From Actinopolymorpha singaporensis (lineage in GTDB: Bacteria > Actinomycetota > Actinomycetes > Propionibacteriales > Actinopolymorphaceae), in contig NZ_LT629732.1 in assembly GCF_900104745.1 (NCBI RefSeq), forward strand, positions 4,265,981 to 4,329,980: DNA of 64,000 bases, read 5' to 3'. Shown here in pieces: positions 1 to 64,000 of the stretch; the first letter of the stretch is position 1; every line of letters starts with the position of its first letter. The notes under the pieces were generated by a model, which saw only the letters and a list, made by a program, of their open reading frames with translations, was not told where the DNA came from and ran no database searches. Both the position numbers and the translations under genes were made by a program.

Positions 1-2
1 GG

Positions 3-1736
3 CGGCTGATCTGCTGGCTGGAGGCTGAGTGCCTGTCCGATGTGAACGCGCTGGCCTACGCCGAGCCCGGCATGGTTGACGGCCCGGCCGGACGCAGGGT
101 GACGCCGGATCCGATGACCCCGGAGGTCCTGGAGCCGTTGCTGGGGTGGACCGGCTACCGGGCGCACCAGTACGTGGCCCTGGCCGCCACCCTGCCCCGC
201 CTGCCGCGGGTACGTGAGGCGTTGGCCAGCGGGCAGCTGGAGCTCAACGATGTGCGGGTGATCGTGGACCGGATCACCGACGCCGAACCCGATGTGTGGG
301 GTGCCATCGAGGAGGCGATCTTCCCCAAAGTCCTGGAACTGCGGGGCGGGTTGTTGCGGGCCAAGGTGGAGGCCGAGGTCGTCACAGCAGACCCCGACGC
401 CGCCGCCAAACGTCACCGCGCGGCCAGGTCCGGGCGGAACGTCGCGATCTGGCCCGCCGTCGACGGCGTCGCCGACCTCGCCATCCGCGGCCTGTCCGCA
501 GGCCAGGCAGCTGAGGCGTACGGCCACATCGACGCCATCGCCCGCGCAGTCAAATCAACCGGTGACCCGCGCACCCTCAGCCAACTCCGCGCCGACGTCG
601 CCGCCGCCCTACTCACCGGCACCGCCGACATCAAAGACTGCTCAGCCCCAGCGGCCACCCACCACACCAAGCAAGAAGAGGCGCAAAGCCAGGCACAACA
701 CCAGCCTGCGCAGGACCAGGCCGAACGAGCCGAAGGTGAATCCGAGCAGACGCCGGACGAACAGGGGCACTGTCCCATTCACTGCTACCCCGACCACGAC
801 CTGCACAGCGCCGGATGTGACTGCGGTGACTGCGCTCCCGCCGGAACCGCAAACACCACCGCCCACTACACCCCCTGCCACTGCTCCACCACGCACGACA
901 GCGCAGCCCACGACGCCGCGGAGCGCAGCGCAGCCGCAGAGGACGCAGATAGCAGCGCCATCGGGCAGAACGCAGCGGGACGCGGCGCAGCCACAGGCGG
1001 TGCAGCTGCTCCCGACGGCGGGCGGCCTACCGCGGGTCAGATCCCGCGGCAGAACCGCCGACCCGACGAAACGGCCGACCCGCCGGATCCGCCTGATCCA
1101 CCGACAGGTAACCCGACACCACCAACACCGCCCTGGTGCTCCTCACAACCGAGCTGGGGTGCCATACGAACGCGGGCGAAGATCCAGCTGAACGTGCCGC
1201 TGACCACCCTGATGGGACTCAGCAGCCAGCCTGGTGAGCTCGGCGGGTTCGGGCCGGTCATCACCGAGGTCGCCCGCCGCGTGGTGGCGAACAATCTCGG
1301 CAACCCCGAGGCGAGATTCAGTGTCGGGGTCACCCACCCGGTCACCGGGCGGTTGTTGCATCTGCATCCCATCCCGGCGAGGTTCCTGCGCGGGCTGCAG
1401 GCAGAGCTGGTGCATGCCCGCGACCAGCGCTGCGCATGGACCACCTGCAGGAGACCGGCGGCGACCTGCCACCTCGACCACAACACCGAACACCACCACG
1501 GCGGCCAAACCGCCGTGGACAACATCGCACCGCTCTGCCCACGCCACCACAAAACCAAGACCGAACGCGACTGGAAACTCGAGCAGACCGGCCCCGGCGA
1601 ACACATCCTCACCGACCCCCACGGCCGGCAATACCACAGCAGAACACCATCCCTCACCGACCCGGTGGTACCACCCGAGCGAGCAGTCACCACCACGGGC
1701 ACAAGGACGGTCGACAATGACCTACCGCCGTTCTGA
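3..1736 (+). CDS. DUF222 / HNH endonuclease-domain protein (13E12-type), 5' truncated by the window edge
   Basis: The frame is open from base 3, and the residues before the GTG at 42 (LICWLEAECL) read like the normal DUF222 helix, so the true start is probably outside the window. The N-terminal half is a DUF222 domain. A low-complexity, His/Cys/Ala-rich linker follows at roughly residues 210-360. The C-terminal HNH fold carries CAWTTC, LDHNTEHH and LCPRHH with zinc-type cysteines. The family is multicopy in actinobacteria and its cellular role is poorly defined. A nuclease activity is inferred from the HNH motif only. A second member lies at 30645. Confidence 0.9.
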   Translation, partial: RLICWLEAECLSDVNALAYAEPGMVDGPAGRRVTPDPMTPEVLEPLLGWTGYRAHQYVALAATLPRLPRVREALASGQLELNDVRVIVDRITDAEPDVWGAIEEAIFPKVLELRGGLLRAKVEAEVVTADPDAAAKRHRAARSGRNVAIWPAVDGVADLAIRGLSAGQAAEAYGHIDAIARAVKSTGDPRTLSQLRADVAAALLTGTADIKDCSAPAATHHTKQEEAQSQAQHQPAQDQAERAEGESEQTPDEQGHCPIHCYPDHDLHSAGCDCGDCAPAGTANTTAHYTPCHCSTTHDSAAHDAAERSAAAEDADSSAIGQNAAGRGAATGGAAAPDGGRPTAGQIPRQNRRPDETADPPDPPDPPTGNPTPPTPPWCSSQPSWGAIRTRAKIQLNVPLTTLMGLSSQPGELGGFGPVITEVARRVVANNLGNPEARFSVGVTHPVTGRLLHLHPIPARFLRGLQAELVHARDQRCAWTTCRRPAATCHLDHNTEHHHGGQTAVDNIAPLCPRHHKTKTERDWKLEQTGPGEHILTDPHGRQYHSRTPSLTDPVVPPERAVTTTGTRTVDNDLPPF

Positions 1737-2304
1737 GAAGCCTTTCAAGAGCTGTTAACGAAGCTCACGATCTCTGCCATGGTGGGTCGTATCCATCGGT
1801 CGTGTCGACCATCAGCGTCGGCGCGGAGAGGGAGATCGCGGCATGGATGTCCTCCTCACCCGCGGGATTTCGGTCTCCGATCGTCGTGGCGTGGGCGGCC
1901 TTCCGCACCGGATTGGACGCAACCAGTACGCCAAAGAACGTAGGCAACGTCTGTCTGGTGAGCGGATCACCTGGACCCGGTCGAAAGCCTGGGTTGGCGT
2001 TGACCATGCCCTCCACCGTTGTCCCACCACGCCTCGTCGCGACCGGCAGGGCCCGGCAAGGTGGCGTTGACACGGCGAATGTGTAGTACGGCCAAGGACT
2101 CGAGCACGTCGTCGGACACATCGACCTCCGAGGCGAGTGTGCTGCGGTCGCGTCGGTCCCGTCGGCCAGTAGTTCCGGAAGTGCGCTCACCGGGTCCTCA
2201 CCCAGTCCGGCGCGTACTCAGGCCGTCCGACCGCATCCGCCGAGACTGCCATGACACCGCCGCGCCCCACCGCTGCTGGGCCGTGGTGGGACATGATGGG
2301 GCCG
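1737..2304. other. 570-bp stretch without a recognisable gene
   Basis: Several short open frames exist on both strands. The longest is about 141 codons on the minus strand (1765-2190), but none has a recognisable motif or a convincing ribosome binding site. It may be decayed sequence flanking the DUF222 gene. No insertion-sequence ends or tRNA were seen. Confidence 0.4.
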
Positions 2305-2802
2305 ATGAGAGTGGTCGTCCTGTCCGACACGCACGCGCCTCGGCGGTGGAAGTCGTGCCCGGAGCGCGTGGCCGAGCATCTGCGGACGGCAGATGTGATC
2401 CTGCATGCGGGTGACGTGTGTACGCCTGACGTACTGGACGAACTCGCGGCCTTCGCCCCCGTTTATGCCGTCGTCGGCAACAACGACGGACCCGAGGTCG
2501 CCGAGTGGGGCTCGGGCGTGCCGGAGGTCCTCGAGACCACCCTGGCCGGCGTTCGGGTGGCGATGGTGCACGACAGTGGGCAGGCGACGGGGCGGATGGC
2601 ACGGATGCGACGGCGGTTCCCGAACGCCGACCTCGTGGTGTTCGGGCACTCGCACATCCCGTTGACGCAGACCGAGGACGGCGTACGGATCTTCAACCCC
2701 GGCTCGCCGACAGACCGGCGACGGCAGCCGCACGGAACGATCGGCATCGTCGTCCTCCAACGCGGTCGGGTGAAGGACGCGTCGATCGTTCCGGTGACGT
2801 AG
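2305..2802 (+). CDS. YfcE/MJ0936-type metallophosphoesterase
   Basis: This small calcineurin-like phosphoesterase probably hydrolyses phosphodiesters or phosphomonoesters with two metal ions in the cytoplasm. The motifs are in order: SDTH near the N-terminus, HAGD, GNND, a central MVHDSG and GHSH near residue 115. The 165-residue length fits the family. ATG at 2305 gives the usual MRVVVLSDTH start; ATG codons at 2293 and 2296 are in frame and also possible. The stop lies 13 bp before the next gene, so the two are probably cotranscribed. The substrate is unknown. Confidence 0.9.
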   Translation: MRVVVLSDTHAPRRWKSCPERVAEHLRTADVILHAGDVCTPDVLDELAAFAPVYAVVGNNDGPEVAEWGSGVPEVLETTLAGVRVAMVHDSGQATGRMARMRRRFPNADLVVFGHSHIPLTQTEDGVRIFNPGSPTDRRRQPHGTIGIVVLQRGRVKDASIVPVT

Positions 2803-2815
2803 GGCAGGTGGCGAC

Positions 2816-3319
2816 ATGGCCTGGTTCAAGCCCGGGGATCTGCTGGACCGCACCTTCGAGGTCGGGATCATCCTCAAGGGGCTGGATGGCCTGCTCGAAC
2901 TGGTCGGCGGGATCCTGCTGCTGGCGGTGTCGCCCGCCACCCTCAACCGGCTGGTCGTCACGCCGACCCAGCACGAGATCTCCGAGGACCCGCACGACTT
3001 CGTGGCCACCCACCTGCTGCACCTGACGGCCGGCCTCCACCGGTCGACGGTGTGGTTCGGTGCCGTCTATCTGCTTCTGCACGGCGCGGTGAAGATCGTC
3101 CTCGTCGTCGCGCTGCTGCGCAACCAGCTGTGGGCGTACCCCTGGACGATCGTGTTCCTGCTCGCCTTCATCGGCTACCAGCTCTATCGCATCGCGCTCC
3201 ATCCGACGGTCGGACTCGTGCTGTTGACCGTCTTCGACGCGTTCGTCGTCTGGTTGACCTGGCGCGAGTACGGCCGACAACGTGCCGCCGGCCGCACTCG
3301 CTCAGCCGCGCCGGGGTGA
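2816..3319 (+). CDS. DUF2127 family membrane protein
   Basis: This 167-residue protein has about four hydrophobic segments, with the pattern of DUF2127 membrane proteins: an FEVGIILKGLDGLLELVGG first helix, a His-containing loop, and a GAVKIVLVVALLR helix followed by AYPWTIVFL. It follows the phosphoesterase closely and ends 6 bp from the convergent chaA gene. Function is unknown. No transport or catalytic motif was seen. Confidence 0.85.
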   Translation: MAWFKPGDLLDRTFEVGIILKGLDGLLELVGGILLLAVSPATLNRLVVTPTQHEISEDPHDFVATHLLHLTAGLHRSTVWFGAVYLLLHGAVKIVLVVALLRNQLWAYPWTIVFLLAFIGYQLYRIALHPTVGLVLLTVFDAFVVWLTWREYGRQRAAGRTRSAAPG

Positions 3320-3324
3320 CACCG

Positions 3325-4494
3325 TCACGGGCTCACCGCGAGGAAGAGGAACGCGACCAGCAGGACGAGATGGACACCACCCTGCAGCCGCGTCGCCCTG
3401 CCGGGTACCACCGTGAGGACGCTGACGACCACGGTGAGCGCCAGGAGGACGAGCTGAGTGGCCCCGAGGCCGAGGTGGAGCGGACCCTTCAACCAGATCG
3501 ACGCGAGCGCGATCGCCGGGATCGTGAGCCCGATGCTCGCCATCGCCGAGCCGTAGGCAAGGTTGAGGCTGATCTGCGTCCGCTGCCTGCGGGCGGCGCG
3601 TACGGCAGCGATCGTCTCCGGCAGCAGGACGAGCAACGCGATCACCACGCCGACGAACGACTGCGGGAATCCGGCCGCCTTCACCACGGTCTCGATCGCG
3701 GGTGACTCGACCTTCGCCAGGCCCACCACGGCGACGAGCGCCACCAGCAGCAGCGCGAGGCTTGTCAGTGCCGCTCGGGTGCTAGGGGGAGCGGCGTGTT
3801 CGTCGGCGTCGCCGCTCTCGTCGACGTCGCCCGTCTCGACCTCGGCTCGCTCGGATGTGGGAGCGTTCCCACGTCCGGCGGCCGGCTCGTCGTCATGGTG
3901 GACGGGCAGGAAGAAGTCGCGGTGCCGCACCGTCTGGGTGAGCACGAACATGCCGTACAACAAGAGCGAAACGATCGCCGCGAAGATGAGCTGGGCGGCG
4001 GAGAAGGCCGGGCCGGGGGCACCGAGGGTGAAGGTCGGCAGCACCAGGCTCAACGCAGCCAGGGTCGCCACAGTCGCCAGCGCGGCTCCACTTCCCTCCG
4101 CGTTGAACCGGGTCGTTCCATAGCGCAGCGCGGCCACCAACAAAGAGATCCCGACGATGCCGTTCGTGGTGATCATCACCGCGGCGAAGACGGTGTCCCG
4201 TGCCAGTTGGGACGTCTCCGGACGACCCGAGACCATCAGGGTCACGATCAGCGCGACCTCGATCACCGTCACAGCCACCGCGAGGACCAGCGAGCCGAAG
4301 GGTTCGCCAACCCGGTGCGCCACGACCTCCGCGTGGTGCACCGCGGACAGCACCGCTCCTGCGAGTACGACCGCGATCACCAGCGCGAACGGGACCGCCA
4401 GGTACCGGCCCCAGGTGAGTGCCAGCGCGAGAAGGGCGAGCAGCGGTACGACGGTCGTCCACGAGACGTACGGCGGGCGGCGGGGGAGCGTCAC
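3325..4494 (-). CDS. chaA: ChaA-type Ca2+/H+ (cation/proton) antiporter
   Basis: This integral membrane exchanger of the CaCA superfamily has two homologous halves of about five helices. They carry the alpha-repeat signatures GEPFGSLVLAVAVTVIEVAL and a second set around LLPETIAAVRAA. The halves are separated by an acidic, His/Asp-rich cytoplasmic loop (about residues 200-245). It likely exports Ca2+ or Na+ in exchange for protons. The GTG at 4494 (VTLPRRPPYVSW) gives a 389-residue product matching the family. The frame runs further upstream to about 4638, but that part is Pro/Arg-rich and unlikely to be translated. Confidence 0.88.
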   Translation of the reverse strand: MTLPRRPPYVSWTTVVPLLALLALALTWGRYLAVPFALVIAVVLAGAVLSAVHHAEVVAHRVGEPFGSLVLAVAVTVIEVALIVTLMVSGRPETSQLARDTVFAAVMITTNGIVGISLLVAALRYGTTRFNAEGSGAALATVATLAALSLVLPTFTLGAPGPAFSAAQLIFAAIVSLLLYGMFVLTQTVRHRDFFLPVHHDDEPAAGRGNAPTSERAEVETGDVDESGDADEHAAPPSTRAALTSLALLLVALVAVVGLAKVESPAIETVVKAAGFPQSFVGVVIALLVLLPETIAAVRAARRQRTQISLNLAYGSAMASIGLTIPAIALASIWLKGPLHLGLGATQLVLLALTVVVSVLTVVPGRATRLQGGVHLVLLVAFLFLAVSP

Positions 4495-4636
4495 GGCATG
4501 GAGCCTTCCAGTCGTGGCGGACGAATGGGTGAGAACCCTGAGCGGCAATTGTAAAGGCAAGGCAAAGTTGCCTGGTGAAGCGGCAGGTGCCGTAGGCCGG
4601 ACGGCGTCTGGCCTGCGTCGGGGATAGTTTGGGCAC

Positions 4637-4984
4637 ATGAGCGAGCTGCCGGAGCGACCCGACGTGCCCCAGGAGACCCACTCCGGGCTGGCCCAGGCCT
4701 GGGCCAGTGCGGGGGAGGCCGCGCAACAGTTGAGTGAGGCACGTCAGACCGAGCAGGAGACGACTGCCCGGGAGACGTCGGGCACCACGCCCGCGCCCGT
4801 CAGGTACTCCGTGCTCCCCGCCGGCGGCGCGTTCCACGTCAAGCGGGGTGACGAAGTGGTCGGCTACTACACCGACCGCGACGCGGCCCTGGCCGACGCT
4901 CGCAAGCTCGCGGGTGGCGACAGCCCCAGCCGGGTGGTCATCCACGACGACGACCGGCGCCCAAGTGAGGAAGAGACGTACTGA
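4637..4984 (+). CDS. DUF2188 domain protein
   Basis: This 115-residue protein has an N-terminal Gln/Glu-rich segment followed by a DUF2188 domain (about residues 55-105) with the pattern AFHVKRGDEVVGYYTDRDAA and a C-terminal RVVIHDDD. Such domains are small and beta-rich, of unknown function. A -10-like hexamer TAGTTT ends 6 bp before the ATG, so the message may be leaderless. The 3' end lies 12 bp from the convergent MBL gene. Confidence 0.8.
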   Translation: MSELPERPDVPQETHSGLAQAWASAGEAAQQLSEARQTEQETTARETSGTTPAPVRYSVLPAGGAFHVKRGDEVVGYYTDRDAALADARKLAGGDSPSRVVIHDDDRRPSEEETY

Positions 4985-4996
4985 GCGGCCCGAGCG

Positions 4997-5824
4997 TCAC
5001 AGCGTCAGCGACTCACCGCGCTCGACGTAGCTGACCCGAGAGGCCAGCCCACGCCGCTCCACCTCCGCACGGAAGTCCGACAGCGGCGAACGCATCACGT
5101 CGTAGTCGTCGTAGTGGATGGGCACCGCCCGACGTGGTGAGATCGTGGCCAGCAGGTCCGCGCCCTGCTCGGCGTCCATCGTCACCACCATCCCGCCGGG
5201 CAGGGTCGTCCCGCCGAGATGGAGCAGCGCCAGGTCGGTGGCCGGGAAACGCTGGGCGATCTCCTCCACGGCCGGGTACATCAGCGTGTCGCCGGTGATG
5301 TAGAGCCGGTGGTGCACCTCGCCTTCGGCGGTGGCGAGTTCGAGAACGCTGCCCATCACCGGGGGCAGCAGGTGGCGGATCGGCCCGGGTGCGTGCCGAC
5401 CGGGTGTCGAGGTGATCCGGAGCACCATGCCGCCCTTGGCCATGGTGTGCTGCTCCCAGGTGCGCAGTCCCACCGCGCGCCGGAAGCCGTGCAGTCCCTG
5501 CAGCCGCCGCGAGGCATGTGGCGTGGTGACGATCGGCAGCCCGGAGTCCAGGTTGCGGCGGGCCACCCGGTCCCAGTGGTCACCGTGCAGGTGGGACAAC
5601 ACCACCGCGTCCAGCGGCGGAAGCTGGTCGACGCGCAGTGCCGGCTCGGTCAGCCTCCTGCTGGTCAGCCCGTGCCCGAGGTAGGCACGCTGACCGCGGT
5701 GCAGGAAGTTCGGGTCGGTGAGCAGGGTGAAGGGGCCGTACTTCAGCAGTACCGTCGCGTTGCCGACGAAGAACAGCTCACCGACGGACTGTGGCGTGGC
5801 GGAGTTGGCAGGGTCATGGGACAT
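4997..5824 (-). CDS. MBL-fold metal-dependent hydrolase (UlaG/ElaC-like)
   Basis: This is a 275-residue metallo-beta-lactamase fold protein. The N-terminal strand FVGNATVLLKYGPFTLLTDPNF is typical of the UlaG-like branch. The metal motif HLHGDHWD is at about residue 98, and further ligands are seen in ITGDTLMY, LLHLGG and IHYDDYDVM. It probably hydrolyses a phosphodiester or lactone-type substrate. The neighbours give no pathway clue. Start ATG at 5824. Confidence 0.88.
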   Translation of the reverse strand: MSHDPANSATPQSVGELFFVGNATVLLKYGPFTLLTDPNFLHRGQRAYLGHGLTSRRLTEPALRVDQLPPLDAVVLSHLHGDHWDRVARRNLDSGLPIVTTPHASRRLQGLHGFRRAVGLRTWEQHTMAKGGMVLRITSTPGRHAPGPIRHLLPPVMGSVLELATAEGEVHHRLYITGDTLMYPAVEEIAQRFPATDLALLHLGGTTLPGGMVVTMDAEQGADLLATISPRRAVPIHYDDYDVMRSPLSDFRAEVERRGLASRVSYVERGESLTL

Positions 5825-5920
5825 GGCTTCCGGCTACCCTGTCCACGGCTGATCATTCGGTGGTACTCCGCGGAGTTGGCCGGCGGCCCCAATCGGAGGC
5901 ACGCCCTAGACTCACCGATC

Positions 5921-6718
5921 GTGAGTACGCGATCGGCTCCGGCATCGGCGGTCAGCTACCCCGGCGGTTTCCTCACCGGCGTGGGACTGCTGGTGCGCGG
6001 TGTGCGCATGTACGCCGCGAACCCCCGGCTCGCACTGCTCGGCGTCGTGCCGGCTCTCATCACCGGAGTATTGTTCCTCGGCGCCTTCCTCACCCTCGCG
6101 TACTTCGCCGGTGACGTGGCCGCAGTGCTCACACCGTTCGCCGACGACTGGTCCGGAAGCACCCGTACGTTCGTGAGGTTCGCCGCCGGTCTGGCGTTGC
6201 TCGGCCTGGCCGCCCTGATCGGCGTCATCGCGTTCACCGCGGTCACGCTCGCGATCGGTGGGCCGTTCTACGAGCGGATCTCCGAACGCGTCGAGGAGCA
6301 GTACGGCGCCGTGCCGAACCCGGTCGAGGTCGGCTGGGCCCGGTCGCTGCGGCGCGGGGTCACCGACTCGTCCCGCCTCGTCGCCCGGTCGGTCATGGTC
6401 GGGGTCCCGTTGTTCGTGGCGGGTTTCCTGCCGGTGGTGGGGCAGACGGCCGTGCCGGTGCTCGGTGCGGTGCTCGGCGGCTGGCTGCTCGCGGTCGAAC
6501 TCGTCGGAACGCCGTTCGAACGGCGGGGGATGGGCCTCGCCGAACGCCGCCGGGCGCTGCGGAGGATCCGGCCGGTGACCGCGGGCTTCGGCGTCGCGGT
6601 GTTCGTGGTCTTCCTGATCCCACTCGGCGCGGTCGTGTTCACTCCGGCGGCGGTCGCCGGCGCCACGCTGCTCGCCCGGCGGGCGCTCGGCGAGCCCACC
6701 GAGCGGCGCCGCTCCTGA
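5921..6718 (+). CDS. EI24/CysZ-like membrane protein
   Basis: This 265-residue integral membrane protein matches the EI24 domain family, which includes CysZ. It opens with YPGGFLTGVGLLVRGVRMY, has about four to six hydrophobic helices and a GPFYERISERVE amphipathic motif near residue 115. CysZ in proteobacteria moves sulfate, but no cys genes are adjacent here, so a transport role is only inferred. The GTG at 5921 is chosen because a TAGACT -10-like hexamer lies 8 bp upstream (leaderless pattern) and the first residues precede the domain normally. Confidence 0.82.
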   Translation: MSTRSAPASAVSYPGGFLTGVGLLVRGVRMYAANPRLALLGVVPALITGVLFLGAFLTLAYFAGDVAAVLTPFADDWSGSTRTFVRFAAGLALLGLAALIGVIAFTAVTLAIGGPFYERISERVEEQYGAVPNPVEVGWARSLRRGVTDSSRLVARSVMVGVPLFVAGFLPVVGQTAVPVLGAVLGGWLLAVELVGTPFERRGMGLAERRRALRRIRPVTAGFGVAVFVVFLIPLGAVVFTPAAVAGATLLARRALGEPTERRRS

Positions 6719-6731
6719 GGACAGCCCGCCC

Positions 6732-6765
6732 CACGTCCAACTTCCCACGTCCTACTTCCCACGTC
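6732..6765. repeat. 14-bp tandem repeat at the end of the MocR gene
   Basis: CACGTCCAACTTCC is followed directly by CACGTCCTACTTCC and then a partial third copy CACGTC. The repeat spans the stop codon of the minus-strand MocR gene and fills the gap to the convergent EI24 gene. It could be slippage or part of a termination region. Confidence 0.6.
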
Positions 6766-8191
6766 GGCTCCGCCGGCGTTCGTCGGGGTAGGCGAGGGCC
6801 CGGCACAGTGCGGCGAGCGCACCGGGAAAGAGATGGTCCGGCGGAGTGCCGTACCCCACGATGATCGCGTGCCGGACCGGCTTCGGCGTACCGAACGTCA
6901 GGGGAGCGAGTCCGGCCACCCCTAGCCCTTCCCGTCGCGCCCGCGCAACCACCTGCTCCTCCGTACCCGCCGGAACCTCCAGCAGGACGTGCAGGCCCGC
7001 GGCGATCCCGCTGACCCGGACGTGCGGCACGGCCCGTGCGAGCGCGGCGACCAGGCGGTCACGACGGCGCCGGTAGCGGGTCCGCATCGCGCGTACGTGC
7101 CGGTCGTAGTCGCCGGAGGAGATGAACTCCGCCAGGGTCAACTGCTCGACCGTGGACACCTGCCAGGGGGACAGTCCGAGTTCGAACGCGGTGGCGACGA
7201 GCCGCTCCGGCAGGACCATCCAGCCCAGGCGCAGGCCGGGTGCGAGACTCTTGCTGGCCGTACCCAGGTAGACGACGTGCTCGGGGTCCAGGCCCTGCAA
7301 CGCGCCGACCGGCTGGCGGTCGTAGCGGAACTCACCGTCGTAGTCGTCCTCCAGGATCACGCCGCCACCGGCCCGCGCCCAGTCGATCACCTGCGCGCGC
7401 CGCTCCGGTGACAGCGCCCCGCCGGTGGGGAAGTGGTGCGATGGTGTCAGGAGCGCAGCCTGTACGCCGAGTTCGGGCAGCGGCGCCGGGTCCGCGCCGT
7501 CCTCGTCGTGGGGGAGGGGCGACAGGCGCAGCCCGCAACCGGTGAGCCGCGAGCGGTGTTCGGGCAGGCCGTACGCCTCCACCGCGACCCGCCGCACACC
7601 GTGCGCGCGGAGCACCTCGGCCATCCGCCACAGGCCCTGCATGGTGCCCGCGCACACCAGGATCCGCGAGGGGTCCGCGTACACCCCGCGCGCCCGGGCC
7701 AGATAGTCGGCGAGCGCCTTGCGCAGCTCCGGCCGGCCCGACGTCGCCTGGTACCCGAACGCCTCACTGGGTGCGGCCGTCACCGCCCGGCGGGTCGCGG
7801 CGACCCAGGCCGTTCTGGGAAAGGCCGACAGGTCCGACGAACCCGGCATCAGGTTGTAGGTCGTACCCGGCAGCAGGGGATGGGCCGGCTCGGGCACGGC
7901 ACGTGGTCTCGTGCGCCGCGACCTCACGCGCTCGGCGACCACCGTGCCCGAACCCTGGCGCGCCGTGAGCCAGCCCTCGGCGACGAGTTCGGCGTAGGCG
8001 TCGGCCACGGTGTTGCGGGCGATCCCCAGGTCGGCGGCCAGCGCGCGCGAGGACGGCAGCCGGGTGCCCGGTGTGAGCCGGCCACCTCGAACGGCGTCAC
8101 GCAACTCCCGGGTGAGCGCGGCGCCCAGCCCGCGACCGCGGTGTGCGAGATCAAGGTGGAGGTCCAGTGAAGTGGCCCACGATTCCGCCAT
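6752..8191 (-). CDS. MocR/PdxR family transcriptional regulator (GntR HTH + aminotransferase-like domain)
   Basis: A GntR-type winged HTH occupies about residues 20-85 (LPSSRALAADLGIARNTV). It is fused to a fold-type I aminotransferase domain whose PLP lysine lies in TASKSLAPGLRLG. MocR proteins sense PLP or an amine and regulate neighbouring genes. Here the divergent neighbour is the AhpD-like/PEP-mutase-like pair, the likely target. ATG at 8191 gives MAESWATSLDLHLDL. An upstream in-frame start at 8245 would overlap the divergent gene. Two TGGNCCA boxes (8173 and 8197) may be operator half-sites. Confidence 0.9.
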   Translation of the reverse strand: MAESWATSLDLHLDLAHRGRGLGAALTRELRDAVRGGRLTPGTRLPSSRALAADLGIARNTVADAYAELVAEGWLTARQGSGTVVAERVRSRRTRPRAVPEPAHPLLPGTTYNLMPGSSDLSAFPRTAWVAATRRAVTAAPSEAFGYQATSGRPELRKALADYLARARGVYADPSRILVCAGTMQGLWRMAEVLRAHGVRRVAVEAYGLPEHRSRLTGCGLRLSPLPHDEDGADPAPLPELGVQAALLTPSHHFPTGGALSPERRAQVIDWARAGGGVILEDDYDGEFRYDRQPVGALQGLDPEHVVYLGTASKSLAPGLRLGWMVLPERLVATAFELGLSPWQVSTVEQLTLAEFISSGDYDRHVRAMRTRYRRRRDRLVAALARAVPHVRVSGIAAGLHVLLEVPAGTEEQVVARARREGLGVAGLAPLTFGTPKPVRHAIIVGYGTPPDHLFPGALAALCRALAYPDERRRSRRGK

Positions 8192-8238
8192 GGAAATGGA
8201 CCATATCCCTGGGCTGATCCGGCCGTAGCGTTGAGGCC

Positions 8239-8709
8239 ATGACACAGCGAATCAACGTTTACCAGCACTCGCCGAAGGTCCTCTCCCTGCTGATCAAGCT
8301 TTCCGCGGAGGCAGCCAAGGACCTGGATCCGAAGATCAAGGAACTCGTGGTGCTGCGTGCCTCGCAGATCAACCGTTGCGCTTACTGCATCGACATGCAC
8401 ACCAAGGACGCCCGTGCCGGCGGCGAGACCGAGGAGCGCATCGCGCTGGTGGCGGCGTTCGAGGAGGCGGACAACTTCTTCACCGAGAAGGAGCGGGCGG
8501 CGCTGGCGCTGACCGAGGCGGTCACGATGCTGACCGACGGCTTCGTGCCGGACGAGGTGTACGAGCGGGCGGCCAAGCACTTCGACGAGAAGGAACTCGC
8601 CCAGCTCATCTGGACGATCGCGGTGATCAACACGTTCAACCGGCTGAACGTCACCGCCCGGACCGAGGCCGGCAGCTACACGCCCGGGCAGTTCGCGGGT
8701 CAGCACTGA
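8239..8709 (+). CDS. Carboxymuconolactone decarboxylase / AhpD-like peroxidase protein
   Basis: This 156-residue all-helical protein has the AhpD-type redox motif CAYC and a downstream His (RCAYCIDMHTKDA, about residues 50-62). That arrangement is typical of alkylhydroperoxidase-like proteins rather than true carboxymuconolactone decarboxylases. A role in peroxide defence is likely but the partner reductant is unknown. A TAGCGT -10-like hexamer sits 7 bp before the ATG, and no good ribosome binding site is visible, so a leaderless mRNA is plausible. The stop overlaps the next start. Confidence 0.88.
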   Translation: MTQRINVYQHSPKVLSLLIKLSAEAAKDLDPKIKELVVLRASQINRCAYCIDMHTKDARAGGETEERIALVAAFEEADNFFTEKERAALALTEAVTMLTDGFVPDEVYERAAKHFDEKELAQLIWTIAVINTFNRLNVTARTEAGSYTPGQFAGQH

Positions 8710-9431
8710 TGTCCGTGGACACCTTCCGCGCACTCCACCACGGGCGGGCGACCGGAGATCCGCTGATCCTGCCCGGGCCGTGGGACGTGGCAAGTGCGAG
8801 GGTTTTCGTGGACGCGGGCTTTCCCGCCCTGGCCACGCCGAGCATGGCCATCTCTGCGTCACTCGGCTACCCCGACGGACAGGGGACGCCGCCGACGGAG
8901 ATGTTCGCGGCGATCGCGCGGATCGCCCATGCGGTGGACGTCCCGGTGTCCGCCGACGTCGAGGCGGGCTACGGGCTACCGCCGGCCGAGCTCGTCGAAC
9001 GCGTCCTCGATGCCGGAGCCGTCGGGGTCAACCTCGAGGACTCCGACCCGGCGACAAGCGAGCTGGTGGAGCCGAAGCGGCAGGCCGACTACCTGGCCGC
9101 GGTGCGCGCCGCGGCGGGCGACGACCTGTTCGTCAACGCCCGCATCGACACCTACCTGCGTGGCGCCACCTCACCGGAAGCGGCGATCGACCGCGGCAAG
9201 CACTACGCGGCGGCAGGCGCCGACGCGGTGTACCCCATCTTCGCTCCGCCGGAACAGCTGCGGCCGCTCGCCGACGGGATCGGCCTGCCTGTCAACGCTG
9301 CTGCCCGACCGGACGGCCCGTCCCCGCGGGAGCTGGGCCGGCTGGGCGCCACCCGCATCACCTTCGGCGGCGGTCTTCACCTGCGCACGTTGGCGGCGCT
9401 GAAGTCCGTCGCCGGGCAACTCACTGCCTGA
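8709..9431 (+). CDS. Isocitrate lyase / PEP mutase superfamily protein
   Basis: This 240-residue TIM-barrel protein has landmarks SADVEAGYG, GVNLEDS and NARIDTYLRG. The KKCGH loop of true isocitrate lyase is absent, so a PEP-mutase-like, oxaloacetate decarboxylase-like or methylisocitrate lyase-like C-C bond reaction on a small oxoacid is more likely. The ATG overlaps the upstream stop by one base, so it is translationally coupled to the AhpD-like gene. A strong hairpin follows. Confidence 0.87.
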   Translation: MSVDTFRALHHGRATGDPLILPGPWDVASARVFVDAGFPALATPSMAISASLGYPDGQGTPPTEMFAAIARIAHAVDVPVSADVEAGYGLPPAELVERVLDAGAVGVNLEDSDPATSELVEPKRQADYLAAVRAAAGDDLFVNARIDTYLRGATSPEAAIDRGKHYAAAGADAVYPIFAPPEQLRPLADGIGLPVNAAARPDGPSPRELGRLGATRITFGGGLHLRTLAALKSVAGQLTA

Positions 9432-9438
9432 GAAGCCG

Positions 9439-9477
9439 GAACGGCGGGCCGCGGCTGCATGCCACGGCCCGCCGTTC
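9439..9477. terminator. Bidirectional hairpin terminator
   Basis: A perfect 13-bp inverted repeat, GAACGGCGGGCCG ... CGGCCCGCCGTTC, has a 13-nt loop. It lies between the convergent PEP-mutase-like and alcohol dehydrogenase genes. There is no U-tract, as is common in actinobacteria. Confidence 0.85.
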
Positions 9478-9499
9478 GTGTTGCACCCGCTTCCCCGGT

Positions 9500-10681
9500 C
9501 TATGGTGTCAACAAGATCTTGACAGCGCCGTCCTCCTTGCGCTGGAACATCCGGTACGCCTCCGGTGCCTCACTCAGCGGAAGGCGGTGGGTGGCGAAGT
9601 CCTCCACGCCCAGCGGGTCGCCGTCCCCGGTGACCAGGGGGAGCAGCTCGTCCACCCAGCGCCGGACGTTGGCCTGCCCCATCCGCATGGTGACCTGCTT
9701 GTCGAACATCTGCATCATCGGCATCGGGTCGACCATTCCGCCGTACACGCCGCTGACCGAGATGGTCCCACCCCGCCGTACGGCGTCGATCGCGCCGTGC
9801 AGTGCCGAGAGCCGGTCGACGCCGCCGCGTTCGGTCATCGCCGCCGCCAGCGGCTTGGGAAGCATGCCCACGAGCTGGTGGGCGGCCTTGCCGAAGGGCG
9901 CCCCGTGCGCCTCCATTCCCACCGCGTCGATGACCGTGTCCGCGCCGCGGCCGTCGGTGAGATCCCGGATCGCGTCGCCGACGCCACCCTTGCCGGCGTC
10001 GATGGTCTCGACGCCGTACTTCTTAGCCAGCGCTAAGCGTTCGGGAACGAGATCGACGCCGATGACCTTGCGCGCGCCCCGATGCGCGGCGACCCGGCAC
10101 GACATCTGACCGATGGGCCCGAGACCGAGCACCGCGACCGTCGAGCCCGAGGTCACGTCGCCGTACGCCACCGCCTGCCAGGCGGTCGGCAGTACGTCGG
10201 ACAGATAGACGAAGCGCTCATCGGACGGGCCCTCCGGAACCTTGATCGGCCCGTAGTGTGCCTGGGGCACGCGGAGGTACTCCGCCTGGCCGCCGGGCAC
10301 CTGGCCGTACAACTTGGTGTAGCCGAAGAACGCGGCACCCTTGTCCTGGTCGCGCACCTGCGTCGTCTCGCACTGGCTCTGCAGGTTCCGCTCGCACATG
10401 TAGCAGTGGCCGCAGGAGATGTTGAAGGGGATCACCACCCGGTCGCCCGGCCCGATGTGGGTGACCTGCTCGCCGACCTCCTCCACGATGCCGATCGGCT
10501 CGTGGCCGAGGATGTCGCCCTCGGTCATGAACGGTGTGAGCACTTCGTACAGATGCAGGTCGGAACCGCAGATGGCGGTCGTCGTCGTCCGGATGATCGC
10601 ATCGGTGGGTTCCTTGATGGCCGGGTCGGGAACCTCGTCGACGCGGACGTCTCGCTTACCGTGCCACACCGCTGCCTTCAC
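9500..10681 (-). CDS. Zinc-dependent alcohol dehydrogenase (formaldehyde dehydrogenase-like)
   Basis: This is a 393-residue medium-chain dehydrogenase. Catalytic zinc ligands appear in TAICGSDLH and GHEPIGIVEEVG. The structural zinc loop has four cysteines (NISCGHCYMCERNLQSQC). The Rossmann glycine motif is VLGLGPIGQMS near residue 185. The extended C-terminal insertion resembles glutathione-independent formaldehyde dehydrogenases. The substrate could be an alcohol or aldehyde. It appears to be transcribed alone. Confidence 0.9.
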   Translation of the reverse strand: MKAAVWHGKRDVRVDEVPDPAIKEPTDAIIRTTTTAICGSDLHLYEVLTPFMTEGDILGHEPIGIVEEVGEQVTHIGPGDRVVIPFNISCGHCYMCERNLQSQCETTQVRDQDKGAAFFGYTKLYGQVPGGQAEYLRVPQAHYGPIKVPEGPSDERFVYLSDVLPTAWQAVAYGDVTSGSTVAVLGLGPIGQMSCRVAAHRGARKVIGVDLVPERLALAKKYGVETIDAGKGGVGDAIRDLTDGRGADTVIDAVGMEAHGAPFGKAAHQLVGMLPKPLAAAMTERGGVDRLSALHGAIDAVRRGGTISVSGVYGGMVDPMPMMQMFDKQVTMRMGQANVRRWVDELLPLVTGDGDPLGVEDFATHRLPLSEAPEAYRMFQRKEDGAVKILLTP

Positions 10682-10814
10682 GCGTCCACCTTTCCAGCTG
10701 GGTTGGCCGGGGTCGGAGTTGGTCAGTCAGGTCCGGTCGAGCCAGCGCCGGTCGTCGGGTCGCCGTCTCGATCATGTTTCGTGCCCGGTACGAGCCGCCG
10801 CAAACGTTCGGGTG

Positions 10815-11801
10815 TCACGCCGCCAGTCCGACGTAGGCCACGAAACCGGCGTAGAGCACTCCCCACGCTGCCATCGAGAGCCGGGTGAACTGCCGGCTGC
10901 GTAGCACGGCATACAGCGCGAGCCCGCCGCCGGCGAGCGCACACCCGACCGCCAGGGTGCTCGGCGCGGTGAACGACCAGGGCGTGAACGCGAGTCCGAC
11001 CGCGACCGGCACCATCGACTGGAACACCATCGCCCCTGTGACGTTGCCCAGGGCCAGGGCGTCTTTGCCTCGCCGCGTCCACAGGACGCTGTTGGTCTTC
11101 TCCGGAAGCTCGGTCGCAAGCGGTGCGAGGACGAGTGCGAGGACCAGCGGGGAGATGCCGACCTGGTGGGCGATGCCCTCCACCTGGGTGACGAACACCT
11201 CGGCACCGCCGACGATGGCGGCCACCCCGACCAGCATCTGGGCGACGACGGTGACGTTGTGCGGGGGGTCGTGCTTGGTCGGGTCGAAGTACAGGGGGCG
11301 CGGCTCCTCCTGTTGCTCGCCGCCGTGCCCGACCGTTCGCCAGACGTAGACGCCGTACGCGACCAGGAACACCACCGCCGCGACGACGTTGACCGACTGG
11401 TTGCCGATCAGTCCCAGGATGCCCGCCACGGCGATGAAGACGCCGAAGACGATGAGGTCACGGGCTGTGGTCGGGGTGTGCACCGCGAGCTTGGAGTCGT
11501 TGTCGCGCCTGCGCGCGAACATGTGGGTGGAGACACCGATCACCAGCATCCCCAGAGTGGCCAACAGGAACGGCGCACCGAGGATCGCACCGATCGCGAT
11601 CTGCCCGGACTGGTCACCGCTGAGGATGGCGACGATCGGGATCACCGACTCCGGCAGAGCGGTCGCGGTGGCGGCGAGGACGCTGCCCACCGCACCCGCG
11701 CCGAGTCCGAGCCGGATACCCGCCCACTCGACGGCGTTGGTGAACACGACGGCACCGCCGAGCAACAGCGCGAAGGAGACGGCGAGCAGAAGGTAGGCCA
11801 T
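10815..11801 (-). CDS. CaCA-family sodium/calcium exchanger
   Basis: This 328-residue membrane protein has two alpha repeats characteristic of the NCX/YrbG exchangers: AATATALPESVIPIVAIL in the N-half and LAPLATELPEKTNSVLW in the C-half. A short hydrophilic loop separates them. About ten hydrophobic segments are seen. It likely couples Ca2+ (or another cation) export to Na+ or H+ entry. It is a different subfamily from the ChaA homolog at 3325-4494. Confidence 0.88.
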   Translation of the reverse strand: MAYLLLAVSFALLLGGAVVFTNAVEWAGIRLGLGAGAVGSVLAATATALPESVIPIVAILSGDQSGQIAIGAILGAPFLLATLGMLVIGVSTHMFARRRDNDSKLAVHTPTTARDLIVFGVFIAVAGILGLIGNQSVNVVAAVVFLVAYGVYVWRTVGHGGEQQEEPRPLYFDPTKHDPPHNVTVVAQMLVGVAAIVGGAEVFVTQVEGIAHQVGISPLVLALVLAPLATELPEKTNSVLWTRRGKDALALGNVTGAMVFQSMVPVAVGLAFTPWSFTAPSTLAVGCALAGGGLALYAVLRSRQFTRLSMAAWGVLYAGFVAYVGLAA

Positions 11802-11997
11802 GGTCGGAGCAGGTTAGCGGCGCGGTGATCCAGATGCGTGTCACCGAGGACGCGTGGAGCGCTGCCGGACGGCGGGGTCGGTAGCCGGTCGAGACGCGCA
11901 TGGAGTGACCGTTTTCGGGTATTCGACTCGAATGTCCCCCGTCTGCCTGACGGCCGGTCCGGGGATCACTGCCGTACGCCATCACCCCGTACCTGAC

Positions 11998-12016
11998 TGT
12001 CAAGTTGTGCTTGACG
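11998..12016. promoter_or_regulatory. TGTCAAG-N5-CTTGACG inverted repeat (operator candidate)
   Basis: TGTCAAG, a 5-bp spacer (TTGTG) and CTTGACG match a symmetrical protein-binding site. The same element, in a longer and perfect form, lies upstream of the Clp-N/HTH gene at 42098-42120. The regulator is not known. Confidence 0.45.
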
Positions 12017-12302
12017 GCGACGTGGGGATCCGCGCGTCCCCCTACACCGCTCTTCTCGCGACTGCCTCTGTCGGCAAAGACGTCCGGCCGTCTGCATGAC
12101 CGCGCCGGTTTTCGGCCGCGCGACACAATGCGGCGTATGCGTTATGGTCGCCAGATCCCGGAAGGGATCATGTGCACGACGACCTGACAGACCTGCGCCC
12201 GAAACCTGGTAGTGGTGATGAGCGAGCAGACACAGGCCCGACGGCCCGGTGGGTCCGGCGTCGCCCGGGGTCGGCCGAGGAGTGATGTCGCCCAGGTTGT
12301 GA

Positions 12303-12352
12303 GTACCGCCACGCTATGTTCCGCTGACCCTCGCGGTACGGCGGGCGTGGCG
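12303..12352 (+). promoter_or_regulatory. Mutually exclusive hairpins upstream of gvpA1
   Basis: GTACCGC (12303-12309) pairs with GCGGTAC (12333-12339). CGCCACGC (12307-12314) pairs with GCGTGGCG (12345-12352). The two left arms overlap, so only one stem can form at a time. If transcribed as part of the gvpA1 leader this could act as a switch. That is inference only. Confidence 0.3.
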
Positions 12353-12500
12353 TGACGAGTCGCCACCGCCGGCCATGGTCGCGTGCGCGCGGCCTCCCTT
12401 TACCTCAACTTCGTCGCCGGTCATACGGGGGCAGACAGACCGCAGACGCAACCACCCCCTTTGACCGATACGTAGCGAGACGAACACGTGGAGGGACCCA

Positions 12501-12938
12501 ATGGCAACAGCGACGCAGGGCATCAACCGGGCGCCCCGACCCAGCAGCCTCGCGGACGTGCTCGAAGTCATCCTCGACAAGGGCATCGTCATCGACGCGT
12601 ACGTCCGGGTGGCGGTGGTGGGGATCGAACTCCTCACCATCGACGCGCGAATCGTGATTGCGAGTGTGGACACCTACCTACGGTTCGCCGAGGCCGTCAA
12701 CCGGCTCGACATGCAGCCGCAGGGACAGGTCGCGGGTGTCCCCGGCCTGATTCGCGAAGTCACCGAGGGCGGCGCCAAGTACAAGACGAAGGGCGCGCTG
12801 TCAGGCGTGAAGGACACCGCCAAGGAAGTGATCTCTTCCTTCACCGGCGATGACGACGAGGACGAGTCGAGTACGCCCCGCAAGCGTTCGTCGAGCCGCT
12901 CGGGTTCCCGTTCCCGTCGCAGCGACGACAACGGCTGA
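12501..12938 (+). CDS. gvpA: Gas vesicle structural protein GvpA (copy 1)
   Basis: GvpA polymerises into the ribbed wall of gas vesicles. Residues 12-70 hold the conserved core: [20 protein letters not shown], then [31 protein letters not shown] 75-residue hydrophilic tail follows, ending in an Asp/Glu run and a Ser/Arg-rich end, which is longer than in typical GvpA. The ribosome binding site GGAGGG precedes the ATG. It is nearly identical in its core to the copy at 21081. gvpY1 and gvpZ1 follow in the same direction. Confidence 0.93.
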
Positions 12939-13001
12939 CAGGCCGCACACCGGGGTCGTGTCTCCGCGCCCAGTCACCGGACATATCTCGAAGGAGAAGC
13001 A

Positions 13002-15596
13002 GTGGACGACAGAGCCAAGATCGGCGCGGCGATCGCGGGAGGGTACCTCCTCGGCCGAACGAAAAGAGGCAAGGCCGCGGCAAGTTTCGCGCTGTGGCTG
13101 GCCGGGCGCCAGCTCGGGGTCGAGCCCCGCGAACTGGTGCGCGAAGGACTTCTGAAACTGGTTCAGACGCAGCAGGTCAACGAGATCGCCGCTCAGCTGA
13201 GAGGACCGTTGCTGGCCGCGGGCCGCAAGGCGGCGATCGCCACCGTCGAGTCCCGGCTGAACAGCCTGTCGGACAACCTGAACCAACGCACAGCCGACAT
13301 CACCAGCCGTGCGTCGAAGGTGGCCGACCAGGCGACCGGGGCCGGCTCCGACGTCGCCTCGGACGTGACCGACCGGGCATCTGACGCGACGGACAGGGCG
13401 ACGTCGGCGGGCGACAAGGCGGGGAAGCGCGGTGCCGGGCTCGCCGGCAGGGCGTCGGGCCTGACCGACCGGCTTCGGCCGGGTCGCAAGCGGGCGGCCG
13501 CGGACGAGGACGTCGAGCCCGACGAGGACGAGTACGACGACGCGGAGGGCTCGGACGAGTACGACGACGCGGAGGGCTCGGACGAGCCCGACGACGCGGA
13601 GGGCTCGGACGAGCCCGACGACGCGGAGGGCTCGGACGAGCCCGACGACGAGGACGACTTCGACGACGAGTACGACGACGAAGACGACGACGAGGCTGAC
13701 GACGACGAGGACGACTTCGACGACGACGAAGACGGCGACGAGGCTGACGACGAGTCGGACGACGAGGACGACTTCAACGACGAATACGACGACGAAGACG
13801 ACGACGAGGCTGACGACGAGGCTGACGACGAGTCGGACGACGAGAGCGACTTCGACGACGAATACGACGAGACGGATGAAGAGGCTGACGGCGACGTCGA
13901 CGACGACCTGCCGGAAGACGAGTACGACGACGAGCCCGACGAGAGGGATGAAGAGGCTGACGGCGACGAGCCCGAGGACGCGGACGGCGAGGACGAGTCG
14001 GATCGTGACGACGTGGCCGACGTCGACGAGCCGGACGACGACTCTGACGGTGAGCCTGCCGACGACGTCGACGACGACCGGCCCGAGGACGAGTACGACG
14101 ACGAGGCCGACGAGGACGAGTACGAGGGCGAGCCTGACGGGAAGGACGAGCCCGAGGGCGAGTACGACGAAGAGTCCGAGGACGAGGCTGACCGCGAGGA
14201 CGACTACGACGATGAGTCCGACGAAGACGGTGACCGCGAGGACGACTCGGGCCGGGACGAGGTAGCCAACGAGGCCGACGAAGAGGGCCCCGACGACGAG
14301 GGTGACGACGACGCCGACGACTACGACGACTCCGATGGCGATGGCCCTGACGGCGCCGTCCCCGGCAGCGACGATGACCAGCCTGAGGCCGAGTTCGACG
14401 AGTCGGCAGGCGACGAAGGACCTGAAGGTGAGTCTGCCGACCGGTCCGAGGGCGACTCTGACGAGGCCGACGAGCCGGACGAGGACACGCCGGATGACGA
14501 GCCCGAAGCCCAGGACGAGTCGGATGAGGGCTCGGATCGGGAGAACACCGACGACGCTCCCGCGGTAGCGGAGTCCGGCGACCGTTCCGACGACGAGCCC
14601 ACCGACCGGTCCGAAGACGGCGAGGACGACGACCAGTCCGACGCCGAGTCCCCCGAGGACTCCGGCGAGTTGGATCCTGGTTCGGAGGCCGAGGCAGAGA
14701 CCGATCCCGCCCTCGGAGCCAGTGCGGAAGAGGCCGGCAAGGCGTCGGACGCGCCGGTAAAGAAGGCTTCCACCGCTCGCAGGGCGAGGAAGACCAGCTC
14801 CGGTCGTGGAGGCAAGAAGGCTGCCTCGTCGGGTGAGGCGAAGAAGGCCGCCGCCTCCCGCGGCGGGGCGAAGGCGACCTCCGCCCGGGGTGGGGCCAAG
14901 AAGGCCGCTTCGTCGGGTGAGGGTGCGAAGAAGGCGACATCGGCGCGGGGTGGGGCCAAGAAGGCCACAGCTGCGGATGGTGGGGCGGCGAAGAAGGCGA
15001 CATCGGCGCGGGGTGGGGCCAAGAAGGCCGCTTCGTCGGGTGAGGGTGCGAAGAAGGCGACATCGGCGCGGGGTGGGGCCAAGAAGGCGACCTCCGCCCG
15101 GGGTGGGGCCAAGAAGGCAGCCTCCTCCGGTGGTGGGGCCAAGAAGGCCGCTTCGTCGGGTGGGGCGAAGAAGGCCGCCGCCTCCCGCGGCGGGGCGAAG
15201 GCGACCTCCGCCCGGGGTGGGGCCAAGAAGGCCGCTTCGTCAGGTGAGGGCGCGAAGAAGGCGACATCGGCGCGGGGTGGGGCCAAGAAGGCGACCTCCG
15301 CCCGGGGTGGGGCCAAGAAGGCAGCCTCCTCCGGTGGCGGGGCCAAGAAGGCCGCTTCGTCAGGTGAGGCGAAGAAGACGACCTCCGCTCGGGGTGGGGC
15401 CAAGAAGGCAGCCTCGTCGGGTGAGGGTGCGAAGAAGGCCGCATCGCGCACAGCTGCGAAGAAGACCACATCAGCCGGCGGGGCGAAGAAGGCCGCATCC
15501 TCCCGCACCGGTGCCAAGAAGACCGCATCGACTGGTAGCGCGAAGAAGACGGCTTCGTCCCGAGGCGGGGCGAAGAAGTCGGCATCAGCGTCCTAG
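13002..15596 (+). CDS. GvpY-like gas vesicle accessory protein with giant acidic and Lys/Ala-repeat domains
   Basis: Residues 1 to about 110 form a conserved helical N-domain (DDRAKIGAAIAGGYLLGRTK, then helices with PRELVREGLLKL). The 227-residue protein at 22384 shares this domain and sits in the position of Streptomyces gvpY. From about residue 167 to 580 the protein is almost entirely Asp/Glu with Ser, Ala, Pro and Tyr. Residues 586-864 are Lys/Ala/Ser/Gly repeats of the AKKAASSGG and AKKATSARGG type, like histone H1 or HupB tails. The start is GTG with AAGGAGA upstream. The tails are likely disordered, and the biochemical role is unknown. Confidence 0.85.
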   Translation: MDDRAKIGAAIAGGYLLGRTKRGKAAASFALWLAGRQLGVEPRELVREGLLKLVQTQQVNEIAAQLRGPLLAAGRKAAIATVESRLNSLSDNLNQRTADITSRASKVADQATGAGSDVASDVTDRASDATDRATSAGDKAGKRGAGLAGRASGLTDRLRPGRKRAAADEDVEPDEDEYDDAEGSDEYDDAEGSDEPDDAEGSDEPDDAEGSDEPDDEDDFDDEYDDEDDDEADDDEDDFDDDEDGDEADDESDDEDDFNDEYDDEDDDEADDEADDESDDESDFDDEYDETDEEADGDVDDDLPEDEYDDEPDERDEEADGDEPEDADGEDESDRDDVADVDEPDDDSDGEPADDVDDDRPEDEYDDEADEDEYEGEPDGKDEPEGEYDEESEDEADREDDYDDESDEDGDREDDSGRDEVANEADEEGPDDEGDDDADDYDDSDGDGPDGAVPGSDDDQPEAEFDESAGDEGPEGESADRSEGDSDEADEPDEDTPDDEPEAQDESDEGSDRENTDDAPAVAESGDRSDDEPTDRSEDGEDDDQSDAESPEDSGELDPGSEAEAETDPALGASAEEAGKASDAPVKKASTARRARKTSSGRGGKKAASSGEAKKAAASRGGAKATSARGGAKKAASSGEGAKKATSARGGAKKATAADGGAAKKATSARGGAKKAASSGEGAKKATSARGGAKKATSARGGAKKAASSGGGAKKAASSGGAKKAAASRGGAKATSARGGAKKAASSGEGAKKATSARGGAKKATSARGGAKKAASSGGGAKKAASSGEAKKTTSARGGAKKAASSGEGAKKAASRTAAKKTTSAGGAKKAASSRTGAKKTASTGSAKKTASSRGGAKKSASAS
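14758..15596 (+). repeat. Tandem repeat tract encoding AKKA-type units
   Basis: About 840 bp of imperfect direct repeats encode units such as GGAKKATSAR and SGEGAKKA. Units of about 30-36 bp are arranged in higher-order blocks. For example, the segment from about 14890 to 14960 recurs near 15010-15080 and 15220-15300. Length variation by slippage or recombination is expected. Confidence 0.85.
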
Positions 15597-15658
15597 AGCC
15601 GTACCTCGAACTCTGGACGTAGGTCCACGCGCACCGGTCGGTAAGGAGAGGAGAGCAG

Positions 15659-17275
15659 ATGGCAGGCAAAGGAAAGTCGGTGCTGGCCGATGTCGGGTCG
15701 TCACTGCTGAAGGGACCTGTGGGGGATCGCCTCAAGCAGGAGGCACGCGAGTTCGCCACGGCCCGGGGGTCGGACTTCGTCCAGTCCCTCGGCGGCCGGC
15801 TCGAGGGGGTCACGCAGCGGCTGGAAGATCACGCCGAGAACCCCAACGGCCGTAAGAACAAGAACGGCGGCGGCGACGAGGAGGGTCAGGAGGACGGCGA
15901 CGACTCCCAGCCCGGCCGCCTCGCCTCGCTGGGGTCAGGCCTGAAGGACAAGGCCAAGTCGCTTGTCGGCAAGGGCGACGATGACGGTGAAGACGGCGAA
16001 GACGGCGAAGAGGGAGAAGGCGGCGAGGGCGGCGACGGCGAGAAGAAGGGCCGTGGCAAGGGGCGGTCCGGTCCGAAGATGACCAACATCATCGAGGACA
16101 TCAACGTCGGTGTGCCGGTGTCGGTGGCGTACGACCAGTGGACGCAGTTCCAGGAGTTCGGCTCGTTCATGAAGGGCATTCGAGGGGTCGACGCCAAGGA
16201 CGAGGTGGAGAGCAACTGGCGCGGCAAGGTCTGGTGGTCCACTCGTAGCTGGAGTGCTCGCGTCACGGAACAGATTCCGGACCGGAAGATCGCCTGGACG
16301 ACCGATGGTGCGAAGGGCACCACGAAGGGCACCGTCACCTTCCACCCGTTGGCCGACGACCTCACCAAGATCCTTGTGGTCGTCGAGTACTACCCCAAGG
16401 GGTTCATGGAGAAGACGGCGAACCTCTGGCGGGCGTTCGGCCGTCGGGTGCGTCTCGACCTCAAGCACTTCCGCCGGTTCGTCACCACACAGGGTGAGGC
16501 GTCCGGGTCGTGGCGCGGTGAGATCCGCGACGGCGAAGTCGTTCGCGAGCCCGACGAGAACGACGACTACCGCCGCGAGGACGATTTCCGTCCGCCGAAC
16601 AAGCTCCACTCGGATGACTCAGAGGACTCCGACTTCGACGACGAGACGGAAGACGACGAGTTCGACGACGAGTTCGACGACGAGGACGACGACTTCGACG
16701 ATGAGGACGAAGGCTCCGAAGAGGACGACGAGCCGACCGACGAGTTCGACGAAGACGGTGAGCCTTCGGACGAGTCCGAGGACGCCGATCAGGGTGACGA
16801 CGAGGGTGCGCCCGAAGACGCGGCGGATTCGGATGAGCCGACCGACGAGTCCGAGGACAGCTCCGACGCCTCCGACGACATCTCGGACGAGCGCGCTGCT
16901 GAGTCCGAGCAGGGCGACGAGCCGAGCGACGAGTCGGAGAACGACGCGGACGAGCCGGCCGAGAGGCCTGCGCGCAGGCGTCGTCCGAGCTCGCGTGAAG
17001 GCGCGCGTAAGCGCCCGCGCCGGCGCCCCGACAGCGAGTCCGGCGACGGCTCGGATGAGTCGGCCGCCGAGTCCGACCAGGGCGGCGACCAGTCCGACGA
17101 GTCCGGGGACAACGCGGACGAGCCGGCCGAGAGGCCCGCACGCAGGCGGCGCCCGAGCTCGCGTGAGGGTTCGCGTCAGCGCTCGGAGCGGAGCTCCGAC
17201 GGTGAGCGCAACGGCCGTTCGAGCGAAGGCCGTCGCTCTCCCCGCCGGGCCCGGAAGTCGACCACCTCGGCATGA
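15659..17275 (+). CDS. GvpZ-like SRPBCC-domain gas vesicle accessory protein (copy 1)
   Basis: The order is a helical N-terminal segment (about residues 1-70), an acidic linker, an SRPBCC/polyketide-cyclase-like domain at about residues 140-290 (VPVSVAYDQWTQFQEFGSFM to FRRFV), and a long acidic tail ending in two Arg-rich repeats (ERPARRRRPSSREG). Streptomyces gvp clusters carry such a protein (GvpZ) next to GvpY. SRPBCC folds bind hydrophobic ligands, but no ligand is known here. A good AGGAGAG site precedes the ATG. The SRPBCC domain is nearly identical to that of the protein at 23082. Confidence 0.85.
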   Translation: MAGKGKSVLADVGSSLLKGPVGDRLKQEAREFATARGSDFVQSLGGRLEGVTQRLEDHAENPNGRKNKNGGGDEEGQEDGDDSQPGRLASLGSGLKDKAKSLVGKGDDDGEDGEDGEEGEGGEGGDGEKKGRGKGRSGPKMTNIIEDINVGVPVSVAYDQWTQFQEFGSFMKGIRGVDAKDEVESNWRGKVWWSTRSWSARVTEQIPDRKIAWTTDGAKGTTKGTVTFHPLADDLTKILVVVEYYPKGFMEKTANLWRAFGRRVRLDLKHFRRFVTTQGEASGSWRGEIRDGEVVREPDENDDYRREDDFRPPNKLHSDDSEDSDFDDETEDDEFDDEFDDEDDDFDDEDEGSEEDDEPTDEFDEDGEPSDESEDADQGDDEGAPEDAADSDEPTDESEDSSDASDDISDERAAESEQGDEPSDESENDADEPAERPARRRRPSSREGARKRPRRRPDSESGDGSDESAAESDQGGDQSDESGDNADEPAERPARRRRPSSREGSRQRSERSSDGERNGRSSEGRRSPRRARKSTTSA

Positions 17276-17309
17276 GCACCAAGCGGTGAGCCACACCGCG
17301 TTGAGATGA

Positions 17310-17352
17310 ACGAAGTCGTGCCTCTCGCGAGCAGCGGGGGGCACGACTTCGT
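17310..17352 (+). terminator. Hairpin terminator after gvpZ1
   Basis: A perfect 13-bp stem (ACGAAGTCGTGCC ... GGCACGACTTCGT) with a 17-nt loop starts 35 bp after the gvpZ1 stop. It closes the first gvp block. A GTCCGCGGTGAAGT direct repeat follows immediately. Confidence 0.85.
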
Positions 17353-17380
17353 CCGCGGTGAAGTGTCGTCCGCGGTGAAG

Positions 17381-17882
17381 TCAGTCGGCGCCAAGCGCTC
17401 TGGAGTGGGTGGGAACTTCAGCCGGCGTCCAGTCCGCGCAGGCGGCGACCGTCCCCGTCCAGACGCGTTGCGGTGCGACCCGGACGAACAACCCGGTGAG
17501 CGCGTGCGTGACCCGCTGGTGCCGAGGGTCAGGCTCTCCTCCACCGGCCAGACGCTGCCCGGCTCGGTGAGGCTGCGCCAGACCGTCCGGCGACCTCGGC
17601 CGGCAGGGCGCGCCGCAGCACCTCCACCAGGTCGGCCCGGTGGAGGTGTGTACCTTGCCACGGGACCCGACCGGAAGGCCGTGCGCACGCACGTCTGCCC
17701 GGGCGCCCAGGACGTCGAGTGTGCGCAGGGCGTTCGGCCACAGGGACAGACATGCACCGACCTCGGCGATCACCGGCGCGCGCTCGAGTACGGTGACGGA
17801 CCATCCGGCCCGCCGCAGTCCTACCTACCGCCGTCGCGAGGCCACCGATCCCGCCACCTAAGACCACGGCGTGGCGAGCCAT
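17381..17882 (-). pseudogene. Remnant of an FAD-dependent monooxygenase
   Basis: The minus strand begins MARHAVVLGGGIGGLATAV, a classic dinucleotide-binding GxGxxG start. It then needs a frameshift near 17830 to continue as LRRAGWSVTVLERAPVIAEV and GACLSLWPNALRTLDVLGA. Another shift near 17650 gives HRADLVEVLRRAL, a typical internal segment of such hydroxylases. At about 500 bp it is far shorter than the usual 370-400 codons, and the middle and C-terminal catalytic parts are missing. It sits between the two gvp blocks, pointing against them. Confidence 0.8.
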
Positions 17883-17938
17883 CTCCCTGCCCCCGTTGCC
17901 AATGCCTCAGCCTTCCGGTGACCGGCACCATGCCGCGG

Positions 17939-18235
17939 CTACGGGTTCGAGTGCCCCTTCGGTCCCCTCGCACTCCTGGGGACCCGCGCCCCCCGCAGCA
18001 GGTCGGCGTGTTCGCTTCGGGTGGCGACCGACCAGGAGGCCGGGACGGAGACGGCGCCGAGGTGACTGAGCAACCGCGCCACCCGGTCCCGCACCATGCC
18101 GCCGGCAGCCGCCGAGTGGGTGCAGACGGCGGCAGGTACGGAACCGGTGACGGCCAGAACGGTGACGGCGCGGGCAGCGGTGTCCCGGACGCCGCGCGCC
18201 ACCTGCTGGACGTACGGAACGGCCTTGTTCGTCAT
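17939..18235 (-). CDS. Small hypothetical protein
   Basis: This 98-codon frame (MTNKAVPYVQQVARGV) lies 55 bp downstream of the DUF3618 gene on the same strand. AGAGAGG ends 4 bp before the ATG. The first half is helical and Ala/Val-rich; the end is Arg/Gly-rich and less protein-like. I do not recognise it. It could be a genuine partner of the DUF3618 protein or part of the decayed segment between the gvp blocks. Confidence 0.4.
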   Translation of the reverse strand: MTNKAVPYVQQVARGVRDTAARAVTVLAVTGSVPAAVCTHSAAAGGMVRDRVARLLSHLGAVSVPASWSVATRSEHADLLRGARVPRSARGPKGHSNP

Positions 18236-18290
18236 GGACCTCTCTCGTCCGCGAGTACGTCACTGGCTCACGCGAATAGGCGTGGAGGGG

Positions 18291-18695
18291 TCAGTGCTTC
18301 CTGATCCGGCGCAACAGGAGCAGCGATCCCAGCGCCACCGGGACCGCCACCGCGACGGCCTTGCCGTTGCGGGTGCGTACGGTCTTTGCGACCTGGGTGC
18401 CGGTCCTCGCGACCTGGGTGCCGGCCTTGCGTAGTTGCTTCGGGCCGTCGGTGCGCGCCGTCGCGGACAGGTCCTTCGCCTTGTCCCGGGCCAACGTGGA
18501 GGCGCTGGTGGCGCCGGAGCGCACGCGTCCGGTCAGCTTGGCGGACTTATCCTGGGCCATCGCTCGTACGTTCATCTTGGTCCCAATCTCGTCGATGGTT
18601 CCACGTAGTCGCTCGCGGGCCTGGTCGACCTGAGCCTGGATCTCGGCGGGTCCGGCGGCCTCGCCGTGGGTGTTCGCGTTCTGCTGGTCGCGCAT
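18291..18695 (-). CDS. DUF3618 family protein
   Basis: This 134-residue protein has a DUF3618 N-terminal helix (PAEIQAQVDQARERLRGTIDEIG). A Lys/Ala/Thr-rich amphipathic region follows, then a C-terminal single membrane helix (VAVAVPVALGSLLLLRRI). Such proteins are small membrane-anchored stress-associated proteins of unknown function. The ATG at 18695 follows an excellent GGGAGGAGG site. A TTGACG-N17-TAGCAA promoter lies just upstream. It is transcribed away from gvpO, inside the gvp locus. Confidence 0.8.
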   Translation of the reverse strand: MRDQQNANTHGEAAGPAEIQAQVDQARERLRGTIDEIGTKMNVRAMAQDKSAKLTGRVRSGATSASTLARDKAKDLSATARTDGPKQLRKAGTQVARTGTQVAKTVRTRNGKAVAVAVPVALGSLLLLRRIRKH

Positions 18696-18726
18696 CCGTG
18701 CCTCCTCCCGCCGGTTCGGTGATCTC

Positions 18727-18755
18727 TTGCTATCGGGACCTGTCAACTGCGTCAA
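18727..18755 (-). promoter_or_regulatory. Sigma-70-type promoter of the DUF3618 gene
   Basis: On the minus strand TTGACG (18755-18750) and TAGCAA (18732-18727) are separated by 17 bp. The predicted start of transcription is about 25 bp before the DUF3618 ATG. Confidence 0.6.
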
Positions 18756-18756
18756 G

Positions 18757-18776
18757 TCGCCCGTTACGGCGGGCGA
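18757..18776. promoter_or_regulatory. TCGCCCG-N6-CGGGCGA inverted repeat next to the promoter
   Basis: A perfect 7-bp inverted repeat abuts the -35 box of the DUF3618 promoter. The remaining 240 bp to gvpO (18777-19016) hold no gene and must contain the promoter of the second gvp block, but no clear consensus was found. Confidence 0.4.
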
Positions 18777-19016
18777 ACCACCTCTGGCGATTTCGCGGAC
18801 GGGAATCGCGGCGGCGGCGCCACCGAACTCGGACATCTGGCCGCCGCGTGCGTACTGAGGGGTTCGTCGCACCTACTCACAGTCATTCCTTGTCAGGAAG
18901 GCCAAATCACCTCGCGCGACACAACTCAACCGATGCGGTAGCGTCGCGAAGGCGTCATCGGGGGGTGACAGAGTCGAACACGAAATACTGACCTGACCCA
19001 TATCCGCTGGGGACTT

Positions 19017-19337
19017 ATGACCGAGCGACAGCAATCAGACGCCGACCAACCCCGGGAGCGGGTGCCTCGCGCCAAGAAGAAGCCGAGCATGGCCAAGGTC
19101 ATCCGTGGAGCCGTGCAGCAGTTCGGTGAACTCACCGGCAAGCAGGCCGACGGGGTGAGTGGCGTACGCCGTGAAGGTGACGGCTGGTCGCTGCTCGTCG
19201 ACGTGGTGGAGCTCGAGCGCATCCCCTCCACGACGACGGTGATCGCGACCTACCGGCTCGACGTCACCGCCGACGGCGAGCTGGACGGCTACGAGCGCCT
19301 GCGCCGATATGTACGTGGATCGGTGGATCCGTCGTGA
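19017..19337 (+). CDS. gvpO: Gas vesicle protein GvpO
   Basis: GvpO is a small accessory protein needed for gas vesicle formation in haloarchaea and the first gene of Streptomyces gvp clusters. This 106-residue copy has a charged N-terminus. The GvpO domain follows from about residue 22: AVQQFGELTGKQADGVSGV, GWSLLVDVVELERIPSTTTV and ATYRLDVTADGEL. Its stop overlaps the gvpJ start (GTGA), so the second block is translationally coupled from here. Confidence 0.92.
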   Translation: MTERQQSDADQPRERVPRAKKKPSMAKVIRGAVQQFGELTGKQADGVSGVRREGDGWSLLVDVVELERIPSTTTVIATYRLDVTADGELDGYERLRRYVRGSVDPS

Positions 19338-19741
19338 CGCAGTCGATCACCGGTCGCAACCCTCGGCCCGACACGCTGGCCGACGTCCTGGAACGCGTTC
19401 TGGACAAGGGTGTCGTCATCGCAGGCGACATCGTCGTGAACATCCTGGACATCGAGCTGCTCTCGCTGAAGCTGCGGTTGTTCGTCGCCTCCGCCCAGAC
19501 CGCCCAGGAGATGGGCATGGACTGGTGGACGCGCGACGAGTTCTTCACCTCCCAGGCGACCGGCGGTGGCAACAAGAACGGCGAGGTCGAGGGCAAACGC
19601 GCCCCGGCTGAGCTGGAGGCGGAGAACGACCAGCTGAAGGAACGCATCGAACGTCTCGAGCGCGCGATCGCCGACCGCGAGCTTCCGGAGCGATCCGGGC
19701 GATCGAACCAGTCCGACGACACGCAGGAGGAGGATCGCTGA
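19334..19741 (+). CDS. gvpJ: Gas vesicle protein GvpJ
   Basis: This is a GvpA-fold minor wall or nucleation protein. The core LADVLERVLDKGVVIAGDIV and DIELLSLKLRLFVASAQTA followed by MGMDWW is diagnostic of GvpJ rather than GvpA. It is 135 residues long. The C-terminal part carries a probable coiled coil (AELEAENDQLKERIERLERA, about residues 91-110) that is unusual in short GvpJ proteins. GTG start at 19334, overlapping gvpO. Its stop overlaps gvpL. Confidence 0.9.
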   Translation: MTQSITGRNPRPDTLADVLERVLDKGVVIAGDIVVNILDIELLSLKLRLFVASAQTAQEMGMDWWTRDEFFTSQATGGGNKNGEVEGKRAPAELEAENDQLKERIERLERAIADRELPERSGRSNQSDDTQEEDR

Positions 19742-20526
19742 TGACGGCGGGCAGTGCTCGCGGCCTCTACCTCTTCGCCATCGTCGGTTCCACGGCGGTC
19801 GACCTGTCCGGCCTGCCGGGCATCGTCGGGGGCAGCAGCCCGCGGCTGGTCGCTCACGGCGACCTCGCGGCCGTGGTGGCCGACGTTCTTCTTTCGGCGC
19901 TGGACGTGCGGGAGGAAGAGGTCACCGAGGACGGCCCGCTCGCCCGGATGGCGATGGACCACGACACCGTGATCCGCGCCGTCTTCGACCAGACTCCCGC
20001 GCTTCCGCTGCGGCTGGCGACGGTCGTCGGCGACGAGGACGCCGTGCGGCGGCTGCTGGAGGAGCGTTCCGCCGAGATCCGCGACCTGCTCGCCCGGCTG
20101 GCCGACCACCAGGAGTGGGGGGTGAGGCTGCGCCGCGAGGCCGGGAAGTCCGACCCGAACGCCGAACGCGAACGCGACCGTGCGGGGCGTCCGTCCGGGC
20201 GTGCCTACCTGCAGGCGCGACGGGAGGCGTTGCGAGCAAGCCAGGAGCAACGCCACGCCGTACGCCAGGCCGGCGACGAGGTCTACCGCGCGCTGGCCGA
20301 GCACGCCAGCGACGCCACCCGGCTGTCGTCCGGCGGTGGGGCCGTCCTTCTGCTGAACGCCACCTATCTCGTTCCCACGTCGGCGACCGACACGTTCCGG
20401 GGCGTAGTGGAGAAGTACGCCACCGAACTGCAGGCCGGCGGGGTCCAGGTCGAGCTGACCGGCCCCTGGCCGCCGTACAGCTTCGCGCAGGTGACCATCG
20501 GATCGCAGGCGGCGGCCGATGGCTGA
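19741..20526 (+). CDS. gvpL: Gas vesicle protein GvpL/GvpF family (GvpL position)
   Basis: This 261-residue protein of the GvpL/GvpF family takes part in early gas vesicle assembly. The N-terminal ferredoxin-like domain (GLYLFAIVG; HGDLAAVVADV) leads to LPLRLATVVGDEDAVRRLL. The C-terminal domain ends GPWPPYSFAQVTIG, the family hallmark. It is assigned L rather than F from its place between gvpJ and gvpS, as in Streptomyces. Its end overlaps gvpS by 8 bp. Confidence 0.88.
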   Translation: MTAGSARGLYLFAIVGSTAVDLSGLPGIVGGSSPRLVAHGDLAAVVADVLLSALDVREEEVTEDGPLARMAMDHDTVIRAVFDQTPALPLRLATVVGDEDAVRRLLEERSAEIRDLLARLADHQEWGVRLRREAGKSDPNAERERDRAGRPSGRAYLQARREALRASQEQRHAVRQAGDEVYRALAEHASDATRLSSGGGAVLLLNATYLVPTSATDTFRGVVEKYATELQAGGVQVELTGPWPPYSFAQVTIGSQAAADG

Positions 20527-20737
20527 CCGCACGCTCGTCACCGGTTCGGGCGGGGGCACCAGTCTGGTGGACCTGCTGGACCGCGTTGTCGACCGTGGGG
20601 TGGTGGTGTCCGGCGACATCATCATCTCCCTGGCCGGCATCGACCTGATCCAGGTGAACCTCCGGCTGTTGCTGATCGGGCTGGAGACGGCCAACGAGAT
20701 ACACCGCACCAACCTCGAAGGGAGGGGCGCGCGATGA
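20519..20737 (+). CDS. gvpS: Gas vesicle protein GvpS (GvpA-like, short)
   Basis: This 72-residue member of the GvpA/J/M/S fold has LVDLLDRVVDRGVVVSGDII and GIDLIQVNLRLLLIGLETA. Short length and position between gvpL and gvpK match GvpS. It is likely a minor structural or nucleating subunit. Both ends overlap neighbours, indicating tight translational coupling. Confidence 0.87.
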   Translation: MADRTLVTGSGGGTSLVDLLDRVVDRGVVVSGDIIISLAGIDLIQVNLRLLLIGLETANEIHRTNLEGRGAR

Positions 20738-21093
20738 GCGAACCGGCACACCTGCCGCGGCTGCCGGACCTGCGGCGCACCCCTCGCATCGACGCGAACG
20801 CCGAGGACCTCGGTAGGGGCCTCGGACAACTCGTCGTGGCTCTGCTCGAACTCGTCCGTGACCTCCTGGAGCGCCAGGCGATCCGGCGAATGGACGGCGG
20901 AAGCCTGGACGACGAGGAAATCGAACGCCTGGGGGAGGCGCTGCTCGCACTGGAAGACAAGTTCGCCGAGCTCCGGGAGATCTTCGGGGTCGAACGCGAA
21001 GGACTCCGACTCCCGGTCGACGTCGACGACCTGCTCGACGAACACGAACGGCTCGACACCACAGGGAGGCACAACAAGCCATGGCAGCTGTAG
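20734..21093 (+). CDS. gvpK: Gas vesicle protein GvpK
   Basis: GvpK is an accessory protein of gas vesicle assembly. The 119-residue protein shows the conserved block [39 protein letters not shown] and [11 protein letters not shown]. The length is normal. It overlaps gvpS by 4 bp and the following gvpA by 13 bp. Confidence 0.92.
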
Positions 21094-21545
21094 CAACGCA
21101 GGGAATCAACCGTGCGCCCCGGCCGAGCAGTCTCGCGGATGTCCTCGAGGTGATCCTCGACAAGGGCATCGTCATCGACGCCTACGTCCGTGTCGCGCTC
21201 GTGGGTATCGAGATCCTCACCATCGACGCCCGGATCGTGATCGCGAGCGTGGACACCTACCTCCGGTTCGCCGAGGCGGTCAACCGGCTGGACCTCGGCC
21301 AGCAGGAGGACCAGGTGGCCGGCCTTCCGGGCCTGGTCCGGGAGGTGACCGGGGACGGCGACTCCGGCGGCAGCAAGACCAAGGGTGCACTGAGCGGAAT
21401 CAAGGAGTCCTTCTCCTCCGACGATGACGACGACGAGGATGACGACTCCGGCCGGGAGCGGTCCGCCACTCGCCGGAGGTCTTCGTCGAGCCGGAGCGCA
21501 CCGCGGTCGCGGCGCGCCAGCCGTCAGCCGACAGAGGAGTCCTGA
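21081..21545 (+). CDS. gvpA: Gas vesicle structural protein GvpA (copy 2)
   Basis: The core (residues about 13-72) differs from copy 1 at only a few conservative positions, such as [15 protein letters not shown]. The tail is different: after LVREVTG it has an acidic stretch ([11 protein letters not shown]) and a Ser/Arg-rich end. The 154-residue length is large for GvpA because of this tail. It is followed by gvpF, gvpY2 and gvpZ2, repeating the A-Y-Z order of the first block. Confidence 0.93.
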
Positions 21546-21546
21546 G

Positions 21547-22302
21547 ATGTTGTTGTTGCACGGAGTGGTCCCGGCCGGCCGCGAGATCGACGAGCAGGGT
21601 GAGCTTTCGGGCGAGGAGTACCAGATCGTCCAGGACGGTGATCTGGCCGTCCTGGCGCGGGAGGTTGCCGACGCCGAGGAGCTGACCGAGGACGACGCGG
21701 TGAAGTACCTCGACGCGCTGGTCGAGCTGGTGCGCGGCGGGCCCGTCCTGCCGCTCCGTTTCGGAACGGTCGCTCCCGATGTGGACGCGGTACGCTCGGA
21801 GGTGCTCGCGCCGGCGGCCGAGGAGTTCATCCGGGCGCTGGAGGCGACCGCCGATCTCGTGGAGCTCCGGCTGACGTTCACCCTCACCGACGAAGCCGTC
21901 CAGCGGCTGTTCAGGGAGGACCCCGAGCTACGCGCGGCGGCGGGCCGCGGCGGGCCGGGAAGTGAGATGTCGGAACGCATCGAGGTCGGGCAGCTCGTCG
22001 CGCAGCGGCTCACCGAACAACGCTCACAGCTCGTCGCCGCCTGGGTCGCGACGCTGGACGAACTCACCGAGGACACGAAGTCGATCAGCTCGTCGGAGGA
22101 GGGCTGGGAGCAGGTGGCCCTCCTCGTCCGCCGGGAGCGGTTGGACGAGTTGGACGAGGCGGTCAGGGCGCTCGCCAACGAGGTGGACGGGCTGGCTGAG
22201 GTCGAGTACGTCGGACCGCTGCCGCTCTACAGCTTCGACGCGATCGGAATGGCCGAAGCGTCGACCACAGCTAAGTCTCAGCAGTCCCGCTGGGGCTGGT
22301 GA
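21547..22302 (+). CDS. gvpF: Gas vesicle protein GvpF
   Basis: This 251-residue GvpL/GvpF-family protein begins LLLHGVVPAGREIDEQG. It contains GPVLPLRFGTVAPDVDAV and ends VEYVGPLPLYSFDAI. By position after gvpA it is GvpF. The GvpF of other systems binds GvpA and may sit on the vesicle inner face or chaperone subunits. ATG at 21547 lies one base after the gvpA2 stop. The usual next gene, gvpG, is absent; only 81 bp separate it from gvpY2. Confidence 0.88.
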   Translation: MLLLHGVVPAGREIDEQGELSGEEYQIVQDGDLAVLAREVADAEELTEDDAVKYLDALVELVRGGPVLPLRFGTVAPDVDAVRSEVLAPAAEEFIRALEATADLVELRLTFTLTDEAVQRLFREDPELRAAAGRGGPGSEMSERIEVGQLVAQRLTEQRSQLVAAWVATLDELTEDTKSISSSEEGWEQVALLVRRERLDELDEAVRALANEVDGLAEVEYVGPLPLYSFDAIGMAEASTTAKSQQSRWGW

Positions 22303-22383
22303 GCTTGACGGCCGGAAGACCTTCACCGCGGGGGACCGCGGTGACGAGGCCGGGTCTTTCGCCGTAATCGAGAGGAGAACACC

Positions 22384-23067
22384 GTGGATGACAGGACGAA
22401 GATCGCTGCCGCGGTCGCGGGGGGATACCTCCTCGGCCGGACGAAGAAGGGAAAGGCCGCCATAAGCCTGGCCCTGTGGCTCGCGGGTAAGCAGCTTGGT
22501 CTGCAGCCGCGCGAGCTCGTCCGGGAGGGTGTGCTCAAGCTGGCCAGCACGCCACAGATCACCCAGCTCGGCGACCAGCTGCGCGGTCCGGTCGCCGAGG
22601 CCGGCCGCAAGGCGGCGTTGGCAACGCTGGAGTCGCAGCTCAACCGGCTGTCCGACGGCCTGCAGTCGCGCACCAGCTCCCTGACCGAGAAGTCCTCGAA
22701 GCTCAAGGACAAGGCCGGAGAGACCGTTCAGGGCGCCGACGACGAACTCGACGACGACTACGACGACGAGTACGACGACGAGGCGGACGACCGCGCCGAC
22801 GACCAGGCCGACGAGGACGAGCCCGAGGCCGACGACGAGCCCACGGACGAGGCTGACGACTCCGAGGACGCCGAGGAGCCCGCGGCCGAGCGCCGGGAGC
22901 GGCCGCGGCGTCGCCCCCGCGAAAGCGGCGGGGACGACTCGCAGGAGAAGCCGCGCCGTAGGCGCCCAAGTTCGGACGCGCCCCGCCGGGCCGCGAGCAG
23001 GACCCGTTCGGCGGGCTCCCGCCGTCAGGGTTCCGGCTCCGGCCGGCAGGTTCGGTCGCGGGGCTGA
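22384..23067 (+). CDS. GvpY-like gas vesicle accessory protein (copy 2, short)
   Basis: The 110-residue N-domain (DDRTKIAAAVAGGYLLGRTK; PRELVREGVLKLASTPQI; GRKAALATLESQLNRLSDGL) matches that of the giant GvpY1. An acidic stretch (about residues 120-175) and a basic Arg/Ser-rich end (about 176-227) follow. This is the same acidic-then-basic order as in GvpY1 but some four-fold shorter overall. Start GTG at 22384 after GAGAGGAG. Confidence 0.82.
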   Translation: MDDRTKIAAAVAGGYLLGRTKKGKAAISLALWLAGKQLGLQPRELVREGVLKLASTPQITQLGDQLRGPVAEAGRKAALATLESQLNRLSDGLQSRTSSLTEKSSKLKDKAGETVQGADDELDDDYDDEYDDEADDRADDQADEDEPEADDEPTDEADDSEDAEEPAAERRERPRRRPRESGGDDSQEKPRRRRPSSDAPRRAASRTRSAGSRRQGSGSGRQVRSRG

Positions 23068-23081
23068 GGAAGGAGAGCCGG

Positions 23082-24269
23082 GTGGCTTCCGAAAAGAGCT
23101 CGCTCCTGGGGGACGTCGGTAAGGCTCTGATGAAGAGCCCTGCCGTCGAGCGCCTCACCGACGAGGCGAAGGAGTACGCCGCCGCCCGCGGATCGGAGCT
23201 TGTCGAGTCGGTCAGCGGCAAGCTCGGTTCGCTGACCGAGAAGTTCGAGGATCAGGCCGGGAACCCCACCGCGATGACGGCCGGGGTCAAGGCGCTGCTC
23301 GAGGGCAAGTCGCCGTTGAGGGCCGGCATGAGCGCTCTCGGCCAGGGCCTGAAGAACAAGATCAAGGGCCTGTTCGGCGGCGGTCGTACCGGGCCGAAGA
23401 TGACCAACATCATCGAGGACATCGAGATCGGTGCGCCGGTGTCGGTGGTGTACGACCAGTGGACGCAGTTCCAGGAGTTCGGCTCGTTCATGAAGGGTGT
23501 CGAGGGCGTCGACGCCAAGGACGAGGTGGAGAGCAACTGGCGCGGCAAGGTCTGGTGGTCCAAGCGGAGCTGGAGCGCGCGGGTCACCGAGCAGGTTCCG
23601 GACCGCAAGATCGCCTGGACGACCGAAGGTGCGAAGGGCACGACCAAGGGTGTCGTGACCTTCCACCCGCTGGCCGACGACCTGACGATGCTCCTCCTCG
23701 TCATGGAGTACTACCCCAAGGGGCTGTTCGAGAGGACAGCGAACATCTGGCGGGCGTTCGGCCGCCGGGTACGCCTGGACCTCAAGCACTTCCGCCGGTT
23801 CGTGACGATCCAGGGGGAGGCCTCGGGGTCGTGGCGCGGTGAGATCCGCGACGGCGAAGTGGTTCGCGAGCCGGACGAGAACGACGACTACCGCCGCGAG
23901 GACGACTACGCCTCGCGGGGCAAGGCGAAGTTGGACGAACGTCCGGACGAGGACGACCTCGACGACGAGGCGGACGAGGACGCCGACGACGCGGACGAAC
24001 CCCGCGACGACGACGATCTCGACGACGAGCCGGAGGACGACCGGGACGCCGACGACGAGCCGGAGGACGACCGGGACGCCGACGACGAGCCGGAGGACGC
24101 CGACGAGCCGGAGGACGACGACCAGGACGCCGACGACGAACTCGACGACGAGTACGACGAGGACGACCGTTCGGGCGACGAGCCGGACCACGACTCGTCC
24201 GTGAACGGCAACGGCCGGGGCCCTTCGCCTCGTCGCCGGCGCCGCCGCCACGCCGAGGCGGTCCGCTGA
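23082..24269 (+). CDS. GvpZ-like SRPBCC-domain protein (copy 2)
   Basis: Residues 1-105 are a helical segment (LLGDVGKALMKSPAVERLTD). The SRPBCC domain spans about 107-250 and is almost identical to that of GvpZ1, including YDQWTQFQEFGSF and WRGKVWWSKRSWSARVTEQ. The C-terminal 100 residues are Asp/Glu-rich with repeats of DDEPEDDRDA, ending in a short basic tag. Start GTG at 23082, 14 bp after gvpY2, behind GGAAGGAGAG. Confidence 0.87.
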   Translation: MASEKSSLLGDVGKALMKSPAVERLTDEAKEYAAARGSELVESVSGKLGSLTEKFEDQAGNPTAMTAGVKALLEGKSPLRAGMSALGQGLKNKIKGLFGGGRTGPKMTNIIEDIEIGAPVSVVYDQWTQFQEFGSFMKGVEGVDAKDEVESNWRGKVWWSKRSWSARVTEQVPDRKIAWTTEGAKGTTKGVVTFHPLADDLTMLLLVMEYYPKGLFERTANIWRAFGRRVRLDLKHFRRFVTIQGEASGSWRGEIRDGEVVREPDENDDYRREDDYASRGKAKLDERPDEDDLDDEADEDADDADEPRDDDDLDDEPEDDRDADDEPEDDRDADDEPEDADEPEDDDQDADDELDDEYDEDDRSGDEPDHDSSVNGNGRGPSPRRRRRRHAEAVR

Positions 24270-24522
24270 CCGACCCGACCGGGGCGGACTCGCGGGAGTC
24301 GCACGTAATCCCGACTGTCACCTCGCAACGACACAGGGCGCTCGTGAAGTGCCGGTTTCGACCGGCCTTCCGGGCGCCCTGCGCCGTATGACGACCGTTC
24401 ATGACGCGGGCCACTGTCCAGGGGTGCCGGAACGGACCCGGTTGGCCGGTTCGGGTTCGCTGGCCTACGGTGGGGGAGAACGGCGCGCTTCCGGCCCAGT
24501 CCCAGCGAACGGAGCGAACCCC

Positions 24523-24942
24523 GTGTCGACCAACGAAACCAAGGCGAACGCCGTACACAACACCGGCGGCGCCGACCCCCAGATCCGCATCAACGCGAGC
24601 CACACCGGAGCCGGCGCTCTTGTCGCGTCCGTGACCGGCGACCTGGACCAGGCCACCTCCCAACAGCTGTCCCAGCAGCTCAACCACCTGCTCGACGAAC
24701 GACCGGCGATGGTCGTGCTGTCGTTGGAGGACGTGCCCTTCCTCGACTCCGGCGGCCTCGACGTCCTGGTGAACGTCCAGCGCCGCGCCCACGCCGAGCA
24801 GGTGCCGGTGCGCATCTGCGCGCCGCGCAGGGGGCCTACCAAGATCCTTCAGCTCACCGGCCTTGACGTCGCGTTCGACATCTACCCCACGGTGGGCGAC
24901 GCGCTGGCCGGCACCGCCAACGCGGGTTCTCCCTTCGCCTGA
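24523..24942 (+). CDS. STAS-domain anti-sigma factor antagonist-like protein
   Basis: This is a 139-residue single STAS domain (about residues 28-125). It has VASVTGDLDQATSQQL and MVVLSLEDVPFLDSGGLDVL. STAS antagonists bind anti-sigma kinases and are switched off by phosphorylation of the second Ser in a DSSG motif. Here the motif is DSGG, so the usual acceptor is Gly and only the first Ser remains. GTG at 24523 is preferred over the longer frame from 24349, with GGAG upstream. It lies just after the gvp locus and might regulate it, but that is inference. Confidence 0.82.
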   Translation: MSTNETKANAVHNTGGADPQIRINASHTGAGALVASVTGDLDQATSQQLSQQLNHLLDERPAMVVLSLEDVPFLDSGGLDVLVNVQRRAHAEQVPVRICAPRRGPTKILQLTGLDVAFDIYPTVGDALAGTANAGSPFA

Positions 24943-25049
24943 GCCCGGGTCCCGGCGGTTTCACAGCCGGCACCTCGGGTACGCGATCTTCGACCCGGAC
25001 CACCACGCTGGTCCCTTCGCGACGTGCCCCCGAGGGCGGTTGAGATCCG

Positions 25050-26012
25050 ATGGAAGAACCCCCGACCCGAACAGCCCTGGTGACCGGTGCCTCGCGTGGG
25101 CTCGGCCTTCTGGTCGCGCGTGAGCTCGCCCGGCGCGGCTACTCCCTGGTGCTGTGCGCTCGCACGGCCGAGGACCTCTACGCGGCCCGGGATGATCTGA
25201 CCGCCCGCGGCGCGGACGTCCTGGCCGTTCCATGTGACGTGCGAAACGCGCAGGAGGTCGAGCATCTGGTCGCCCGCGCTATCGGCTACCGCGGTGGCCT
25301 CGACGTGGTGGTCAACGTGGCGGGCATCATCCAGGTCGGGCCGCTGGAGTCGGTGACCCTGGACGAGTTCCGGGACGCGCTGGACACCATGTGCCTCGGC
25401 CCGGTCCAGGTCACGCTCGCGGCGCTGCCGCACCTGCGCGAACGCCGGAGTGGCCGGATCATCAACGTCACGTCGATCGGTGGGAAGGTCGCGGTGCCGC
25501 ACATCCTGCCGTACTCCGTGGCGAAGTTCGGAGCGGTCGGATTCTCCGAGGGCCTGCGCGCCGAACTCGCGGGCAGCGGCATCTCCGTCACCACGGTCGT
25601 ACCCGGGCTGATGCGCACCGGCTCCCACGTGCGGGCGTCGTTCGCCGGGCAGTCGACCAAGGAGTACGGCTGGTTCTCCGCCGCGGCCAGCGCGCCGCTG
25701 CTGTCGATGGACGCCGAGCGCGCTGCCCGCCGGATCGTGGCGGCGGGCCTGGCCGGGCGGGCGGAGGTCACGCTCACTCCGGCCGCGATCCTCGGCGCCA
25801 GACTGGCCGGGTTGATGCCGGGTACGACGAGCAGGCTGCTCGGCCTGGTCCGGCCGCTGCTGCCCGGCCCGCCCGCCGATGCCGGGCAGGCCGTTGCCGA
25901 GCCCGGCCACCGGGCCCAGGCGCGGACGGAGTCCAGGGTGCTCCGTGCCCTCACCACCATGGGGCGTTCGGCCGCGCAGAGGTTCAACCAGCGGCGCGCG
26001 ACGGGTACCTGA
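25050..26012 (+). CDS. Short-chain dehydrogenase/reductase (SDR)
   Basis: This is a classical SDR of 320 residues. It has the cofactor motif TGASRGLG at the N-terminus, NVAGII, and the catalytic Ser in INVTSIGG with YSVAK (Tyr and Lys) near residue 155. The Arg in the first loop after beta-2 (LCARTAEDL) suggests NADP(H). A 70-residue C-terminal extension ends in a basic tail. The substrate is unknown. The 3' end overlaps the convergent HAD remnant by 29 bp. Confidence 0.9.
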   Translation: MEEPPTRTALVTGASRGLGLLVARELARRGYSLVLCARTAEDLYAARDDLTARGADVLAVPCDVRNAQEVEHLVARAIGYRGGLDVVVNVAGIIQVGPLESVTLDEFRDALDTMCLGPVQVTLAALPHLRERRSGRIINVTSIGGKVAVPHILPYSVAKFGAVGFSEGLRAELAGSGISVTTVVPGLMRTGSHVRASFAGQSTKEYGWFSAAASAPLLSMDAERAARRIVAAGLAGRAEVTLTPAAILGARLAGLMPGTTSRLLGLVRPLLPGPPADAGQAVAEPGHRAQARTESRVLRALTTMGRSAAQRFNQRRATGT

Positions 26013-26723
26013 CCGGCGCCGGAAGGAAGGCCCGGACCTCGGCGAGAGTTCGTACGTGCTCGTGGTCACCGGGGGCGTCGCAGTCGGCGTACGGGTCGTA
26101 GTGCACGGCCAGGATGTCCGCGGCCTGGGCGCCGCGGACGTCGGCCGGCACGGTGTCACCGACGTGGACCGCGCGGTCGCACGTGACGCCGACCGCGTCC
26201 AGCGCGGCCCGGAAGAAACGCGGGTCGGGCTTGTCGTAACCGACGACGGCGCTGTCCAGCACCGCGTCCACCGTCACACCCAGGCCTCGCCCTCCTGGCA
26301 CATCGCGGCCTCGCGCAGCATCTGAGCGATCCGCCCGTCCGCCTGGGACACGATCGCCACGCGCACTCCCTCGCCGGTGAACTCGGCCAGCGCGGCCCTG
26401 GAGGCAGGGTCCGGCGCGTGCCACATGTTTCGCGTACGGGAGACCGCCCGATAGTCCTCGACCGCTGCAGGCAACCGCTCGGCCGGAACGCCCGCGAACC
26501 TCGGCAGCAGTTCGTAGTAGTCACGCAGCTCCCCCCGGGCGGGGAACGCGGCGTTGTGTGCGGCGTAGTGCGCCCGCAGGAACTCTTCCTCGGTGTCGAC
26601 ACCGCCGTGCCGGGCGACGACCGGGGTGAGCAGCGCGGCGTTGGGCAGCAGGAGAACTCCGCCCACGTCGACGAGCAGGGCGGTGGACGAGGCGAACTCG
26701 GCTGACGACACCAGATCCTCCAT
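25984..26723 (-). pseudogene. HAD-family hydrolase split by a frameshift
   Basis: The N-terminal frame (from ATG 26723) has HAD motif I (LLVDVGGVL) and motif II (VAIVSQADG) and stops at 26274. The C-terminal frame, shifted by one base near 26280-26295, continues with DAVLDSAVVGYDKPDPRFF (motif III Lys) and HVGDTVPADVRGA (motif IV). Together they make one complete hydrolase of about 245 residues. The cause could be a real inactivating deletion, a sequencing error in the G-rich run, or programmed shifting. No other damage was seen. Confidence 0.85.
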
Positions 26724-26781
26724 TGCTGGACGCTTGATGGGACACGTTGCGGACACGTTGCTGGTCGCGTGGTGGAAATGA

Positions 26782-26810
26782 TTGACGCCTCAGAGTACTG
26801 GATGTAAATA
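26782..26810 (+). promoter_or_regulatory. Promoter of the RpiR gene, probably leaderless
   Basis: TTGACG (26782-26787) and TAAATA (26805-26810) are spaced by 17 bp. The -10 box ends only 8 bp before the ATG at 26819, so transcription should start at or next to the start codon. Confidence 0.7.
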
Positions 26811-26818
26811 TTGCCCGC

Positions 26819-27853
26819 ATGGGATCGACGGGGGTGCATGAGGCGAATGCCAACGCCACGTTGCTGGAGCGGATCGCGTCGATGCGCGACACGCTCACTC
26901 CCACTGCCCGCCGGATCGGTGACGTCATCTGCGAGGACGCGGCTCTGGTCGCCCGGATCGGGATCGAGGACCTGGCCGAACGCACCGGCACCTCCACTGC
27001 CAGCGTCAACCGCTTCTGCCGGATGCTCGGCCTCGCCGGCTACACCGAACTCAGGTTGGTGCTCGCGGGGGAGGCCGGCCGAGGTGGCCCGGCCGACCGC
27101 CATGACCCGGACGCCGACCCGAGCGGTGACATCCCGGCGGACGCCGATGCCGAGACGACCGTGGCGCTGCTCGCGTCGTCCACGGTGCACGCGATCAGGC
27201 GTACGGCGGAACTGCTCGACACCTCAGACCTCGACCGGCTGGCCGGAGCCGTGGCCGAGGCCGGACAGGTGCAGGTCTTCGCGTTCGGGGGAAGCGCCGA
27301 CGTCGCGCACTATCTCGCCGCCCAGCTCACCGGCATCGGTGTCCCGACGCTCACCTCCGCCGACGTCCACACTGCCGCCGCGTACGCGGTGACGTTGGGA
27401 CCCAACGACGTCGCGATCGCGATCAGCCACTCCGGCCGCGCGGTCCAGGCGATCGAACTCCTCGACCTGGCCCGCTCCCGTGGCGCGACCACGGCCGCCG
27501 TCACCAGCAGCGCGGTCTCTCCGCTGGCCGCCGACGCCGACGTCACGCTGGCCACCACCGCCCGTACGGCGACCTACCGCTATCGCGGCACCGCCGGGCG
27601 GCACGCACAACTGTTCGTCACCGACGCGCTGTACGTGCGGGTGGCGCAGCGGCGAGCCGAGTCCGCCCGGCAGTTGCTCGACCTGGCCGGGGCCGCCACC
27701 GCCCGCTACCAGCTCGGGCCGTCGAAGAAGCCGGCGCGCAAAGCAGCACCCAAACCGGCGAAACCAGGCACGAAGCAAACCCCGAGACAAGCGGGGAGAT
27801 CATCCGAACGCACCAGGAGCAGCAGCAGTCGCACCTCGAATCCCCACCACTGA
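26819..27853 (+). CDS. MurR/RpiR family transcriptional regulator
   Basis: An N-terminal RpiR-type HTH (about residues 15-90; LTPTARRIGDVICED, TSTASVNRFCRMLG) is followed by a SIS sugar-phosphate isomerase domain (about 125-260; VQVFAFGGSADVAH, AIAISHSGRAVQAIE). The C-terminal 40 residues are Lys/Pro/Ser-rich. Such regulators sense phosphosugars. It is 13 bp upstream of a secreted protein gene and likely cotranscribed with it. The HAD remnant is divergent. Confidence 0.9.
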   Translation: MGSTGVHEANANATLLERIASMRDTLTPTARRIGDVICEDAALVARIGIEDLAERTGTSTASVNRFCRMLGLAGYTELRLVLAGEAGRGGPADRHDPDADPSGDIPADADAETTVALLASSTVHAIRRTAELLDTSDLDRLAGAVAEAGQVQVFAFGGSADVAHYLAAQLTGIGVPTLTSADVHTAAAYAVTLGPNDVAIAISHSGRAVQAIELLDLARSRGATTAAVTSSAVSPLAADADVTLATTARTATYRYRGTAGRHAQLFVTDALYVRVAQRRAESARQLLDLAGAATARYQLGPSKKPARKAAPKPAKPGTKQTPRQAGRSSERTRSSSSRTSNPHH

Positions 27854-27865
27854 AGGAGAACGAGC

Positions 27866-28849
27866 ATGCGTGTGACCCGCGGCATCCTTGCCGGAGTGTC
27901 CGCCTGTCTGTTGGCCGCGACTGTCGCCGGGCCCGCCGCCGCGGCCACGGCCGCCGGCCGTCCCCGTCCAGCACCCATCATCGTCACCGAGCAGGCCGGC
28001 GACCGCATCGTGGTGCTCGACACCACCAAGCGCTGGGCGAACTCCAACGCCACGCTGTGGTCGTGGCGGCCCGGCGCCGACAGCGACACCGGCGACACCA
28101 GCACGTCGTGGGGGCTGCCCGACGACGCTCGCCTGCGTACGGGCGCCGACGGCCGCCAGTACGTCCTGGTCACGGACTCCTACGGGTTGCTCGCCTCGGT
28201 GCCCTATCCGGACAAGGGTCCGGTTGCGTGGTCGGTCGACGTCGGACGAAGTCCCAACCCGCACGGCATCGACCTCCTGCCCGACGGCAACATCGCGGTC
28301 GCCGCCAGCAACGGCAGCTGGATCCGCGTCTACACCGCGAGCCAGGGCAGGCATTCCGACACCTACGTCGAGGCCGCGCTGCCCGGCGCGCACGAGGTCT
28401 GGTGGGACGCGCGTCTGACCGTCCTGTGGGCGATCGGCGACCACCTGCTGGTGAAGTACGCCGTGGGCGGCACACCGGCGGCGCCGACCCTGACCCAGCA
28501 GGCGGCGTACACCCTGCCGAGCAACTGGGGCCACGACCTCGGGCCGGTGGCCGGCGACCCCGACCGGCTGTGGCTCACCACCGTGTACGGCGTCCACCAG
28601 TTCCAGAAGTCCACCGGGAAGTTCGTCAGCTTCCCTCGTCAACGTGAGCTTTACGCGCTCAACATCAAGAGCGTGGGAACGGACGCGGCCACCGGCACCG
28701 TGCTGGAGACCACGCCGAAGGCCGGCAACCCGTGCAGCTGGTGCACCGACCAGGTGGACCTGTTCGTCGGCGCTGACCAGACGGAGGAGAAGGTCCTTCC
28801 CGGCGCCCAGATCTACCGGGCCCGCTGGTTCGACGAGGAGAGCTCGTAG
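27866..28849 (+). CDS. Secreted DUF6528-like protein
   Basis: Residues 1-27 form a Sec signal peptide (GILAGVSACLLAATVAGPAAA). The remaining 300 residues have repeated beta-strand units with Asp/Trp patterns, such as IIVTEQAGDRIVVLD, NPHGIDLLPDGNIAVAAS and HDLGPVAGDPDRLWL. This suggests a beta-propeller, as in the DUF6528 family. There is a CSWC motif near the C-terminus. No catalytic residues are assigned. It has a strong AAGGAGA site and is probably controlled with the upstream RpiR regulator. Confidence 0.75.
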   Translation: MRVTRGILAGVSACLLAATVAGPAAAATAAGRPRPAPIIVTEQAGDRIVVLDTTKRWANSNATLWSWRPGADSDTGDTSTSWGLPDDARLRTGADGRQYVLVTDSYGLLASVPYPDKGPVAWSVDVGRSPNPHGIDLLPDGNIAVAASNGSWIRVYTASQGRHSDTYVEAALPGAHEVWWDARLTVLWAIGDHLLVKYAVGGTPAAPTLTQQAAYTLPSNWGHDLGPVAGDPDRLWLTTVYGVHQFQKSTGKFVSFPRQRELYALNIKSVGTDAATGTVLETTPKAGNPCSWCTDQVDLFVGADQTEEKVLPGAQIYRARWFDEESS

Positions 28850-28894
28850 GGCAGATCCGGGACGTGGTTCCCGAGCAACGTCGGCGCGGGCGGG

Positions 28895-30442
28895 TCAGCC
28901 GGTTCTGGAGCCCGCGCCGGCGCGGCTGCCGCGGTCGTGATCGTCCCACCGGTCCCGTCGGTAGCGGCGGACGCGGAGGTCGCGGCGGGGACGGTGGTCA
29001 CGGCGAGGACGGTGCACAAGTACGCGTACCGGGCCCACCAGCCGCGGTCCGGCGTACCTGCGTTCCGACCGTGACAACCCACGGCGTAGCGGCTGGAGAA
29101 GGAACTCGCCCAGGATCGCCCCGGCCGCGAGGGCGAGCGACTCGGTGGCGGCGAGCAGCAGGCCGGAGATCCCTCCGCGGCTGTCGCCCTGGGTGATCTG
29201 CAACATCGCGGAGTAGATCGTGAGACCGGGCAGCATGGGAACGATCGCCGGCAACACCACCGCCAGGGCCGGCAGCCGCCGCCGGGCCGCGATCGCCTGC
29301 CCGCACATGCCGATGGCGACCGCGACCAGCCCACGTGCCATCGACGGTGAGGACAGGACCTCGTCCAGTGCGAGGTAGGCGACCCAGCCGAAGCCGCCGA
29401 GCAGGAACACCGCCGGCAGCAGCCGCATGGACGCGTACAACCCGACCGCCATCGCGGCCGCGACCACCCCTGCGGAGAGGAACCGGGGCGGCAGCCCGGC
29501 CAGGGTGAACGGTGCCGGCGGGGTCACCGTCATCGTCACGCCCGCCTGACGGGCAACGATCAGGGCCGCCGCCACCCCTCCGGTGATGCCGGCCGCCAGC
29601 AGCACCACCTCCATCGCGCGGGCGGATGCGGTCACCATGAACCCCGTCAGCGCGTCCTGTACCGCGCCGAGCAGCGCGACACCGGGCAGCAGCAGAACCA
29701 CCCCGCCGGCCACGACCAGGCCGGGCTGGACCGGCGCACCCATCCCCGTCAGGGCCACGGCCACCGAGGTGACCAGGGACGCACCGATGAAGTTCAGGTA
29801 GAAGTCGGGGAGGTTGCGCCTGGCCAGCCGGCGGCCCAGCCGGTCGATGACCACGGTGGTGCAGAAGGTGACCAGAGCGAGCAGCCACCCGCCGCCAAGC
29901 TGTACGGCCACCGCGGCGGCGAGGGCACCCCAGGCGCCGCTGACCACCCAGCGGGGATAACGCTTCGGCGAGCGGACGACGGCGTTCAGCCGCAGGTACG
30001 CAGCGTCCGGGGTCAGCGAGCCCTCCGTGAGCCCCAGCACCAGCTGGTGCAGAGCCACCAGCCGGTTGTGATCCACGGCGCGCACCCGCACGATCCGCAG
30101 GTCGGTCAGCGGCGCCCCCGAACCCTCGACCGCCACCGAGACCAGCACCTGGGTGTAGGTGACCGACGCCTCCACGTCCTCCAGCCCCAGGGCCGTGGCG
30201 CTGGCCACGATCGAGGCCTCGACGTCGACTGAGCCCGCACCACTTCGCAGCAGCAGTTCACCGAGCCGGAGCAGGAAGTCCAGTGCGTGCCGCAGGTCAC
30301 GGTCGTCGGCGTGGGTGGCGGTGCGTACAGGGTACGGCGAGTGCCGTGGGCGTTGCGAGACGACGGGCTCGTCCCTGCGTAGCGCGGCGCCGGCTGCTCG
30401 TCGTAGGCGGTTCCGCATCCCGGCGGTGGCGGGGTCGTGCAC
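28895..30442 (-). CDS. ThrE-type threonine/serine exporter family protein
   Basis: An N-terminal DUF1212 domain (LDFLLRLGELLLRSGAGSVD; GLEDVEASVTYTQV) is followed by about ten membrane helices forming the two ThrE halves. It likely exports threonine or serine. The GTG at 30442 is preferred because GAGGAAG lies 7 bp upstream; the frame itself extends to 30484. The last 50 residues are an Arg/Asp-rich tail unlike the family. Another frame there looks more natural, so the C-terminus may be frameshifted. Confidence 0.85.
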   Translation of the reverse strand: MHDPATAGMRNRLRRAAGAALRRDEPVVSQRPRHSPYPVRTATHADDRDLRHALDFLLRLGELLLRSGAGSVDVEASIVASATALGLEDVEASVTYTQVLVSVAVEGSGAPLTDLRIVRVRAVDHNRLVALHQLVLGLTEGSLTPDAAYLRLNAVVRSPKRYPRWVVSGAWGALAAAVAVQLGGGWLLALVTFCTTVVIDRLGRRLARRNLPDFYLNFIGASLVTSVAVALTGMGAPVQPGLVVAGGVVLLLPGVALLGAVQDALTGFMVTASARAMEVVLLAAGITGGVAAALIVARQAGVTMTVTPPAPFTLAGLPPRFLSAGVVAAAMAVGLYASMRLLPAVFLLGGFGWVAYLALDEVLSSPSMARGLVAVAIGMCGQAIAARRRLPALAVVLPAIVPMLPGLTIYSAMLQITQGDSRGGISGLLLAATESLALAAGAILGEFLLQPLRRGLSRSERRYAGPRLVGPVRVLVHRPRRDHRPRRDLRVRRYRRDRWDDHDRGSRAGAGSRTG

Positions 30443-30644
30443 AGTAAGTCTTCCTCGTCGCGTCGTCTCGCGTGCCAACCGCACTAAGGTACGAGGGTCC
30501 TCGGCGCGCCCACGCGCGAGCCGGTCCGGATCGGCGTAGCGCCTCTCGTTGGCGGTGCTGTCAGGTGCCTCGCTCCCGATGGATGATTCTCAACGCTGTT
30601 GTGGACAACGGGTTGTTGTCGGTGGTTGCCGGTAGGGTTCGAAC

Positions 30645-32300
30645 ATGTCTTCGACCGCCCAGGAGTCTCCTCGCAGCGGAGGTGGCACACCGCTGCATCC
30701 GTTGCTGGCTGCCTTGGGCATGGTCACCGCCGGCAACGACGTGGTGTTGTCGACGTCGGTGGTGTCGTTGACGGCCGAGCATGCCGGGGAGGCGCTGGAG
30801 GTACTGGGCCGGGAGATCGCCCGGCTGCAGGCGGCCCAGCTGAAGGTCGTCCGCCAGGCCGAGGCCTGTGACGTCGGCAAGCTCACCGGGGCGCCGAACG
30901 CCACCGTCTATCTTCGGACGGCTCTGCGGATGAGCAGGCACGAGTCCTCTGCCACCGTCGGCCTCGCGCGCGACCTGGACAAAGCGGTCCCGTCGACCGG
31001 GGACGCGCTCGCCGCCGGGAACGTGTCGGTGCGGCAGGCGCAGGTCATCGCCGATGCGGTCAAGAAGCTCCCCGACTACGTGGGTCCGGAGGAACGGGTC
31101 GAGGCGGAGGGGTTCCTGATCGGCAAGGCCCGGTTCCACAATCCTGATGAGCTGCGGGTGCTGGGTACGAAGCTTCTGGAACGGGTCGCGCCGGAGGAGT
31201 ACTACCGGCAGCTGGGCGAGGAACTTGCCAGGAAGGACCGCACAGCAGAACAGAAACGGTCCCTGCGCTACTCCCCGAACGGGGTTCCGCAGTCGGAGTC
31301 GGTGCACATCAGCCTCCCGGCGTGGGAGATGGAACTGCTCCGCAAACTGATCGAACCCCTCGCCGAACCCGTCAAGGGGGCAGACCCAGACCACCGGCCG
31401 ATCGACCAGCGTCGAGGCGACGCGTTCGCCGAACTCATCGGCATGCTGGCCGCTGCGGCGAAAGCACCTGTCCGTGGCGGCAGACCACCACAGGTCGCGG
31501 TCACCATCCCACTCGACACCCTCCTGAAGGGCACGGGTGCGGGGACGGTCGACGACACCGCAACTGTCGTCCGTCCCAGGCCGTGCACCTGCCCCTGCAC
31601 AGACCCCAAGTACGCCAAACAGAGCACCAAGAAGCCCGCCGAGGCCGGAGAGCCGACATCAACGGAAGCCGGAGGTCAGGAGGAAGGCCAAGTAGGTAAG
31701 GAGAAACGACCATCGTCCGGCACCGGCGCGCTCGCGGACGGGATGCCACCACCGCGAGAACCCGGCCAGCACCCACAATCAGATGTCGGGGATCCGGAGA
31801 GTGACGCTGAACCCGAGAAGGGTGCTGCGGGCCCGGGGGCTGCCGTCGACCCGCATGACGGGTGCCCCACCTGTGGAGGTGGCGGGTCAGCCCGCTACCT
31901 CGGCGCCGACGGCAAACCGATCTCGGCGGCGACCGTGCGCCGGCTGGCCTGCGAGGCCGACCTCATCCCCGCCGTCCTCGGCGGCGACGGGCAAGTCCTC
32001 GACCTCGGCCGCTCCGACCGGTTCTTCAAAGAACCACAACGCCGTGCACTGGCCATCCGCGACGGACACCACTGCAACTTCCCCGGCTGCCAAATCCCCG
32101 AACCACGCTGCATCACCCACCACATCAACCCCTGGGACCACGGCGGCCCGACAGACCTCGCCAACGGCGTACTCCTGTGCCGCCACCACCACACCACCAT
32201 CCACCACAAAGGCTGGCAAGTCCGCATGGGCAGCCACGGCCACCCCGAATACACACCCCCGGAATGGTCCGATCCGAAGCGACGCGTCCTTCGCTCCTGA
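30645..32300 (+). CDS. DUF222 / HNH endonuclease-domain protein (13E12-type)
   Basis: This complete 551-residue member resembles the truncated gene at the left edge. The DUF222 domain spans about residues 40-290. A charged, low-complexity linker with CTCPC follows at 295-400. The HNH region at the C-terminus has CNFPGCQIPEPRC, HHINPWDHGG and LCRHHHT. ATG at 30645 is preceded by a TAGGGT hexamer 6 bp upstream. Function is unknown. The linkers differ between the two copies while the ends are conserved. Confidence 0.92.
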   Translation: MSSTAQESPRSGGGTPLHPLLAALGMVTAGNDVVLSTSVVSLTAEHAGEALEVLGREIARLQAAQLKVVRQAEACDVGKLTGAPNATVYLRTALRMSRHESSATVGLARDLDKAVPSTGDALAAGNVSVRQAQVIADAVKKLPDYVGPEERVEAEGFLIGKARFHNPDELRVLGTKLLERVAPEEYYRQLGEELARKDRTAEQKRSLRYSPNGVPQSESVHISLPAWEMELLRKLIEPLAEPVKGADPDHRPIDQRRGDAFAELIGMLAAAAKAPVRGGRPPQVAVTIPLDTLLKGTGAGTVDDTATVVRPRPCTCPCTDPKYAKQSTKKPAEAGEPTSTEAGGQEEGQVGKEKRPSSGTGALADGMPPPREPGQHPQSDVGDPESDAEPEKGAAGPGAAVDPHDGCPTCGGGGSARYLGADGKPISAATVRRLACEADLIPAVLGGDGQVLDLGRSDRFFKEPQRRALAIRDGHHCNFPGCQIPEPRCITHHINPWDHGGPTDLANGVLLCRHHHTTIHHKGWQVRMGSHGHPEYTPPEWSDPKRRVLRS

Positions 32301-32417
32301 ATGAGATCCGGCGTGAGCCCCGTCCGGCCGCTGAGTCCGATCCGCTGACGAGACCCGGCCCGACCGGTGGATTCGAGCGGCCCGCGGGCGGCAAGGATGA
32401 GTGCCGCGGGAGGAACG

Positions 32418-32906
32418 CTAGGGCTCCCGTTGCCGGGCTCGGCGGACCGGACGGGGAGCCTCCACGGGGTCGGCGAGGTGGCCGGTGGTCAGTCGCTCGA
32501 GCGCGCGCAGGAAGACCTTGCGTTCGTCGGCGGGAAGCGCGGCGAGTGCCTCCTGGTGCACCCGATCGACCACCCGTTGGCTGCGCCGGGCCATCCGCGT
32601 TCCCTCCTTCGTGACAGCCACGATCCGAGCCCGGCGGTCGGTGCTGGACGGCCTGCGCTCTGCCAGCCCGGCCTGCTCCAGTGCGTCCACCGTCACCACC
32701 ATGGTGGTCTTGTCCATGTCGCCGAGCTCCGCGAGCTGGATCTGGGTGCGCTCCTCCTCCAGGGCATGCACCAGGACACAGTGCATGCGGGCGGTGAGCC
32801 CGATCTCGCCCAGCGCGGCCGCCATCCGCGACCGCAGAACATGGCTGGTGTGGTCCAGCAGGAACGACAGGTCTGGTTCGGAGCGGCTCGGAGCCATGGC
32901 GGTCAT
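32418..32906 (-). CDS. MarR family transcriptional regulator
   Basis: This 162-residue winged-helix protein has MHCVLVHALEEERTQIQLAE, a recognition helix region DKTTMVVTVDALEQAGL, and the wing RRPSSTDRRARIVAVT. ATG at 32906 is used. Overlapping palindromes 22-39 bp upstream are good candidates for its own operator. It follows the LysE exporter gene on the same strand, which may be its target. Confidence 0.88.
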   Translation of the reverse strand: MTAMAPSRSEPDLSFLLDHTSHVLRSRMAAALGEIGLTARMHCVLVHALEEERTQIQLAELGDMDKTTMVVTVDALEQAGLAERRPSSTDRRARIVAVTKEGTRMARRSQRVVDRVHQEALAALPADERKVFLRALERLTTGHLADPVEAPRPVRRARQREP

Positions 32907-32927
32907 GCCGTCCAGGCTACAACTCGG

Positions 32928-32945
32928 TCCGATACGGATTATCCG
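32928..32945. promoter_or_regulatory. Overlapping palindromes upstream of the MarR gene
   Basis: TCCGATACGGA (32928-32938) and CGGATTATCCG (32935-32945) are two overlapping inverted repeats. They lie between the LysE stop and the MarR start. MarR dimers usually bind such sites, so autoregulation is likely. Confidence 0.5.
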
Positions 32946-32968
32946 AGAAGCGCCGTTTCGGGGCCAGC

Positions 32969-33619
32969 TCACGGGCTGGCGAGTGCCCGGGACCGGTCCG
33001 CGGCGATCCGTACCGCCAGCCCGGCGAGCACCGTCCCCATCAGGTAGCGCTGCACCCGCAGCCAGGTCGGCCGCCGGCCGAGGAAGGAGGCCAGCGACCC
33101 TGCGCTCAGGACGATCAGAGCGTTCACCGTCAGCGCCACGGTGATCTGCGTCAGCCCGAGCGCCAGGCTCTGCCCGCCCACGTGACCGCGCGCAGGGTCG
33201 ACGAACTGCGGCAGCAGCGAGACGTACAGGATCGCGATCTTGGGGTTCAGCAGGTTGGTGACGAACCCCATCGCGAACAGTCGGCGCGGCGGGTCGATCG
33301 GCAACGCCTTCGGTGTGAACGCCGACTCACCGCCGGGCCGCACCGCCTTCCACGCCAGCCAGAGCAGGTAGGCCGCGCCGCCGAGTTTGAGCGCGGTGTA
33401 GAGCGCCGGCACCAGCGAGAAGACCGTCGCCAGACCCGCCGTCGCCGCGAGGAGGTAGACGAGGAACCCGGCGGCCACGCCGGTCAGCGACACCAGGCCC
33501 GCTCGGCGTCCCTGGGTCACCGAACGCGACACGAGATAGATCATGTTCGGTCCGGGCGTGAGGACGAGACCAAGGGCGACGGCAGCGATCCCGAGCAGGG
33601 CATGTGGGCTGGTCGGCAT
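32969..33619 (-). CDS. LysE family translocator
   Basis: This 216-residue membrane protein has about six helices. It carries the LysE/RhtB signature LTPGPNMIYLVSRSVTQGRRAG at the N-terminus and GFVTNLLNPKIAILYVSLLPQF in the middle. It likely exports an amino acid or derivative. ATG at 33619 is chosen because the frame upstream is Pro/Gly-rich. A MarR gene follows 62 bp downstream. Confidence 0.9.
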   Translation of the reverse strand: MPTSPHALLGIAAVALGLVLTPGPNMIYLVSRSVTQGRRAGLVSLTGVAAGFLVYLLAATAGLATVFSLVPALYTALKLGGAAYLLWLAWKAVRPGGESAFTPKALPIDPPRRLFAMGFVTNLLNPKIAILYVSLLPQFVDPARGHVGGQSLALGLTQITVALTVNALIVLSAGSLASFLGRRPTWLRVQRYLMGTVLAGLAVRIAADRSRALASP

Positions 33620-33704
33620 GCCTGGGCAAGTTCCGCCCGGGCCGCGATTATTCCCGGCGGCCGGATTCCACCCACCCACCCGCGGCGGACCACCCACCCG
33701 CGGC

Positions 33705-34439
33705 TCAGTCGGAGGGGCGGTCCTCCACCAGCCGCCACACCGTGGTCTGCTTGGCCTCCGCGTCTTCCAGGGTCACCGGCACCGGCATCCGGTACGACGC
33801 GACCGCGACGAACCCGTCCGGAGGCAGGTAGGTACGCCCCGGGTCACCGACGAGGACGCGGGCTCCGCCTGCCCGTGCCCGGCGCAGGAAGGGCAGCATC
33901 CGGGCGGCGGTTGCGCGTTCGTAGAAGATGTCGCCGGCCAGGACCACGTCGGCGTCGACCGTCGGCTCCGCCAGCAGGTCACCGAGGTGCCCGGTCACGT
34001 GTACGGCGTTCGCGGCGGCGTTGCAGCCGATCGCCGCGAGGGACAGTGGGTCCAGGTCGTTCGCGGTGACGGCGGCGGCACCGGCCCGTGCCGCGGCGAT
34101 CGCGACCAGGCCCGAGCCCGAGGCCAGGTCGATGACCCGCGCACCGGACACCTCGGCCGGATTGTCGAGGATGTACCTCGCCAGCGCCTGCCCGCCGGCC
34201 CAGGCGAACGCCCAGAACGGCGGCGGTGAGTCGGAGAGGCCGAAGGCGCGTTCGGTCTCCTGCCACAGCCCGATCGCGTCCTCGGCGAGGTGGAGGCTGA
34301 CCTCCGGCACGCCGGGCACCGGCCGCAGCCGGGTGTGTGCCCGGACGAAGTGGAGGAATTCGTCGGACTCCGCACTCAGGCCTGCACTCGCGCCGGGGTT
34401 CAGGCCCGCGTTCGGGTCGGCGTTCGGGTCGGAGTTCAC
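33705..34439 (-). CDS. Class I SAM-dependent methyltransferase (ETFB-lysine / L11-type)
   Basis: This 244-residue protein has the SAM motif VIDLASGSGLVAIAAARAGA. It is preceded by PPPFWAFAWAGGQALARY, a block typical of ETF-beta lysine methyltransferases and nicotinamide-methylase-like proteins. A DIFYER segment follows. The substrate is probably a protein, but is not proven. GTG at 34439 overlaps the stop of the upstream kinase-like gene (GTGA), so the two are coupled. Confidence 0.85.
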   Translation of the reverse strand: MNSDPNADPNAGLNPGASAGLSAESDEFLHFVRAHTRLRPVPGVPEVSLHLAEDAIGLWQETERAFGLSDSPPPFWAFAWAGGQALARYILDNPAEVSGARVIDLASGSGLVAIAAARAGAAAVTANDLDPLSLAAIGCNAAANAVHVTGHLGDLLAEPTVDADVVLAGDIFYERATAARMLPFLRRARAGGARVLVGDPGRTYLPPDGFVAVASYRMPVPVTLEDAEAKQTTVWRLVEDRPSD

Positions 34440-35356
34440 AGCTGGGCAACCGTTCGGGCCAGCCAGTCCTCGAAACGCGTCCAGTCCGCCCGGGCGGCCG
34501 GCGTCGACGGCTCGGGCGCGTCGAGCAGTCCGTCGCAGGTGTCCAGCAGGTCCCAGTACGGATGGTGCGCGTCGGTCACGCCGACCCCGCGGTAGAGCGC
34601 CAGGAACTGTTCGGCTGCCTCGCCTCCGTAGCGCCCGGCCAGGTTGAGCCGCATCCGGGCGAGGTCGATGCCGCGCGGGCCGAGGCAGCCGGTGGTCCAG
34701 TCGACCACCCCGACCAGGCGGTCGCCGTCCCACAGCGTCTGGCCGGGATGGTAGTCGCGGTGGATGAATCCCAGGGTCGCCGGCGGCGGTCCGGCGGCCA
34801 CCACGTCGAAGACCCTGTTCCACAGCCTGGGCGCCGCCGACCAGGCCGGAGGGCGCCGGTCGCCGTCGCGCTGGCGGTCGTAGTAGGGCCGGTACGGCGG
34901 GAGGGCCCGCACGACCGGAAGGTCCACGGCGTGGATGAGGGCGAGCGTCTCCGCCAGTTGCGCCAGCACGTTCCGGTCGGCGCGTACGGGCGGGCTACCG
35001 GGCACGCGCGTGGTGAGCAGCGTGGGCACGTCGCACATCGTCGGCGTGGTGTCGGCGGCCACGAGCCGGGGCGCCGGGACGTCGGTGCTGCCCAGCAGGC
35101 CGAGCACGGTGGCCTCGTTCGTGGGGCGGTACCACGGGTCGGTGCGCAGCCGGTCGGCACGGTGGAAGCGGCGCAGGGCCAGACGGTGCAGAACGCCGGT
35201 GGCGCTCAGCACGTCGACCGCGTGCAGGGTGGTCGAGTCGACACCCATCAACCGTACGGACGCCACCAGGCCGCCCTGGCCGGTGACCTCGCGTACCCAC
35301 CGAAGCGTTGCGCCGGACGGTGGGGGTACGCCGTCCGGCCGCTGGTCGACACTCAT
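34436..35356 (-). CDS. Aminoglycoside-phosphotransferase-fold kinase
   Basis: This 306-residue protein of the APH/choline kinase fold has catalytic loop FIHRDYHPGQTLW and metal site VVDWTTGCLGPRGIDLARM. The N-lobe is less conserved. Such proteins phosphorylate small hydroxylated molecules, and antibiotic resistance cannot be assumed. It is the first gene of a two-gene unit with the methyltransferase. Confidence 0.87.
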   Translation of the reverse strand: MSVDQRPDGVPPPSGATLRWVREVTGQGGLVASVRLMGVDSTTLHAVDVLSATGVLHRLALRRFHRADRLRTDPWYRPTNEATVLGLLGSTDVPAPRLVAADTTPTMCDVPTLLTTRVPGSPPVRADRNVLAQLAETLALIHAVDLPVVRALPPYRPYYDRQRDGDRRPPAWSAAPRLWNRVFDVVAAGPPPATLGFIHRDYHPGQTLWDGDRLVGVVDWTTGCLGPRGIDLARMRLNLAGRYGGEAAEQFLALYRGVGVTDAHHPYWDLLDTCDGLLDAPEPSTPAARADWTRFEDWLARTVAQL

Positions 35357-35405
35357 CGCGTGCCTGAACGTTACCGGCGCGCTCGCGGTGCGCGGTCCCG
35401 CCTCG

Positions 35406-35461
35406 GGGCCGGTCCCCTTCCGTCACCGACGCCGCCGCGGGCCGGTCCCGTTCCGTCACCG
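35406..35461. repeat. 23-bp direct repeat in the divergent intergenic region
   Basis: Two copies of a 23-bp sequence (GGGCCGGTCCC, then C or G, then TTCCGTCACCG) occur 33 bp apart (35406-35428 and 35439-35461), with one mismatch. They sit between the divergent kinase and Gfo/Idh/MocA genes and could be regulator sites. Confidence 0.6.
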
Positions 35462-35568
35462 CCCGGCTGCTCCCGGCGGCAGACTGGGAGGTACGCGACC
35501 GGCCGTTGGCGCGCGCCGGCCGACCGGGGTCTCGTGACCGGGGGGCAAGTCCTGCCCTGGCGTAGGCG

Positions 35569-35598
35569 TTGAGCGCGCCCGGAGGTTGGCCCTACACT
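35569..35598 (+). promoter_or_regulatory. Promoter of the D-amino-acid operon
   Basis: TTGAGC (35569-35574) and TACACT (35593-35598) are separated by 18 bp, about 50 bp before the ATG at 35651. Confidence 0.5.
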
Positions 35599-35650
35599 TC
35601 CGGTCCGGACTGAAAACGCACGCCGGCCACCACGGATCGTCAGGAGCGTC

Positions 35651-36736
35651 ATGGACTCGCCTCGCCCGGCAACGACGCCGGCGCCGACACCGCCCGTACG
35701 CCGGCGCGTCGGCCTGGTCGGTCTGGGCAGCATCGGTGTCACCCATGCGCGCGTCCTCGCCGAACTCCGGTCCGAAGTCGAACTCGTGGTGGTGAGCGGG
35801 GGAGCGGGCACCGACCTCGCCGAACTCGGCTGGCCGCAGGCCACCAGAGCCGACCCCGCGGAGATCCTCACTCGTTGCGATCTCGACCTGGTGGTGCTGT
35901 GCGGTCCGACACCCACCCACGCGCCGCAGACGCTGGCCGCTCTGCGCGCCGGCCGCAACGTCGTGGTGGAGAAGCCGCTGGCGCTGGACGTGGCCGCCGC
36001 TCAGGAGATCGCGTGGGAGGCGGTTCAGTCCGGGCTGATGGTGTCGGTGATGGCGCAACGCCGGCTGGAACCCCAGCACCTCGACATCAAGCGCCGGCTG
36101 GACGCCGGCAAACTCGGCCGGCCACTCCTCGGCGAGACGTTCGTCCACTGGCACCGCGACGACGCCTACTACAGGCACGCGTCGTGGCGAGGCCGGCAGG
36201 AGAGCGGCGGTGGTTCGGTGATGAACCAGGCCGTGCACAACATCGACCTGCTCCGGTGGTTCCTCGGCGCGCCGGTCGAGGTCACCGCGCAGTCGGCGAC
36301 GCTGGGACACGACCCGTCGGTGATGTCCGCCGAGGACACGACGGTCGCCACGCTGCGGTTCGTCTCGGGTGCGCTCGGCGTGGTGGTCTCGTCCACGGCC
36401 GTACGCCCGGGAGATCCGGCGCGCCTCACCCTCCGCACCAGTACGGGCACGATCGAACTCGCCCACGACAAGGTCACCCGCTGGGACCTGCCCGGCGTAC
36501 CCCCTCCACCCGGCACTCCACCGGAGGGCGCCGGCCCGGCGAGCGGCGCGCAGAACCCGGCCGCGATCGGCCTGGCCGGACACCGGGCGCAGTGGCGCGA
36601 CATCCTGGACGCGTTGCGGGAGGACCGGCCGCCGGCCGTCGACGTCACCGACGGTGTGAAGACCGTACGGTTGCTGTGCGCGATCTACTCCGCCGCCGCC
36701 ACCGGACGGGCCGTCCAGCTTCATCCCGAGCCCTGA
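35651..36736 (+). CDS. Gfo/Idh/MocA family oxidoreductase
   Basis: This is a 361-residue NAD(P)-dependent dehydrogenase. It has the Rossmann motif GLVGLGSIGVTHARVL near the N-terminus and the catalytic Lys in EKPLALDVAAA (about residue 105). The C-terminal substrate domain has HWHRDDAYY and NQAVHNIDLLRWFLG. It oxidises or reduces a sugar, inositol or similar polyol. It is first in a run with a D-aminoacylase-like and a D-serine dehydratase-like gene; how its reaction connects is unclear. Confidence 0.9.
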   Translation: MDSPRPATTPAPTPPVRRRVGLVGLGSIGVTHARVLAELRSEVELVVVSGGAGTDLAELGWPQATRADPAEILTRCDLDLVVLCGPTPTHAPQTLAALRAGRNVVVEKPLALDVAAAQEIAWEAVQSGLMVSVMAQRRLEPQHLDIKRRLDAGKLGRPLLGETFVHWHRDDAYYRHASWRGRQESGGGSVMNQAVHNIDLLRWFLGAPVEVTAQSATLGHDPSVMSAEDTTVATLRFVSGALGVVVSSTAVRPGDPARLTLRTSTGTIELAHDKVTRWDLPGVPPPPGTPPEGAGPASGAQNPAAIGLAGHRAQWRDILDALREDRPPAVDVTDGVKTVRLLCAIYSAAATGRAVQLHPEP

Positions 36737-36834
36737 CACCCGGGATGCCTGCCCCTTATTCGGCTGGGACCGGATAGCCTCGGCCGCGGGGCCACCAGCC
36801 GGTGGCCGGAGCGCGCGGACGCGGCGAGGTGTGA

Positions 36835-38436
36835 GTGAGCGGGTACGACATCCTCCTGACCGGCGGCACCGTCGTGGACGGCACCGACCCGGGCGGCCCA
36901 TCCGGTGGCGGCAGCGGAGCGCATCCACGACGCGCGGACGTCGGCATCAGGGACGGCCGGATCGCCGCCGTCGGGGACCTGGGCGGCGACGTCTCCGCCC
37001 GAACCGTTCTGGACGTCACCGGCCGGTACGTGCTCCCCGGCTTCGTCGACTCCCACGTGCACGCCGACGCGGTGCTCGGCCGTCCCGACGTCCAGGAAGC
37101 CATGCTCCGGCAGGGCGTCACCTCGGTGGTGCTCGGCCAGGACGGCCTGTCGTTCGCGCCCGGCTCGGCGGAGACGGTGGCCTACGTCGCCCGCTACTTC
37201 GCCGCCGTGGACGGTACGCCGCCGCCGGAGCTCGCGGGTGGTTGCACCGTCGCACAGTTGCTGGACTTCTACGACCGCAGAACTCCGGTCAACGTCGCCT
37301 ACCTCGTTCCCCTCGGCACGGTCCGGCACGAGGTGCTCGGGCCCGACGACCATCCCGCCGGTGACCGGTTGCCCGAACTCGTGCGCCTGGTGGAGCAGGG
37401 ACTGGACGAGGGCGCGGTCGGCGTCTCGACCGGGCTGGAGTACGTCCCCGGCGTGTTCGCCGACTTCGACGAGCTCGCCGCACTGTGCCGGGCCGCTGCC
37501 GCGGCGGGCGTGCCGTACGTCAGCCACCTGCGCAGCTACGACGGCGGCGACGCGCCCGGCATGGTCGAGGCCCGTGACCTCGGCCGGACGACCGGCGTCC
37601 CGATCCACGTCTCGCACCTGCGGGGGCGGGCCGAACCCCTCCTCGCCCACCTCGCCGACTGTGCAGCGGACGGCGTGGACGCGACCTTCGACGTCTACCC
37701 GCACATCTACGGCAACACCATCCTGGCGATGAAGGCGCTTCCGCCGCAGGTGCAGGCAGGCGGAGTCGAGGCGACCCTGCGCCGGCTCGCCGACCTGACC
37801 GTGCGCGCCGAGCTGCGGTCGAACTGGTTCCCGCGGGTCAGCACCGACCTTGCGCCGGCGATCCTCGGCTACGTGGCGGGGGAGAAGTTCCGCTGGGCCG
37901 AGGGCCGTACGCTCGCGCAGGCATGTGCGGAATCCGGGCTCGACCTGCCCGACCTGCTGTGCGACCTGTTGCTGGACAGCGACCTCGCGGTGGGCGCGAT
38001 CATCCCGGCGCCGGGTGGTGACGAGTCCGACCTGCGGGCGATGCTGCGCGACGACCGGCACGTCGGCTGCTCCGACGCCATCTACCTCGGCGGACACCCG
38101 CACCCGCGCGGCTGGGGAGCGTTCGCGCGTTTCCTCGGCCGGCACACCCGGGAGCTGGGCGACTGGACGTGGCCCCAGGCAGCATGGCACCTTGCGGGGC
38201 ATCCCGCCCGGCGGTTCCAGCTCGCCGACCGGGGCCGGCTGACCGAGGGCGCGGTCGCCGACGTCGTGGTGGTCGACCCCGAGCGGGTCCACGACCAGGC
38301 GACGTACGACCACCCGAGGCAGCTGGCCGACGGGGTGAACGACGTACTGGTCGCCGGCGAGCTCGTGCTGGCCGGCGGCGAACTCACCGGCGCGACCCCC
38401 GGACGCGCCCTGCGACGAGGAGAAGCCGGCCGATGA
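36835..38436 (+). CDS. N-acyl-D-amino-acid deacylase (D-aminoacylase family)
   Basis: This 533-residue amidohydrolase removes the acyl group from N-acyl-D-amino acids. It has the N-terminal beta-sandwich and metal motif DSHVHADAVLG (about residue 75). Further ligands are in YVSHLRSYDGG and IHVSHLRGR. The active-site Asp is in GCSDAIYLGGHPHPRGWGAF. GTG at 36835 with GAGG upstream. Its stop overlaps the next start (ATGA). Together they would turn N-acyl-D-amino acids into oxoacid plus ammonia. Confidence 0.9.
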   Translation: MSGYDILLTGGTVVDGTDPGGPSGGGSGAHPRRADVGIRDGRIAAVGDLGGDVSARTVLDVTGRYVLPGFVDSHVHADAVLGRPDVQEAMLRQGVTSVVLGQDGLSFAPGSAETVAYVARYFAAVDGTPPPELAGGCTVAQLLDFYDRRTPVNVAYLVPLGTVRHEVLGPDDHPAGDRLPELVRLVEQGLDEGAVGVSTGLEYVPGVFADFDELAALCRAAAAAGVPYVSHLRSYDGGDAPGMVEARDLGRTTGVPIHVSHLRGRAEPLLAHLADCAADGVDATFDVYPHIYGNTILAMKALPPQVQAGGVEATLRRLADLTVRAELRSNWFPRVSTDLAPAILGYVAGEKFRWAEGRTLAQACAESGLDLPDLLCDLLLDSDLAVGAIIPAPGGDESDLRAMLRDDRHVGCSDAIYLGGHPHPRGWGAFARFLGRHTRELGDWTWPQAAWHLAGHPARRFQLADRGRLTEGAVADVVVVDPERVHDQATYDHPRQLADGVNDVLVAGELVLAGGELTGATPGRALRRGEAGR

Positions 38437-39764
38437 CCACCACCACCGACGAGGCGAACGTTCCCGTGGCCGGCGTCGCCTACGACGCGCAGGTCCTCGA
38501 CGCCACCCTGGCGGCGCTGCGCGAGCAGCCGATCGGCCCGGCGGAGAAGGGATTCACCGCTCTCGCCCCGCTGACGCCGGCGGATCTGGTCGAGCGCAAG
38601 GCCGGCTTGCGTACCGGCGAACTCACGTTCCCGTTGATGGTGCTGCGGGAGACCGCGCTGGCCGCGAACGTCTCCACCATGGCCGCCTGGTGCGGCGAAC
38701 GCGGCGTGGTGCTTGCACCGCACGGGAAGACGTCGATGTCGCCGGAGATCACCGCGCGGCAGCTGCGGGCCGGTGCGTGGGGAATCACCGCGGCGACGAT
38801 CGGGCAGGTGCGCGCCTACGCCGAGTGTGGCGTACGCCGGATCCTGCTGGCCAACCAGCTCGTCGATCCGGCCGGCATCGGCTGGCTGGCCGCGGCGACG
38901 ACCGCCGACCCGGACCTCACCGTCTACGTCTGCGTCGACAGCACCGAGGGCGTGGCGCTGCTGGACGAGGCGCTGCGCGCGCACGCCGCGAGCCGGCCGC
39001 TGCCGGTGCTGGTCGAGATCGGCGTACCCGGCCGGCGGACCGGCGCGCGCGGGCACGACGCCGCCATGACCGTGGGCCGGGCCGCTGCCGCCGCACCGAT
39101 GCTGCGGGTCGCGGGCGCAACGGGCTACGAGGGTGTGCTCGGGCACGGGCGCGACGAGCCCGCGCTCGCCGCCGCTGCGGAGTTCTGCCAGGAGGTACGC
39201 GCCCTCGGTGTCGCCCTGCGCGAGGAGGGCCTGGTGGACGTGCCCGACGGCCGGCTGCTGCTGTCCGCGGGCGGCAGCACGTACTTCGACGTGGTGGCGC
39301 AGGAGCTGACCGGCGTGCCGTCGTCGACGGTGGTCGTCCGCAGCGGCGGGTACGTCACCCACGACGAGGAGCTGTACGGCCACGCCACCCCGCTGCCCAC
39401 CGGCGGCCGTCCGCACGAGCTCCGGGCTGCGCTGGAGGTGTGGGCGTACGTCCTGTCCCGGCCGGAGCCGACCCGGGCGCTGGTGGGGGCCGGCCGGCGG
39501 GACGTGCCCTTCGACGTCGCGCTGCCGTCGGTGCGCGCGGCGGTGGGTCCGGACGGTCGTCGCCGAGACGTCGAGGGTGTACGCGTCAGCGCACTCAACG
39601 ACCAGCACGCGTTCCTCGACCTGCCGGCGGAGGCCGACCTGGCCGTCGGCGACCTGGTTCGCCTCGGGATCTCCCACCCGTGCACGGCCTTCGACAAGTG
39701 GCGGCTGGTCCCGGTCGTGGACGAGGACGACCGGATCGTCGAGGTGGCGCACACGCTGTTCTGA
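38433..39764 (+). CDS. D-serine dehydratase-like / amino acid deaminase (PLP, alanine racemase fold)
   Basis: This 443-residue fold-type III PLP enzyme of the DSD1/D-threonine aldolase family has the PLP lysine in APHGKTSMSPEI (about residue 97). The C-terminal metal site pattern HPC lies in ISHPCTAFDKW, as in zinc-dependent D-serine dehydratases. It likely deaminates a D-hydroxy amino acid or related D-amino acid. It is coupled by a 4-bp overlap to the N-acyl-D-amino-acid deacylase. Confidence 0.88.
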   Translation: MTTTTDEANVPVAGVAYDAQVLDATLAALREQPIGPAEKGFTALAPLTPADLVERKAGLRTGELTFPLMVLRETALAANVSTMAAWCGERGVVLAPHGKTSMSPEITARQLRAGAWGITAATIGQVRAYAECGVRRILLANQLVDPAGIGWLAAATTADPDLTVYVCVDSTEGVALLDEALRAHAASRPLPVLVEIGVPGRRTGARGHDAAMTVGRAAAAAPMLRVAGATGYEGVLGHGRDEPALAAAAEFCQEVRALGVALREEGLVDVPDGRLLLSAGGSTYFDVVAQELTGVPSSTVVVRSGGYVTHDEELYGHATPLPTGGRPHELRAALEVWAYVLSRPEPTRALVGAGRRDVPFDVALPSVRAAVGPDGRRRDVEGVRVSALNDQHAFLDLPAEADLAVGDLVRLGISHPCTAFDKWRLVPVVDEDDRIVEVAHTLF

Positions 39765-39805
39765 CCCGCGGTCCGGATCCTGCCGCGGCCGGGTATCCAG
39801 CGGGC

Positions 39806-40051
39806 ATGCGCAACCCACGCCTCGTCCTCGCCGCCCTGCTCGTCCCGGCCGCCCTCACGGTCGCGGCCAGCGCTCCCACAAGCGGTCACAGCATCTCGTT
39901 CCGGTACTACGACTCCGGCGACGGCGGGACCGGGGCGGACCAGTGTGCCAAGCCGCTGTCCGAGCGCGAGGGCGGATGGGCCTGTTACGAGGTCGACCCG
40001 TCGCGGGACGACTCGGCGTCAACCCGGGATTGGCATCAGCCCGGCGACTGA
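39806..40051 (+). CDS. Small secreted hypothetical protein
   Basis: This 81-residue protein starts MRNPRLVLAALLVPAAL, a clear signal peptide with likely cleavage after ASA near residue 23. The mature part is about 58 residues, acidic, with two cysteines (DQCAKPLSEREGGWACYEVD) that could form a disulfide. It lies 41 bp after the dehydratase-like gene. I do not recognise a family. Confidence 0.65.
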   Translation: MRNPRLVLAALLVPAALTVAASAPTSGHSISFRYYDSGDGGTGADQCAKPLSEREGGWACYEVDPSRDDSASTRDWHQPGD

Positions 40052-40101
40052 ACAGCGCGGTGCCGACGACGGTCTCGGCGACGGCCTGCGACGTCGGCAC
40101 G

Positions 40102-40479
40102 TCAGCGCCCGGTGTCACGGGCGTGCCGGGCGGTGAGTTCGTCGCTTTCCAGGCCCCAGGACACCACCCGGGTGGGGTGGATCCGGATCGTGTCCGCCAG
40201 CAGTTCGCCGCGGCCCCGGATCTCGATCCCACGCGGTTGCCACGGAGGGAGAACCTCGTCGACGACGAACGCGACCACACCGGTGCGCCGGATGTCGCGG
40301 TACTTCTTGGTCGCCTCGACGTTCCTGCCACCGAGGTCGATCGTGTCGTGCTCGGCGTTGTACGACCAGCCGGTCGGGGTGACGTGGGGCATGCCGTCCG
40401 GGCCGACGGTGGCGACCCGGCCGAGGCGGCGCTCGCCGCCGTCGAGGAAGGCGAGTTCGTTCGCGGTGAAGACACTCAT
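40102..40479 (-). CDS. PPOX class F420-dependent oxidoreductase
   Basis: This 125-residue split-barrel protein has the flavin/deazaflavin fold. It begins FTANELAFLDGGERRLGRVATV. It then has GMPHVTPTGWSYN and ends with EIRGRGELLAD. Actinobacterial members use F420. The substrate is unknown. It is divergent from a TetR gene with a GGAACT-N13-AGTTCC repeat between them. Confidence 0.87.
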   Translation of the reverse strand: MSVFTANELAFLDGGERRLGRVATVGPDGMPHVTPTGWSYNAEHDTIDLGGRNVEATKKYRDIRRTGVVAFVVDEVLPPWQPRGIEIRGRGELLADTIRIHPTRVVSWGLESDELTARHARDTGR

Positions 40480-40541
40480 CCGGGCTCCTTCGCGTGCTGG
40501 GCCGGCTGGGCAGCCCCGTCAGACGCCTGGCGGACCAGCCC

Positions 40542-40566
40542 GGAACTTGACGCGATGTATAGTTCC
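40542..40566. promoter_or_regulatory. GGAACT-N13-AGTTCC inverted repeat (TetR operator candidate)
   Basis: Perfect 6-bp arms lie between the divergent PPOX and TetR genes and overlap a TTGACG (40547-40552) that could be the TetR -35 box. Binding by the neighbouring TetR protein would repress both directions. Confidence 0.5.
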
Positions 40567-40608
40567 CAGAGTAGGCACGGCGTCCGGTTCATGCCAGGGA
40601 GAACGCAG

Positions 40609-41226
40609 ATGCCGACGACGGAGCCGCCGGGCAACGCCAGGAGCCGGCGTACCCGGCAGGCCCTCCTGGGTGCCACCAGATCGATTCTGGAGAAGGACGG
40701 CTTCGAGGCACTGACCATGCAGTCGGTCGCCGACCGGGCAGGTGTCACCCGGGCCGCGATCTATCTGCACTTCCCGTCGCGAGCCCACCTGGTCGCCGCG
40801 TTGTCCGACTACATGGCAAAAGCCGCCGGGCTCTCGGAATCACTTGCGAAGGTGTGGGCCGCACCGGACGCGCCGGCCGCCCTGGAGGAGTGGGCACGCC
40901 ACCTGGCCCGCTACCACGTTCGACTGCTGGCCGTCGACCGCGCGGTCGAGCGGGTACGCCGGGACGACGCGGACGCTGCCGCACACCGGGCGCGGGTGCG
41001 GGCCGCGAAACTCGCCAACTGTCGCCGGCTCGCCGACCGGCTCGCGACGGAGGATCGGCTGCCTCCGCCGTGGACACCGGCGACAGCCGCGGACATGCTC
41101 TATGCGCTGTCGACGTCGGACGTCGTGGAGTCGCTGGTCGCGGACCGACACTGGTCCCAGCGGCGGCTGGCCGACCACCTCGGCCGACTGCTGCGGGCGA
41201 GCTTCGTCAGCGCGGCCAGTCCCTGA
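40609..41226 (+). CDS. TetR family transcriptional regulator
   Basis: This 205-residue protein has an N-terminal HTH (LTMQSVADRAGVTRAAIYLHF, about residues 35-55) and a variable ligand-binding C-domain. GGGAG at 40598 is well placed for the ATG at 40609; an in-frame ATG at 40591 is the alternative. It likely controls the divergent PPOX oxidoreductase and itself. Confidence 0.88.
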   Translation: MPTTEPPGNARSRRTRQALLGATRSILEKDGFEALTMQSVADRAGVTRAAIYLHFPSRAHLVAALSDYMAKAAGLSESLAKVWAAPDAPAALEEWARHLARYHVRLLAVDRAVERVRRDDADAAAHRARVRAAKLANCRRLADRLATEDRLPPPWTPATAADMLYALSTSDVVESLVADRHWSQRRLADHLGRLLRASFVSAASP

Positions 41227-41314
41227 CGGGGCGCGAGACCCGACCCGGACCCGGGCCGCGGCGGCGTGCCCATGTCACTGGGGACGGCACGCCGCCACGG
41301 TCGGACTCCAAGCC

Positions 41315-42070
41315 CTATGCGCGCTTGCGGGTGCGCTTTGCCGCGGGGCGCTCGGGGGCCTGGGCGGACTGCCGGCTCACCTCGTCGCGCAGGGCGGCGT
41401 AGTCCAGTCCGGCCTCGGCGAGTGCCTGGCCGGCCGGAGTGCGCGGGTCGCTGGTCAGGGCGAGAAGCACGTGCTCGGTGCCGATCTCGCCGCGGCCCAG
41501 CCGAAGGGCCTCGCGCACCGCGACGTCCAGCGCCCGAACCGAGGCCCGGCCGAGGGGTGGGTTCTTCGTGACCCGGCGCGGGCCCTCCGCGGTGAGCCGC
41601 GACCGCGCGGCGCGGCGAACGTCGGCCACTCGCACACCCGAGGCCTTCACCGCGCCGACGGCGCCGCCACTGCGGTTGTCCAGCAACGCCAGCAGCAGGT
41701 GCAGGTCGTCGACGTAACGGTGGTGATGGGAGACGGCAAGGTCACGGGCCGCCGCAAGGGTGGCCGTCGCCCGAGTGCTGTAGGGGAGAGCGGCGCGGCT
41801 GCCCGCCGCCTCCACGTCGACCCCCTCAGCCGGAACGAACCGCTGCTGAGCCGCCTGCCGGGTGACGCCGAGCGCCGCACCGATGTCGGTCCAGGACGCG
41901 CCCTCGTGGCGCGCCTGGTCGACGAAGTGCGCGACCACGTGCTGCGCAAGAGCGTCCAACCGCGTCGCAGCCGCCCGTGCGGCACCGACCCGCTCCAGCG
42001 GAGTGGCCTCGGTCTGTTCGCCTTCCACCGCGGCGATGATCTGGTCGAGATCCAAGTCGTTGACAGCCAT
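41315..42070 (-). CDS. Clp N-terminal-domain protein with HTH
   Basis: The first 80 residues contain an HTH (SWTDIGAALGVTRQAAQQRF). They are followed by two Clp-N repeats (residues about 90-240; HHHRYVDDLHLLLALL and GRGEIGTEHVLLALT). There is no ATPase domain. Such proteins are likely regulators or adaptors linked to proteolysis or heat stress. ATG at 42070. A perfect 9-bp inverted repeat lies 27 bp upstream, suggesting autoregulation. Confidence 0.85.
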   Translation of the reverse strand: MAVNDLDLDQIIAAVEGEQTEATPLERVGAARAAATRLDALAQHVVAHFVDQARHEGASWTDIGAALGVTRQAAQQRFVPAEGVDVEAAGSRAALPYSTRATATLAAARDLAVSHHHRYVDDLHLLLALLDNRSGGAVGAVKASGVRVADVRRAARSRLTAEGPRRVTKNPPLGRASVRALDVAVREALRLGRGEIGTEHVLLALTSDPRTPAGQALAEAGLDYAALRDEVSRQSAQAPERPAAKRTRKRA

Positions 42071-42097
42071 GGGGACAGACTGGTTGGATGATCGCCC

Positions 42098-42120
42098 TAT
42101 GTCAAGCAGACCTTGACATA
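42098..42120. promoter_or_regulatory. TATGTCAAG-N5-CTTGACATA operator
   Basis: Perfect 9-bp arms surround CAGAC, upstream of the Clp-N/HTH gene. The repeat contains a TTGACA on each strand, so binding would cover a -35 box. A shorter version occurs upstream of the gvp locus (11998-12016). Confidence 0.6.
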
Positions 42121-42144
42121 GTTGGCCGCACGTAGCCTCGTGGT

Positions 42145-44187
42145 TCAGCCGGTGGGAGACACGAGGTCGACGTCGTCGGCGAGCACGTAGCCGACCCGGT
42201 GGCCGAACTGCACCTGGTAGTAACGCATCTGCCCACGGATGACCTGGTGGTCGGCGGGGTCGAAGGTCACCGCACGGTAGTACTCCGCCTCCGCCTGCAG
42301 TCCGAGCACGTAGTCCTGCCCGGCGGGCCAGGTGTACTGCAACGGCACCAACGCCTGCACGGGAACGTCCGGCGGATAGGCGGCGGCCTCGGGGTAGGCG
42401 CGGCCGTAGATCTGCACCGAAGCCTTTCCCTGCTTGGGTTTCACCAGCGTCGCCTTCGTCCACACCGCACGCGGAGCGTCGGCCGGGTTGAAGAACCACC
42501 CCTTCTGGCCGAGGTACCAGATCGCGGTCCACTCACCACGCACCTCCGCGACGGCGTACTGCTGACCGGTGGAGACCCGGCTGCCGATGTCGGCGACGTT
42601 GGTCGTACTCACACCGTCGGGCGGGTTGCTGCCCACGTCCCGGAGCAGGGGAGCGTCCTGACGGGGCTCGGTGTGTAGGAGCACTGCCGACGACGGCCAG
42701 GCCCGGCAGCGGCGCGGCCGTCCCTCTGACGGCGGGCCGGGGTTGTCCTCGCAGTGGGTGAAGACGGGCCGGTTGGTCGCGAAGTTCGGCTTGATGGTCA
42801 CGACTCCACCGGCGGAGGAGGCGTTCTGGGTGAACGGTGCGCCGAGGAGCTCGAAGTAGTGGGCCCAGTCCCAGTAGGGGCCCGGGTCCCAGTGCATTCC
42901 CTCCACCAGACCGGGAGTGACGCCGGGAACGTTGTCGTGGCCCAGGATGTGCTGGCGGTCCAGCGGGATGTCGTACTTCGCAGCGAGGTATCGCACCAGG
43001 GAGGCGGAGTTGCGGTACATCACCTCGGTGAACCAGTCGCCGCGCGCGGCGTAGCCCTCGTGCTCCAGTCCGATCGACTTCGCGTTGACGTACCAGTTGC
43101 CCGCGTGCCAGGCGACGTCCTTGGTGGCTACGTGCTGGGCGATGTGGCCGTCGCTGTCGCGCAAGGTGTAGTGCCAGCTGACGTAGGTCGGGTCCTGGGC
43201 AAGCCTGATGGTGCCGGCGTAGCTGCCCTCGGTGCTGTGGATGACGATGTAGCGCACCTTCTGGCTGTTCGGCCGGTCAGCGAGGTCGTGGTTTCCGTAG
43301 TCGCCGTCGCCGAGTTCCTGGTACGGCGCGGGAATCCACTCACACCCGAGGCCGGCGGGACACTCCACCTGCTCCGCTGCGTTCGTGGCGGTGTGCAAGC
43401 CCAGCTTGCGCAGCCAGCTCCGGTCCGCACGTACGCCGGTCGCCGCGAGCGTGACCCGCCGGCCGTCGTCGGTCGTGCGGGTCGCGCCCTTCCGGATCTG
43501 GGCGTAAACCTCGTCGGCGAACGAGCGGGCCGTGGTCTCCTCGGTGGCGCCGGAGTACGCCGCGACCGCGCCGTACCAGTCACCGGGGTCGGTGGCGCCC
43601 GCTCCGCCCAACCGGCGTTGGTACTCCGCGAGCACCGCCGCACCGCCACGGATGTTGGCGGCCGGCTCGGTGCGCAAGGTGGCCTTGCCCAGGCCGGTCA
43701 ACCGCGCGGCGAGGTCGACGGTCTGGAAGGCCGGGCCACGGGGCACCCTCGTCGCGCCCGGGCGCGACGGGTCGCCGCGTTCCCCCGGAGCCGGTGCGCC
43801 GTCGCGGGCCGTGGCCGCGGCCAGGTCGGTGAGGTGCATCGGGCCGTAGCCGCCTGCCATGGAAGGCCGTCCCTGGTGGGCGTCCCAGCGCGTCTCGAGG
43901 TAGGACACACCGAGCAACACCGGCAGAGGTACGGCGTACTCCCGAGCGGCCCGAACGAACGCCGCCTGGCCGGAGGCCGAAACCCCTGCTGTGGTTGAGC
44001 CCTGAGTGCTCTGCCCGCCCTGCCCGCCCTGGACACCCTGGACACCTGCACCCTGGACCGACGCCCGGGCGCCGACGGCGGGTACGCCGCTCATCGCCAG
44101 TGCCGCGGCCGCCACGGCGGCGGTGGCGACGCCCACGCGCAGGGACCGCGACTTCCTGGGCTTCCTCGGAAAGCTCCGGCGCATCAC
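42145..44187 (-). CDS. Secreted peptidoglycan hydrolase: lysozyme-like (SLT) domain plus N-acetylmuramoyl-L-alanine amidase
   Basis: A signal peptide with an Arg-rich start and an AVAAAALAMSGVPAVGA core is followed by a Gln/Gly-rich linker. A transglycosylase-like helical domain comes next (about residues 72-240; LGVSYLETRWDAHQG). Then there is an amidase_2 domain (about 310-460; YIVIHSTEGSY, SWHYTLRDSDG, HILGHDNVPG) with zinc His residues. The C-terminal 170 residues look like an SH3-type cell-wall binding region. At 680 residues it is a two-activity wall hydrolase. Confidence 0.88.
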   Translation of the reverse strand: MMRRSFPRKPRKSRSLRVGVATAAVAAAALAMSGVPAVGARASVQGAGVQGVQGGQGGQSTQGSTTAGVSASGQAAFVRAAREYAVPLPVLLGVSYLETRWDAHQGRPSMAGGYGPMHLTDLAAATARDGAPAPGERGDPSRPGATRVPRGPAFQTVDLAARLTGLGKATLRTEPAANIRGGAAVLAEYQRRLGGAGATDPGDWYGAVAAYSGATEETTARSFADEVYAQIRKGATRTTDDGRRVTLAATGVRADRSWLRKLGLHTATNAAEQVECPAGLGCEWIPAPYQELGDGDYGNHDLADRPNSQKVRYIVIHSTEGSYAGTIRLAQDPTYVSWHYTLRDSDGHIAQHVATKDVAWHAGNWYVNAKSIGLEHEGYAARGDWFTEVMYRNSASLVRYLAAKYDIPLDRQHILGHDNVPGVTPGLVEGMHWDPGPYWDWAHYFELLGAPFTQNASSAGGVVTIKPNFATNRPVFTHCEDNPGPPSEGRPRRCRAWPSSAVLLHTEPRQDAPLLRDVGSNPPDGVSTTNVADIGSRVSTGQQYAVAEVRGEWTAIWYLGQKGWFFNPADAPRAVWTKATLVKPKQGKASVQIYGRAYPEAAAYPPDVPVQALVPLQYTWPAGQDYVLGLQAEAEYYRAVTFDPADHQVIRGQMRYYQVQFGHRVGYVLADDVDLVSPTG

Positions 44188-44386
44188 TGACCTCCCCGTC
44201 AGCCACGCGGCACCGGCCCACGCCGCGCGATGTCGCGCTCAGCGTTATCCCACCTGCCGAGCCGCGTCAACGGATTGCGCACAACCGGACGTCGCCGCAG
44301 ATATTTCCCGGCCACTCCTCCGCGGAAGGACACCCAAGGGCTCGGACCGGCCACGCGCCGGCGCCGGCTGCCCTACCGTGGTGCGA

Positions 44387-45121
44387 ATGAAGGCAACCAC
44401 CGTGGTTCCGGGCGTCTACCGCATCAAGCACGGGTTCGTCAGCTCCTACGTCGTGGAGTCCGACGACGGCCTCGTCCTGGTCGACACCGGCGAACGCAAG
44501 GACGACGAGGACATTGCCGAGGGCCTGCGGCAGCTTGGCCGGGAGGCGGCGCAGATCCGCCACATCCTGGTGACGCACCACCATTCCGACCACGTTGGGG
44601 GCCTGGCCGCGATGGTGCGGCGTACTGGTGCTTCGGTATACGCCCATCCGATCGACGCGGGTGTGGTGCGTGGCGACACTCCACGGCAGTGGCCGCAGTG
44701 GGAGGGCATCGTCGCCCGCGTGCTGGGTCCCCTCGTCGCGCGGATGAACGCCCGGGGCGGAGAACCCGAGCCCGCGCCGGTCGACGTCGAGGTCGACGAG
44801 GGGCAGCGGCTGCCGTTCGCGGGCGGGATCCGGGTGATCCACACACCGGGCCACACCCGCGGGCATCTGTCGTTCCTGCTCGAACGCGACGGCGGAACGC
44901 TCCTCGTCGGCGACGCGGCGGTCCACCTCGCCGGTATCCGCTCGTCCGCCGGCCGGGCAGGGGAGATCGTCACCGAGGACATGCCGGCGGCCGCGCGGAG
45001 CTTCCGCCGGCTCGGGGAACTCGACTTCGAGAAGGCCGTGTTCGGCCATGGCGAGCCGATCCTGTCCGGTGCGTCCGAGCGCTTCCGGCGGAAGGCCGGT
45101 CGCGGGCGCGGTCGTTCCTAG
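44387..45121 (+). CDS. MBL-fold metallo-hydrolase
   Basis: This 244-residue protein has THHHSDHVGGLAAM (about residue 63), then HTPGHTRGHLSFLL, VGDAAVHL and a final FGHGEPI, the full metal set of glyoxalase-II-like hydrolases. ATG at 44387 is preferred because a TACCGT hexamer lies 7 bp upstream. The substrate is unknown. Confidence 0.88.
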   Translation: MKATTVVPGVYRIKHGFVSSYVVESDDGLVLVDTGERKDDEDIAEGLRQLGREAAQIRHILVTHHHSDHVGGLAAMVRRTGASVYAHPIDAGVVRGDTPRQWPQWEGIVARVLGPLVARMNARGGEPEPAPVDVEVDEGQRLPFAGGIRVIHTPGHTRGHLSFLLERDGGTLLVGDAAVHLAGIRSSAGRAGEIVTEDMPAAARSFRRLGELDFEKAVFGHGEPILSGASERFRRKAGRGRGRS

Positions 45122-45239
45122 CCGGCTCAGGGTGCCGGCGGCGAGGCCGCCCACCAGGCCCGACAGGCCGAATTGGTCCGGTGATCGACCTCGCGATCGG
45201 CTCGTCCGCGCGGGCTGATCCGCCCGTAGGTTTCGGTTC

Positions 45240-46250
45240 ATGGAACACCGTTATCTCGGCCGCACAGGCCTGCGGGTCAGCGAACTCTGCCTCGGCACCA
45301 TGACGTTCGGACAGTCCACCGACGAGGCGACCAGCCACAAGATGCTGGACCGCTTCGTGGAAGCCGGCGGGACCTTCGTGGACACCGCCGACGTCTACGG
45401 CGCCGGCTCCAGTGAGGAGGTCGTCGGCCGCTGGCTGTCGTCCGCGAACCGCGACGACATCGTGCTCGCCACCAAGGTGTACGGCCGGATGGGCGCGGGC
45501 CAGAACGACACCGGCGCCGGCCGCAAGCACATCATGGCGGCGGTGGAGGCCAGCCTGCGCAGACTCGGCACCGACTACATCGATCTGTACCAGGTGCACG
45601 TCTTCGACGACGGTACGCCGATGGAGGAGACGCTCGGCACCCTCGACCGGCTGGTGCAAAGCGGCAAGGTCCGGTACGTCGGAGCCAGCAACTACACCGG
45701 CTGGCAGTTGCAGAAGTCGGTCGACGTCGCCCGGCACAACGGCTGGGAGCCGTTCGCCTGCCTGCAACCGCTGTACAACCTGCTCGACCGCGACGCCGAA
45801 CTCGAACTCGTCCCCGTCTGCGAGCGCGAGGGCCTCGGCCTGATCGCCTGGAGCCCGCTGCGCGGCGGCTGGCTGTCCGGCAGGTACCGCCGCGGCGCCG
45901 GCGGTGCGGTGACCGGCTCCCGCGTCGACGAGGCGAGCGGCAACGAGAACGGCGAGAGCTGGGAGCGTTACGCCAACGAGCGCACCTGGACCGTCCTGGA
46001 CGCGCTGCACGACATCGCCGAGTCGACAGGTCACTCGCCCGCGCAGGTCGCACTGCGCTGGCTCGTGCAACGGCCCGGGGTGACGGCGCCGATCATCGGC
46101 GCGCGCACACTGGAGCAGTTCGACGACAACCTCGGCGCGGCCGGCTGGTCACTGAGCGCTGCGGAGATGGCCCGGCTGGACGAGGCAAGTGAGTTCACCC
46201 GCCCCTATCCGTACGCCCTGCTGCGGTCGTTCGTCCGCAGGCCCGCCTGA
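45240..46250 (+). CDS. Aldo/keto reductase
   Basis: This 336-residue TIM-barrel NADPH reductase of the YajO/YakC type has the catalytic tetrad in [13 protein letters not shown] (Asp, Tyr), LATKVYG (Lys) and YQVHVFD (His). The cofactor site is [19 protein letters not shown] hexamer 7 bp before the ATG suggests a leaderless message. The 3' end is 16 bp from the convergent MBL gene. Confidence 0.92.
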
Positions 46251-46266
46251 GCCGAAGCCGCCGCTC

Positions 46267-46923
46267 TCACCAGCCGCGGGCGCGCCACTGCGGCAGGTGG
46301 GGCCGCTCGGCACCGAGCGTGGTGTCGGCGCCGTGGCCGGGGTAGACCCACGTCTCGTCCGGCAGGCGGTCGAACAGCTTGTGCTCCACGTCGTCGATCA
46401 ACCGGGTGAAGTCCTTCTTCGACCCGTGGGTGTTGCCGACCCCGCCGGGGAACAGGCTGTCACCGGTGAACAGGTGCGGGCGCCCGCCCGGCTCGTCGTA
46501 ACACAACGCCACCGAGCCGGGCGTGTGCCCGACCAGGTGGGTGACGGTGAGGACGCAGGACCCGACGCGTACCTCGTCGCCGTCGTGCAGCGGCTCGGTG
46601 GTGGGCACCCTGATGCCGGGCGCGTCGTCGACGTGGGCGGCGGTCGCCGCGCCGGTCCGGTGGACGACCTCGGCCAGGGCCTGCCAGTGGTCGCCGTGCC
46701 GGTGGGTGGTGATCACCCGGGCCAGCGGCGCGCCTCCGAGCAGGTCGATCAGCGTGCCGGCGTCGTTGGCCGCGTCGATCAGGACCTGCTCGCCGGTCTC
46801 CCGGCAGCGCAGCAGGTAGGCGTTGTTGTCCATCGGGCCCACCGAGATCTTGGTCAGGGTCAGCCCGGCGAGTTCGCGGACCGCTGGGGCGCCCCCAACC
46901 TTCACATTTCCGTCGTACGCCAT
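46267..46923 (-). CDS. MBL-fold hydrolase (glyoxalase II-like)
   Basis: This 218-residue protein has TTHRHGDHWQAL, HLVGHTPGSVAL, FTGDSLFPGGVGNT and YPGHGADTTLG, the usual Zn/Fe ligands of hydroxyacylglutathione-hydrolase-like enzymes. In actinobacteria such enzymes may act on mycothiol or other thioesters. Divergent from argS with a gap of 57 bp. Confidence 0.88.
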   Translation of the reverse strand: MAYDGNVKVGGAPAVRELAGLTLTKISVGPMDNNAYLLRCRETGEQVLIDAANDAGTLIDLLGGAPLARVITTHRHGDHWQALAEVVHRTGAATAAHVDDAPGIRVPTTEPLHDGDEVRVGSCVLTVTHLVGHTPGSVALCYDEPGGRPHLFTGDSLFPGGVGNTHGSKKDFTRLIDDVEHKLFDRLPDETWVYPGHGADTTLGAERPHLPQWRARGW

Positions 46924-46980
46924 GGCACGGACGGTAGCGCACCGCCAAGTGACCCGCCGCGTGCTTCCGGGTGGGTGGGC

Positions 46981-48732
46981 ATGCGATCCTTACGTGTTGT
47001 GACCGACCTTCCCGAGCTGCTCGCGCAGAAGCTGGCCCGTGCCTTCGCCGACGTGGCGGGATCGCCCGCCGATCCGGCGGTGCGCCGTTCCGACCGTGCC
47101 GACTACCAGGCCGATGGCGCGCTGCGCCTGGCAAAGCAGCTCGGCCGCCCGCCGCGCGAGGTGGCGGCAGAGGTGCTGGAGCGCGCCGACCTCGGCGAAC
47201 TGGTCGCCAACGCGGAGATCGCCGGGCCCGGGTTCGTCAACCTCACCGTCGCCGACGAGGCGCTCTCCGGGCTGGTCGAGCAGATGTCGGCCGACACCGA
47301 ACGGCTCGGGGTGGCCACGATTCCGGAGCCGGAGCGGGTCCTGGTCGACTACTCCGGCCCGAACGTCGCCAAGGAGATGCATGTCGGGCACCTGCGCTCG
47401 ACGATCATCGGCGACGCCCTGTCCAGGCTCCTGAGCCATCTCGGCCACGACGTCATACGCCAGAACCACATCGGCGACTGGGGCACGCAGTTCGGCATGC
47501 TGATCGAGCACATGCTCGACCTCGGCGCCGGCGAGACGGCACAGGAGCTGTCCGTCGGTGACCTCGGTGAGTTCTACCGCGACGCCCGGGCGAAGTTCGA
47601 CGCCGACCCGGACTTCGCCGACCGGTCCCGCCGCCGGGTGGTCGTTCTGCAGGGCGGCGACCCCGAGACGCTCGCCCTGTGGCGGGTGCTGGTGGAGGAG
47701 TCCGAGCGCTACTTCGCCGCCGTCTACGAGCGGTTGTCGGTGCTGCTGACGCCTGCGGACATCGCGGGGGAGTCCAGCTACAACGACCAGCTGGCCTCGG
47801 TGATCGACGAGCTCGTCCAGCTCGGGCTGGCCCGGGAGAGCGAGGGCGCGCTGTGTGCCTTCCCCGAGGGCTTCACCGGCCGCGACGGCGGGCCGATGCC
47901 GTTGATCCTGCGCAAGAGCGACGGCGGTTTCGGGTACGACACGACCGACCTGGCCGCCCTGCGCCACCGCGTCCACGACCTGAAGGCCCGCCGGCTGGTC
48001 TACATCACCGACCTCGGCCAGCGGCTGCACTTCGAGCTGGTGTTCCAGACCGGCCGGGAGGCCGGCTGGCTCGGTGCCGACGCGCGGGCGGAGTTCCAGG
48101 GCTTCGGCGTCGTGCTCGGCCCGGACCGCAAGCGGCTGCGCACCCGGGCCGGTGAGTCGGTCAAGCTGATCGACCTGATCGAGGAGGCGGTCCGGCGGGC
48201 CGCGGCGGTAGTGGCGGAGAAGGCCCCCCACCTGTCCGCGGAGGAGCAGGCCGAGGTCGCCCAGATCGTGGGCATCGGCGCGCTGAAATACGCCGACCTG
48301 TCCAACGACCGGGCAAAGGACTACGTCTTCGACTGGGACCGGATGCTGTCCTTCGACGGCAACACCGCGCCGTACCTCCAGTACGCCCACGCCCGGATCC
48401 ACTCCGTCTTCCGGCGTGGCGAGATCGACCCGGCGAGCCTGGCCGGCGCCAAGGTGGTGCTCGCCGACCCGGCCGAGCACGCCCTGGCCCTGCGGCTCAC
48501 CGAGTTCGAGGGCGTGCTGCACAAGGCGGTCGAGGAGGTGGAGCTGCACCGCATCGCGGGGTACCTCTTCGACCTGGCCACCGCGTTCACGTCGTTCTAC
48601 GAGCGCTGCCCCGTGCTGCGCGCGGAGGACGAGGCGACCCGGACCAGCCGCCTCGTCCTGTGCGACGTGACCGCCCGGGTACTGGCCACCGGACTGTCGC
48701 TGCTGGGGATTGCCGCGCCGATCCGCATGTAG
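46981..48732 (+). CDS. argS: Arginyl-tRNA synthetase
   Basis: This 583-residue class I synthetase charges tRNA-Arg. An N-terminal Add-1 domain (residues 1-110) is followed by the signature NVAKEMHVGHLRSTIIGD (HIGH-type HVGH) and NHIGDWGTQFGML. The KMSK-equivalent loop is LRTRAGESVKL. The C-terminal anticodon-binding DALR domain ends ASIRM-like (GIAAPIRM). ATG at 46981 with GGGTGGG immediately upstream; a GTG at 46999 is an alternative. Confidence 0.96.
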   Translation: MRSLRVVTDLPELLAQKLARAFADVAGSPADPAVRRSDRADYQADGALRLAKQLGRPPREVAAEVLERADLGELVANAEIAGPGFVNLTVADEALSGLVEQMSADTERLGVATIPEPERVLVDYSGPNVAKEMHVGHLRSTIIGDALSRLLSHLGHDVIRQNHIGDWGTQFGMLIEHMLDLGAGETAQELSVGDLGEFYRDARAKFDADPDFADRSRRRVVVLQGGDPETLALWRVLVEESERYFAAVYERLSVLLTPADIAGESSYNDQLASVIDELVQLGLARESEGALCAFPEGFTGRDGGPMPLILRKSDGGFGYDTTDLAALRHRVHDLKARRLVYITDLGQRLHFELVFQTGREAGWLGADARAEFQGFGVVLGPDRKRLRTRAGESVKLIDLIEEAVRRAAAVVAEKAPHLSAEEQAEVAQIVGIGALKYADLSNDRAKDYVFDWDRMLSFDGNTAPYLQYAHARIHSVFRRGEIDPASLAGAKVVLADPAEHALALRLTEFEGVLHKAVEEVELHRIAGYLFDLATAFTSFYERCPVLRAEDEATRTSRLVLCDVTARVLATGLSLLGIAAPIRM

Positions 48733-48769
48733 GACGCTGCCCTCGAGGCAGGCGTGGAAGGATGACCGC

Positions 48770-49363
48770 ATGAGTGAGTCCGCGAGCGCGACGCAGGGGC
48801 TGCGCGCGGCCATCGACCGCAGTGGCTACTACCCGGACGTCGTCGCCGACGCGTTGGAGACCTGTCTGGCCGGTGAACGGGTCGTCTCCTTTTTCGTCCA
48901 CCACGAGCCGACGTTCTACTCCGAGGAGGTACGCCGGCACATCACGGTGCTCGTCCTCACGCCGAGCAGGCTGGTCCTCGGCCACACCGACGAGCACCCG
49001 GCCGACGACACCCTGCCGACGCCGTACGCCACCGCCTCCACCGAGGCGGTGCCCATCGACCGGGTGAGTTCGATCGTGGTGAGCCGGGTGGTGGCCAACC
49101 CGGCCGCGTACGAGCCGGGCGGCGCCGTTCACGAGGCGATCCTCACCATCGGCTGGGGCGCGATGGGCCGGCTCGACCTGGAGCCCGCCACCTGCGCCGA
49201 CCCCAACTGCGAGGCCGACCACGGTTACACCGGCACGTTCTCCTCCGACGATCTCACCGTGCGGGTGAGCTCGGCGGTGGAGGGCGGCGACGCCGTGGGC
49301 AGGCTGCTCGGCTTCGCGCAGGAACTGTCCGTACTCACCCGGCGCCCGCCGCAGTTTCGATGA
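48770..49363 (+). CDS. DUF5998-like conserved actinobacterial protein
   Basis: This 197-residue protein of conserved actinobacterial type has blocks GLRAAIDRSGYYPDVVADAL, VVSFFVHHEPTFYSEEVRRH and a CADPNCEADHGYTG segment with two cysteines. The function is not known. ATG at 48770 behind GGAAGG. It overlaps the next gene by 4 bp. Confidence 0.8.
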   Translation: MSESASATQGLRAAIDRSGYYPDVVADALETCLAGERVVSFFVHHEPTFYSEEVRRHITVLVLTPSRLVLGHTDEHPADDTLPTPYATASTEAVPIDRVSSIVVSRVVANPAAYEPGGAVHEAILTIGWGAMGRLDLEPATCADPNCEADHGYTGTFSSDDLTVRVSSAVEGGDAVGRLLGFAQELSVLTRRPPQFR

Positions 49364-50562
49364 CCTCGCCGGAGGGGGGCGGGCCGGGTACGCCGGCCCC
49401 GTTGGCTCCGCTGCCTCCCTCGGCTCCGCTGCCTGCCTCGGCTGCGTCGGATCTGGTGCTCCCGCGCTACGGCGCCGGCGCGTTGTCCGACGTGGTGCCG
49501 TCCGCCCTCGCCGCCCTCGGAGTCGAGGGCGAGCATGACCTGCTCGGCCTGCCGCCGTCGGACAGGTACGTCGTCATGCTCGTCGACGGGCTGGGCTGGC
49601 ACCTCCTGCACCGCCACGCAGAGGACGCGCCGTTCCTCACCGGCGAGGGCCGGATCAGGCGCTCGCTGACCGTGGGCGCGCCGTCCACCACCTCCACCAG
49701 CCTGGCGAGCCTGGGCACCGGGCTCCCGCCGGGCCGGCACGGCATCGTCGGCTACACCATGGCCATCCCGGGCACCGACCGGCTGCTCAACACGTTGCGC
49801 TGGGACACCACGGTGGAGCCGCTGGTGTGGCAGCCGCACCAGACGGCGTTCGAACGCGGCGTCCAGGCCGGAGTGGCCGTCACCACCGTGTCCCGCAAGG
49901 CGTTCCGGGGCTCGGGCATCACGGTGGCCGGGCTGCGCGGCGGGGAGTTCGTCCCCGCGGACAGCGCCGGGCAGGCCACGGCGGGAACAGTCGAGGCGAG
50001 CCGGCGCGGAGACCGCAGCCTGGTCTACCTGTACGAGGGTGACCTGGACTGGACCGGCCACCGCGCGGGCGTGAACTCTCCCGCGTGGCGGCACCAGCTG
50101 TCCGCGCTCGACCACTTCGCCGCCCGGCTGCGCTCGGCGCTGCCGGCCGACGTCGTACTCCTGGTCACCGGTGACCACGGAATGCTGGACGTGGCGCCGG
50201 ATCGCCGGGTGGACGTCGACTCCGCGCCGCAGCTGCGCGCCGGTGTGCGGATGGTCGGCGGCGACCCGCGGCTGCGATACCTCTACACCCACGAGGGAGC
50301 AGCCGGCGACGTGGTGGCGACGTGGCGGGAGCGGCTCGGCGACGGGGCCCTCGTACTGGGCCGGGACGAGGCGATCGCGACCGGGTGGTTCGGCGAGGTG
50401 GAGGACCGCGTGCGCCCGCGAATCGGTGACGTGGTGATCGCCGCGCTGGACGAAACGGCGGTGGAGTGCAGGCGGGACTTCCCGATGGAGCCGCTGATGG
50501 TCGGCTGGCACGGCTCGCTCACCGCCGAGGAGATGCTGGTGCCGCTGGTGGTGGCCGACTGA
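49360..50562 (+). CDS. Alkaline-phosphatase-superfamily nucleotide pyrophosphatase/phosphodiesterase
   Basis: This 400-residue protein has a Pro/Ala-rich N-terminus and a two-metal phosphodiesterase core. It has MLVDGLGWHLL (first Asp), the Thr nucleophile region APSTTSTSLASLGTGL, GDLDWTGHRAG, and VTGDHGMLDV. No signal peptide is evident, so it is probably cytoplasmic. The substrate could be a nucleotide diester. It is cotranscribed with the preceding gene. Confidence 0.88.
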   Translation: MTSPEGGGPGTPAPLAPLPPSAPLPASAASDLVLPRYGAGALSDVVPSALAALGVEGEHDLLGLPPSDRYVVMLVDGLGWHLLHRHAEDAPFLTGEGRIRRSLTVGAPSTTSTSLASLGTGLPPGRHGIVGYTMAIPGTDRLLNTLRWDTTVEPLVWQPHQTAFERGVQAGVAVTTVSRKAFRGSGITVAGLRGGEFVPADSAGQATAGTVEASRRGDRSLVYLYEGDLDWTGHRAGVNSPAWRHQLSALDHFAARLRSALPADVVLLVTGDHGMLDVAPDRRVDVDSAPQLRAGVRMVGGDPRLRYLYTHEGAAGDVVATWRERLGDGALVLGRDEAIATGWFGEVEDRVRPRIGDVVIAALDETAVECRRDFPMEPLMVGWHGSLTAEEMLVPLVVAD

Positions 50563-50637
50563 CCGGGTGATCGCCCTCAGCCGACCACTCGCCCCCGCCG
50601 ACCACCCGGCGCGGTCGATAGGCGAGGATGGCCCGCC

Positions 50638-51294
50638 GTGGCCGACCTCGTCTTCTTCACCGGAACCATGGACTGCGGCAAGTCGACGCTTGCCCTGCAG
50701 CTGGACCACAACGCCCGGCAACGCGGCCTCGCGGGACGGCTGTTCACCTGCCACGACCGGGCCGGCGCGGCTACCCTGTCCAGCCGGCTGGGACTCACCG
50801 TGCCCGCCGTGGAGGTACGCCCGCACCTCGACCTCCAGCAGTACGTCGTCGCCGAGATGACCGCGGGAGCGCGTATCGACTACCTCATCTGCGACGAGGC
50901 GCAGTTCTACTCCGCTGCGCAGATAGAGCAGCTCGGGCGGGTCGTGGACGAGCTGAGCGTCGAGGTCTACGCGTTCGGCATCCTCACCGACTTCCGCACC
51001 CGGCTGTTCGAGGGCAGCCAGCGGCTGGTCGAACTCGCCGACCGGTTGGAGTCGCTGCAGGTGCAGGCCCTGTGCTGGTGCGGTCGCCGCGGCACCCACA
51101 ACGCCCGGACGGTGGCCGGAGTGATGGTCACCGAGGGGGAGCAGGTCGTGGTCGGCGACACCGACGAGGGAGCCACCCTGGAGATCGGGTACGAGGTGCT
51201 GTGCCGGCGCCACCATCGCCGGCGGGTCACCGCGCACGCCGCGGGAGCCGGATCGCCGTCGCCGGACGTCCTGCCGTTCGGCGCGTCCGCCTGA
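50638..51294 (+). CDS. tdk: Thymidine kinase
   Basis: This 218-residue type II thymidine kinase phosphorylates thymidine in pyrimidine salvage. It has the P-loop GTMDCGKSTLAL, catalytic YLICDEAQFY, the lasso loop with a zinc site (LCWCGRR and VLCRRHH) and VVGDTDEG. GTG at 50638 with GCGAGGA upstream. Confidence 0.93.
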   Translation: MADLVFFTGTMDCGKSTLALQLDHNARQRGLAGRLFTCHDRAGAATLSSRLGLTVPAVEVRPHLDLQQYVVAEMTAGARIDYLICDEAQFYSAAQIEQLGRVVDELSVEVYAFGILTDFRTRLFEGSQRLVELADRLESLQVQALCWCGRRGTHNARTVAGVMVTEGEQVVVGDTDEGATLEIGYEVLCRRHHRRRVTAHAAGAGSPSPDVLPFGASA

Positions 51295-51344
51295 CGCGGA
51301 GCCTTCCGGACCGGCCGGGCCGGGACGCGGCCCCGCAGCGGGCC

Positions 51345-52703
51345 TCAGACCGTACGCAGGAAGTGGTCCAGCACCCGCGCCCCGAACCGCAGACCGTCCA
51401 CCGGCACCCGCTCGTCGACCCCGTGCGCCAGGCCCCGGAGCGGGAAGTCGGCCGGCAGCCGCAGCGGGGAGAAGCCGTAGCCCGCGATGCCGAGCCGGGC
51501 GAACGACTTGGCGTCGGTGCCGCCGCCCATGCAGTACGGCACCACCACGGCGTCGGGGTCCTGCGTACGCAACGCTGCGGCCATCGCCTCGAACCACGGC
51601 GAGTCGATCGGCGCGGACACTGCCTCGGTGTAGTCCAGGATCTCCCGCTCGACGTGGGGCCCGAGGAGCTCGTCGATGGTGTCCAGGAACTCCTGCTCGG
51701 TGCCCGGGAGCGCGCGGCCGTCGATGTTGGCGTGCGCGGTGCCGGGGATGACGTTGATCTTGTAGCCCGCGTCCAGCATCGTCGGCGTCGCCGTCGCCCG
51801 GACCGTCGCGGCGGCGAGCGCCCCGGCCTTGCCCAGCCGGTCGATCGTGGCGTCGACGTCGGCCAGGTCGACGTCGACGCCCAGCGCCGCGCCGGTGCGT
51901 TCGAGGTAGGCCCGCACGGTCGGGGTGAGCCGGACCGGCCACTCGTACGCCGCGATCCGGGCGAGCGCGTGCGCCAGCCGGACGACGGCGTTGTCGGGAT
52001 TGGGGCGGGAGCCGTGACCGGCCCGCCCGCGGGCAGTGAGCCGCAGGTGGATGGTGCCGCGCTCGGCGGCGGCAACCGGATACAGGCGCACGCCGTCCAC
52101 GTCGAAGGAGTGCCCGCCGGACTCGCTGATCCCGATGGCGCAGCCGGCGAACAGGTCCGGGTGCTCGTCGACCAGCCAGCTCGCGCCGTAGTCGCCGTGC
52201 GCCTCCTCGTCGGCGACGAACGCCACCACGACGTCGCGCCGCGGCCGCAGACCGGCCGCGGACCACGACCGCACCACGGCGAGCACCATCGCGCACATGT
52301 CCTTCATGTCGACCGCGCCGCGGCCCCACACCAGGCCGTCGCGAATCTCACCGGAGAACGGCGGCACCGACCACTCGGCCGGATCCGCGGGTACGACATC
52401 GAGGTGGGCGTGGACCAGCACTGCCTCCGCCGCCGGGTCGGTGCCGGGGATGCGGACCACGACGTTGGCCCGCCGGGGCGCGGACTCCAGCAGTGTGGGG
52501 GACAGGCCCGCGTCGGTGAGCACGCCCGCGACGTACTCGGCGGCCTCGCGCTCACCCGCCGAATCCCCGGGCCCCCGGTTTGTGGTGTCGAAGCGGATCA
52601 GCCGGGCGCACAGGTCCTCCACGCCCTCCTCCGGCCGGTGGGCCGGCGAAGTGTCGACGTGCTGCTCGGTCGCGTTGGTGTTGGCCTCGTCGATTCCGGT
52701 CAC
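51345..52703 (-). CDS. M20 family metallopeptidase/deacylase
   Basis: This 452-residue di-zinc exopeptidase has VHAHLDVVPADPAEW, WGRGAVDMKDMCAM, VADEEAHGDYGA and a dimerisation lid domain (about residues 200-330). The C-terminal ligands lie around MGGGTDAKSFARLG and LAHGVDERV. It belongs to the ArgE/DapE/carboxypeptidase group. GTG at 52703 is used, with GAAGGGG upstream. An LD-carboxypeptidase gene lies just upstream on the same strand. Confidence 0.88.
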   Translation of the reverse strand: MTGIDEANTNATEQHVDTSPAHRPEEGVEDLCARLIRFDTTNRGPGDSAGEREAAEYVAGVLTDAGLSPTLLESAPRRANVVVRIPGTDPAAEAVLVHAHLDVVPADPAEWSVPPFSGEIRDGLVWGRGAVDMKDMCAMVLAVVRSWSAAGLRPRRDVVVAFVADEEAHGDYGASWLVDEHPDLFAGCAIGISESGGHSFDVDGVRLYPVAAAERGTIHLRLTARGRAGHGSRPNPDNAVVRLAHALARIAAYEWPVRLTPTVRAYLERTGAALGVDVDLADVDATIDRLGKAGALAAATVRATATPTMLDAGYKINVIPGTAHANIDGRALPGTEQEFLDTIDELLGPHVEREILDYTEAVSAPIDSPWFEAMAAALRTQDPDAVVVPYCMGGGTDAKSFARLGIAGYGFSPLRLPADFPLRGLAHGVDERVPVDGLRFGARVLDHFLRTV

Positions 52704-52771
52704 GTCCGCCCCTTCGCTCAGGTTCGCTTCGTACTCGCTTCGTCCTTGCTTGGTCTGGTTGGTGATTCTCG

Positions 52772-53722
52772 TCAGCCCAGGGCCTCGGTGAGGTTCAACT
52801 GCGCCACCCCGCTCCCGGGGTCGGCGACCAGCTCCACCTCCGCACCGAGCGGGACCGAGAGCTGTGCCGGGCAGTGCCCGAAACCGAGCTCCCAGATGAC
52901 GGGTACGCCGAGCCCGCCGAGCCGGTCGGCGAGCACCGCCCGCACCGTCTCCAGGTCGCCGGACTCCACCCACGAGCCCAGCGCGATCCCGGCCACTCCC
53001 TCGAAGTACCCCGCACGCAGCAGGTGGGTCACGAAGTGGTCGATGCGGTACGGCTCCTCGGTGACGTCCTCGAGCAGGACGATCGACCCCGGCGGTGGCG
53101 GCGCGACGTCGGGCACTCCGCGTCCGGAGACGACCAGGCTGAGGTTGCCGCCGACGGTGCGCCCGCGTGCCCGGCCGGGCACCATGGGCTGCGCCAGCGG
53201 GCCGGACAGCACCAGGCCGGCATCCGGCTCGAACAGCAGCCGGCGGAGGTTCTCCTGGGCCGCCGGGTCGTCCACGAACGACGCTGTCCCCACCATCGCC
53301 CCGAACACCGTTGGTATGCCGAGCCGGGAGCCGATCACCTGGTGCAGCGCGGTGACGTCGCTGGAGCCGGTGAACACCTTCGGCGAGGCGGCGGTGATCG
53401 CGTCCCAGTCGAGCAGGTCGAGGATACGGAGCGCGCCGTACCCGCCGCGGGCGCAGAAGATCGCGGCCACGCCCGGGTCGCACCAGGCACGGGTCAGGTC
53501 ACCGGCCCGGTCGGCGTCGGCACCGGCGAGGTAGTCGAAGGTCGGGTGCCGGTCGCGGGCGTGCGGGGCGACCTCGACCTCCAGGCCCCAGGAGCTGAGG
53601 ACGGCGAGGCCCTTGTCCAGATACTCCGGTACCAGCGGTCCGGACGGCGCCACCACCACCGCCCGATCACCGGGACGCAGCCGGCACCACCCGACCGGAC
53701 GGGGGAACGCGGATGTCGGCAT
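52772..53722 (-). CDS. LD-carboxypeptidase (peptidase S66, LdcA-like)
   Basis: This 316-residue serine peptidase of family S66 is involved in murein peptide recycling: it cleaves the L,D bond to D-Ala. The nucleophile Ser is in FTGSSDVTALH (about residue 121). The catalytic Glu/His are in LLEDVTEEPYRIDH and GFGHCPAQLSVPLG. It starts MPTSAFPRPVGWCRLRPGD. It may form a unit with the M20 peptidase. Confidence 0.9.
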   Translation of the reverse strand: MPTSAFPRPVGWCRLRPGDRAVVVAPSGPLVPEYLDKGLAVLSSWGLEVEVAPHARDRHPTFDYLAGADADRAGDLTRAWCDPGVAAIFCARGGYGALRILDLLDWDAITAASPKVFTGSSDVTALHQVIGSRLGIPTVFGAMVGTASFVDDPAAQENLRRLLFEPDAGLVLSGPLAQPMVPGRARGRTVGGNLSLVVSGRGVPDVAPPPPGSIVLLEDVTEEPYRIDHFVTHLLRAGYFEGVAGIALGSWVESGDLETVRAVLADRLGGLGVPVIWELGFGHCPAQLSVPLGAEVELVADPGSGVAQLNLTEALG

Positions 53723-53826
53723 CGAACCCTCCTCGGCGGCCGGCGCTCGATGCCGCCGGGCAGCCAGCCTGTCAGATCGCCGGACACCAGTCGATCACCG
53801 GCCCACCGCCTGGGAGACTGGCCGCC

Positions 53827-54750
53827 ATGAGTCCGATCCTCTCCGTGCCGGACCTGGCCACCTGGCTTGCCGGTGACCACCCGCCCGTCGTCCTCGACGT
53901 CCGGTGGACGTTGACCGGCCCACCGGCCCGCGAGGTCTACCAGGCCGGGCACGTGCCCGGTGCGCGCTATGTCGACTTCGACACCGTGCTGTCCGGGCCC
54001 GCCGACCCCGCCGGCGGTGGGCGGCACCCCCTGCCCGCCCCGGAGGTGTTCGCCGCGGCGATGCGTGACCTCGGCGTACGCACCGACACCGACGTGGTGG
54101 TGTACGGCGCACCCGACGGCTTCGGCGCCGCGCGCGCCTGGTGGTGCCTGCGGTACTTCGGGCACCGCTCGGTACGCGTGCTCGACGGCGGGTTCGCCGC
54201 CTGGGTGCGGGCTGGTCAGCCGGTCGAGACGGGGGAGCCGGCTGCCATGGAGGCGGCGGGTGACTTCGTTGCCCGGCCCGGTGGCATGCCGGCGCTCGGC
54301 GCGGACGAGGCGGCCCGGCTGGCCCGGTCCGGCCTGCTGCTCGACGCCCGGGCGGGCGAGCGCTACCGCGGCGAGACCGAGCCCGTCGACCCCGTGGGTG
54401 GCCACATCCCCGGTGCGCTGAGCGCTCCCACCGCGGCGAACCTCGACGCCGACAGCCGGTTCCTGGACCCCGCCCGACTACGGGAGCGGTTCGCGGCCCT
54501 CGGGATCGAGTCGCCGGCGGACGGCCTGCCAGGCGACGACGTGTCCGGGGACCACGCGGCGCCGGTTGCGGTGGACCCGGCCGAGGGCGGATGCGGCGTG
54601 GGCACCTACTGCGGTTCCGGAGTGAGTGCGGCGCAGCAGGTGCTCGCGCTGGAGCTGGCCGGCGTACGCGCCGGGTTGTACGTCGGCTCCTGGTCAGACT
54701 GGGTGTCCGACCGTCAGCGGCCGGTGGCCACCGGCCCGGACCGGGGCTGA
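53827..54750 (+). CDS. Sulfurtransferase (tandem rhodanese)
   Basis: This 307-residue protein of two rhodanese domains is the thiosulfate or 3-mercaptopyruvate sulfurtransferase type. The N-domain (residues 1-125) lacks an active Cys. The C-domain has the active loop YCGSGVSAAQQ (about residue 261), which fits thiosulfate or mercaptopyruvate. The C-terminus is followed by an overlapping convergent gene. Confidence 0.92.
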   Translation: MSPILSVPDLATWLAGDHPPVVLDVRWTLTGPPAREVYQAGHVPGARYVDFDTVLSGPADPAGGGRHPLPAPEVFAAAMRDLGVRTDTDVVVYGAPDGFGAARAWWCLRYFGHRSVRVLDGGFAAWVRAGQPVETGEPAAMEAAGDFVARPGGMPALGADEAARLARSGLLLDARAGERYRGETEPVDPVGGHIPGALSAPTAANLDADSRFLDPARLRERFAALGIESPADGLPGDDVSGDHAAPVAVDPAEGGCGVGTYCGSGVSAAQQVLALELAGVRAGLYVGSWSDWVSDRQRPVATGPDRG

Positions 54751-55182
54751 CGTCCACGCCGCGGGCGAGCCGGCGGACGTGCCGGCACCCGGGGCGAGTT
54801 CGGCGAGCAGTCGTTCGAACAGCCCCGCGGCCGCGTCCACGGACAGCAGCCCGGCCTCGTAGCCGCGCCAGCCGTGTTCGGCGGCGCCGTCGTAGCGCGC
54901 GCCGTCGACGGCAACCGCGCCGGCCCGCAGCACCACCCGGGGCGGCGCCTGCGGGGCGGGCAGGTGCTGACCGCAGCCGCAGTCGCAGTGGCCGGCCGGG
55001 TCGGCGAACAGAACGTCATCCTCGGCGTACCGCTCGAGGTCCACGGTCGTTCCGTGGCACCGAAAGTGCAGCAGGCCGCCGACCGGGGGCAGTGCCCACA
55101 GCCGCACCGGGACGGGGTGGCTCGGCGGCACGACACGCAGGCCGCGGTCGAAAAGAGTGCGAGTCCAGGCAGCGAAATCCAT
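54694..55182 (-). CDS. Hypothetical protein with a Cys cluster
   Basis: This 162-residue protein begins MDFAAWTRTLFDRGLRVVPP. In the middle it has AGHCDCGCGQH (three cysteines and two histidines), which could bind metal. The protein frame has protein-like composition. No family is recognised. The 3' end overlaps the sulfurtransferase gene by 57 bp, tail to tail, so both C-termini are constrained. Confidence 0.6.
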   Translation of the reverse strand: MDFAAWTRTLFDRGLRVVPPSHPVPVRLWALPPVGGLLHFRCHGTTVDLERYAEDDVLFADPAGHCDCGCGQHLPAPQAPPRVVLRAGAVAVDGARYDGAAEHGWRGYEAGLLSVDAAAGLFERLLAELAPGAGTSAGSPAAWTSAPVRAGGHRPLTVGHPV

Positions 55183-55413
55183 CGCGGGCGTCCTCGAAGA
55201 TGCTGGTTGATGCTGCGGCGGCAGGCCGCGGGACCGGATGAGGTCAGCAGCAACAACAACAGCGGTGCAGGACGCCAGAACGCATGGCCGAAGTCTGCCA
55301 GCATTCCGGCCCGGCCGAACATGGCGTCCAGCATCCGGACACGATGTCCAGCGCAGCCGGGGACGAACCCACCCGGCCCAGGATCGCCCAGGACGAAGCA
55401 GACGCCGGGGGGA

Positions 55414-56580
55414 CTACTCCGAACCGCGGCCGCCGCCGAAGAGGATGTCGTCCCAGCTGGGTACAGCGCTGCGGCCCTTGCCCTTGCCGCCGGCCGCTCG
55501 TGCCCGGCGGCGCCGGGCCTCCGCCGCCCGCCGACGAGCAGGCTGCTCCGGCGCGGGCTGCTCCTTCTCCACGGCCGGCTCGCTCTCGGCAGATACCTCG
55601 GGCTCGGCGACAGCTTCGGGTTCGGGGACGACCTCGACTTCGGAATCGCGGGCCCGCCCGTCCGAGGCGGCCGGTGCCGGGGGCGGCGGGAGTTCGTCCG
55701 CCGGCGCGGACGCTGCCGCCTGCTCGGTGTCCGGTGCTTCGTTCAGGTCGGGAACCTCGTCCGGCGCGAGGTCGTCGGGTTCGTTCGCGGTACCGCGGGC
55801 ACTCGGCGCCGGCACCACACGCGGGCCCTGCCCGGCGGCGACCTGGCGGCCGATGCTGTGTGAGAGGTCGATGGTGTCCTCTGTGTCCGGCCTGGCGTCG
55901 TCCGGCGGCGGAGCGAGCCGCAGCCGGTGCGCCTCACGCGACTGCCGTTCGGCCGCGGGCTCGGACGGGGCCGGCGCGGCGGGCGGAGGGACGATGCTGT
56001 CCATCGGCGCCTCACCCACCAGGGCACGCGCCTTGGCGTCGGAGGTGACGACGACCCGGCCGAGTGGGTCATAGCTGAACTTCGCGCGGTGCTCCTCGCC
56101 CTCGAACGTGAAGGTGACCGTGACCGCCCAGCGCCCCTCGGGAGTGCGCCAGGCGTCCCACGTGGCGTGGTCGCGACCGACGCCGAGCGCGTCCAGCCGG
56201 CTGCCGACCGCCTCGTCGAGGATCTGCGCCGGTCCCTCGCGGCCGTTACGGCGAAGGGCGCAGCGGCGGGCCTGTCCGGCGGTGTACTCGCGTTCGGCAA
56301 GCACGGGACCGGCGTAGCGCAGGATCCGCTCGATCGGCACCTCGGCGGCCGCGGCGACGGACTCCGACGACTCACCGGCACGCAGCCGCGCCTGGATCTC
56401 CTTGGGTCGGAGCCGGCTCTGCTTCTCCAGGGGGGCCGAACCCTGCCGCGCCCGATCGCTCACCACGGCTCCGCGGAGCCGGTCGTCGATCTTGAGTGCG
56501 AACTCCTCCCCCGAGCCCTCGTGAGTCAGGAGCAGATGGGTGCCGTCGTCGCTGAGGTGTACCAGCCTGACGTCGCGCAC
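55414..56580 (-). CDS. sepH: Septation protein SepH
   Basis: SepH promotes FtsZ ring function in actinobacteria. This 388-residue copy has the N-terminal DUF3071 domain (residues 1-170). It includes the HTH-like QARLRAGESSESVAAAAEVP and the conserved WDAWRTPEGRWAVTVTF. A long Pro/Glu/Ala-rich linker leads to a short conserved C-terminal motif (VPSWDDILFG). GTG at 56580 has a GGGGAGG site upstream. In Streptomyces the same neighbourhood contains a sulfurtransferase and ferrochelatase, as here. Confidence 0.93.
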   Translation of the reverse strand: MRDVRLVHLSDDGTHLLLTHEGSGEEFALKIDDRLRGAVVSDRARQGSAPLEKQSRLRPKEIQARLRAGESSESVAAAAEVPIERILRYAGPVLAEREYTAGQARRCALRRNGREGPAQILDEAVGSRLDALGVGRDHATWDAWRTPEGRWAVTVTFTFEGEEHRAKFSYDPLGRVVVTSDAKARALVGEAPMDSIVPPPAAPAPSEPAAERQSREAHRLRLAPPPDDARPDTEDTIDLSHSIGRQVAAGQGPRVVPAPSARGTANEPDDLAPDEVPDLNEAPDTEQAAASAPADELPPPPAPAASDGRARDSEVEVVPEPEAVAEPEVSAESEPAVEKEQPAPEQPARRRAAEARRRRARAAGGKGKGRSAVPSWDDILFGGGRGSE

Positions 56581-56813
56581 GGTGTGCCTCCCCACTTGTC
56601 GAGCCTGCTCAGTCTCTCGCGTACCGGAGGGACGATGCCAGGCACCGCGCCGGAGACACCCGAGGCGGTTCGACTGATCCGTGGTCTCGGGGGAGTACGC
56701 CATTCGCGAAGACCCTACGGACCCTAGCGCGTCGGTGTCGGTCTCCGGGGCGCGCAGAAGGGCAGGCCGGGGTCAGGAAGGGCGGGCGAAGGTCCGGCGA
56801 TGGCCGGCAGGCG

Positions 56814-58037
56814 TCACGTCGTGGTCAGCTCGACGGGCTCGGTGACATCGGCGGGCGCACCTCGTCGCGGCGCCCTGGCCACGAACGCGACGAGCACGGT
56901 GACGACTCCGGCGGTGAGGGGGACGTAGAAGCCCGCGCGTCCACCCGCGGCGTCGACGACCTGACCCGCGACAGCGGCACCGGCCGCCACACCCGCGGCC
57001 ATCCCGGTGGTGGTCCAGGCCATGCCCTCGTTGAGCCGGGCCGGCGGGACGGTGCGCTGCACGACCGCCATGCTCGCCACCAGCGTGGGCGAGATCGCGA
57101 ACCCGGCCAGGAAGAGGACGACGCCGAGCACGCCGAGGTGACCGATGAACGGCAGCGGCAGCATCGTCGCGGCGATCGACGCGGCGCCGAGCCGGAACCG
57201 CTTCATCGGCGGCATCCGCAGCCGCATCGCTCCCAGCGCCAGCGCCGACAGCATGCTCCCCGTGGCCCAGCCGGCCAGCAGAAGACCGGACGCGGACCGG
57301 TGACCCGCGTCGGAGGCGACCGCGACGACCACGACCTCGGCGCTGCCGAACAGCGCGCCGAGACCCGCGCACGCCACGACGACGGGACCGAGCACCGGCC
57401 AGCCGAGCGGTGGCTTCACCTGTTGCCCGCTGCCGGGACGGTGGACCGGCGGCTGGGTACGCCGCTGTGCGGCCAGCAGGCAGGCGCCGACCACGCCCGC
57501 GACGATGGCCGTCACCAGTCCCGCGACCGGGCTCACCGTGGTGGCCAGCAGGGTCACCAGCGGCGGGCCGACCATGAAGACGACCTCGTCCAGCAGTGCC
57601 TCCAGCGCGAACGCCGTGTGCAACTCCGGCTTGCCCTCGAGCAGATGGGTCCACCGGGCGCGGACGTAGGAACCGACCAGCGGGCCGGACGCTCCGGCGA
57701 CCGCCGCCAGCGCCTGGGGGAGCGGGGACGCCACTCCGGCCCGTACTGCGACGATCAGGCCTCCCAGCGCGACCGCGTTGAGCGCCGCGATCAGGGGAAG
57801 GACGAGGTGCTGCCCGTGGCGGTCGACCAGGCGGGCCTGCACCGGGGCCAGCACCGCCGCCGCGATGACATAGGACGCGGAGATCGTGCCGGCCAGGCCG
57901 TAGGAGCCGGTGGTGGCCGACACGAGCAGGACCAGACCGAGCCCAACCATCGACAGCGGAAGTCGGGCGAACCAGCCGGTGAGGGAGAAGGCCAGGCTCC
58001 CGGGATGGCCGAGGATCGTGCGGTAGGGGCTGAACAT
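56814..58037 (-). CDS. MFS transporter
   Basis: This is a 407-residue protein with about twelve hydrophobic helices and the MFS pattern, for example ARLVDRHGQHLVLP between helices 2 and 3. It is likely a drug or metabolite efflux pump of unknown substrate. ATG at 58037 is used; the frame also allows a GTG at 58052. It is divergent from the ferrochelatase gene across 149 bp. Confidence 0.88.
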   Translation of the reverse strand: MFSPYRTILGHPGSLAFSLTGWFARLPLSMVGLGLVLLVSATTGSYGLAGTISASYVIAAAVLAPVQARLVDRHGQHLVLPLIAALNAVALGGLIVAVRAGVASPLPQALAAVAGASGPLVGSYVRARWTHLLEGKPELHTAFALEALLDEVVFMVGPPLVTLLATTVSPVAGLVTAIVAGVVGACLLAAQRRTQPPVHRPGSGQQVKPPLGWPVLGPVVVACAGLGALFGSAEVVVVAVASDAGHRSASGLLLAGWATGSMLSALALGAMRLRMPPMKRFRLGAASIAATMLPLPFIGHLGVLGVVLFLAGFAISPTLVASMAVVQRTVPPARLNEGMAWTTTGMAAGVAAGAAVAGQVVDAAGGRAGFYVPLTAGVVTVLVAFVARAPRRGAPADVTEPVELTTT

Positions 58038-58186
58038 GACAGGGCAGCTCACGGTTGGGGTTGGTCGGACGTGGTGGTGGTGGTGCGGTGCCTCACGTGC
58101 TGTGCGATGTGCGGCGACGAGCCCGGGGAACCGCTCCGCTCACCCTAACGAGCAGCACCGACAGGGCACCTGCGAATATCGGGACC

Positions 58187-59263
58187 ATGCGAGCCGTCCC
58201 GATCGATGCCGTTCTGCTGGTCTCGTTCGGCGGACCGGAGAAACCGGACGACGTCGTGCCATTCCTCGAGAACGTCACCCGCGGGCGGGGCATTCCTCGC
58301 GAACGCCTCGCCGAGGTGGGCCAGCACTACTTCCTTTTCGGCGGCCGCAGCCCGATCAACGACCAGTGCCGGGCGCTGAAGGCCGCGATGGAGGAGGACC
58401 TGCGGGATCGCGGCCCGGACCTCCCGGTCTACTGGGGAAACCGCAACTGGGACCCCTACCTGTCCGACACGCTCGCGCGGATGCGCTCGGCCGGGGTCCG
58501 GCGGGCGGCCTGCCTGTTCACCAGTGCGTACGCGTCCTACTCGGGGTGCCGGCAGTACCGCGAGAACCTCGCCGACGCACTGACCGACATCGGCGAGGGC
58601 GCCCCCGAGCTCGTCCGGCTGCCGCACTACTTCAATCGTCCCGGTTTCGTCGCTCCCTTCGTGGACGGGACGGCCGACGCGCTGCGGAGCCTGCCGGCCG
58701 GGTCGCGGATCGTCTTCGTCACCCACTCGGTGCCCGAGGCGATGAACGCCGCCAGCGGGCCCGAGGGCGGCCGCTACGTCGCCGAACACCGTGACGTCGC
58801 GACCACCGTGGCCACCGAGGTGGCCGGCCGGACCGGCCGGGAGGTCGGCTGGGACCTCGTCTACTGCAGCCGGTCCGGTCCGCCGAGCCAGCCGTGGCTG
58901 GAGCCGGACGTCAACGACCACCTCGCGGCGCTGGCCGATCGAGGAGTGCCGGGCGTTGCGGTGGTGCCGATCGGTTTCGTCTCCGATCACATGGAAGTGC
59001 TGTACGACCTGGACACCGAGGCCCGGGCCACCGCCGGCCGGCTCGGGGTGGCTTTCACCCGGGTGGCCACGCCGGGGGTCGACCCGAGGTTCGTTCGCAT
59101 GGTCGGCGACCTCGTCCGGGAGCAGGTCGCCGCGGACAAGGATGACGAACGCGGCGGGGGCACCGAGCTGACGGGTTCTCTGGGGCCCACCTGGGGCAAC
59201 TGCCCAGCCGGGTGCTGCCGCAACCCGCGCGGTGACCGCCCGGCCGCCTGCGACGCCGGCTGA
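58187..59263 (+). CDS. cpfC: Coproporphyrin ferrochelatase
   Basis: This 358-residue enzyme inserts Fe2+ into coproporphyrin III in the actinobacterial haem pathway. It has [29 protein letters not shown] (His) and [12 protein letters not shown] (Glu). The extension NCPAGCC with an upstream YCSRSG holds the four cysteines of the [2Fe-2S] cluster typical of actinobacteria. ATG at 58187 has a GAATAT hexamer 7 bp upstream, so the message may be leaderless. Older symbol: hemH. Confidence 0.93.
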
Positions 59264-59267
59264 GTCC

Positions 59268-59300
59268 GTCCGAACCACCGTCCGAACCACCATCCGAGGC
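59268..59300. repeat. 12-bp tandem repeat (GTCCGAACCACC)
   Basis: Two exact copies of GTCCGAACCACC and a degenerate third lie just after the ferrochelatase stop. No hairpin is evident. Confidence 0.6.
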
Positions 59301-59385
59301 GCGCGCCGACCCTGACCGGCCGGAGTGGGCCCGCGGTCGAAGATCATCTCGCCCTGTGGGGGTGGCCGCCCCTAGGCTGATCCGC

Positions 59386-61503
59386 ATGACTGCGGAGACG
59401 GCCACCCCCTTCCACGATCTCGACACATACGTAGCGTTGCGGCGCCTCGCCGGTCTGTGGCTGGCGCCGGACGGCAGCCGCCTGGTGGCCGCCGCCCAGC
59501 AGCTCTCACCCGACCGCAAGAAGTACGTCACGTCGTTGTGGCAGGTCGACCCGTCCGGTGCGCGCCCGGCGCGCCGGCTCACCCGCGGCACCACCGGCGA
59601 GAGCGGTGCGGCGTTCCTGCCCGACGGCTCGCTGCTGTTCGTGGCCAAACGACCCCACGAGGAGTGGCCGGAGCCGCCGGAGTCCTCGCGGTCCGAGGAG
59701 TCCGAGGTGCCCGCCGACACCGACTCGGCGGAGGCGTCCGCCGGTGACGGTGACGGCGCGAACGACGCCGACAAGCCCGCCCTGTGGGTGCTGCCCGCCG
59801 GAGGCGGCGAGGCGCGTCGGGTGCTGGCCCGGCCGGGTGGGATCGGCGGAGTCATGGTGGCGCGGGAGGCGGGCACGCTCGTGTTCACCGCACCCACCCT
59901 TCCCGGCACCAAGTCCGCCGACGACGACCGTGAGCGCCGCAAGGCCCGCGCCGACGCGTCGGTGTCGGCGATCCTGCACGAGAGCTACCCCGTTCGTTAC
60001 TGGGACCACGACCTCGGCCCGGACGAGCTCCGCCTTTTCGCCGCCGACGCGTTCGACGTCGACGAGGGCCGGCCGCGGCCCCGCGATCTCAGCCCCGAGC
60101 CCGGCCGCGCGCTGGACGAAGGCTCGGCCGACGTCAGCGCTGACGGGCGCACCGTCGTCAGCACGTGGAAGGTCGCGACCCGCCAGGGCGACCACCGCGT
60201 CGACCTGGCGGCGTTCGACACCGCGACCGGAGAGCGCCGGGTGCTGGCCACCGACCCCGACCACGACCACGAGGGCCCCCGAATCTCACCGGACGGCCGT
60301 TGGGTGGTGTGTTCGCGCGAGCGCCGTAGCACCACCGAAGCCGCGCCCGACGTCACGTTGTGGCTGGTCCCGCTGAACGGCGGTGAGGCGCGGGACCTCA
60401 CCCCCGAGCTCGATCTGTGGCCGCGCGAGCCCCGCTGGTCCCCGGACGGGCACACCATCTACTTCACCGCGGACGAACGCGGCCACTGCCCGGTCTTCGC
60501 CGTGGACGTCGCCACCGGCTGCATGCGCCGGCTCACCGCGTCCGGCGCCTATGCCGCACTCGAGCCGGCGCCCGACGGCCGTTCCCTCTACGCGCTGCGC
60601 AACGCCGTGGACGCGCCGCCGTCGATCGTCCGGCTCGCGGTCGGCGCCGTCGACCAGGAGGCGGAGCGACTGCGCGGCCCGGAAGCGACCCCCGAACTCC
60701 CGGGACGGCTCACCGAGGTGACCGCGACCGCCCAGGACGGCTCGGACCTGCGGGCCTGGCTGGTGCTTCCCGACGGCGCTTCCGCGCAGCAGCCGGCACC
60801 GCTGCTGCTGTGGATCCACGGTGGTCCGCTGTCGTCGTGGAACACCTGGAGCTGGCGATGGAACCCATGGCTGATGGCCGCCCGCGGGTACGCCGTCCTG
60901 CTGCCCGATCCGGCGCTGTCCACCGGGTACGGCCAGGAGTTCGTCGACCGGGGGTGGGGCCGTTGGGGTGCCGAGCCGTTCACCGACCTGATGGCGGTGA
61001 CCGACGCCGCCCTCGAGGTGCCCGAGATCGACGCCGACCGGACGGCGGCGATGGGTGGTTCGTTCGGCGGCTACATGGCCAACTGGGTGGCCGGGCACAC
61101 CGACCGGTTCAAGGCGATCGTGACGCACGCCAGCCTGTGGGCCCTGGACCAGTTCGGTCCGACGACGGACGTGGCGTCCTACTGGTTCCGCGAGCTCACT
61201 CCCGAGCGCGCCCTCGCCAACTCACCGCACCTGTCCGCGGAGCAGATCACCACGCCGATGCTGGTGATCCACGGTGACCGCGACTACCGAGTGCCGATCG
61301 GGGAGGGCCTGCGGCTTTGGTGGGAGCTCAACCGCCTGCACGACGGCGACCCGGCCGAGCTGCCGCACCGCTTCCTCTACTTCCCCGACGAGAACCACTG
61401 GGTGCTCTCACCGCACCACGCGAAGGTGTGGTACTCCACGGTGTTCGCTTTCCTCTCCTGGCACGTCGAGGGGGCGGGCTGGGAACGCCCGGAGCTGGTG
61501 TGA
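59386..61503 (+). CDS. S9 family peptidase (prolyl oligopeptidase/acylaminoacyl-peptidase type)
   Basis: This 705-residue protein has a beta-propeller N-domain (repeats such as DGRWVVCSRERR and RWSPDGHTIYF) and a C-terminal alpha/beta hydrolase. The catalytic Ser is in GGSFGGYMANW (about residue 563), the Asp in HGDRDYRVP and the His in DENHWVL. There is an acidic low-complexity insert at about 100-130. ATG at 59386 follows a TAGGCT hexamer by 7 bp. It overlaps the next start. Confidence 0.92.
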   Translation: MTAETATPFHDLDTYVALRRLAGLWLAPDGSRLVAAAQQLSPDRKKYVTSLWQVDPSGARPARRLTRGTTGESGAAFLPDGSLLFVAKRPHEEWPEPPESSRSEESEVPADTDSAEASAGDGDGANDADKPALWVLPAGGGEARRVLARPGGIGGVMVAREAGTLVFTAPTLPGTKSADDDRERRKARADASVSAILHESYPVRYWDHDLGPDELRLFAADAFDVDEGRPRPRDLSPEPGRALDEGSADVSADGRTVVSTWKVATRQGDHRVDLAAFDTATGERRVLATDPDHDHEGPRISPDGRWVVCSRERRSTTEAAPDVTLWLVPLNGGEARDLTPELDLWPREPRWSPDGHTIYFTADERGHCPVFAVDVATGCMRRLTASGAYAALEPAPDGRSLYALRNAVDAPPSIVRLAVGAVDQEAERLRGPEATPELPGRLTEVTATAQDGSDLRAWLVLPDGASAQQPAPLLLWIHGGPLSSWNTWSWRWNPWLMAARGYAVLLPDPALSTGYGQEFVDRGWGRWGAEPFTDLMAVTDAALEVPEIDADRTAAMGGSFGGYMANWVAGHTDRFKAIVTHASLWALDQFGPTTDVASYWFRELTPERALANSPHLSAEQITTPMLVIHGDRDYRVPIGEGLRLWWELNRLHDGDPAELPHRFLYFPDENHWVLSPHHAKVWYSTVFAFLSWHVEGAGWERPELV

Positions 61504-62360
61504 GCGCGGAAACGACCGGCGATCCCGCGGCGCTGCTCGACCTCGCGGCACGGACGGCGCGCGAGGCGGGCGAGCTGCTTCTCGCGCGGCGGCTGACCGA
61601 CGAGGTGAGCGTCGCGCACACCAAGTCGACGCCGACGGACATCGTCACCGCGATGGACACGGCGTCGGAGGCGCTGATCCGTGACCGGCTCCGTGTCGCG
61701 CGCCCGGACGACACCATCCTCGGCGAGGAGGGCGGCAGTGTCCCTGGCGGATCCGGGGTCAGGTGGCTGGTCGACCCGCTCGACGGCACCGTCAACTACC
61801 TGTACGGCCTGCCGGCGTACGCCGTGAGCATCGCCGCGGAGGTCGCCGGCGAGGTGGTGGCCGGTGCCGTGTTCTGTCCGCCCGCCGGGGAGTTGTGGAC
61901 GGCGGTGCGGGGTTCCGGCGCCTGGCTGAACGACCAGGCGGTGCGGGCCGGCGACGTGTCCGAGCTCGACCGTGCGCTGGTCGGGACGGGCTTCTGGTAC
62001 GACTCCGGCCTGCGCGCCCGGCAGGCCGAGCTGTTGCGGCACGTCCTGCCCCGCGTGCGCGACGTCCGCAGGATCGGGTCGGCGGCGCTGGACCTGTGCT
62101 CGGTGGCCTGCGGCCGACTCGACGCCTACTACGAGACCGGATTGCATCCATGGGACTGGTCGGCAGGTCTGCTGGTGGCCCGGGAGGCCGGCGCCCGGGT
62201 CGGTGGCCTGCCGGGGGAGGCCGCGAGCCGCCGGCTGGCGATCGCCGCAGCGCCGGGTGTCTTCGACGAGCTGCGGTCGCTGGTGGTGACCCACGGGGCG
62301 GACGTCGTGGGGAGCCCGGTGGTGGCCGTCCGCGGCGCGAGCAGTTCGGGCGGCTGCTAG
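61500..62360 (+). CDS. Inositol monophosphatase family protein
   Basis: This 286-residue Mg2+-dependent phosphatase has motifs GEEGG (Glu), WLVDPLDGTVNYLYG (metal Asp cluster) and HPWDWSAG (C-terminal Asp). The substrate may be inositol phosphate, histidinol phosphate or a bisphosphate. GTG at 61500 overlaps the S9 peptidase stop (GTGA). A strong hairpin follows 15 bp downstream. Confidence 0.9.
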   Translation: MSAETTGDPAALLDLAARTAREAGELLLARRLTDEVSVAHTKSTPTDIVTAMDTASEALIRDRLRVARPDDTILGEEGGSVPGGSGVRWLVDPLDGTVNYLYGLPAYAVSIAAEVAGEVVAGAVFCPPAGELWTAVRGSGAWLNDQAVRAGDVSELDRALVGTGFWYDSGLRARQAELLRHVLPRVRDVRRIGSAALDLCSVACGRLDAYYETGLHPWDWSAGLLVAREAGARVGGLPGEAASRRLAIAAAPGVFDELRSLVVTHGADVVGSPVVAVRGASSSGGC

Positions 62361-62375
62361 TCGGACGCCCGACGC

Positions 62376-62415
62376 TTGGTTTCTTCGACCGTTCGGTGTG
62401 CGCGGAAGAAACCAA
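62376..62415 (+). terminator. Hairpin terminator
   Basis: TTGGTTTCTTC ... GAAGAAACCAA is a perfect 11-bp stem with an 18-nt loop, 15 bp after the inositol-monophosphatase-family stop. It lacks a T-run. Confidence 0.85.
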
Positions 62416-62928
62416 TGCGGTAAATCTCACATTGCTCCGCATCAAAGCCGTGCCTTGACTGCACTTGGTAATTGTCCGAACGCTTTCCGGAGTCACCCGG
62501 AAACTGGTCCGTGAGCCTTCACCGCAAACGCTGTGACAACGCCACCGGCCCTCCCGCCGATTCGTACACAACCGACGGTGCGCGAACACCGGAGAACCTC
62601 CCCGGCGCGTGGTTCCGCCGGTACGACACGGACGCCGCCAAATCGCCACGAAACCAGACATAAGGTGTAGGAGCTTGCGCGAAACGGGATGGACATAGCC
62701 AGGACTGTGCAGATTTCCGCAACAAAATCGGGTTACAACTTGCCTGATGTGGTTCCGTTCCGCCCCGGTGAAGGTATACGTTCCGGGTCAGCCGAAGTTC
62801 CCGGTGCGAATCCGTACGGGGAGCACTATGTGAAACCACGCATCCCTGTGACGACAGTGTCGGATCGACTGCGCATTGTGCGCGGAAGCCGCCGGTCGTA
62901 CCGGTGATGAAGAAGCCGGGAGGTGAAG
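62416..62928 (+). other. 0.5-kb region without a gene, upstream of the ABC permease
   Basis: GC content looks lower than in the flanking coding sequence. No convincing open frame is present. Short pairs such as CCGGG...CCCGG (about 62784-62805) suggest structure, and CCGGTGCGAATCCG (about 62801) recalls a fragment of cobalamin riboswitches, but the rest of that motif is absent. The substrate-binding protein gene expected beside such permeases is not here. Confidence 0.5.
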
Positions 62929-64000
62929 GTGGCTGCGACCGAAAGCCTGGAGACGGACGAGCCGGAGAAGGGCTCGAAACCGGCCGGCCGGAGATCGTCC
63001 ACGACGAGGTACATCGTGGGCCGGGTCGTCAAGGCTTTCCTGACGATCTACGTGGTTGCGACCGCCATCTTCTTCCTGGTGCGACTGCTGCCGGGCAACC
63101 CGGTGGACGTCTACATCAACCAGCAGATCGCGCAGTACGGCATGAGCTACCAGGAGGCCGCCAACGCCGCGGCCGGCCTGTTCTCCTTCGACCCGAACGA
63201 GTCGAAGTTCATGCAGTACGTCCACTACCTCAGCGGCCTGGTCCAGGGTGACCTGGGCACCTCGCTGCTCTCGCCGGGCTCCTCGGTGACCTCCCAGATC
63301 GGCGCCTACCTGCCGTGGACGTTGTTCAGCGTGGGCATCGCGCTGATCATCAGCTTCCTGCTCGGCATCGGCATCGGCATGGCGATGGCCTACCGGCGCG
63401 GCGGGATCTTCGACCACGCGATGACCCTGGTCGCCTCGATCACGCACTCCGTCCCGAACTTCCTGCTGGCGATGATGATCATCGTCTTCTTCGGCGTCCA
63501 GCTGGAGTGGCTGCCGATCGCGAACATGCGCGGCGCCTACTCGCCGGGCGTGCACCCGGAGTTCAGCCTGTACTTCCTCTCCGACGCCTTCTACCACGCA
63601 GCCCTGCCGATGTTCGTCTACGTGCTGACGTCGCTCGGTGGCTGGATGCTGGTGATGAAGTCGTCGACGGTGGAGACCCTCGGCGAGGACTACGTGACGG
63701 TCGCCCGGGCGCGGGGGCTCACCGACCGCCGGATCCAGGTGCAGTACGTCGGCCGCAACGCCATGCTGCCGCTGTTCACCAGCTTCATCCTCTCCCTCGG
63801 CTTCGTCGTCGGCGGCTCGATCCTGGTCGAGCAGGTGACGCAGTACCAGGGCATCGGATTCCTGCTCTACGAGGCGGTCCAGCGTCGTGACTACCCCGTC
63901 CTGCAGGGCATCCTGCTGATCGTCACCATCTCCGTGGTGCTGGCAAACCTCGTGGCCGACCTGCTCTACAGCCGGGTCGACCCGCGGATCCGCATCACCA
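62929..64000 (+). CDS. ABC transporter permease, peptide/nickel (DppB) type, cut by the window edge
   Basis: This is an integral membrane subunit of an oligopeptide/dipeptide-type importer. An N-terminal hydrophilic part (residues 1-30) is followed by YIVGRVVKAFLTIYVVATAI and RLLPGNPVDVYI, the DppB start block. The EAA loop is VTVARARGLTDRRIQVQYVGRNAMLP. The last codon in the window is part of the usual C-terminal DPRIR, so only a few residues are missing. GTG at 62929 follows GGGAGG with a 5-bp spacer. ATPase and binding-protein genes are not in view. Confidence 0.93.
   Translation, partial: MAATESLETDEPEKGSKPAGRRSSTTRYIVGRVVKAFLTIYVVATAIFFLVRLLPGNPVDVYINQQIAQYGMSYQEAANAAAGLFSFDPNESKFMQYVHYLSGLVQGDLGTSLLSPGSSVTSQIGAYLPWTLFSVGIALIISFLLGIGIGMAMAYRRGGIFDHAMTLVASITHSVPNFLLAMMIIVFFGVQLEWLPIANMRGAYSPGVHPEFSLYFLSDAFYHAALPMFVYVLTSLGGWMLVMKSSTVETLGEDYVTVARARGLTDRRIQVQYVGRNAMLPLFTSFILSLGFVVGGSILVEQVTQYQGIGFLLYEAVQRRDYPVLQGILLIVTISVVLANLVADLLYSRVDPRIRIT

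Follow-up and report, generated by a model that had tools for sequence, protein, structure and literature searches.

GvpY1 of Actinopolymorpha singaporensis, a gas-vesicle-linked protein with an extreme acid-then-base tail that is echoed on GvpA and GvpZ

The Streptomyces coelicolor study (PMC5839063) places two gvpY-gvpZ pairs, SCO6503-SCO6504 and SCO0653-SCO0654, in gvp clusters, reports that the gvpY genes rise along with those clusters in an argR mutant, and describes Gvp proteins as Arg-, Glu- and Pro-rich. The names GvpY and GvpZ are also used in Serratia (PMC4982088). The literature searched, which was available in part, yielded no published account of GvpY tails and did not give Streptomyces GvpY or GvpZ a role. 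According to a review (PMC10903477), GvpU and GvpT make vesicles aggregate in Bacillus megaterium via an elongated GvpA C-terminus, and both proteins are confined to Bacillota with no homologues outside; one study could not confirm the clustering effect of GvpU (PMC11223475). In studied vesicles the C-terminus of GvpA points outwards (PMC10961726), and the irregular density on the surface of B. megaterium vesicles may come from extended C-termini of GvpA2 (PMC10185304). GvpC, a helical accessory protein of the vesicle exterior, has been placed in models above the C-terminus of GvpA, which is negatively charged (PMC10185304).

The gene analysed here, gvpY1, belongs to A. singaporensis, whose genome is one 6.40-Mb contig and whose nearest named relative is Actinopolymorpha rutila (93% identity in the GvpY1 N-domain). 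The window is the whole stretch of 64,000 nucleotides that was analysed, and its features lie on the plus strand unless stated otherwise. gvpY1 (13002..15596) has a GTG start with AAGGAG a few bases upstream and encodes 864 amino acids. It sits between gvpA1 (12501..12938; shell protein of 145 aa, Pfam Gas_vesicle 3.8e-14, NCBIfam GvpA PRK09368 189 bits) and gvpZ1 (15659..17275; 538 aa), which comprises an N-terminal part, an SRPBCC domain (Polyketide_cyc 5.5e-17) and a charged tail with an Arg-rich end. The GvpY1 N-domain is 40-55% identical to that of 33 loci (L005-L037), of which 29 carry a Streptomyces label. The reading frame of the earlier note is real and encodes a GvpY protein. Streptomyces GvpY (SCO6503 and SCO0653) shares the gene name and the place before gvpZ. 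The pairing of gvpY1 with an SRPBCC gene directly downstream in a gvp cluster fits the S. coelicolor gvpY-gvpZ arrangement.

A second gas-vesicle block follows in the window. It consists of gvpO (19017..19337; Pfam GvpO 2.3e-28), a gvpJ-like gene (19334..19741; Pfam Gas_vesicle 2.3e-15, with GvpJ as top NCBIfam model under its own cut-off), gvpF/L (19741..20526; Pfam GvpL_GvpF 3.4e-53), a gvpS-like Gas_vesicle-domain stretch in a small ORF (20561..20674; PF00741 at G000:C1:4286541-4286654), gvpK (20734..21093; Pfam GvpK 3.1e-24), gvpA2 (21081..21545; 154 aa, GvpA model 205 bits), a second gvpF/L whose start is not fixed (21523..22302, listed ORF from 21424; Pfam GvpL_GvpF 5.7e-37), gvpY2 (22384..23067; 227 aa, 66% identity to the Y1 N-domain, with a short acid-then-base tail) and gvpZ2 (23082..24269; 395 aa). 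The two blocks are separated by a gene on the opposite strand for a DUF3618 protein (18291-18872, minus strand; 7.9e-9), and an ORF past gvpZ2 (24349-24942, +) resembles, by eye, an anti-anti-sigma (STAS) protein. The third gvpY of the genome encodes 210 aa (match at 3451281-3451589) and lies in a third gas-vesicle cluster (L109, G000:C1:3446500-3456000) with GvpA and GvpZ. By eye, locus L003 holds a GvpF/L-like ORF.

GvpY1 is composed of a conserved N-domain (residues 1-105, 13002..13316), a linker (residues 106-165, 13317..13496), characterised by AlphaFold2 and hydrophobic moment, an acidic block (residues 166-585, 13497..14756) and a Lys/Ala block (residues 586-864, 14757..15593), the last two supported by composition, repeats and selection. 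The long acidic and Lys/Ala domains of the earlier note measure 420 and 279 aa. The acidic block contains 153 D and 93 E and has a net charge of -234; at 59% D/E it falls short of the "almost pure" Asp/Glu tract that had been described. The basic block contains 55 K, 18 R, 84 A and 6 Glu and has a net charge of +66. The tail is a block polyampholyte and is strongly net negative as a whole. Block-polyampholyte tails of this sort are not known from GvpC. Lysine accounts for 75% of the K+R total of the basic block, compared with 16% for ORFs sampled from the same genome. The basic block also carries in-frame tandem repeats, e.g. a 204-bp unit.

The histone H1 tail is a Lys/Ala-rich, low-complexity basic sequence in which Lys is preferred to Arg, and the HU/HupB tail is likewise Lys/Ala-rich, of low complexity and biased to Lys over Arg. 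The Y1 block is alike by composition alone, being Lys-biased, Ala-rich and nearly acid-free: the tail of the genome's own HU homologue has a K/(K+R) of 0.81, a K+R density of 0.31 and no D/E, and the Y1 block has a K/(K+R) of 0.75 with 73 K+R in 279 aa. Because of this resemblance, the nucleoid link raised in the earlier note stands as a serious rival for Y1, namely that DNA or RNA is held by the Lys/Ala block in the manner of an HU/HupB or histone H1 tail, whereby vesicles, or the site of their assembly, would be tethered to the nucleoid, with binding tuned by the acid block. Several features set Y1 apart from HU and H1. Its basic block is preceded by 420 aa of acidic sequence. GvpY tails in general carry little net charge (median -5), and that of Y1 is strongly negative. 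The 26 KK doublets of the Y1 block have a median spacing of 10, whereas the spacing in HU is mostly 5-9. No Bac_DNA_binding domain was found in GvpY1 with Pfam, and the single PF00216 match of the genome lies elsewhere. The tails of Y2 and Y3 are Arg-rich, unlike the Lys-rich Y1, and nucleic-acid binding is a weaker rival for these paralogues. A nucleic-acid tether would also give no account of the like tails on GvpA described below, and on balance we regard it as quite unlikely.

A tail of this size might be suspected as an error or as functionless sequence. Orthologues of gvpY1 with 859, 942 and 962 aa are present in three other genomes of the genus, and the window's genome and two of these three are single contigs. 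An assembly artefact, which the earlier note named as a danger, is very unlikely given four genus genomes with the long tail, three of them single contigs. Two further genomes of the genus gave matches, G026 and G018, and their tails are all short. In frame-blind nucleotide alignments all 136 gap lengths are multiples of three (87 of 87 in the acid block and 49 of 49 in the basic block), the gaps coming from six pairwise alignments of four genomes that are not mutually independent. Nucleotide differences favour third positions, strongly in the basic block and mildly in the acid block. The multiple-of-three gaps and the third-position excess rule out a wrong frame or a pseudogene. Among single-base codon differences, charge-class changes make up 3% in the basic block, where 27% would be expected, and 22% in the acid block, where the expectation is 45%; codons with two or three differences (476 acid, 209 basic) were omitted. 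The protein alignment behind this test favours similar residues, for which the frame-blind nucleotide alignment served as control, and conversion between repeat units could mimic conservation. The genus orthologues, the multiple-of-three gaps and the Lys bias argue that the tail is more than chance, and by these measures it is genuine and under selection for charge. That the tails are functionless products of slippage and neutral repeat growth would agree with the 204-bp in-frame repeats, the several tandem periods and the spread of lengths from 859 to 962 aa among the four genomes. It is highly improbable, since the tails keep their frame and charge, favour Lys in spite of the composition of the genome and maintain the block order across families. 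The giant tail would rather be a genus-level expansion, in which in-frame repeat duplication lengthened an ordinary short tail and selection on charge retained it.

The ordinary tail was defined from a sample of 120 GvpY tails in 116 stretches (the window, 35 loci and 80 further stretches that were hand-picked from the listed matches for spread over families; L004 was left out as a duplicate of L101). By centroid, acid precedes base in 116 of the 120. The order is significant against shuffles (p<=0.01) in 93 tails and significantly reversed in 0. Blocks at a score of at least 3 are both present in 113 tails, and the acid block comes first in 108 of these, the five others being L129, L137, L151, L171 and L174. 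By genus, 25 of 29 groups are entirely acid-first, the named loci being pooled as one group. Two doubtful members, L129 (G066, E 3.2e-4), which is probably not a GvpY, and L154, with a 26-aa tail, were retained among the 120 and both counted against acid-first. The earlier note had argued from GvpY2 that the order is functional and would have given this up for relatives with absent or randomly ordered tails; the sample shows the opposite, and the acid-then-base order is, judged from these sequences, a family trait of GvpY. GvpY1 shares the trait, which was recognised in this analysis and is no published criterion for GvpY, and the Streptomyces loci have acid-then-base tails as GvpY1 does. Nearly every sampled actinomycete relative has a shorter version, so such a tail is not unusual for an actinomycete gvpY, contrary to what had been supposed. 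Leaving L154 aside, tails range from 53 to 862 aa across the sample. The four long forms of the genus have 759-862 aa, and the longest tail outside the genus has 328 aa.

The family is closely linked to gas vesicles. In 115 of the 120 cases the next gene after GvpY is a GvpZ gene. Among 394 genomes of the class, a Gas_vesicle protein (PF00741) is present in 85 of the 89 genomes with GvpY, and GvpY is present in 85 of the 92 genomes with PF00741. A draw of 296 genomes from the phylum gave 10 GvpY matches, of which the sole one outside the class (G694, 4.4e-4) is taken as chance. In the seven PF00741 genomes that lack GvpY, a wider GvpY model gave a best E of 0.014. The clusters of five of these were examined, the others (G376 and G418) having one PF00741 match each, and they point both ways. 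In G372, an assembly of 470 contigs, no GvpY was found at the cluster (L212, G372:C351:6000-14942), and the GvpZ tail has acid followed by a Lys-rich block. The GvpA tails of G445 and G633 are still acid-base, with the cluster stretch of G633 stopping at the contig end and its GvpZ relatives on a different contig. In G508 and G613 no GvpZ was found in the cluster stretch and the GvpA tails have, by eye, no acid block before the basic one; G613 has an SRPBCC relative elsewhere in the genome.

The charged tail is not confined to GvpY, as GvpA and GvpZ bear like tails in many loci. In the window the tails of GvpA1 and GvpA2 extend 45 and 54 aa past the modelled GvpA domain and run from acid to base, GvpA1 ending in a further short acid stretch; the GvpA partner of GvpU and GvpT likewise has an extended C-terminus. 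When both blocks were sought at a score of at least 4 within the last 120 aa, they were found in 76 of 106 GvpA proteins (acid first in 76), 75 of 120 GvpY proteins (acid first in 71) and 55 of 110 GvpZ proteins (acid first in 51). The background was 3 of 224 (acid first in 1), and it was drawn from ORFs picked by codon composition from 400 kb of the source genome, whereas the Gvp tails come from many genomes. The GvpA set omits hits below 85 bits, which are GvpJ/S-like, and retains L098 and L124, whose odd long tails were probably read past a sequence error. The GvpZ set was reduced from 116 to 110 by removing tails without D/E or without K/R (L014, L126, L127 and L169) and tails below 20 aa (L140 and L141); it retains L136, whose tail seems to include a second SRPBCC stretch.

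In some loci the blocks are absent together or sit in another protein. In one actinomycete family, f21, the basic GvpY block and the acid-base GvpA tail are missing jointly: GvpA has both blocks (score 4) in 0 of 11 loci versus 75 of 92 elsewhere, and GvpY has the basic block (score 5) in 0 of 11 versus 85 of 92. The 11 loci are L134, L139, L141, L142, L155, L168-L172 and L176, and the 103 loci compared exclude L004, L129, L154, loci without GvpA and loci with GvpA tails above 200 aa. In L126 and L127 GvpY has an acidic tail that lacks Lys, and the tail of GvpZ is rich in Lys and free of acid; in L122, from the same genus, GvpY has both blocks. An alternative is that the tails form a hydration or solubility bristle, with which GvpA, GvpY and GvpZ would keep hydrophobic vesicle parts soluble and the vesicles apart, so that charge content would matter and pairing would not. 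The median net charge of -1 for GvpA tails and -43 for GvpZ tails, together with the high variability of tail length and motif, would suit a bristle. Such a bristle, however, requires neither acid before base, nor the Lys bias, nor the charge conservation of the basic block, and it is an unlikely explanation.

The N-terminal part is less clearly characterized. AlphaFold2, given sequences of the window and related loci, predicted residues 1-168 of Y1 with a mean pLDDT of 67 and a pTM of 0.31, and residues 1-105 of Y2 with a mean pLDDT of 64 and a pTM of 0.30. The predicted Y1 helices are 3-14, 22-37, 42-54 and a long helix, 57-157, that runs through most of the linker, and hydrophobic stretches are present in this helical part. 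A fair statement is that the GvpY N-terminal part is predicted to be helical with low confidence; the "folded" domain of the earlier note is unconfirmed. No Pfam or NCBIfam match, PF00741 included, was found for GvpY1 at E<=0.01, and a relaxed-E Pfam scan of 11 N-domains gave 7 families that each matched one member only, the best at 0.0065. Profiles built from many loci aligned GvpY residues 55-97 with the GvpZ N-terminus at an hhalign score of 27.6 and a probability of 59.5%; the highest score among 60 column shuffles was 14.7, and the reversed profile scored 19.6. The corresponding GvpZ N-termini in the window are at 15659-16050 and 23082-23399 (+). The resemblance is suggestive, short of proof. 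It is consistent with GvpY and GvpZ acting as an assembly chaperone that holds the hydrophobic subunits GvpA or GvpJ/S through contacts between tails and is absent from finished vesicles, as are the helical prediction with its hydrophobic stretches and the gene linkage. A chaperone alone would leave the long basic block and its giant version unexplained, and this role appears improbable.

The GvpA C-terminus is exterior and is the reported point of action of GvpU and GvpT, and we therefore propose an electrostatic coat for GvpA, GvpY and GvpZ. GvpY1 belongs to the GvpY type of actinomycete accessory gas-vesicle proteins, and its N-terminal part, predicted to be helical, probably docks on the vesicle, the membrane or GvpZ. 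Its tail, in which a polyanion precedes a polycation, is presumably disordered and would pair electrostatically with the tails of GvpZ, the shell protein GvpA and further GvpY molecules. Multiple weak acid-base contacts would then produce a coat or condensate, soft and sensitive to salt, by which vesicles would be clustered or spaced apart. This outcome would be analogous to that reported for phase-separating GvpU (and GvpT) in B. megaterium, with other proteins used. The likeness to GvpU and GvpT, compared by their description, is one of proposed logic only, in which an accessory protein acts via an elongated GvpA C-terminus (PMC10903477 and PMC11445434). The gene, the block order, the selection, the gas-vesicle linkage, the like tails of GvpA, GvpY and GvpZ and the joint absence in one family are features read from sequence, from which we infer the function. 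Electrostatic organisation of vesicles by pairing of the GvpY1 tail is the reading we favour, tentatively and at somewhat under an even chance. The condensed phase or the autoinhibition that the earlier note had suggested for the GvpY1 tail is compatible with these findings.

A wider form of the proposal is possible though more doubtful. The actinomycetes would have an organising system of their own, in which the exposed GvpA tail, GvpY and GvpZ co-condense via matching acid-then-base tails as an independent counterpart of GvpU. Selection would retain both charges at the locus, with blocks sometimes moving between GvpY and GvpZ, and Y1 would be the extreme. gvpY1 is a gene of a known kind in an extreme form, with a genuine tail that is under selection and has its echo on the shell protein. 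If the shared tails organise vesicles, they would be a second solution to vesicle placement, reached with proteins other than GvpU and GvpT. They would also provide a natural series of block polyampholytes, along with the few natural cases in which the basic block has changed from one partner to another, and may be useful to condensate physics and to engineered ultrasound vesicles.
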